Positions 1 through 22,699 of a stretch of DNA of 22,699 nucleotides are shown here, piece by piece. A program made the position numbers and the translations under genes. Origin of the DNA: a virus. Each line of letters opens with the position of its first letter. Within the stretch, counting starts at the first letter, position 1. The stretch lies in the IMG/VR virus record IMGVR_UViG_3300032309_001735, positions 1 through 22,699 of that record; one strand, written 5' to 3'. Under the pieces are notes generated by a model. The model saw nothing but the letters and a program-made list of their open reading frames with translations, was not told the origin of the DNA and did not search any database.

Positions 1-37
1 CCCTCCCGTCGGCAGAGACTTGGCCCACCCCAAAAAA

Positions 38-55
38 TCCGATCGAACCATCGGA
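38..55. repeat. Inverted repeat in the leader
   Basis: TCCGAT and its complement ATCGGA are separated by six bases. The repeat lies just upstream of the promoter at 62-90. It could be a regulator site or the end of an upstream transcription unit; no T-run follows it. Function is not established. Confidence 0.3.
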
Positions 56-61
56 ATCCGG

Positions 62-90
62 TTGACGTATAGTATCCATTCGGATACGAT
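62..90 (+). promoter_or_regulatory. Sigma70-like promoter overlapped by an operator-like inverted repeat
   Basis: A -35 box TTGACG (62-67) and a -10 box TACGAT (85-90) are separated by exactly 17 bp. The interval holds an imperfect inverted repeat, ATAGTATCC (69-77) and GGATACGAT (82-90), with 8 of 9 arm positions matching and a 4-bp centre. The right arm covers the -10 box, as expected for a repressor site. Transcription from here would start around 97 and run into the gene at 116, so this is the likely promoter of the late operon. The boxes are seen directly; activity is inferred. Confidence 0.55.
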
Positions 91-115
91 GTACGTACCA
101 CGAAAGGAAAGCACG

Positions 116-325
116 ATGGCGACGAACCGGACTGAAACTGACGGCGAAACCACTCGCTCCCCAAACGAATGGATCGAAAAAAAGGTGGCGGAGTTGCTGC
201 GCAAGCTGCGACGAAGCGGGTTTTGGGAAAGCGGGATCGATGAGGCTCGCCACCTCCAGCGGACCTACGGCTACGCGTGGGACGTGGCGCTGAAGATTTC
301 CTGCGACTACTGGGCCGCGTCGTGA
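116..325 (+). CDS. Small hypothetical protein, first gene of the operon
   Basis: A 69-residue protein with no family I recognise. The start at 116 is chosen because AAGGA (104-108) lies 7 bases upstream and because the promoter at 62-90 would exclude an in-frame ATG further upstream. The product is charged, with a Lys/Arg-rich stretch (EKKVAELLRKLRR) likely to form a helix, followed by an aromatic C-terminus ending YWAAS. No membrane segment or metal motif is visible. The stop overlaps the GTG start of the next gene in a GTGA tetranucleotide, which implies coupled translation with a DNA-binding protein. A regulatory or packaging-accessory role is possible but not shown. Confidence 0.6.
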   Translation: MATNRTETDGETTRSPNEWIEKKVAELLRKLRRSGFWESGIDEARHLQRTYGYAWDVALKISCDYWAAS

Positions 326-510
326 AGATCGATCCTGCCCGTTACGTGCGAGTCGGAACCGCCGCAAAGCTGGCCGGCGTGACGCGGGCCTACATTCGCC
401 GGCTTATCCACGAAAACCGAATCAAGCACGTCGAGGTCGACGGCGTGTTCCTGGTGCTGCGGAGCGATGCCGAATCCTACCAGCCGCGAAACGACCCCCG
501 AGACACCTAG
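322..510 (+). CDS. Excisionase/MerR-type helix-turn-helix DNA-binding protein
   Basis: A 62-residue protein made almost entirely of a winged helix-turn-helix of the excisionase/MerR type (helix_turn_helix_17). YVRVGTAAKLAGVTRAYIRR forms the helix-turn-helix, and a beta wing follows (IKHVEVDGVFLVLRSD), then SYQPR. The GTG at 322 overlaps the preceding stop by GTGA and is preferred to the in-frame ATG at 277, which would overlap gene 1 by about 50 bp. Such small proteins act as recombination directionality factors or transcriptional regulators. With no integrase in view, regulation of the late operon, or recognition of DNA for packaging just upstream of the terminase genes, is as likely as excision. 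Confidence 0.72.
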   Translation: MKIDPARYVRVGTAAKLAGVTRAYIRRLIHENRIKHVEVDGVFLVLRSDAESYQPRNDPRDT

Positions 511-529
511 TTTCCACACGGATACCACC

Positions 530-1204
530 ATGCCAGACGTGCCGCCGCTTCGCCAGAACCCGCTACTATTCGACAAGCACGAACCCGTCGTCGATCCAGA
601 CGTGATCCGCCGCGGGCATGTCGCCCTAGTGCGCGAGCGGAAACGAGAAATCCACGATCTTCGCCGAGCCGAATCCGCGGCGGCCGCGGTGTCGTCGCTG
701 AACCTCGACGGCCGCGAGATCTTCGGACTCACCAAAGGCCAGTTTTCCCTGACCGACATGATCCAGGCGATTGTCGAGATCACTGGGCCCGCGGAGCTCC
801 ACGTATCGACCTGGACTGCCGCCAACACGGACGTGTCAAAAATGCTCGACATGATCGCATCCGGAAAACTCACCGCGGCCCGGTGGCTGGTCGACGTGAC
901 GTTCGTCCGCCGCGCCCCGCAGCTGGCCGCCAGAATCCGGGAGGCTTTCGGACCAGACGCAATCCGCGTCACGCGAACACACGCGAAGTTTTCGGTGATT
1001 CGGAACGAACGGTGGCAGGTTGTCTCACGGACGAGCATGAACCTAAACCATAACCCGCGGCTCGAAGACTTCACGGTCGCCCACGACCCGGAGCTCGCGG
1101 CGTTTCTCATGGAGGCGATGGACGATGTCTGGAAAACGCAAAAGCGAAACATCGCTGACGGAAGTCACACCAACGCAACCGCATGGTGGCACAAGCACGG
1201 ATGA
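530..1204 (+). CDS. Phospholipase D/HKD-like domain protein
   Basis: A 224-residue protein with features of one half of a phospholipase-D-superfamily (HKD) fold. A strand containing LHVSTWTAANTD is near residues 90-101. A helix-strand unit follows, and then HAKF (His151, Lys153), matching the HxK core. Finally comes an Asn-rich segment with a downstream acidic pair, SMNLNHNPRLED (169-180), at the place of the usual Asn/Glu. The canonical Asp after HxKxxxx is not obvious. HKD proteins include nucleases, and one motif per chain would require a dimer. The start at 530 is chosen to avoid overlap with the HTH gene; 467 is possible. The last 80 bases overlap the terminase small subunit gene in another frame. 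Confidence 0.62.
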   Translation: MPDVPPLRQNPLLFDKHEPVVDPDVIRRGHVALVRERKREIHDLRRAESAAAAVSSLNLDGREIFGLTKGQFSLTDMIQAIVEITGPAELHVSTWTAANTDVSKMLDMIASGKLTAARWLVDVTFVRRAPQLAARIREAFGPDAIRVTRTHAKFSVIRNERWQVVSRTSMNLNHNPRLEDFTVAHDPELAAFLMEAMDDVWKTQKRNIADGSHTNATAWWHKHG

Positions 1205-1487
1205 ACCAGCGCCGCCGCCGCCGATCGCCGTCATCCAATGGCTGATAAGCGGCGCGAGCGAGCACGACGTTCTCGAAGCGCTCCGCGCAAAGTACCCCAC
1301 CACCGACCATCGCGAGACAATGGCACTGGTGCGCGCCCACCTTGCAAGCGAGGGCACGCCCGATTCCGACGCCCTCCGCGGCTGGGTGCTCGTGTCCTAC
1401 CGTGAGCTGTATCGCAGGATGCTCGAAGTCGGCGACTTCGACGGCGCCCGGAAGGTGCTGAAAAACATCACGGAGATCGGCCTGTGA
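1125..1487 (+). CDS. Terminase small subunit (putative)
   Basis: A 120-residue protein directly upstream of the large terminase, the usual place for the small subunit that recognises the packaging site. The N-terminal 35 residues are polar and Pro-rich. They are followed by a helical region (AVIQWLISGASEHDVLEALRAK) that could be the DNA-binding HTH. The C-terminal segment, YRRMLEVGDFDGARKVLKNI, resembles the oligomerisation helices of small terminases. GGAGG at 1111-1115, 9 bases before the ATG, supports this start despite an 80-bp overlap with the preceding gene. The GTG of the large subunit overlaps the stop. Identification rests on context and C-terminal pattern, not on a strong motif. Confidence 0.72.
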   Translation: MSGKRKSETSLTEVTPTQPHGGTSTDEPAPPPPIAVIQWLISGASEHDVLEALRAKYPTTDHRETMALVRAHLASEGTPDSDALRGWVLVSYRELYRRMLEVGDFDGARKVLKNITEIGL

Positions 1488-3595
1488 CGCTGTTCGGCGG
1501 GAACGGCTCGGCGCGGGTAGACAAGTCAGCCAAGCGGCACAACACGCGACGCCAACGAGAGGCGGCACGCGACAAGGCCGCCAGTAAATCAGGCCGCGAC
1601 ATCGGCGAGCTGCCGCCGGTCGAAAACCAAAAGCGGCGTGATGCCTGTCGGCGGAACTTCAAGCTGTATTGCGAAACGTACCACTCCGCGACATTCTCGT
1701 TGAAATGGTCTGCCGACCACTTGAAGGTGCTGAGGGCGGTGGAGGCCGCCGTGCTCGACGGCGAGCTGTTGGCATTCGCAATGCCCCGCGGGAGCGGAAA
1801 AACGAGCATCGTCGAAGTGGCCGCCGAGTGGGCGAAAAACTACGGGCACCGAGACTTCACGGCCATCATCGGATCCACCGAGGATCACGCGGCCGGCATG
1901 CTCGACTCGCTCAAAACCGAATACGAAACGAACGACCTTCTCCTCGCCGACTTTCCCGAGATCGTGTTCCCGATCGTCAAAATGGAACGGATCAACAACC
2001 GCGCGCGAGGGCAGACATTCCAGGCCAAGGCGACGTACATCATCTGGAAAGATCGCGAGATCCGCCTGCCGACGATTCCGGGGTCGGACGCATCGGGCGG
2101 AATCATCAAGGTCGCCGGCATCACCGGAGCCGTCCGCGGCATGAAGGCGAAGCGGCCGCGAGACGGGAAGACGATCCGCCCCTCGCTCGTGCTGATCGAC
2201 GACCCGCAAACGGACGACTCCGCGAGAAGCCCCAAGCAGGTCGCCGACCGGGAGCGGGTGCTAAAAGGGGCGATCCTCGGGCTCGCCGGCCCCAACGTGC
2301 GGATCGCCGGGCTTGCGACGGTGACGGTGGTCAGCCCCGACGACCTGGCCGAACGGCTGCTCGACCGGAAGCGGCATCCGGCATGGCAGGGCCAGCGGAT
2401 GAAACTCGTCTACGCGTGGCCGACCAACGTCGAGCTGTGGGAACAATACGCCGAGCTGCGGCGAAAGGGGCAGCGCGACGGGACCGGCACGGGGGCCGCC
2501 GACGCGTTCTATCGCAAAAACCGCACCGCGATGGACGAAGGGGCGGAGGTCGCATGGCCGGAGCGGAAGCACGACGACGAGCTTTCCGCCATCCAGCACG
2601 CATGGAATATCCGCATCGACCGCGGCGAGGGGGCATTCGCGGCCGAGTACCAGAACGAACCGATCCCGGAGGTGCAGGTCGAGGCCACCGACCTGAGCGC
2701 CCAGGAGATCGCCGAGAAACTCAGCGGCAAGAAACGCGGCACGATCCCGCTGGGGTGCACGCGGCTCACGATGTTCACCGACTGCCAGGGCGAAGCGCTG
2801 TACTGGATGGTGTGCGCGTGGGACGAAACCTTCACGGGCTACGTGGTCGACTACGGATGTTTCCCCGATCAGCGGCGGATGTATTTCACGCTCCGCGAGA
2901 TCACGAAGCGGCTGTCGGATGTCACCAAGGCCAAGAGCCCCGAAGGGCGATTGATGGAGGGGCTCCGGATGCTGCACCAGGAGCAGTTCGCCCGCGAGTG
3001 GAAGCGGGAGGACGGTTCGGTGATGAGCATCGAGCGGGCGATCGTCGACGCCGGGTATCTGCCCGACGCGGTCTACCAGTTCTGCCACGAGTCGGGCCTC
3101 CACGGCATCGTGATGCCATCGCGAGGCTACGGCGTGAAGGCGTCGCAAACGCCGTTTGCCATGTACGCGAAGAAGCCCGGCGACCTGGTGGGGCACTACT
3201 GGCGCGTCCAGGCCACGGCAAAAAAACGCATCATCCGCAACGTCGAGATGGACGTGAACTACTGGAAGTCGTTCGTGCACGCGCGGCTCGCCGTTCCTCG
3301 AGGTGACGCCGGGAGCCTGTCGCTCTTCGGCGACAAGCCCGAGTGGCACCGGATGCTCGCCGACCAGCTGACGGCCGAAACGCGCGTGACCAACACGGCC
3401 AAGGGGCGGACGGTCGACGAGTGGAAGGAGCGGCCCGGGAAGCCCGATAACCACTTCCTCGACTGCCTCACCGGCTGCGCCGTGGCGGCGTCGATGCTCG
3501 GCGTGCGGCTGGCGGGGGCCGAAGGGTTTCGGGGCGCGAAGCGGAAGCGGGTGTCGTTCGCAGAACTCCAAGCGAGGAAACGGGGGACGGCATGA
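1484..3595 (+). CDS. Terminase large subunit, GpA-like
   Basis: A 703-residue packaging motor that would translocate DNA into proheads and cut concatemers. The ATPase domain shows Walker A RGSGKTS (residues 102-108) and Walker B LVLIDDP (about 235-241). A coupling-motif region, IAGLATVTV, follows near residue 275. The C-terminal RNase H-like nuclease has acidic residues in the expected spacing: FTD (Asp433), VDAG (Asp522) and DNHFLD (Asp655, Asp660). The NHFLDC ending and the pairing with a lambda-type portal point to the GpA family; lambda gpA is 641 residues. GTG at 1484 overlaps the small-subunit stop. The gene is intact, and its end overlaps the zinc-ribbon gene by ATGA. Confidence 0.95.
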   Translation: MTLFGGNGSARVDKSAKRHNTRRQREAARDKAASKSGRDIGELPPVENQKRRDACRRNFKLYCETYHSATFSLKWSADHLKVLRAVEAAVLDGELLAFAMPRGSGKTSIVEVAAEWAKNYGHRDFTAIIGSTEDHAAGMLDSLKTEYETNDLLLADFPEIVFPIVKMERINNRARGQTFQAKATYIIWKDREIRLPTIPGSDASGGIIKVAGITGAVRGMKAKRPRDGKTIRPSLVLIDDPQTDDSARSPKQVADRERVLKGAILGLAGPNVRIAGLATVTVVSPDDLAERLLDRKRHPAWQGQRMKLVYAWPTNVELWEQYAELRRKGQRDGTGTGAADAFYRKNRTAMDEGAEVAWPERKHDDELSAIQHAWNIRIDRGEGAFAAEYQNEPIPEVQVEATDLSAQEIAEKLSGKKRGTIPLGCTRLTMFTDCQGEALYWMVCAWDETFTGYVVDYGCFPDQRRMYFTLREITKRLSDVTKAKSPEGRLMEGLRMLHQEQFAREWKREDGSVMSIERAIVDAGYLPDAVYQFCHESGLHGIVMPSRGYGVKASQTPFAMYAKKPGDLVGHYWRVQATAKKRIIRNVEMDVNYWKSFVHARLAVPRGDAGSLSLFGDKPEWHRMLADQLTAETRVTNTAKGRTVDEWKERPGKPDNHFLDCLTGCAVAASMLGVRLAGAEGFRGAKRKRVSFAELQARKRGTA

Positions 3596-3777
3596 GCGCG
3601 GCAGACGATGTCGGGATCCGCTGCCGGGGGTGCGGATGCCAGGATCTCCGGACCACCCACACCCGGCGCGTGCGCGAGGGCATGGTGCGGCGCTACAAGG
3701 AGTGCCGCAACTGCGGACGGCGACTCACGACCCACGAGTCGACCACCAAAGCGGGAGTGAAGCGGCGGATGCCGTGA
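3592..3777 (+). CDS. NrdR-like zinc-ribbon protein
   Basis: A 61-residue protein that is little more than a zinc ribbon. CRGC (Cys11, Cys14) and CRNC (Cys38, Cys41) flank an Arg-rich hairpin (TRRVREGMVRRYKEC) followed by GRRLTTHE. This closely resembles the N-terminal ribbon of the ribonucleotide-reductase repressor NrdR (CPxC ... RRRRxCxxCxxRFTTxE). The ATP-cone domain that senses nucleotides in NrdR is absent, so it is not an NrdR orthologue. Nucleic-acid binding is likely. It is coupled to the terminase by an ATGA overlap and sits immediately before a 146-bp spacer rich in palindromes, a plausible target. Confidence 0.75.
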   Translation: MSAADDVGIRCRGCGCQDLRTTHTRRVREGMVRRYKECRNCGRRLTTHESTTKAGVKRRMP

Positions 3778-3817
3778 GTGCCAAAACTGGCTGATACGCC
3801 CAGCCCCGGGCCGGCTC

Positions 3818-3839
3818 AGTGCCACATATGGCACTTTTT
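3818..3839 (+). terminator. Hairpin with T-run between packaging and head genes
   Basis: A perfect 7-bp stem, AGTGCCA and TGGCACT, closes a CATA tetraloop and runs into TTTT. It lies 40 bp after the stop of the zinc-ribbon gene and has the form of a short intrinsic terminator. As all genes continue on the same strand it may act as a partial terminator or attenuator, or as a protein-binding palindrome. The stem is short, so efficiency is uncertain. Confidence 0.5.
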
Positions 3840-3843
3840 CGGA

Positions 3844-3855
3844 AATCCGCGGATT
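3844..3855. repeat. 12-bp perfect palindrome
   Basis: AATCCGCGGATT is a perfect 12-bp palindrome five bases after the terminator-like hairpin. A symmetric site of this size in a non-coding spacer is what a homodimeric regulator would bind. No regulator has been tied to it. Confidence 0.35.
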
Positions 3856-3882
3856 CGCGCCGTCACTTCGCGCGCCAATTGC

Positions 3883-3907
3883 GTTGATTCTCTGTGGAGA
3901 CATCAAC
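3883..3907 (+). promoter_or_regulatory. Leader hairpin before the gpW-like gene
   Basis: GTTGAT-TCTC and GAGA-C-ATCAAC can pair as a 10-bp stem with one bulged C and a TGTG loop. The hairpin ends a few bases before the ribosome-binding site GAGG (3912-3915) of the gene at 3924. It could control access to that site or protect the 5' end of a processed or initiated head-gene transcript. Its role is inferred from position only. Confidence 0.35.
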
Positions 3908-3923
3908 TCCAGAGGTACGGCGC

Positions 3924-4124
3924 GTGCCCGACGAGACCATCACCAACGCGATCCGCGAGAACGCATCCGGGCCTGCAAAGGCCACGGGCGACCAAGGTTC
4001 TTTCGAGCAACACGCGATCCAGGACCAGATCGCGGCCGACCGCTACCTCGCCAGCAAAAGGGCCCAGGCCAAGCCCCACCGCGGAATGCGATTCACGCGG
4101 ATCATTCCCCCGGGGGCCGTCTGA
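3924..4124 (+). CDS. gpW-position small head protein (head-tail joining candidate)
   Basis: A 66-residue protein between the large terminase and portal genes, the place and size of lambda gpW (68 residues), which completes the head after packaging. Recognisable pieces are AIRENASGPAKATGD, the EQHAIQDQIAADRYLASK helix and a C-terminal GMRFTRIIPPG. The helix-rich middle and basic tail fit a small head-completion protein, though sequence identity to gpW itself is not evident. GTG at 3924 is chosen because GAGG lies 8 bases upstream and an earlier GTG (3894) falls inside the leader hairpin. Its stop overlaps the portal start as TGATG. Confidence 0.7.
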   Translation: MPDETITNAIRENASGPAKATGDQGSFEQHAIQDQIAADRYLASKRAQAKPHRGMRFTRIIPPGAV

Positions 4125-5593
4125 TGGGGCTGTTCGCCACCATCCTCGGCGCTTTCTCGGCTCCGCGCCGCGTGGTGCGGCAGGCCGTGCGGGTGATCCG
4201 TGCCGGCTACGATGCCGCCCGCACGACCGATGACAACCGGAAGCACTGGGCGGCCGCCGACCAGCTGAGCGCCAACGCGTCGATGTCGCCCTTGGTGCGG
4301 CAGACGATCCGCAGCCGCGCCCGGTATGAGGTGGCCAACAACTGCTATGCCGCCGGCCTGGTGCGCACGGTCGCCAACGACCTGATCGGCACCGGCCCGA
4401 CGCTCCAGGTCGCGGCCCCCGAGGGCTTCGACGCGGCCCCCATTGAACGGCAGTGGGAATCGTGGGCCAAGGCCGCGAAGCTCGCCCGGAAGCTGCGGTG
4501 CATGCGGCAATGCCTGAGCCGCGACGGCGAGGCCTTCGCCGTGCTCGTGTCGAACCCCAAGATCAACCACCCGATCAAGCTCGATCTGCGGCTGGTCGAG
4601 GCCGACCAGGTCACGACCCCCGGGCTCGTCAACGAAAACGCCGTCGACGGGATCGTGTTCGACGCGTTCGGCAACCCCGAGACCTACCACATCCTCCGCA
4701 CCCACCCGGGCGACGTGCTGCACAGCATGGAGGTGGACGAGGTCGATGCGGCCTACGTGATCCACTGGTTCCGCCTGGAGCGGCCCGGCCAGAAACGCGG
4801 CGTGTCGATCATCGCCCCGGCCCTGCCGCTCTTCTCGAAGCTCCGCCGCTACACCCTGGCCGTGCTCGGCGCCGCCGAAGCCGCCGCGATGCAGGCCGGG
4901 GTGCTCTACACGGACGGCGCCCCCGACGATGGCGAATCGGTCGAGGGCGAGGCGTTCGAGGCCGTCGAGTTCGAGCGGAACATGTTCACCACGCTCCCCG
5001 GCGGCTACCGCCTCGAGCAGCTGAAGGCGGAGCAGCCGACGACGACCTACTCAGAGTTCAAGGCGGAGCTCATCGACGAGGCGGCCCGCTGCGAAAACGT
5101 GCCCTCGAACATCGCCCGGGGCAACTCGTCGGCCTACAACTACGCTTCCGGCCGGCTCGATAACCAGATGTTCGGCCGGGCTCAGCATGTCGACCACTCC
5201 GAAGTCGAGGAGGAGGTCATCGACCGCATCTTCGCCGCGTGGCTCGACGAAGCCGCCCGCGAGCCGGGCGTGATCCCCGACGGGTTCCCGCCGCTGGCCG
5301 AGTGCACCCACCAGTGGATTTGGGAGGGGCGCGAGCACGTCGACCCGAACAAGGAGGCCAACGCCCAGGCCACCCGGCTCGCGAACCTCACGACCTCGCT
5401 GGCTGAGGAGTGGGCGAACCGCGGCAAAGACTGGGAGGCCGGCATGCGGCAGATCCATCGCGAGCGTGCCCTGCTCGGCGAGCTCGGGCTCGCGCTGCCC
5501 GACTCGACCGCCGTCACCACGGCCGCCAGCCGTGCCGGGGCCCTGTCCGATCTCGCTGAACAAGCGGCCGTTCCGGCCGGGGGAGGCCGATGA
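4124..5593 (+). CDS. Portal protein, lambda GpB family
   Basis: A 489-residue portal subunit that would form the dodecameric vertex channel through which the terminase packages DNA. The N-terminus has the pattern of the lambda portal family: a short hydrophobic start, then a YDAA segment, WAAADQLSANASMSPLVRQ, and ANNCYAAGLVRTVANDLIGTG near residues 71-91. RPGQKRGVS (220-228) and YNYASGRLD (338-346) are hallmark motifs. The C-terminal 40 residues are Ala-rich and probably flexible. An in-frame ATG at 3884 would add 80 residues that are merely the gpW-like gene read in the wrong frame, so 4124 is the start. It overlaps the capsid fusion gene by ATGA. Confidence 0.95.
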   Translation: MGLFATILGAFSAPRRVVRQAVRVIRAGYDAARTTDDNRKHWAAADQLSANASMSPLVRQTIRSRARYEVANNCYAAGLVRTVANDLIGTGPTLQVAAPEGFDAAPIERQWESWAKAAKLARKLRCMRQCLSRDGEAFAVLVSNPKINHPIKLDLRLVEADQVTTPGLVNENAVDGIVFDAFGNPETYHILRTHPGDVLHSMEVDEVDAAYVIHWFRLERPGQKRGVSIIAPALPLFSKLRRYTLAVLGAAEAAAMQAGVLYTDGAPDDGESVEGEAFEAVEFERNMFTTLPGGYRLEQLKAEQPTTTYSEFKAELIDEAARCENVPSNIARGNSSAYNYASGRLDNQMFGRAQHVDHSEVEEEVIDRIFAAWLDEAAREPGVIPDGFPPLAECTHQWIWEGREHVDPNKEANAQATRLANLTTSLAEEWANRGKDWEAGMRQIHRERALLGELGLALPDSTAVTTAASRAGALSDLAEQAAVPAGGGR

Positions 5594-7668
5594 TGGATCG
5601 CCGCGCCCGCCGACGCCGTCACCGAATGATCCTCGCGGCAGCGTCGCAGCCGTTCGTGCTGAACGCCGCTGCGATCCTGCAGATCGAGGCGGCCCAGGCC
5701 GACCCCGACGCCCCGGTGGCAGTCAGCATCGAGGCCTACAACGGCGGCGTCATGTCGGTGACCGGCATCGGCCCGCTCGTGTGCGATGTCGCCGGCGTCG
5801 AGGCCGACGGCCCTGTCGTGCTGCTCGACGGCCACACCAACACCCTGGCGGCAACGCTGGGCTCCGCCACCGTCCAGGCCGTCGACGGCCAGCGGCTCAC
5901 GGCCACCGGCCGGATCTCCCGCACCAACGCGATCGCGGCCACGGCCATCCGCCTGGCGAGCGAGGGGGTGCCGCTCCAGGCGTCGATCGGCGCCGAGCCC
6001 ACGGAGCCCCCGACCCGAGTTCGCCCGGGGCAGACCGTCACCGTCAACGGCCGCGACATCACCGCCGGCCCGGCCGGCTTCCTGCTGTTCCGGGCCACCC
6101 GTCTTCGCCATATCGCGATTCTGCCCAACGGGGCGGACGCTTCCACGACCGTTTCCATCGCGGCTGCGGCCGCCAACAACGAGGGCAACATGGACTTCCA
6201 GGCTTGGGTCGAATCGCTCGGTTTCGTGTACGCGGACCTGACGCCGGATCAGATCACCGCGCTCCAGGTCGCCTACGACGACGTGACGGAGACCCCGCCG
6301 CCGGCCGCCACCGACACTCCCCCGCGCGAGCCCGTCGCGGCTTCCGCTGGTGACGCGGCCATCGCCGCCAGCACCGTGGCGACCATCCGCGCCCAGGCGG
6401 CGGCCGAAGCCGAGCGCATCGGCATGATCCAGGCCACCTGCGGCGAAAAGCACTCCTCGATCGCCGCCAAGGCCATCGCCGAGGGCTGGGACAAGAACAA
6501 GGTCGAGCTCGAGGTGATCCGCGCTTCGCGGCCCGCCCTGCCGGCCATCCACTCCAAGGAGAGCACCGTGAACGAGAAGATCATCGAGGCGAGCCTGTGC
6601 ATGGCCGCCGGCCTCAACGTCGAGAACAGCTACACCGAGGAAACGCTCGACCGGGCCAGCAAGCTCCGCCGGCGTGGCCTGCGGTGGCACGCCGAGCAGA
6701 TCGCCGCCTCCAAGGGCGTGTCGATCGACGCCGATCCCGGCACCCTGCCGTGGATCAAGGCCGCGTTCTCCACGAGCGAGCTCTCGGGGATCGTGGGCAA
6801 CGTCGCCAACAAGGCGATCCAGACCGCGTTCCAGACGGCTCCGAGCGTGGCGGCCGCGATCGCCGCGAAGAAGTCCCACAACAACTTCCAGCCCAACACC
6901 GTCTATAGCCTCGCCCTCAACGGCGAGCTCCAGCTCGTCGGCAAGGACGGTGAGCTGAAGCATCTCCGGATGGCCGAAGAGTCGCGCACCCGCCAGGTGC
7001 AGACTCGCGGTGCGGTGCTGAGCATCACCCGGCAGGATCTCATCAACGACGACCTGAACGCCTTCGCCGACAACTCCCAGGCGCTCGGCCGCAAGGCGAT
7101 GCACAGCCGCGAGAAGGTGCTCTTCACGGCCCTCAACGCCACGGGTGCCGGATCGAGCTTCTTCACGACCGCCCGGGGCAACTACTTCGAGGGTGCCTCG
7201 ACGAACCTCCAGTCGTCCAGCCTCTCGACCGCGGTGCAGCTGTTCCGCGACCAGGTCGGCCCGGACGGCCTGCCGATCATGGTCGAGCCGAAGATCCTCG
7301 TCGTGCCGACGGCCCTCGAGGAGACCGCCAAGGCCCTCATGAACTCGAAGTACCTGCTCGGCCCCACGTCGTCGAAGACCCCGAACGAGAACGTCTGGCA
7401 GGGTTCGTTCACCCCCTACGTGTCGCCGTGGCTCTCCAACTCGACGCTGTCGGGGGCGAGCTCGACCGCGTGGTATCTCCTCGGCGATCCCGCCGACGTG
7501 GCCGCGCTCGAAATCGCCTATCTCGGCGGGCTGGAAACCCCGACCGTCGAGTTCTTCGGCATGGACGCCAGCCCCGAAACGCTCGGCGTGTCGTGGCGGG
7601 TGTTCTACGACTTCGGCGTGGCCCTGGGCGAGTACCGCGCCGGGGTGAAGAGCAAGGGCGCTGCCTGA
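5590..7668 (+). CDS. Prohead protease/major capsid protein fusion
   Basis: A 692-residue polyprotein. Residues about 20-140 resemble an S78/HK97-like prohead protease, with His82 in LLDGHTN and Ser132 in LQASIGAE as likely catalytic residues. Residues 140-325 include a Thr/Pro/Ala-rich linker and helices that may serve as scaffold. From about residue 327 to the end is a major capsid domain of the Mu gpT-like type (LINDDLNAFADNSQALGRKA, then VEPKILVVPTALEETAKAL, and a Trp-Arg-Val-Phe-Tyr-Asp-Phe-Gly C-terminal strand). Fusions of this architecture are known. A strong internal ribosome-binding site at 6556 could yield free capsid protein. It is followed by the cement gene, as expected for a head operon. 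Confidence 0.93.
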   Translation: MMDRRARRRRHRMILAAASQPFVLNAAAILQIEAAQADPDAPVAVSIEAYNGGVMSVTGIGPLVCDVAGVEADGPVVLLDGHTNTLAATLGSATVQAVDGQRLTATGRISRTNAIAATAIRLASEGVPLQASIGAEPTEPPTRVRPGQTVTVNGRDITAGPAGFLLFRATRLRHIAILPNGADASTTVSIAAAAANNEGNMDFQAWVESLGFVYADLTPDQITALQVAYDDVTETPPPAATDTPPREPVAASAGDAAIAASTVATIRAQAAAEAERIGMIQATCGEKHSSIAAKAIAEGWDKNKVELEVIRASRPALPAIHSKESTVNEKIIEASLCMAAGLNVENSYTEETLDRASKLRRRGLRWHAEQIAASKGVSIDADPGTLPWIKAAFSTSELSGIVGNVANKAIQTAFQTAPSVAAAIAAKKSHNNFQPNTVYSLALNGELQLVGKDGELKHLRMAEESRTRQVQTRGAVLSITRQDLINDDLNAFADNSQALGRKAMHSREKVLFTALNATGAGSSFFTTARGNYFEGASTNLQSSSLSTAVQLFRDQVGPDGLPIMVEPKILVVPTALEETAKALMNSKYLLGPTSSKTPNENVWQGSFTPYVSPWLSNSTLSGASSTAWYLLGDPADVAALEIAYLGGLETPTVEFFGMDASPETLGVSWRVFYDFGVALGEYRAGVKSKGAA
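6556..6570 (+). promoter_or_regulatory. Internal ribosome-binding site and GTG start inside the capsid fusion
   Basis: AAGGAG (6556-6561) lies six bases before an in-frame GTG (6568) located exactly at the junction between linker and capsid domain. Initiation here would give a 366-residue capsid protein without the protease. The motif and spacing are seen directly; use in vivo is inferred. Confidence 0.45.
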
Positions 7669-7727
7669 GCCCCCTGATCGGCTGACCTTCAACCCATTCC
7701 CAACACCTCAGAAAGAAGGATCTTCCC

Positions 7728-8057
7728 ATGGCAGTCGCGGACTACGTTTCGGGCCCGGATACGATCGACTTCACCGCTGGTAGCGACCTTGCTGGCGGCG
7801 CGGTGGTCGTGCAGGGCACGCAGATCGGATGCACGAAGGTGCCGGTCGCCAACGGCGCCGCCGGCACGCTCCACGTCCAGGGCGTGTTCGACATCAACTG
7901 TGCCAGCGGCACGACGTTCTCAGCCGGGGCGCTCCTCTACTGGAACGCCGGCTCGGGCCTCATCACGACGACCAACACCGACGTGTTGATCGGCCGTGCC
8001 GCCGTGGCCAAGACCTCCGGCCAGCTCAAAGCCCGCGTGCGGCTCTGCCCGGCCTGA
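7728..8057 (+). CDS. Capsid cement/decoration protein, DUF2190-like
   Basis: A 109-residue all-beta protein of the DUF2190 type, the functional counterpart of lambda gpD, which binds the expanded capsid and stabilises it. Typical marks are the N-terminal DYVSGPDTIDFTAGSDLAGG, the GAVVVQGTQIGCTKVPVANG strand pair, GTLHVQGVFDINC, LLYWNAGSGLITTT and a final LKARVRLC. AAGGA at 7716-7720, seven bases before the ATG, is one of the stronger ribosome-binding sites here, as expected for an abundant protein. It is separated from the capsid gene by 59 bp and followed by a strong GC hairpin, so its transcript level may be set separately. Confidence 0.87.
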   Translation: MAVADYVSGPDTIDFTAGSDLAGGAVVVQGTQIGCTKVPVANGAAGTLHVQGVFDINCASGTTFSAGALLYWNAGSGLITTTNTDVLIGRAAVAKTSGQLKARVRLCPA

Positions 8058-8077
8058 TCGCGGCCTGACATTCGGAA

Positions 8078-8118
8078 GCAGGGGGCCGCGCATGCCCAAG
8101 CTCGGCGCGGCCCCCTGC
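8078..8118 (+). terminator. Perfect 13-bp GC hairpin after the cement gene
   Basis: GCAGGGGGCCGCG (8078-8090) and its exact complement (8106-8118) are separated by 15 bases. The stem is very stable but has no T-run, so it is either a T-less terminator, an RNA 3'-end stabiliser for the capsid/cement message, or a block that lowers expression of the genes that follow. It sits 20 bp past the cement stop. Confidence 0.5.
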
Positions 8119-8209
8119 CCCGCCCTGGTGAGCCCTTCCCCGAGCGACGAGGTGAGCGGTGCCGTGCTGCGATCAATCCGTCGTTTCGGTCGGCCAGCGG
8201 GCGCGGACG

Positions 8210-8518
8210 ATGCGCCTCGAGTTCGTGGCCGGCGACGACTTCCCGCTCCGGCTGACGTTTCAGGGCAACCTGACGGGCTATGCGGTCGAGGCCGACGTCA
8301 TCAGCGCGACCGGCACGGTGCTCCAGACGTTCGCGATCTCGACGGAGTACCTGACGATCAGCGGCGTGGCGTCGACGCGATACAGCCTGTCGCTGACGCG
8401 GTCGCAAACCACGGCCCTGTCGGCGGCCACCGGCCCGCGGTGGTCGTTCCGGTGGACGGCCCCGGGCGACAAGAAGCGGACCATCTTCATCGGTCGAGTC
8501 GTTTGCGTGAGGCGGTGA
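8210..8518 (+). CDS. Hypothetical small beta-rich protein before the fibre gene
   Basis: A 102-residue protein that I cannot assign. It begins MRLEFVAGDDFPLRLTFQG and continues with alternating hydrophobic residues (YAVEADVIS, TVLQTFAIS, RYSLSLTRSQTTAL) and an aromatic segment WSFRWTAPGDKKRTIFIG. This suggests a beta-sandwich, similar in outline to N-terminal anchoring domains of phage fibre or baseplate proteins. The ATG at 8210 has no clear ribosome-binding site. A GTG at 8159 would add 17 residues but lies 3 bases from its only purine run. It lies five bases before the collagen-like fibre gene, so an adaptor role for that fibre is plausible. Confidence 0.6.
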   Translation: MRLEFVAGDDFPLRLTFQGNLTGYAVEADVISATGTVLQTFAISTEYLTISGVASTRYSLSLTRSQTTALSAATGPRWSFRWTAPGDKKRTIFIGRVVCVRR

Positions 8519-8522
8519 GCCT

Positions 8523-10193
8523 GTGAGTAGCGATTGCGAAGTCATCGTGCAGGCTGGCGACGACATCGTCGTGTCGGCCGACTGCGCCCAGGCTGGCGCC
8601 GAGATCTTCGTGGAGGTTGTCTCGGGCGGCGTCGGGCCCGCAGGCCCCGCCGGGGCGGCAGGGGCGCAGGGTCCAGCCGGGGCAACGGGCCCCGCAGGGG
8701 CGACCGGGCCGGCAGGCCCGACAGGGGCCGCAGGGCCAGCCGGGCCAGCCGGCACGACGACCTGGGCCGGCATCACTGACAAGCCCTCGACGTTCGCGCC
8801 GTCGACCCACGCGGGCAGTCACGCGATCGGCGGAAGCGCCGCGCTCACGATCTCCTCAGTTCAAGTCGTTGGCAGCACCGCAAACTTCTCCATTCTCGAT
8901 CAGTTGGCGGCCGACATATCCGAAGGCGGACTGCCATACACATACAGTATCGCTACGGGCAGGTTTTCACCGCCGACACACACCCACGGAAACCTGACCA
9001 ACGCGGGGTCGATCGGCACGACCGCGAACCTTCCGATCATCACGACTACCTCCGGCGTCCTGGCGGCTGGGTCTTTCGGCACCGGAGCCAACACGTTTTG
9101 CGTCGGGAACGATTCGCGGCTCTCTGATTCACGAGCCCCGTCGGGGGCCGCCGGCGGCGACCTGACCGGCACCTACCCCAACCCAACGATCGCGGCCGGG
9201 GCTATCGTGACGGCCGACCTCGCCGACTCAGCGGTCACGACGGCCAAGATCGCCGCGGCGGCCGTCACGGTCGCGAAGGTCTCGGCCACCGGCACGGCGT
9301 CGGCCTCGACGTTCCTCCGCGGCGACGGTGCCTGGGCCGCGGCTCCGGTGACCAGCGTCGATGGGAACACCGGCGCGGTAGCGGTCACGAAGGTCGACGT
9401 ATTCGAGTTCACGCGGACGACGAGGCCCGCGAGCGCCACCGGATCGAACGGAAGCTATTCCTGGACCCTGCCGGCGGGCGCGAAAGTCGTGGAGATTCTT
9501 GCGGTCGGGTCGGGCGGCGGCGGCGGCTCCGGTCGCCGCGGCGCGGCCGGGAGCGCCAGATTCGGCGGCGGCGGTGGCGGCGGCGGCTCGGCGACCATCG
9601 CGACCATCGTCGCCTCGCTCCTTCCAGGGACGCTCTCTATCACCGTGCCGGCAGGCGGGGCCGGCGGGGCCTCGGCGTCTTCCGACAACACCAACGGCAA
9701 CGGCGGAGCAGCCGGAGGCACGACTACCGTAGCCGCTGGGTCTGGCTCGGTGATCGCCTGGGGCGGGAATCAAGGCGCAGGAGGAAGCGACACAGCGGCC
9801 GCTGGAGGTTTCCAGAACACCATCAGCCCGACCACATTCAGGGGATCGACTGGAGGAAGCGGGTCGGCGACTGCTACATCCGGTGGCGCTTTCCCGCCGG
9901 CAGGGTTCGGCGGCTGCGGCGGTGCTGCTGGCGCAGGTGTTTCGACCGCGAACGTAGCCCTCGCCGCAGGCGTCCAGAGCCCCGAGGGAACCGGCCTATC
10001 TAACGTCTTAATTACATCTCGTCCGGCCGGCAACGGTGGAACCTCGTCGGCGTCGGCCGCCGGAGGAGCGGGGTCGAACGGGCCGACCTATGGCGACGGC
10101 GGATGTGGTGGCGGCGCATGCGTCAACGGGTTCGCCTCCGGGGCCGGCGGAAACGGCGCCGACGGATACGTTCGGATCACGGTCTGGTATTGA
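8523..10193 (+). CDS. Collagen-like, glycine-rich fibre protein
   Basis: A 556-residue fibre. Residues 1-36 form a short N-terminal domain with Asp/Val-rich strands. Residues 38-76 are thirteen uninterrupted Gly-X-Y triplets with Pro mostly in X, a collagen-like triple helix. Then come a TTWAGITDKP motif found in phage knob and fibre proteins, Thr/Ser/Ala-rich beta repeats, and GGDLTGTYPNPTI, which recurs in tail fibres. Residues from about 320 make an extremely Gly-rich domain ending GYVRITVWY, like glycine-rich adhesin tips. It would trimerise and bind a surface. Its position after the capsid and cement genes, rather than after the tape measure, also allows a head-fibre role. GTG start, five bases after the preceding gene. 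Confidence 0.85.
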   Translation: MSSDCEVIVQAGDDIVVSADCAQAGAEIFVEVVSGGVGPAGPAGAAGAQGPAGATGPAGATGPAGPTGAAGPAGPAGTTTWAGITDKPSTFAPSTHAGSHAIGGSAALTISSVQVVGSTANFSILDQLAADISEGGLPYTYSIATGRFSPPTHTHGNLTNAGSIGTTANLPIITTTSGVLAAGSFGTGANTFCVGNDSRLSDSRAPSGAAGGDLTGTYPNPTIAAGAIVTADLADSAVTTAKIAAAAVTVAKVSATGTASASTFLRGDGAWAAAPVTSVDGNTGAVAVTKVDVFEFTRTTRPASATGSNGSYSWTLPAGAKVVEILAVGSGGGGGSGRRGAAGSARFGGGGGGGGSATIATIVASLLPGTLSITVPAGGAGGASASSDNTNGNGGAAGGTTTVAAGSGSVIAWGGNQGAGGSDTAAAGGFQNTISPTTFRGSTGGSGSATATSGGAFPPAGFGGCGGAAGAGVSTANVALAAGVQSPEGTGLSNVLITSRPAGNGGTSSASAAGGAGSNGPTYGDGGCGGGACVNGFASGAGGNGADGYVRITVWY

Positions 10194-10195
10194 AC

Positions 10196-10606
10196 ATGGG
10201 CAGCAACGCAACATCGCTCGCGATCGTCAACGCGGCCGGCGAGGTCGAGACGTTCGTTCGCCTCGACGTGCCGGCTGGCTGGACGCCACCGGAAGGATGC
10301 ACGGCCATCCACGACGACGAGCTGCCGGCAGGCTGGACCATGGCCACCGACACGAGCCCCGTCCCCGAGTCGATCTCCCCGATGCAGGCCCGCCTGTGGC
10401 TCGTGCGGAACGGGATCGCGCTCACCGACATCGACGCCGCGATCGAATCCATCGCGGATCAGCAGACCCGGGACACCGTCCGCGTCCAGTGGGAATACGG
10501 GCTCGAGGTCGTCCGCTCGTCGGCCTGGCTCGCCGCCCTCGGGCCTGTGCTCGGGCTTGACGACGCCACGCTCGACCAGGCGTTCCGCGAGGCGGCGACG
10601 CTATGA
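10196..10606 (+). CDS. Fibre-associated protein (assembly or companion protein)
   Basis: A 136-residue protein two bases after the fibre gene. The N-terminal half is beta-like (ATSLAIVNAAGEVETFVRLDVP) with a WTPPEG turn. The C-terminal half is helical, starting SPMQARLWLVRNGIALTDID, followed by a segment with QWEYGLEVVRSS and ending LGLDDATLDQAFREAATL. This two-part arrangement with a MQAR...L helix is common in small proteins encoded directly downstream of phage fibres. They are often annotated as fibre assembly or tail-associated proteins. The ATG at 10196 is chosen because upstream in-frame codons are only the fibre gene read out of frame. The stop overlaps the connector gene by ATGA. Confidence 0.68.
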   Translation: MGSNATSLAIVNAAGEVETFVRLDVPAGWTPPEGCTAIHDDELPAGWTMATDTSPVPESISPMQARLWLVRNGIALTDIDAAIESIADQQTRDTVRVQWEYGLEVVRSSAWLAALGPVLGLDDATLDQAFREAATL

Positions 10607-10986
10607 CCAACCTCTTCCGCACCACCTCCGATTGGCTCGGCCGTCAGCGGCACGACTACGCGACCAGCCCGGTGACCTACCGCCGTGGCGATCGATCGGT
10701 CGAGCTGCTCGCCACCATCGGCCGCACGGAATACCAGCAAGACGACGGCTACGGCATCGTGGTCCGGTCGGAGGCCCGCGACTACCTCGTGCGAATGTGC
10801 GACCTGGCCATCGACGGCGTCGAGACGCTCCCGGAGGTCGGCGACCGGGTGGAGGAGCTCCAGAACGGCACGGTCTACGTGTATGAGGTGCTGCCGCTCG
10901 GGAGCCAGGGCCAGCACTGGAAATACGCCGACGCGTTCCGCCAGACGATCCGGATTCACACCCGCCAGATCGGGAGCGGTGCCTGA
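10603..10986 (+). CDS. Head-tail connector/joining protein (putative)
   Basis: A 127-residue protein placed immediately before the tail terminator. The middle contains ATIGRTEYQQDDGYGIVVRSEARDYLV-type strands followed by VETLPEVGDRVEE, a Pro-x-x-GD turn resembling small beta-barrel head-tail joining proteins of the lambda FII kind. The C-terminus includes HWKYADAFRQTIRIHTRQIG. Start ATG overlaps the preceding stop (ATGA), and its own stop overlaps the next start (TGATG), so its synthesis is tied to both neighbours. Assignment rests on position and a general resemblance; no catalytic motif is present or expected. Confidence 0.62.
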   Translation: MTNLFRTTSDWLGRQRHDYATSPVTYRRGDRSVELLATIGRTEYQQDDGYGIVVRSEARDYLVRMCDLAIDGVETLPEVGDRVEELQNGTVYVYEVLPLGSQGQHWKYADAFRQTIRIHTRQIGSGA

Positions 10987-11420
10987 TGCCCAGCGTCATC
11001 GTCGACATCGCCGACGCGGTTCTGGAGCAGCTCGAGGCCGCCACGTTCTCGCTCCCGGTGTCGCTGAAACGCGACTACGCGCCGGCGTTCGACCTCAAAG
11101 AAATGGACGGCGTCCGCGTGACGGTCGTGCCGGAGGGGAACGCCATGACGAACCTCGACCGCGCGCGAACGAATCACTCCGTTTCCGTCGACGTCGCGGT
11201 GCAGCGGAAGGTGGCCGGCACCGATCCGGCTTCGGTCGATCCGCTCATGCACCTGACGCAAGAAATAATCGATGCCGTGATGGCCGCCCGTCGCCTCGCC
11301 GCGTTTCCGTCCGCGAGTTTCACCCGCGCGGAGAACAAGGCCATTTTCTCGCCCGCCCACCTCACCGAGAAGCGGCTTTTCACGTCGGTGGTGACCTTCA
11401 CCTACACGCTCCACAGATAA
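10986..11420 (+). CDS. Tail terminator/tail completion protein (gpU-like)
   Basis: A 144-residue protein with the layout of phage tail-terminator proteins, which cap the tube at its final length and dock it to the head. Marks include an N-terminal helix (IADAVLEQLEAATF), a strand with LKRDYAPAFDLKEMDGVRVTVVPEG, then HSVSVDVAVQRKV, a helix containing VDPLMHLTQEIIDAVMA, and a C-terminal FSPAHLTEKRLFTSVVTFTYTLHR. The closing FTSVxTxTY pattern is characteristic of this group. It follows the connector by a TGATG overlap and precedes a ribosome-binding site that opens the accessory cassette at 11437. Confidence 0.75.
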   Translation: MPSVIVDIADAVLEQLEAATFSLPVSLKRDYAPAFDLKEMDGVRVTVVPEGNAMTNLDRARTNHSVSVDVAVQRKVAGTDPASVDPLMHLTQEIIDAVMAARRLAAFPSASFTRAENKAIFSPAHLTEKRLFTSVVTFTYTLHR

Positions 11421-11436
11421 CCCCAAGGAAGCCCCC

Positions 11437-11730
11437 ATGCCCCCAATCACGTCGATCGTCGAGCAGATCCGGCTGGTCAACCAATGGATGCCCGTGCTCG
11501 GTTTCGGGCAGCGGTGGCTCGCGGAGCCCGACGCCGCGAAGCGGTCGCTCATCTTCGCCGACCTGGCCGAATGGCTGGCGTCGAAGACCGAGACCAAGCT
11601 CGACGACCAGCTGGTCGACCACATCGCCGCGATTCTCAAAACCCCCGAGGGCGAGTCCCTGGTGCGGTTCGTGGTGTCGTTCGGCGAGGCGGCCGCCGCC
11701 GCAGCTGCCGCCGCGGAGGGCACCCGATGA
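11437..11730 (+). CDS. Hypothetical helical protein, start of the accessory cassette
   Basis: A 97-residue protein of unknown function. It appears mostly alpha-helical: IVEQIRLVNQWMPVLGFGQ, then a helix with SLIFADLAEWLASK, then QLVDHIAAILKTPEG and a hydrophobic VRFVVSFGEAAAAAAAAA tail. There is no signal peptide and no clear membrane span. AAGGA (11425-11429), seven bases before the ATG, is a good ribosome-binding site and marks a new translational unit after the tail terminator. It overlaps by ATGA the gene for a small membrane protein, so the two may form one complex. Confidence 0.62.
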   Translation: MPPITSIVEQIRLVNQWMPVLGFGQRWLAEPDAAKRSLIFADLAEWLASKTETKLDDQLVDHIAAILKTPEGESLVRFVVSFGEAAAAAAAAAEGTR

Positions 11731-11975
11731 ACCTCTTCACCGTCCTCCAAATCGTCGTCGCCGCTGCGTGCCTGATCTCGGGCGTGGTGCTGGCCGTCCG
11801 CGCCGCCACCAAGTTCGTGCCGCGGCCCGGCGGCGGCGCCAAAGTGCCCACCGACGACGTGCGGATCGTCTCGGACCTCGCGACGCGGCTCCGCACCCAG
11901 GGCAAAACCCCCGCGGTGCAGATTGCGCTCCAGCTGCATGCCGAGCTTCTGAAGCCGGAGGGCTCCACGCCGTGA
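11727..11975 (+). CDS. Small single-span membrane protein
   Basis: An 82-residue protein with one transmembrane helix at residues 3-25 (LFTVLQIVVAAACLISGVVLA), a basic boundary, a Gly/Pro/Lys linker (PRPGGGAKVP), and a soluble helical domain (VRIVSDLATRLRTQGKTPAVQ). The size and topology fit a class-III-like holin, a holin partner or a membrane anchor. The sequence does not match a holin family I know. It is coupled by ATGA to the gene before and by GTGA to the signal-anchored gene after, in a run of membrane and protease genes. Confidence 0.62.
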   Translation: MNLFTVLQIVVAAACLISGVVLAVRAATKFVPRPGGGAKVPTDDVRIVSDLATRLRTQGKTPAVQIALQLHAELLKPEGSTP

Positions 11976-12391
11976 TCCGGGCCGTGTTCCTCCTCACCGC
12001 CGGGCTCGTGCTGCTCATCGGCCTACCGCCGATGCCGACGATCCCCGTCTGGACCCGGCCGACAACGGTCGTGCCCGTCGTGCCCGTCGTGCCCGTCGTG
12101 CCGGCCAAGGCGAGCGCCGCGGTCTACGTGTATGAAAAGAGCGACGCGGCCATCCCGGCCGGCGTGACCGTTGGGCTCGACAAGCTCAACCGCGAGCGGT
12201 CGGTCGTGGCCACGCTCTTCGAGGTGGACACGGTCAACGGGGCCGACAAGGTGCCCGCCCAGTATCAGCCGGCCGTCGATGCCGCCAAGGCCAAGGGTCT
12301 GCCCGCCCTGGTGGTGCTGTCGGGCTCCGCGGTGCTTTCGATCGTGGCCGCCCCGACCACCGCCGACGAGATCGGGAGGGCCGTGGAATGA
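11972..12391 (+). CDS. Signal-anchored thioredoxin-like protein without CxxC
   Basis: A 139-residue protein with an N-terminal hydrophobic segment (residues 4-20, VFLLTAGLVLLIGLP-like) and a Pro/Val repeat spacer (VVP units, 33-44). The roughly 90-residue domain that follows looks like a degenerate thioredoxin/glutaredoxin fold: AVYVYEKSDAA in place of the active-site strand, an LFEVDTVNG strand, and LPALVVLSG (cis-Pro-like at Pro111), then a final TTADEIGRAVE helix. There is no CxxC, so redox catalysis is not expected. A scaffold or chaperone role on the outer face of the membrane is possible. GTG start overlaps the previous stop; the stop overlaps the cysteine-peptidase gene. Confidence 0.6.
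   Translation: MIRAVFLLTAGLVLLIGLPPMPTIPVWTRPTTVVPVVPVVPVVPAKASAAVYVYEKSDAAIPAGVTVGLDKLNRERSVVATLFEVDTVNGADKVPAQYQPAVDAAKAKGLPALVVLSGSAVLSIVAAPTTADEIGRAVE
12068..12102 (+). repeat. 9-bp tandem repeat encoding Val-Val-Pro units
   Basis: GTCGTGCCC is repeated almost four times (last copy incomplete), encoding the Val-Val-Pro spacer of the signal-anchored protein. Near-identical copies suggest recent slippage, so spacer length may vary between related phages. Confidence 0.75.
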
Positions 12392-13284
12392 TCGACCCGA
12401 GCCTGATCGACGTTTTTCCGATCCAGCAGCACGACGGCTATCCCGACCACCTGGCCGCGGAAGACACCGACGACGCCCTCCGCGACGTGTGCGGGTCTGC
12501 GGCCCGCGAGTTCCCGGATGCCCTGTGGATCGAACCGCGTGATTGGGAAGCGAAAGCCCGCGAGAACGATGCGGCCAAGACGTGGGCGATGAACTTCCTC
12601 GACCGCTACACCAACCAGGGGCCGGGGAACGGCCGCCCGGGCACGCATGAGTGCACTTGCCACTCGCTGCGGGCCAACTTCGAGGCCGCCCGCAACCGCG
12701 CCCGCGGCGTGATCTACCCCAATGGGCCGCAGGCCGACGCCCGCTACGCGGAGTCGAGCCGGTTCGGTTCGGTTTGGGTTTCGCCACTCAGCATCTATGC
12801 GGAGGCCAACCCGTCGAAGTGGGGCGGCGCGAATGTGCGGGCCGTGCTCGAGATCGCGGTGCGTCGCGGCTTCCTGCCCGAAACGCTCCAGCCGGCCGAC
12901 TACGGCTTCGCCCACGCGCTCACGGGCACCAGCGGCGGCGGCAACTCCAACCAATCGGCCGGCCCGTGGGTGTCGCTCGGCCGGTTCCCGGAGGGGTGGC
13001 GCGAGACGGCGAAAAACTTCCGGCCCTTGGAAGTCATCTTCCCGGCGTCCTATGAGCAAGCGGTCTGCCTGGTGCTCCACGGCTACGCGGTGTCGGTCGG
13101 CCGCAACGGCCACGCGGTGCCGTGGTGCCAGTGGATCGCCGACGAGCGGCTCATGGCCTATCCGGACTCCTACACGATCACCAGATACGACTCCGAGCGA
13201 ACGGCTCGCTCCGCATGGCGTGGATCGTTTGCGATCGCGTCCGTGACCCTCCCCGACGATTGGAGCCGGCCAGCGGCCGGGTGA
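12388..13284 (+). CDS. Papain-like cysteine peptidase domain protein (putative)
   Basis: A 298-residue protein with the ordered motifs of a papain-fold peptidase. DRYTNQGPG (Gln77 as oxyanion-hole candidate) precedes HECTCHSLRANFEAA (Cys89 or Cys91 as nucleophile, followed by the expected helix). A late VSVGRNGHAVPW carries His242. An Asp at 268 (RYDSE) could be the third residue, although Asn or Asp normally sits nearer the His. The pattern NQG...C...GHAV matches C1-like peptidases in other phages and bacteria. No signal peptide is visible. GGAGG (12375-12379), eight bases before the ATG, supports the start. It lies directly upstream of a secreted serine protease. Confidence 0.66.
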   Translation: MIDPSLIDVFPIQQHDGYPDHLAAEDTDDALRDVCGSAAREFPDALWIEPRDWEAKARENDAAKTWAMNFLDRYTNQGPGNGRPGTHECTCHSLRANFEAARNRARGVIYPNGPQADARYAESSRFGSVWVSPLSIYAEANPSKWGGANVRAVLEIAVRRGFLPETLQPADYGFAHALTGTSGGGNSNQSAGPWVSLGRFPEGWRETAKNFRPLEVIFPASYEQAVCLVLHGYAVSVGRNGHAVPWCQWIADERLMAYPDSYTITRYDSERTARSAWRGSFAIASVTLPDDWSRPAAG

Positions 13285-13288
13285 CACG

Positions 13289-14149
13289 ATGAAACTCCTC
13301 GCGTCGATCCTCATCATCCTGATCGCGTCCGACACCGGCGGCGCCGAGTGCGGCAGCTGCGACGGCCGCCGGGTCTGCGGCGAGCCGCCGATCCTGATGC
13401 CGTGCCCGGCGTGCGAGGGCACTGGCACGGTGCCCGATCCCGTTCCGGCCCCGGCCGTGGAGCCCGTGTTCGCCGCGGCGGCCCCCGACCCGGCCGGCGT
13501 CGAGCCCCGGCCATCCGAGCGCACGGTCGGCCGCCCCCGGCCAGTCGTCGCCAGGGTGACCGCCGGCCACGCGGGCCCGTCGCTCGACATGGGTTCGGGT
13601 GTGCTCGTGCGGGTAAGCGGCACGACCGGAATCGTGCTCACCAACTGGCACGTCGTCCGCGACAAGCGCCACGACGTAAAGGTGGCATGGCCCGACGGCT
13701 CGCAAACGCCCGGCCGCGTGCTCGCGTGGGACGACGCCTGGGATCTGGCCGCCATCGCCGTTCCGCGGCCCGACGCCTATCCGGTGCAGATCGCCGCGCA
13801 GGCCCCGCGGCTCGGCGACCGCCTAACAATCGCCGGCTTCGGCATGGAGGGCCGCTACCTCGAGCAAACCGGCGTGGTCACCGAATACCTGTCGCCGAGC
13901 CCCGCCCACCCGAAGGAGTTCGTCGAATGCCGGGCCACGGCCCGCCACGGCGACAGCGGCGGCCCGATGTTCAACGCGGCCGGCGAACTGGCCGGCGTGC
14001 TGTTCGGCGAGGCCCGCGGGCTCACGGCCGGCAGCTGCTCGACGCGGCTCCGGCTTTTCCTGGCCGCAGTGCCGGCCGCCCCCGGCTCCGCCCCGCAGCT
14101 GGCGGCCGCGCGATGCTCGTGCCCCGGCGGGAGGTGCCAGCACCGATGA
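13289..14149 (+). CDS. Secreted trypsin-fold serine protease with cysteine-rich N-terminus
   Basis: A 286-residue chymotrypsin-fold protease. Residues 1-19 are a signal peptide (MKLLASILIILIASDTGGA). Residues 21-46 carry Cys21, 24, 30, 39 and 42 ending CPACEGTGT, similar to a DnaJ-type zinc knuckle. A Pro/Ala linker follows. The catalytic triad is complete: His121 in LTNWHVV, Asp152 in AWDLAAIAV, and Ser223 in HGDSGGPMFN. The order and spacing match S1/HtrA-type proteases; no PDZ domain follows. The C-terminus has further Cys residues. It would act outside the cytoplasmic membrane. Secreted serine proteases are rare in phage structural clusters. ATGA overlap with the next gene argues against a recent host pickup. 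Confidence 0.86.
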   Translation: MKLLASILIILIASDTGGAECGSCDGRRVCGEPPILMPCPACEGTGTVPDPVPAPAVEPVFAAAAPDPAGVEPRPSERTVGRPRPVVARVTAGHAGPSLDMGSGVLVRVSGTTGIVLTNWHVVRDKRHDVKVAWPDGSQTPGRVLAWDDAWDLAAIAVPRPDAYPVQIAAQAPRLGDRLTIAGFGMEGRYLEQTGVVTEYLSPSPAHPKEFVECRATARHGDSGGPMFNAAGELAGVLFGEARGLTAGSCSTRLRLFLAAVPAAPGSAPQLAAARCSCPGGRCQHR

Positions 14150-14493
14150 ACGCCAGCCCCTCCGACCTCGAACTCGCCGAAGCCCGCGACGCCGTCTGGC
14201 GCCGCCTGGCCCTGCACCCGCTCCGCCGGGCGGCCCTCGGCCGCGACCAGGCCGACGCCATCACGGCGGTGGCGATGGGGCAGATGCCCGACGACGTGGA
14301 GATGGACGTGGCCGGCGAGGGCACCGATTACGAACGCGTGCTCCGCGAGCGAACCGAGCGGCGGGTGCTCGACCTGTATTCGGAGCGGTGCGGGTTTGCC
14401 CTCACGACGTTCCTGCTGACGTGGGCGATCTCCGCGATCGTTCAGGCTCTGGTCGTGCGCTGGTGGCGGAAGCGGCAGGAGGTGCGATCGTGA
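14146..14493 (+). CDS. Single-span membrane protein with C-terminal anchor
   Basis: A 115-residue protein. The first 80 residues are charged and helical (LAEARDAVWRRLALHP, ERVLRERTERRVLDLY). They are followed by a transmembrane helix at 83-105 (FALTTFLLTWAISAIVQALV) and a basic tail, RWWRKRQEVRS. This tail-anchored form, with positive charges at the C-terminus, resembles some phage membrane proteins of lysis cassettes but no named family. GGAGG at 14130-14134 and an ATGA overlap place it in one unit with the secreted protease; a GTGA overlap joins it to another membrane protein. Confidence 0.62.
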   Translation: MNASPSDLELAEARDAVWRRLALHPLRRAALGRDQADAITAVAMGQMPDDVEMDVAGEGTDYERVLRERTERRVLDLYSERCGFALTTFLLTWAISAIVQALVVRWWRKRQEVRS

Positions 14494-14816
14494 CACAGCA
14501 GACACGGGACCGGCTTGAGCTCGGAATCCAGTTCGTGAAGGTCGTCGGCGTGCCGACGGCCATCCTGTCGGTCGTGCTCTGGTGGATCGGCGCGGCAACC
14601 GACCGCCTTCACGACTCCGTTCTGGTGCCGACGGTGACCGCCCATTCGGCATTCCTGGCGAGCACCACCAAGACCCAGGAGCGGCAGGCCGACGCCCTGG
14701 AGCAGCTCACCGACAACCGGGTGCAGCAGACCAAGATCCTCGAAGAGATCGCCGCCGGTCAGCAGGAAATCCTGTCGCGACTCGACCGCCCGCACCGCCA
14801 GGGGGCCGCCGAATGA
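14490..14816 (+). CDS. Membrane protein with coiled coil (holin or spanin-like candidate)
   Basis: A 108-residue protein with a transmembrane helix at residues 13-36 (IQFVKVVGVPTAILSVVLWW) followed by a predicted coiled coil, 60-100 (TQERQADALEQLTD, QTKILEEIAAGQQEILSRL). One span near the N-terminus plus a long coiled coil is the layout of phage i-spanins and of some holin-like XhlA proteins. Heptad spacing is visible but no signature confirms either. AGGAGGTG at 14477-14484, five bases before the GTG, is a strong ribosome-binding site. It closes the membrane/protease cassette; the next gene is a virion morphogenesis protein, reached by ATGA overlap. Confidence 0.64.
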   Translation: MTQQTRDRLELGIQFVKVVGVPTAILSVVLWWIGAATDRLHDSVLVPTVTAHSAFLASTTKTQERQADALEQLTDNRVQQTKILEEIAAGQQEILSRLDRPHRQGAAE

Positions 14817-15451
14817 CAGCCGTCCGGGTGGTCGACAACACCGACGCCGTGCGAAAGGCCGTTCGCCGGGCCGCGTTTCAAAACCTGCGCCACGCCGGCG
14901 CGGGCCTGCGGCTCGCCGCCCGCCGGCTGATTCGGACGCGGCAGACAGCCAGCCAGCCGGGAAGCCCGCCGAGCACCCGCCGGGGGGCCCTCCGCAACTC
15001 CATCCTGTTCGCGGTGGAGGGCGACCACACCGTCGTCATCGGCCCGAGCGTGACCCTGATCTCCGACGTGGCCCGCGTGCACGAGCACGGCGGCACGCAA
15101 CGGCCGCGGTCGCTCCGCGGGGTTTCGGAGGCGGAGGCCGTCATCGCGGGCACGAACTGGAAGCTCGAGGTCGGCGGCCACGGCCCGATCCCCGACTCCA
15201 GCGGCACCGCCTACATCAAGTTCACCAGCCCGGCCCAGGTGGATAAGAGCCTCCGGTTCATCTACACCGCGCCCGAGAACGCTTTCGGCAACACGCGCAA
15301 GGCGCGGCTCCAGGCCGAAAAGCGACGCGCCCGCGCGGCCGTCGCCGCCCACGGCGGAATCGCCAACTACCCCGCACGCCCATTCATGGGGCCCGCCCTC
15401 ATGAACAACCTCGACCGACTCCAGGCCCACTGGGCCAACAGCGTCCGCTAA
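14813..15451 (+). CDS. Virion morphogenesis/tail completion protein (gp10- or gpG-like)
   Basis: A 212-residue protein resembling the HK97 gp10/Mu gpG group, which functions at the head-tail interface. Evidence is the N-terminal basic helices (AVRKAVRRAAFQNLRHAG, LRLAARRLIRT), PGSPPSTRRGALRNSI (a loop typical of this group), then strands with VVIGPS, ARVHEHGGTQRP, and the C-terminal ARPFMGPALMNNLDRLQ. RPFMGPAL is the best conserved part. In many phages this gene precedes the tail terminator; here the 3.4-kb membrane/protease cassette lies between them, which suggests insertion of that cassette into the tail operon. Confidence 0.72.
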   Translation: MTAVRVVDNTDAVRKAVRRAAFQNLRHAGAGLRLAARRLIRTRQTASQPGSPPSTRRGALRNSILFAVEGDHTVVIGPSVTLISDVARVHEHGGTQRPRSLRGVSEAEAVIAGTNWKLEVGGHGPIPDSSGTAYIKFTSPAQVDKSLRFIYTAPENAFGNTRKARLQAEKRRARAAVAAHGGIANYPARPFMGPALMNNLDRLQAHWANSVR

Positions 15452-15476
15452 CCAAACCCCCAAGGAGGGACTTTCG

Positions 15477-15935
15477 ATGTCGAAAATCGGATTGGATTGC
15501 AAGCTCTACCGGAACACCGGCACCAACGCGTCGCCGGTCTGGAACGAAATCCCCAACGTCGTCGACGTGACCGTCGCACTTTCAAAGACGGAAGCGGAAA
15601 CGTCCAGCCGGGCCAACCCCTGGAAGACCCGCAAGGGCGCGCTCAAAGACGCGTCGATCGACTTCCAGCTGCGGGCGGTGGCCGTGGATGCCGACTACAC
15701 GGCACTCCTCGGCAGCTACCTCAACGGCACGCAGATCGAGCTGCTCGCGCTCGACGGCCCCATCACCACGGCCGGCTCGCAGGGCCTCCGGGCGATCTGC
15801 GAGGTGTTCAACTTCCAGGCGGGCCAGCCGCTGGAAGGGGCCCTAACGTTCGACGTGTCGGCCAAGCCCACGCCGGCGTTCGACAACTCGGGCGTGGCCA
15901 TCGCCCCGACCTGGTTCACCTCAACGGGGAGCTGA
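15477..15935 (+). CDS. Major tail (tube) protein
   Basis: A 152-residue beta-rich protein with features of tail tube subunits: an N-terminal GLDCKLYRNTG and WNEIPNVVDVTVALSKTEAE, then the basic WKTRKGALKDASIDFQLRAV, and a central helix region with YTALLGSYLNGTQIELLAL. The C-terminal strands end in PTWFTSTGS. It is preceded by the strongest ribosome-binding site of the region, AAGGAGGG at 15462-15469, as expected for a high-copy protein. It is followed within three bases by the tail-chaperone frames and then the tape measure, the normal order for non-contractile tails. Confidence 0.82.
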   Translation: MSKIGLDCKLYRNTGTNASPVWNEIPNVVDVTVALSKTEAETSSRANPWKTRKGALKDASIDFQLRAVAVDADYTALLGSYLNGTQIELLALDGPITTAGSQGLRAICEVFNFQAGQPLEGALTFDVSAKPTPAFDNSGVAIAPTWFTSTGS

Positions 15936-15937
15936 GC

Positions 15938-16435
15938 ATGCAAACCTTCACCGACACCGCCGGCCGGGTCTGGTCGCTCGCGATCAGCACCCACACGGTC
16001 AAACGAGTCCGCACGCTGCTCTCCGTCGACCTCATGGAGTTCGTCGAGGGCTCGCTCATGGGGAAGCTCATGGGCGACGTGGTGCTGTTCGTCGACGTGC
16101 TCTACGCGATCTGCAAGCCGGAGGCAGACGCGCGGAACCTGACCGACGAGCAGTTCGGCCAAGCGATGTCGGGGGATGTGCTCTTGGCGGCCGAGGAGGC
16201 GCTCGCGGAGTCGCTTTTTTCTATTTCCCACCCGTCCCGCCGCCCAGCGGCGCGGACGGCGTGGGAGAAAGCGAAGCAGCTGCGGGAGCGAGCGAGCGAG
16301 CTGGCGGTGGTGCGGCTGAACGATCCAGCGATCGAGCGGAGGTTCGAGGAGATCCTCAACGCCCCGATCGACCTCGATTCACCGCCGCCGACGCGTGGAA
16401 GCTCGTCTACCAGCTCGCCGGCGTTGTCGGGGTAG
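15938..16435 (+). CDS. Tail assembly chaperone, G-type frame
   Basis: A 165-residue protein in the position of lambda gpG, between tube and tape measure, where such proteins bind the tape measure during tail assembly. The first 90 residues look folded (SLAISTHTVKRVRTLLSVDL, DVLYAICKPEADARNLTDEQ), then ESLFSISHPSRRPAARTAWEK and a charged helix ending FEEILNAPIDLD. The last 18 residues (SPPPTRGSSSTSSPALSG) are low-complexity. Over the same bases the -1 frame encodes a better-looking sequence, so they are probably out-of-frame read-through of the T region. The two frames overlap as in lambda G-GT. Confidence 0.77.
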   Translation: MQTFTDTAGRVWSLAISTHTVKRVRTLLSVDLMEFVEGSLMGKLMGDVVLFVDVLYAICKPEADARNLTDEQFGQAMSGDVLLAAEEALAESLFSISHPSRRPAARTAWEKAKQLRERASELAVVRLNDPAIERRFEEILNAPIDLDSPPPTRGSSSTSSPALSG

Positions 16436-16674
16436 ACCCCGGCCCGCTGTCGATGCGGGAGTTGGCATGGATGGCAGACGGACGGAGACGAGACGAGTGG
16501 CGGAGGACGGCTCGGGTGTGCAGCACGATGGCCAACATCCACCGCGACCACAAAACCAAGCCGTCGCCCTATTCCGACGACGACTTCAACCCCTTCACCG
16601 ACCCCACACCAGCACCGCGGATCAAGGCCCCGATCACGATCCTCAAAGCGATCTTCCTCGACGAAAGGGAATGA
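16261..16674 (+). CDS. Tail assembly chaperone, T-type frame (likely made by -1 frameshift)
   Basis: The -1 frame relative to the G-type gene, overlapping its 3' end and ending just before the tape measure. The convincing coding part begins near 16378 (FTAADAWKLVYQLAG), continues with VDPGPLSMRELAWMADGRRRDEW and ANIHRDHKTKPSP, and has YSDDDFNPF. The LSMREL.WM and DFNPF pieces recur in this position in other phages. From 16264 to 16452 the frame contains no ATG, GTG or TTG. The GTG at 16261 used here as the lower boundary has no ribosome-binding site and would give an Ala/Gly/Glu-rich leader. A G-T fusion by programmed slippage is the more likely product; the true fusion point is unknown. Confidence 0.66.
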   Translation: MGESEAAAGASERAGGGAAERSSDRAEVRGDPQRPDRPRFTAADAWKLVYQLAGVVGVDPGPLSMRELAWMADGRRRDEWRRTARVCSTMANIHRDHKTKPSPYSDDDFNPFTDPTPAPRIKAPITILKAIFLDERE

Positions 16675-16675
16675 C

Positions 16676-18238
16676 GTGTCATCTTCGGCGATTCGGGCGG
16701 GCGCGGCCTACATCGAGCTCACGCTCCGCGACGGCATTTCCCGCCCGCTGCACAACGCCAGCGTGGCGCTCAAGGACTTTGGCCATAGCGTCGCCTGGCA
16801 GGGTGCCAAGATCGCGGCCATGGGCGCCGCGGTCAGCGCCCCGCTGGCGGCGATGGCCCATTCGTTCGCGCGCTCGGCAGTCGAGTCGGGACGGTTCGCC
16901 ACCCGTCGCGACGCCAGCAATGTGCAGGCCTACGTAGGGGCTCTGCTGCGGCTGTCAAACGCCATGCAGGCGTTCCGCGACGCCGTCGGGTCGGCGGTGC
17001 TGCCGCTGCTCTCGCGGTGGCCGAGCGCCCTGGCCAGGGTCGTCGAGCGGGCCACGGCGTGGGTGCGGGCGAACCGCGGGCTCGTGCAGTCGATCGCGCG
17101 GCTCGCTTCGATCGTGGTCGCGACCGGCACGGCGATCGCCATCATCGGCCGGACGATCGCCACCGTCGGCAGCGTGTTCGGAGTGCTGGCCGGGGCGGCT
17201 TCTTTCGCCGCCACCGTCATGGCCGTGATCGGATCGGTGTTCACGGCGATCCTGTCGCCCATCGGGCTTGTCATCGCGGGGGTCGTCGCGCTCGGGGGCT
17301 ACCTGCTCTACACCTCGGGCGTTGGGCAGCAGGCGCTTGACTGGCTTTCTGGAGCGTTTGGCGGACTGCTTGCAGACGCGTCGGAGGCGATGGATGGAAT
17401 CTACGCTGCCCTTGCAAATGGCGACATCGAATCAGCCGCGGAGATCCTGTGGCTCGGGCTGAAACTCCAGTGGGAAAAGGGCGTCAACGCGCTCAATCAA
17501 ATCTGGATCAACGCCAAAGACTTTTTTCTCCAGGTCTGGAGCAACGCGTCATTTACCGCCGCCGGCTACTTCATCGACGCGTGGGCGCTGGTGGAAAGCG
17601 GCTGGGTGGAAACCATCGCCTTCATGGAGAGCGTGCTGGACGGCTTCTTTGTGAGATTCCGGAAGGGCTGGGGGTCCATCACCGATCAGATCGCGAAGGG
17701 GCTGCTCTACGTGCAGGGGCAGCTCGACCCAACGCTCGATGTCGCCCAGGCCCAAAGCAACGTCACCGAAGACCGCAACCGCATCAACAAAGGACTCGAC
17801 CAGGGCCTAGAGCAACGCGGCAGGGAGCGTGAAGCCCGTCGACAGAACCGCAGGGCAGAGATCGAGCAAAGCCGGCAGGCCGCGCAGGCCAACCTGGGAC
17901 AAGACAAGGCGGCCGGCGACAACCAGCGCCAGCAGCAGTTCAACCAGCAGCGCAGGGATGCCGAGGGCAAGGTCGACAAGGCCCGACAGGGTTTCAAGAA
18001 AGCCGTCGACGACGCAAAGAGCGGCGAACCGCCACCCAAAGAACCGCCCCCAAGCATCCTGATGCCAATGATGCAGGAGCAAAAGAAGATCGAGAGCAAG
18101 GGCACCTTCAACGCCCTCGCGGCCCGAAGCCTTGGGTCGAGCACGCTCGCCGACCGCACGGCCAAGGCCACGGAAAAGGCTGCGGAGCTCTTGAAGAAGA
18201 TCGAGGACAACACCAAGGAGGCCGCCGTATTCGCGTGA
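16676..18238 (+). CDS. Tail tape measure protein (short)
   Basis: A 520-residue tape measure. The N-terminus AIRAGAAYIEL and a following LKDFGHSVAWQGAKIAAMGAA are typical of phage tape measures. A long hydrophobic block at 138-212 contains several potential membrane spans for DNA entry. The middle is Trp-rich (IWINAKDFFLQVWSNA). Residues 385-450 form a Gln/Arg-rich coiled coil, and the C-terminus ends TLADRTAKATEKAAELLKK. At about 1.5 angstroms per residue it predicts a tail near 75-80 nm. The usual long helical section between N-terminal domain and membrane block seems reduced. GTG start with AAGGGA (16664-16669) six bases upstream. Confidence 0.85.
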   Translation: MSSSAIRAGAAYIELTLRDGISRPLHNASVALKDFGHSVAWQGAKIAAMGAAVSAPLAAMAHSFARSAVESGRFATRRDASNVQAYVGALLRLSNAMQAFRDAVGSAVLPLLSRWPSALARVVERATAWVRANRGLVQSIARLASIVVATGTAIAIIGRTIATVGSVFGVLAGAASFAATVMAVIGSVFTAILSPIGLVIAGVVALGGYLLYTSGVGQQALDWLSGAFGGLLADASEAMDGIYAALANGDIESAAEILWLGLKLQWEKGVNALNQIWINAKDFFLQVWSNASFTAAGYFIDAWALVESGWVETIAFMESVLDGFFVRFRKGWGSITDQIAKGLLYVQGQLDPTLDVAQAQSNVTEDRNRINKGLDQGLEQRGREREARRQNRRAEIEQSRQAAQANLGQDKAAGDNQRQQQFNQQRRDAEGKVDKARQGFKKAVDDAKSGEPPPKEPPPSILMPMMQEQKKIESKGTFNALAARSLGSSTLADRTAKATEKAAELLKKIEDNTKEAAVFA

Positions 18239-18259
18239 CGCGAAAGCGGAACTTCACAC

Positions 18260-19039
18260 ATGCCAATCGACATCTTCGAGGCCTTCGATTCGCGGCGGTT
18301 TTCCGACGGTCTGATCTCGACCGGCGAGTTGAAATACATCGTCACGGGCACGACCGACTATGCCGAAGTGCTCGCCGCGCTGCTCGCCGAAGCCCCGGCC
18401 ACGGTCAACGACCTCCGCCGGATGGAGGTGTCGGCCGAGCCGCTTGGGGGTGGGGTCTGGGCCTGCACCGTTCCCTATGAGGCTCGCCGAGATAGCCAAT
18501 ACACGTTCGAGACGGGCGGCGGCACCGCTCACATCACGCAATCCCTGCAAACCATCGGCCGGCATGCACCGTCGGGAGCCACGGCGCCCGACTTCTACGG
18601 TGCGATCGGGGTGAATGGCGATTCGGTCGACGGAACCGATGTCACCGTGCCCGTGTTCAACTTCACCGAGACTTACCGGGTGCAGGGCTCCGTGGTCACG
18701 GGCACCTACAAGATGAACCTGTTCAACTGCACCGGCAAAGTCAACAACGCCGGGTTCCGCGGGTTCGCGGCTGGCGAGGTGCTGTTCCTGGGCGCGAGCG
18801 GCACGAAGACGGGCATCGACGATTGGGAGATCGCGTTCAAGTTCGCGGCCAGCCCGAACGTCTCCAGCCTCTCAATCGGCGGCGGCATCACCGTGTCGGC
18901 GAAAAAGGGCTGGGAATACCTGTGGGTGCGGTTCGCCGACGCGGAGGACACCTCGGCAAACGCGCTCGTCAAGCGGCCCATCGCGGCCTATGTCGAGCGG
19001 GTCTATGAGTCGGCCGACTTCACGCTCCTGGGGCTCTAA
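18260..19039 (+). CDS. Distal tail/minor tail protein (putative)
   Basis: A 259-residue protein following the tape measure, where distal tail and baseplate components are encoded. It appears beta-rich: GELKYIVTGTTDYAEVLAAL, then RMEVSAEPLGGGVWACTVPYE, a SLQTIGRHAPSG segment, NFTETYRVQGSVVTGTYK, AAGEVLFLGASGTK, and a C-terminal WEYLWVRFADAEDTSANAL followed by RPIAAYVERVY. I cannot assign it to a named family. The position and absence of signal peptide or catalytic motif fit a structural tail-tip role. No clear ribosome-binding site precedes the ATG, which lies 21 bases after the tape-measure stop. Confidence 0.65.
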   Translation: MPIDIFEAFDSRRFSDGLISTGELKYIVTGTTDYAEVLAALLAEAPATVNDLRRMEVSAEPLGGGVWACTVPYEARRDSQYTFETGGGTAHITQSLQTIGRHAPSGATAPDFYGAIGVNGDSVDGTDVTVPVFNFTETYRVQGSVVTGTYKMNLFNCTGKVNNAGFRGFAAGEVLFLGASGTKTGIDDWEIAFKFAASPNVSSLSIGGGITVSAKKGWEYLWVRFADAEDTSANALVKRPIAAYVERVYESADFTLLGL

Positions 19040-19041
19040 CC

Positions 19042-19956
19042 ATGGCCGGCGATCCATTCAAACGCGCATCGAGCGGCGACAAGCTGCAAATCCCGGCCGC
19101 GGCCTGGAACGCGTGCCTGGATGCCGCGGAGGCCCACCGCAACGGTGGCACGCCGCTGCCGGCAAACGGCCCGCAGCAGTTCCGCCAGGCCGACATCGTG
19201 CTCGTCAAGAACTCCAGCGGGTCGACCGTCTCGCGGTTCGGCGTGCTCGGGATCAGCGGGGTGATCTTCACGCCGTCGGCCGCGCTCGCATCGTTCCAGA
19301 ATCAGGTCGCGTTCACCGGGGTAACGCCGACAACCGCCGACCACAAAGGAAAGTTCCTGATCTGCCTGGAGCCAATCGCCAACGGGAAGGTCGGCCGGGC
19401 GTGGATCGCGGGCGTGTGCGCAGTGCAGGCCGACGTTACCAATGCAGCGCACAAGTTTTGCGACGTGAAAAACAACGATCGCACCAAACTCACGTCGGGC
19501 GGTTCTGGCTCGGCCAGGATTCTTTACAAGCCGAGTGGCACCGGCACTAAGTGGTGCGTCGTCCGATTTGGGAACGATTCCGGCGGCGCCACAAAGGTAG
19601 GCAAAACGTCCGAGACATGGGCCAAAGACCCTGTCACCACGATCGATCTATGGGAAGCCGGCACGCCACCCGACGAGGAGTCTTCCGACGCGACGCTGGA
19701 AAACTGCGTCAACAAGTTCGAAGACGTTCCAGCCGATCGATGGGTCGTCGTCTGCCAGGCAACTAACGGCTACTGGTATCTCGTCGAGCGGGAGCGGACT
19801 GAATGCGAAGTGCCGATCACGCGGGCCAGCCTCACCGATGTGGAGGGATACGACGAAGGTCAGACGCAAGTGCTCGGCCACGAAGAGGGAAGCGGGTCGT
19901 CGTGCGTTGATCTGAAATGGATGAACGTAATCGACTGCGATCCGGACGCCGAATGA
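19042..19956 (+). CDS. Structural protein of the distal tail region (unknown family)
   Basis: A 304-residue protein two bases after the previous gene. The N-terminus, MAGDPFKRASSGDKLQIPAA then WNACLDAAEAHRNGG, is helical. The rest is beta-rich, with ADIVLVKNSSGSTVSRFGVLG, a GRAWIAGVCAVQADV strand, ARILYKPSGTGTKWCVVRFG and WYLVERERTECE. It contains no catalytic motif I recognise. The IVLVKN...FGVLGI pattern recalls beta-sandwich virion proteins encoded near tail tips. Coupled by ATGA to a Cys-rich protein, and probably part of the same tail-tip assembly. Confidence 0.62.
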   Translation: MAGDPFKRASSGDKLQIPAAAWNACLDAAEAHRNGGTPLPANGPQQFRQADIVLVKNSSGSTVSRFGVLGISGVIFTPSAALASFQNQVAFTGVTPTTADHKGKFLICLEPIANGKVGRAWIAGVCAVQADVTNAAHKFCDVKNNDRTKLTSGGSGSARILYKPSGTGTKWCVVRFGNDSGGATKVGKTSETWAKDPVTTIDLWEAGTPPDEESSDATLENCVNKFEDVPADRWVVVCQATNGYWYLVERERTECEVPITRASLTDVEGYDEGQTQVLGHEEGSGSSCVDLKWMNVIDCDPDAE

Positions 19957-20594
19957 CCGACATAGTACGCCGCAAGAAAAAACTGCTGCATCTTGGGGCG
20001 TTCGGCAAAAGCCTACGGTGCTGCTGCGAGTGCTGCATCTATGAAGGGGATTGCATAAAGCGGCGATACATACCAAACGGGGAATGCGATAACCCCTACG
20101 AAGTCGACCGATTCAAAGGCACGATAACCGTCGAGTGGTGCGGTATTTCGTACACGTTCAGCCCAGACGACAGGCCTGCACAGTACAACTTTGCAATCGG
20201 ACCGGCGCCAATCTCCACCGGAAATGAAACTGCGTGCGGCACGATCTTCTTCGCCGGGCAGACGCGACCTGTGCAATACAAGGACGAGCAGGCCTTCCTT
20301 TACATTCTTGGCGGCCCTGCATCGCCGCCGGATGACGCGTCGGCCGACTGCCTGAGGATATTTGTCCCGATCGCGACACGACTGCAAGGCGCTTTGCACG
20401 TCGTCTACGAAGACGGCAGCACGTTCGGGTACGACCTCGCCCAGAACGATCAAGAGTTTTTTGTATTCACGCAAGATCAGTGCCGACGCACAAAACTCAT
20501 TCGCGTCGGCGCCTCTGGCAATAGCTGCACCGGCAGCGGAGAGCATCTTTTTTGTCGTGTGGATCCCGTGGTAACAATCAACGAGCCCGAATGA
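19953..20594 (+). CDS. Cysteine-rich hypothetical protein
   Basis: A 213-residue protein of unknown function. After a basic N-terminus (VRRKKKLLHLGAFGKS) comes LRCCCECCIYEGDC, six Cys within 14 residues, then further Cys at ECDNPY, EWCG, TACG, ADCL, DQCRR, SCTG and FCRV. The density and pairing look like metal-binding knuckles or a disulfide-bonded surface domain. The middle is beta-like (GTITVEWCGISYTFSPDDRP, ALHVVYEDGSTFGYDL). The local base composition is less GC-rich than the neighbours around 19960-20500, hinting at different ancestry. The ATG is fixed by an ATGA overlap, and the next gene begins by the same kind of overlap. Confidence 0.6.
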   Translation: MTDIVRRKKKLLHLGAFGKSLRCCCECCIYEGDCIKRRYIPNGECDNPYEVDRFKGTITVEWCGISYTFSPDDRPAQYNFAIGPAPISTGNETACGTIFFAGQTRPVQYKDEQAFLYILGGPASPPDDASADCLRIFVPIATRLQGALHVVYEDGSTFGYDLAQNDQEFFVFTQDQCRRTKLIRVGASGNSCTGSGEHLFCRVDPVVTINEPE

Positions 20595-20908
20595 CCTCGA
20601 ACGTGATCGCCCGCAGCCCGGTCAAGGTGTTTGAGCTGCCGCCGGAAACGGCCGCAGTATCGGGGCGGCTGTTTGAGTTGATTGAGGCCAGCCGCGGAAA
20701 TGCGGCGTCACCCCCAGGCCTCGGCGACCTCGCGGCCGCCGGCCTCGCGGCGGTCGGCATCACGAAGAAGCGGGTCTCACGGTTGCTCGGGGGCGGCTGC
20801 GGGTGCTCCAAGCGGCAAGCCGCCTGGAACGAGTTCGGGTCCAAGTGGCTCGGTCTGCCCCCTGGATTCTCGGCGCCCGTGCCCACAGAAACCACACAAA
20901 GCGAATGA
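20591..20908 (+). CDS. Small phage protein with GITKxRVSRLLG...CGC motif
   Basis: A 105-residue protein. The N-terminal half has VKVFELPPETAAVSGRLFEL. A central helix (GDLAAAGLAAVGITKKRVS) leads to RLLGGGCGCSKRQAAWNEFG. The LAAxGIT..RVS..LG..CGC..RQ pattern recurs in small proteins of many phages near tail-tip genes, sometimes with a Cys pair suited to metal binding. Their function is not known to me. The C-terminal 20 residues are Pro/Thr-rich and probably disordered. The ATG overlaps the preceding stop, and a 31-residue frame begins at its own stop. Confidence 0.65.
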   Translation: MTSNVIARSPVKVFELPPETAAVSGRLFELIEASRGNAASPPGLGDLAAAGLAAVGITKKRVSRLLGGGCGCSKRQAAWNEFGSKWLGLPPGFSAPVPTETTQSE

Positions 20909-21000
20909 AGGCAAGCCGCGCGATTCTCCCGTTTTCGAAGTTGCTCGCGGCGAATATCGTGAAACTCGCCATCCGACGTGCCAGGCGAAACGAACCGTAG
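20905..21000 (+). CDS. Possible 31-residue basic peptide
   Basis: A short frame starting in the ATGA overlap with the previous gene and ending 26 bases before the metallophosphoesterase. The peptide is amphipathic and very basic (LPFSKLLAANIVKLAIRRARR). The overlap arrangement matches every other junction in the operon, which supports translation, but it is too short to judge by coding pattern. Confidence 0.35.
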   Translation: MKASRAILPFSKLLAANIVKLAIRRARRNEP

Positions 21001-21026
21001 GGCCCAAACTGACGCAGGGAGGCAGC

Positions 21027-22049
21027 ATGGCAGTGAAAGGCAAAGCAGCCGGCGACGAGATCACGAAGATCGCCCGCCGGCTGGTCGAGCTCCACCCCGA
21101 CGCCCCGGCGCGCACGCTCGGCCGGCGATTGCAGGCGGAGGCCAACGGCGCGATCACGCTGGAGCAGGCCTACATGCGGATCCGCTATCACCTCGGCCTC
21201 CAGGGCAAGAAGAACCGCAAGGCGATCATGTCGTCGGGCAGCGGCACGATGCGACCGCAACGCAACGGCCCCGTCGAGGCGATGCCCGCGAGCCGCGCCG
21301 AGCCGTGGGAGCCCTACGTGCTCGAGGTGACGGGGGCGATCGGCGTGCTCTCCGACATCCATGTGCCCTACCACGACGAGGCCGCCCTACGGCTGGCGGT
21401 CGAGCACTGCAAGGAGTCGCGGATCGACGCCCTGGTGCTCAACGGCGACATCGGCGACTTCTATTCGATCTCGCGGTGGGATAAGAACCCGGCGAAACGG
21501 AACTTCAGGGCGGAGGTCGACGCCCAGCGGCAGATGCTCGCGTGGCTGCGGCAGGAGTTTCCCGAGATCCCGATCGTGCTGAAAAAGGGAAACCATGAGG
21601 AGAGGTGGGATCTTTGGCTCCACCAGCACGCCCCGGAGATCTCCGACGACCCGATCATGGGCCTCGACAACTGGCTCCAGCTCGACCGCCACGGCATCGC
21701 CCTGGTCGGCGACAAGCGGCCGATCCTGGCCGGCAAGCTGCCCTTGCTCCACGGCCACGAAAAGGGGAGCGGGATCTCCGCGCCGGTCAACCAGGCCCGG
21801 GGAGCATTCCTGCGGCTCCACCATACCGTGCTCGAAGGCCACGGCCACCGCACCAGCGGCCACTGCGAACCCGACATGTGGGGCCGGGAGGTGTTTTGCT
21901 GGTCGACGGGGTGCTTGTGCGACCTGCACCCGGACTACGCGAGGCTAAACAAGTGGAACCACGGCGCCGCGATCGTGCGGGTCGACGCCGACGGCCAGTT
22001 CGACGTGGAAAACTTCCGCATCGCCGGCGGGAAGGTGAGGCAATCATGA
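21027..22049 (+). CDS. Metallophosphoesterase with N-terminal HTH-like domain
   Basis: A 340-residue calcineurin-like phosphoesterase. All five metal-site blocks are present: SDIH (Asp110, His112), NGDIGD (Asp141), KGNHEER (Asn189, His190), LLHGHE (His242) and GHGH (His272, His274). Residues 8-65 form a separate helical domain (EITKIARRLVELHPDAPART, then AYMRIRYHLGLQG) like a helix-turn-helix, suggesting it acts on or near DNA. Substrate cannot be told from the motifs: nuclease, nucleotide or phosphoprotein activity are all possible. GGGAGG at 21017-21022, five bases before the ATG, supports this start and a new translational unit. It opens a nucleotide-related group. Confidence 0.87.
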   Translation: MAVKGKAAGDEITKIARRLVELHPDAPARTLGRRLQAEANGAITLEQAYMRIRYHLGLQGKKNRKAIMSSGSGTMRPQRNGPVEAMPASRAEPWEPYVLEVTGAIGVLSDIHVPYHDEAALRLAVEHCKESRIDALVLNGDIGDFYSISRWDKNPAKRNFRAEVDAQRQMLAWLRQEFPEIPIVLKKGNHEERWDLWLHQHAPEISDDPIMGLDNWLQLDRHGIALVGDKRPILAGKLPLLHGHEKGSGISAPVNQARGAFLRLHHTVLEGHGHRTSGHCEPDMWGREVFCWSTGCLCDLHPDYARLNKWNHGAAIVRVDADGQFDVENFRIAGGKVRQS

Positions 22050-22432
22050 GCCGCCCGTGGGTCTACATCGCAAGCCCCTACACCAAAGGCGACGCCGCGA
22101 TCAACACGCGGTTTCAGATGCGGATGTGGGACGCGCTGCTCGACGTCGGGGTCGTGCCGATCGCCCCGCTGTGGAGCCACTTCCAGCATCTGCACAACCC
22201 GCGGCCCTACCGCGATTGGGTCGACTACGACAACGAAATCATCACGCGGTGCGACGCGTGCCTGCGAATGACGGCCACCGACGAGCACACGGGGTACGTG
22301 CAGCGGGAATCCAGCGGTGCCGACGCGGAGGTGTTGCTGTTCGAAAAGCTCGGAAAGCCCGTGTTTCACGACTTCTACGACCTACTGAGGTGGATCGAGA
22401 GCCTCCCGGAGCATGCGGCATGCGGATCGTAG
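22046..22432 (+). CDS. DUF4406/nucleoside 2-deoxyribosyltransferase-like protein
   Basis: A 128-residue Rossmann-like protein of the nucleoside deoxyribosyltransferase superfamily. The signature parts are VYIASPYTKGD at the N-terminus (residues 6-16), VVPIAPLWSHF, a RCDACLRM segment (Asp70) and SSGADAEV (89-96), whose Glu95 corresponds to the catalytic glutamate of the superfamily. These enzymes exchange bases on deoxynucleosides or cleave nucleotide glycosidic bonds, and phages use them in nucleotide salvage or in making modified nucleotides. It overlaps the phosphoesterase stop by ATGA and the dNMP kinase start by 13 bp, so the three are probably co-translated. Confidence 0.8.
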   Translation: MSRPWVYIASPYTKGDAAINTRFQMRMWDALLDVGVVPIAPLWSHFQHLHNPRPYRDWVDYDNEIITRCDACLRMTATDEHTGYVQRESSGADAEVLLFEKLGKPVFHDFYDLLRWIESLPEHAACGS

Positions 22433-22699
22433 GACTAGCCGGCTCGATCGGCTCTGGCAAGACGCTCGCGGCAACGCTCGTGCCGGGGGCGCGGCACATC
22501 CAATGGGCCGACCCGATCTACCGCGGGATCGCGGCGATGTTCGACATCGACGAAGACCTGCTCCGCGACCGGACCCAGAAAGAGACCGGCATCCCGGCCG
22601 GGGGCCTGGAGCTCGTGCCGCGGCAGCTGCTCCGCACGCTGGGCACGGAATGGGGCCGCGAGCTCGTGCATCCCGACCTGTGGGTGCGGCTCACGATGC
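22420..22699 (+). CDS. Deoxynucleoside monophosphate kinase-like protein, truncated by window end
   Basis: The first 93 residues of a P-loop kinase that continues beyond the window. GSIGSGKT (residues 8-15) is the Walker A loop right at the N-terminus. It is followed by HIQWADPIYRG and, later, PRQLLRTLGTEWGRELVHPDLWV, a stretch characteristic of phage dNMP kinases related to T4 gp1. Such enzymes phosphorylate dNMPs, including modified ones, to supply DNA synthesis. The LID region and C-terminus are not visible. The ATG at 22420 lies 8 bases after GGAG (22408-22411) and within the end of the previous gene. Confidence 0.82.
   Translation, partial: MRIVGLAGSIGSGKTLAATLVPGARHIQWADPIYRGIAAMFDIDEDLLRDRTQKETGIPAGGLELVPRQLLRTLGTEWGRELVHPDLWVRLTM

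Follow-up and report, generated by a model that had tools for sequence, protein, structure and literature searches.

A cassette pairing a papain-type peptidase with membrane proteins, proposed for lysis in phages of Planctomycetota

The lysis cassette of phage P2 comprises the holin Y, the endolysin K and LysABC, and is located between the tail gene X and the tail-completion genes R/S. Cysteine enzymes are also used in lysis: CHAP and NlpC/P60 endolysins belong to clan CA, and the PeiP and PeiW proteins of Methanothermobacter viruses are pseudomurein endoisopeptidases, lytic cysteine peptidases with a Cys-His-Asp triad. The locus described here was found in a window of 22,699 nucleotides, the whole stretch of viral DNA that was analysed. 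It resembles the P2-type cassette in its location just upstream of a tail-completion gene, its tight overlaps, and its small membrane proteins arranged round one soluble enzyme. In contrast with P2, this enzyme is predicted to be of the papain clan instead of a muramidase, neither a holin nor an o-spanin could be recognised, thioredoxin-fold and trypsin genes are added, and the cassette also occurs at other positions. With PeiP and PeiW it would share a cysteine-peptidase lysis enzyme fitted to an unusual wall, although those enzymes belong to family C71, act on pseudomurein in another host domain and have no such multigene cassette. It shares with the holin-endolysin-spanin cassettes of Caudoviricetes the organisation as a transferable block within or beside the late genes, but a muralytic endolysin was not recognised in this case. 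A literature search of partial coverage brought up no account of a cassette of this kind.

Seven translationally coupled ORFs, designated A to G, occupy positions 11437-14816, with a tail-terminator gene on their left and a neck/tail-completion gene on their right (Table 1). Adjacent ORFs overlap by ATGA or GTGA, with the exception of D and E, which are separated by a 4-base gap. The right neighbour also showed a PF05069 match below the cut-off (E 0.013), and the tail terminator-like left neighbour recurs in 17 loci. The original prediction, made from the sequence alone, had placed here a run of membrane protein and protease genes, including a signal-anchored thioredoxin-like protein (C), a papain-like peptidase candidate (D) and a secreted trypsin-fold protease (E). 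This was confirmed for all the ORFs, for the families or folds of C, D and E, and for the spans of B, F and G.

Table 1. Location of the cassette genes, their flanking genes and selected residues and motifs in the window
Feature	Position	Strand	Remarks
Left neighbour, tail terminator-like	10986..11420	+	phrog_4204 E 0.024; context, outside module
A, 97-aa soluble helical protein	11437..11730	+	distant phrog_402 match (unknown function)
B, 82-aa single-span protein	11727..11975	+	span and conserved motif
C, signal-anchored, Pro-rich linker, predicted thioredoxin-fold domain	11972..12391	+	GTG start
D, predicted papain-clan cysteine peptidase, 298 aa	12388..13284	+	hhalign profiles
D Gln77, aligned with papain oxyanion-hole Gln	12616..12618	+	invariant in alignment A9
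D Cys89, predicted nucleophile	12652..12654	+	invariant in alignments A2, A9, A17; HEC motif in 85/85 full-length copies
D His242 (GHA motif)	13111..13113	+	invariant; 85/85 full-length copies
D Asp260, replaces papain Asn (DSY for NSW)	13165..13167	+	alignment A17; Y.DSY motif 84/85
E, predicted secreted trypsin-like (S1, Trypsin_2) protease	13289..14149	+	PF13365 E 8.9e-22
E N-terminal CxxCxG...CxxCxGxG ribbon	13349..13426	+	73/73 copies
F, 115-aa protein, one C-terminal span	14146..14493	+	N-in by charge
G, 108-aa protein, N-terminal span and coiled-coil-like tail	14490..14816	+	GTG start
Right neighbour, neck/tail completion ('virion morphogenesis') gene	14813..15451	+	phrog_26 E 3.8e-7; context, outside module

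D, which has no signal peptide or membrane span, is predicted to be a papain-clan cysteine peptidase. Comparison of D alone with Pfam and PHROGs gave no meaningful match and none to Pfam C1, and therefore its link to family C1 runs through intermediates, which derive from planctomycete elements; in the PDB, likewise, neither phmmer nor a profile search with D as query gave more than chance matches. In hhalign comparisons, D matched planctomycete C1-like proteins with E-values of 1.6e-11 and 4.4e-15 (the latter for D vs the intermediates termed D'), the D' profile matched cathepsin K (E 9e-16), and a combined profile gave E 2.5e-13. The D' and D2 relatives were linked profile-to-profile, whereas D showed no link to a single D2 sequence. 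D matches the papain family C1 (cathepsins and xylellain-like bacterial members) at the Gln, Cys and His positions; among copies without a local insertion the Q-to-C spacing is 6, as in papain, and the Cys, His and Asp of D are invariant in essentially all copies. Unlike C1 members, D lacks the NSWGxxWG sequence, adds a conserved N-terminal region and is phage-carried; every D' and D2 relative has NSW. Since Asp260 replaces the active-site Asn of NSWG, D is best regarded as a divergent C1 relative within the papain clan and not as a standard C1 member. The AlphaFold2 model of D reached a mean pLDDT of only 37 and Foldseek on it was uninformative, so the fold assignment is based on sequence profiles. 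D is under purifying selection, with dN/dS values of about 0.2 between the window and the related genome G003 and of 0.02 against G001, whose D is 99% identical to that of the window; for D', the values between planctomycete genomes were about 0.05 to 0.1. Between the window and G003, D is 80% identical, and the remaining genes of the cassette reach 36 to 52%. Neither D nor D2 was found in any cultured phage of INPHARED.

E is predicted to be a secreted trypsin-like S1 protease, in which an N-terminal hydrophobic signal peptide is followed by a Cys-rich DnaJ-like ribbon and then by the Trypsin_2 domain, with a catalytic triad (H121/D152/S223) conserved in 73/73 copies. The E-type ribbon was also found in a lipoprotein of another locus (L230), there without a trypsin domain. 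In sister cassettes, the E slot is occupied by a thioredoxin or by a short lipoprotein without protease, which argues that the trypsin is not essential to the design. The original idea of two proteases is thus to be amended, the core of the cassette being 'papain-like peptidase plus membrane proteins', not 'two proteases'.

C was modelled by AlphaFold2 with a mean pLDDT of 80 (mostly >90 within the domain). In Foldseek (probability 1.00, E about 1e-3), almost all of its top 50 PDB matches were thioredoxins or constructs that contain one. The redox CxxC was present in 0/99 copies, so that C, according to the model, is a thioredoxin fold without redox cysteines; a CxxC thioredoxin is present as a separate gene in sister cassettes. 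A relationship of C to the membrane protein encoded upstream of the papain gene in locus L240 was considered and rejected by profile comparison.

Regarding the small proteins, A lacks a membrane span in 96/96 homologues and is distantly related to phrog_402 (E 7.1e-6), whose Felixounavirus members are located next to thymidylate synthase genes, a context that offers no clue to function. B shows a single N-terminal span in 93/97 copies, with a charge pattern indicating N-out/C-in topology, and the conserved motif DDxRxVxDLAxRLR. F carries one C-terminal span in 80/81 copies, and G one N-terminal span in 73/78, N-in by charge and followed by the tail, a layout that it shares with the i-spanin of the Rz/Rz1 pair. 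However, the match of G to the Rz-like spanin phrog_214 was not significant (E 0.022), and no o-spanin or Rz1-like lipoprotein was found in or around the cassette. An eighth, hydrophobic gene (Z), absent from this window, lies upstream of A in 60/69 seven-gene loci. None of the cassette proteins matched a holin family in Pfam or PHROGs. The holin/spanin character originally suggested for the membrane proteins is thus unproven, and B, F, G and Z are candidates for these functions.

All seven genes were found in 69 loci, on a single strand in every case (69/69), with nothing between them in 63/69 and with 4-base overlaps at most junctions. Such recurrence of the same gene order is far beyond chance. 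The cassette is found in four or more gene contexts, and the end of the late operon is among its positions. The gene to its right belongs to a capsid-protein family in 28 loci and to c30 in 18, and is the neck gene in 17. Checked in related phages, the synteny held across differing structural backbones, and the block forms a late-gene module that is complete in itself and transferable. Variant cassettes have other genes in place of C and E, with a papain-like peptidase in the same slot. One of them (L163) has the order A, B, an unrelated gene X, a second papain-like protein (profile link E 1.6e-8), F and G, thus retaining B; in two others (L226 and G548) membrane genes flank the papain gene, and a CxxC thioredoxin is encoded as well. 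No homology of B, C or G to the G548 cassette was detectable and F gave a marginal local match only (E 0.0034 over 22 columns), so this parallel is architectural except for D.

In several phage types the cassette is surrounded by head and tail genes, which could indicate that it serves virion assembly or entry, with D and E as proteases that are packaged or associated with the tail and aid passage of the genome through the envelope. We consider this very unlikely, because the cassette transfers as a unit among unrelated structural backbones and takes varied positions, including the late-operon end, and because the signal peptide of E and the anchors of B, C, F and G fit the host envelope better than the virion. 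The chance is smaller still that the module, expressed from the prophage or late, modifies the host envelope or excludes superinfecting phages: many of the phages are indeed temperate, with integrases, and several of the proteins are periplasmic or membrane-bound, but the genes are co-linear and overlapping with late structural genes and not placed in a lysogeny region, no other lysis module was recognised, and a vertically inherited phage-like element keeps the cassette beside capsid and terminase genes.

No muralytic family was detected among the cassette proteins with Pfam or PHROGs; D matched neither CHAP nor NlpC/P60 in these collections, and its motifs are C1-like. The absence of a recognisable endolysin, first noticed in the window, extended to relatives: Pfam searches of the predicted proteins of G001, G690, G695, G696, G694, the G548 element and part of G698 and G699, a set of near-complete relatives, other context types and an element in a closed chromosome, revealed no endolysin family, a result based on profile searches and our own gene calls, beyond which an unrecognisable muralysin could exist. 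Amidase_2 was absent from 19 records. GH24 lysozymes occurred in 5/297 planctomycete genomes, and the GH24 loci that were read held no comparable cassette.

The host phylum is Planctomycetota: an integrated prophage with host genes beside it was found in a Planctomycetaceae MAG with B as bait, a first search of cellular genomes with D having given no match. The envelope of planctomycetes has been described as SDS-resistant protein, rich in proline and cysteine and stabilised by disulphides (PMC3035269), in line with the protein-rich host envelope originally envisaged; according to work cited in PMC5814848, several planctomycetes do contain peptidoglycan, which is thin in some of them. Neither PF00912 (GT51) nor PF00905 (PBP transpeptidase) was recognised in the host genomes (0/9 for either, vs 10/14 controls for each), and Mur ligases are kept in 9/9. 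D might be a functional endolysin that cuts the stem peptides of this thin peptidoglycan, lysing the cell by a route other than the protein wall. Its lack of a signal peptide, as in canonical endolysins, the inclusion of CHAP and NlpC/P60 peptidoglycan hydrolases in clan CA, the peptidoglycan detected and the Mur ligases retained would agree with such a role, which nevertheless seems unlikely to us given that the best profile relatives of D are C1 cathepsins and papain, with the Gln and (in D') NSWG, and that neither GT51 nor PBP transpeptidases could be recognised in the nine genomes of hosts.

Altogether, we assign a probability of roughly 60% to the reading of the block as a lysis cassette of Planctomycetota phages, in which the papain-type D replaces a muralytic endolysin; the seven or eight genes probably enable the phages to burst hosts with reportedly largely protein walls. 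Lysis by proteolysis, as originally suggested, is partly supported: it is favoured by the transferable late module, the conserved papain slot, the lack of a recognised endolysin family in the relatives scanned, and hosts that have a protein envelope and no recognisable PBPs, and it loses the two-protease core and the holin/spanin identities. The best reading would be proteolysis, perhaps with disulphide reduction, in place of muralysis. At a late stage of infection, small membrane proteins, with Z, B and F as candidates, would make the inner membrane permeable or release D, which has no signal peptide, in some other way. D, with the secreted trypsin E, would then degrade a load-bearing protein layer of the envelope, C (or the CxxC thioredoxin of sister cassettes) may open or bind disulphide-rich targets, and G could act at the outer-membrane step like an inner-membrane spanin. 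The lack of a match to any holin family, the non-significant spanin match of G, the missing redox cysteines in the window C, the thin peptidoglycan of some planctomycetes and the Mur ligases of all nine hosts speak against this reading. Only tentatively do we suggest a mechanism unlike that of other bacterial phages, common to unrelated planctomycete phages and the vertically inherited element, in which papain-type and trypsin proteolysis would combine with a thioredoxin that helps to open a protein sacculus linked by disulphides, and no peptidoglycan hydrolase would take part.

These results give labels to genes that had no name before, in about a hundred contigs of uncultivated phages, and point to enzymes with which planctomycete cells might be opened. 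Should D lyse cells, this would represent bacterial-phage lysis built on a protease and not on a peptidoglycan hydrolase, and would make the long-standing dispute about what holds planctomycete cells together directly accessible to genetics.

The seven genes A to G lie on one strand of the window, a virus record of 22.7 kb, between a tail-terminator-like gene and a neck/tail-completion gene, with a 4-base overlap at each junction from A through the neck gene and a 4-base gap at D/E as the sole exception. Examination of all seven genes in the window upheld the gene-by-gene account of the original prediction, namely a helical protein (A), a single-span protein (B), a thioredoxin-fold protein (C), a papain-like peptidase (D), a trypsin-fold protease (E) and two further single-span proteins (F and G). 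Relatives of the cassette were present in approximately 100 IMG/VR contigs. Gene clustering placed all seven genes in 69 loci, exactly consecutive in 63 and on one strand in 69/69, with an eighth gene (Z) upstream in 60 of them; for these counts, contigs are not independent samples and genes were called with the author's own script. The cassette was found in at least four gene contexts: between the tail terminator and the neck gene, as in the window; between the prohead protease side and a capsid-protein family; between protein clusters c15 and c30 at the late-gene end, with an integrase nearby in several; and as singletons such as locus L063. In some cassettes an insert separates C from D and the remaining genes are intact, the insert being either a DNA methyltransferase-like gene (cluster c68; L111, L114, L115, L101) or a small ORF of 53 aa (L106, L148, L157).

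The arrangement matches the layout of a lysis cassette: a signal-less soluble enzyme among small membrane proteins, lying within or beside the late genes and transferable as a unit. One of the small membrane proteins has a span and a coiled-coil-like tail. The P2 lysis cassette sits upstream of the tail-completion gene, the same place as the window cassette. No muralytic enzyme, recognised holin or o-spanin lipoprotein was found in the cassette.

Coordinates of the cassette, its flanking genes and related features
Feature	Position	Strand	Loci
Tail-terminator-like gene	10986-11420
Cassette, A to G	11437-14816	+
Protease E	13289-14149	+
Neck/tail-completion gene	14813-15451
Cys-rich lipoprotein	L230:923-1276		L230
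Desaturase-domain and PQ-loop proteins of G001	L006:4279-4551 and 4551-5072	minus	L006
GDSL-type protein of G001/G690			L006/L007 or L248/L249
Phage-like element of G548	G548:C1 ~2911664-2938989		L241, L242, L246
Phage-like elements of G211 and G333			L268-L273

D alone matched no entry of Pfam, PHROGs or PDB. When its profile was run against 392 planctomycete genomes, distant relatives (D') appeared in two besides a Planctomycetaceae MAG (E 5.6e-7 and 4.3e-6), and D'-type proteins were identified in nine genomes once the search was widened. GSC, GHA and NSWG motifs are present in the D' proteins. D and D' were linked by hhalign (E 1.6e-11 and 4.4e-15), the D' profile matched cathepsin K (E 9e-16), and the combined D + D' profile matched the papain family (E 2.5e-13). 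In the alignments, papain Gln/Cys/His/Asn correspond to D Gln77/Cys89/His242/Asp260; the Cys89 and His242 motifs occur in 85/85 full-length D copies and the Asp260 motif in 84/85. These sequence comparisons indicate that D is papain-like, placed through planctomycete intermediates, with a real difference from papain family C1 proper, which has Asn at the active site instead of Asp260. The papain fold rests on sequence because the AlphaFold2 model of D was poor (pLDDT 37). D is also the best-conserved cassette gene, with 80% identity between the window and virus record G003 (36-52% for the other genes) and a dN/dS of about 0.2.

Variant cassettes differ in what fills the slots. L163 retains A, B, F and G, lacks C and E, and carries in the D slot a different papain-like protein whose family is linked to D' (E 1.6e-8). 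The same pattern was observed in planctomycete genomes G548, G211 and G333, where the order is helical, span, signal-anchored, D', CxxC thioredoxin (Pfam 1.3e-9), C-terminal-span, and span plus coiled-coil-like proteins. Between the window cassette and the planctomycete-genome cassettes there was no detectable sequence link except the peptidase, the F match being marginal. L230 encodes a lipoprotein with the Cys-rich ribbon of E and without the trypsin domain. E and the lipoprotein share a CxxCxG ribbon at the N terminus and a CxxGxC-type motif at the C terminus; the trypsin looks like a later insertion into a pre-existing Cys-rich protein. Across the L163, G548/G211/G333 and L230 variants, the enzyme that stays constant is the papain-like peptidase, and C and E are variable. 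L227-L229 encode papain-like proteins with an N-terminal anchor, which might act like SAR endolysins.

In G548, G211 and G333 the papain cassette belongs to a phage-like element of ~27 kb that also has terminase, portal, prohead protease, capsid and tail genes; no integrase or replication genes were seen in it. Flanking-gene order places it at the same chromosomal position in the three genomes, most clearly in G548 and G211, and the D' proteins are 91-93% identical. The element looks like a domesticated prophage, possibly gene-transfer-agent-like.

The absence of a recognisable endolysin, originally noted for the window, was also observed in wider genomes, although the records may be incomplete. 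Pfam scans covered one representative per protein cluster from G001 (a 37,993-bp virus whose D is 99% identical to that of the window), G690, G695, G696, G694, part of G698 and G699, and the G548 element; at the thresholds used, no lysozyme, amidase, transglycosylase, CHAP, NlpC/P60 or M15/M23 family was among the matches listed, which were all but three low-ranked families of one Pfam scan; the PHROGs scan listed 25 of 75. Six-frame searches found no Amidase_2 in 19 possibly incomplete records and no phage lysozyme in the window. Two proteins of the near-identical phage G001 are encoded outside the window, one with a lipid desaturase domain (PF10520, E 8e-36), the other a PQ-loop membrane protein (E 9e-9). 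The G001/G690 set also includes one GDSL-type lipase/acylhydrolase (E 3e-12), possibly tail-associated.

With regard to the host, a cassette-bearing prophage lies within a contig of the Planctomycetaceae MAG; one of its ends carries an integrase and the other adjoins bacterial genes, two of them phytoene-desaturase-like by eye. Planctomycete envelopes have been described as SDS-resistant protein with a high proline and cysteine content, stabilised by disulphides (PMC3035269; see also PMC2754498); peptidoglycan, though scarce, was subsequently detected in several planctomycete species (PMC5814848). Mur ligases were present in 9/9 cassette-bearing planctomycete genomes (G006, G211, G333, G548, G440, G437, G464, G462, G405). 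The main rival explanation, that D is a papain-clan peptidoglycan endopeptidase, is unlikely: GT51 transglycosylase (PF00912) and PBP transpeptidase (PF00905) were found in 0/9 of these genomes, several of them fragmented and possibly incomplete, and in 10/14 controls for each. The G548 genome is one contig of 6.5 Mb.

The best explanation, to which we assign a probability of about 0.6, is a lysis cassette with a papain-type protease in place of a muralysin. The original idea of a protease cassette that may replace a classical lysis module is partly supported: it fits the modularity, the host and the lack of a recognised endolysin, and is weakened as regards the trypsin, which is optional, the E slot being variable. 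Protease D, together with the second protease E and the thioredoxin fold, would be suited to a disulphide-stabilised protein envelope.
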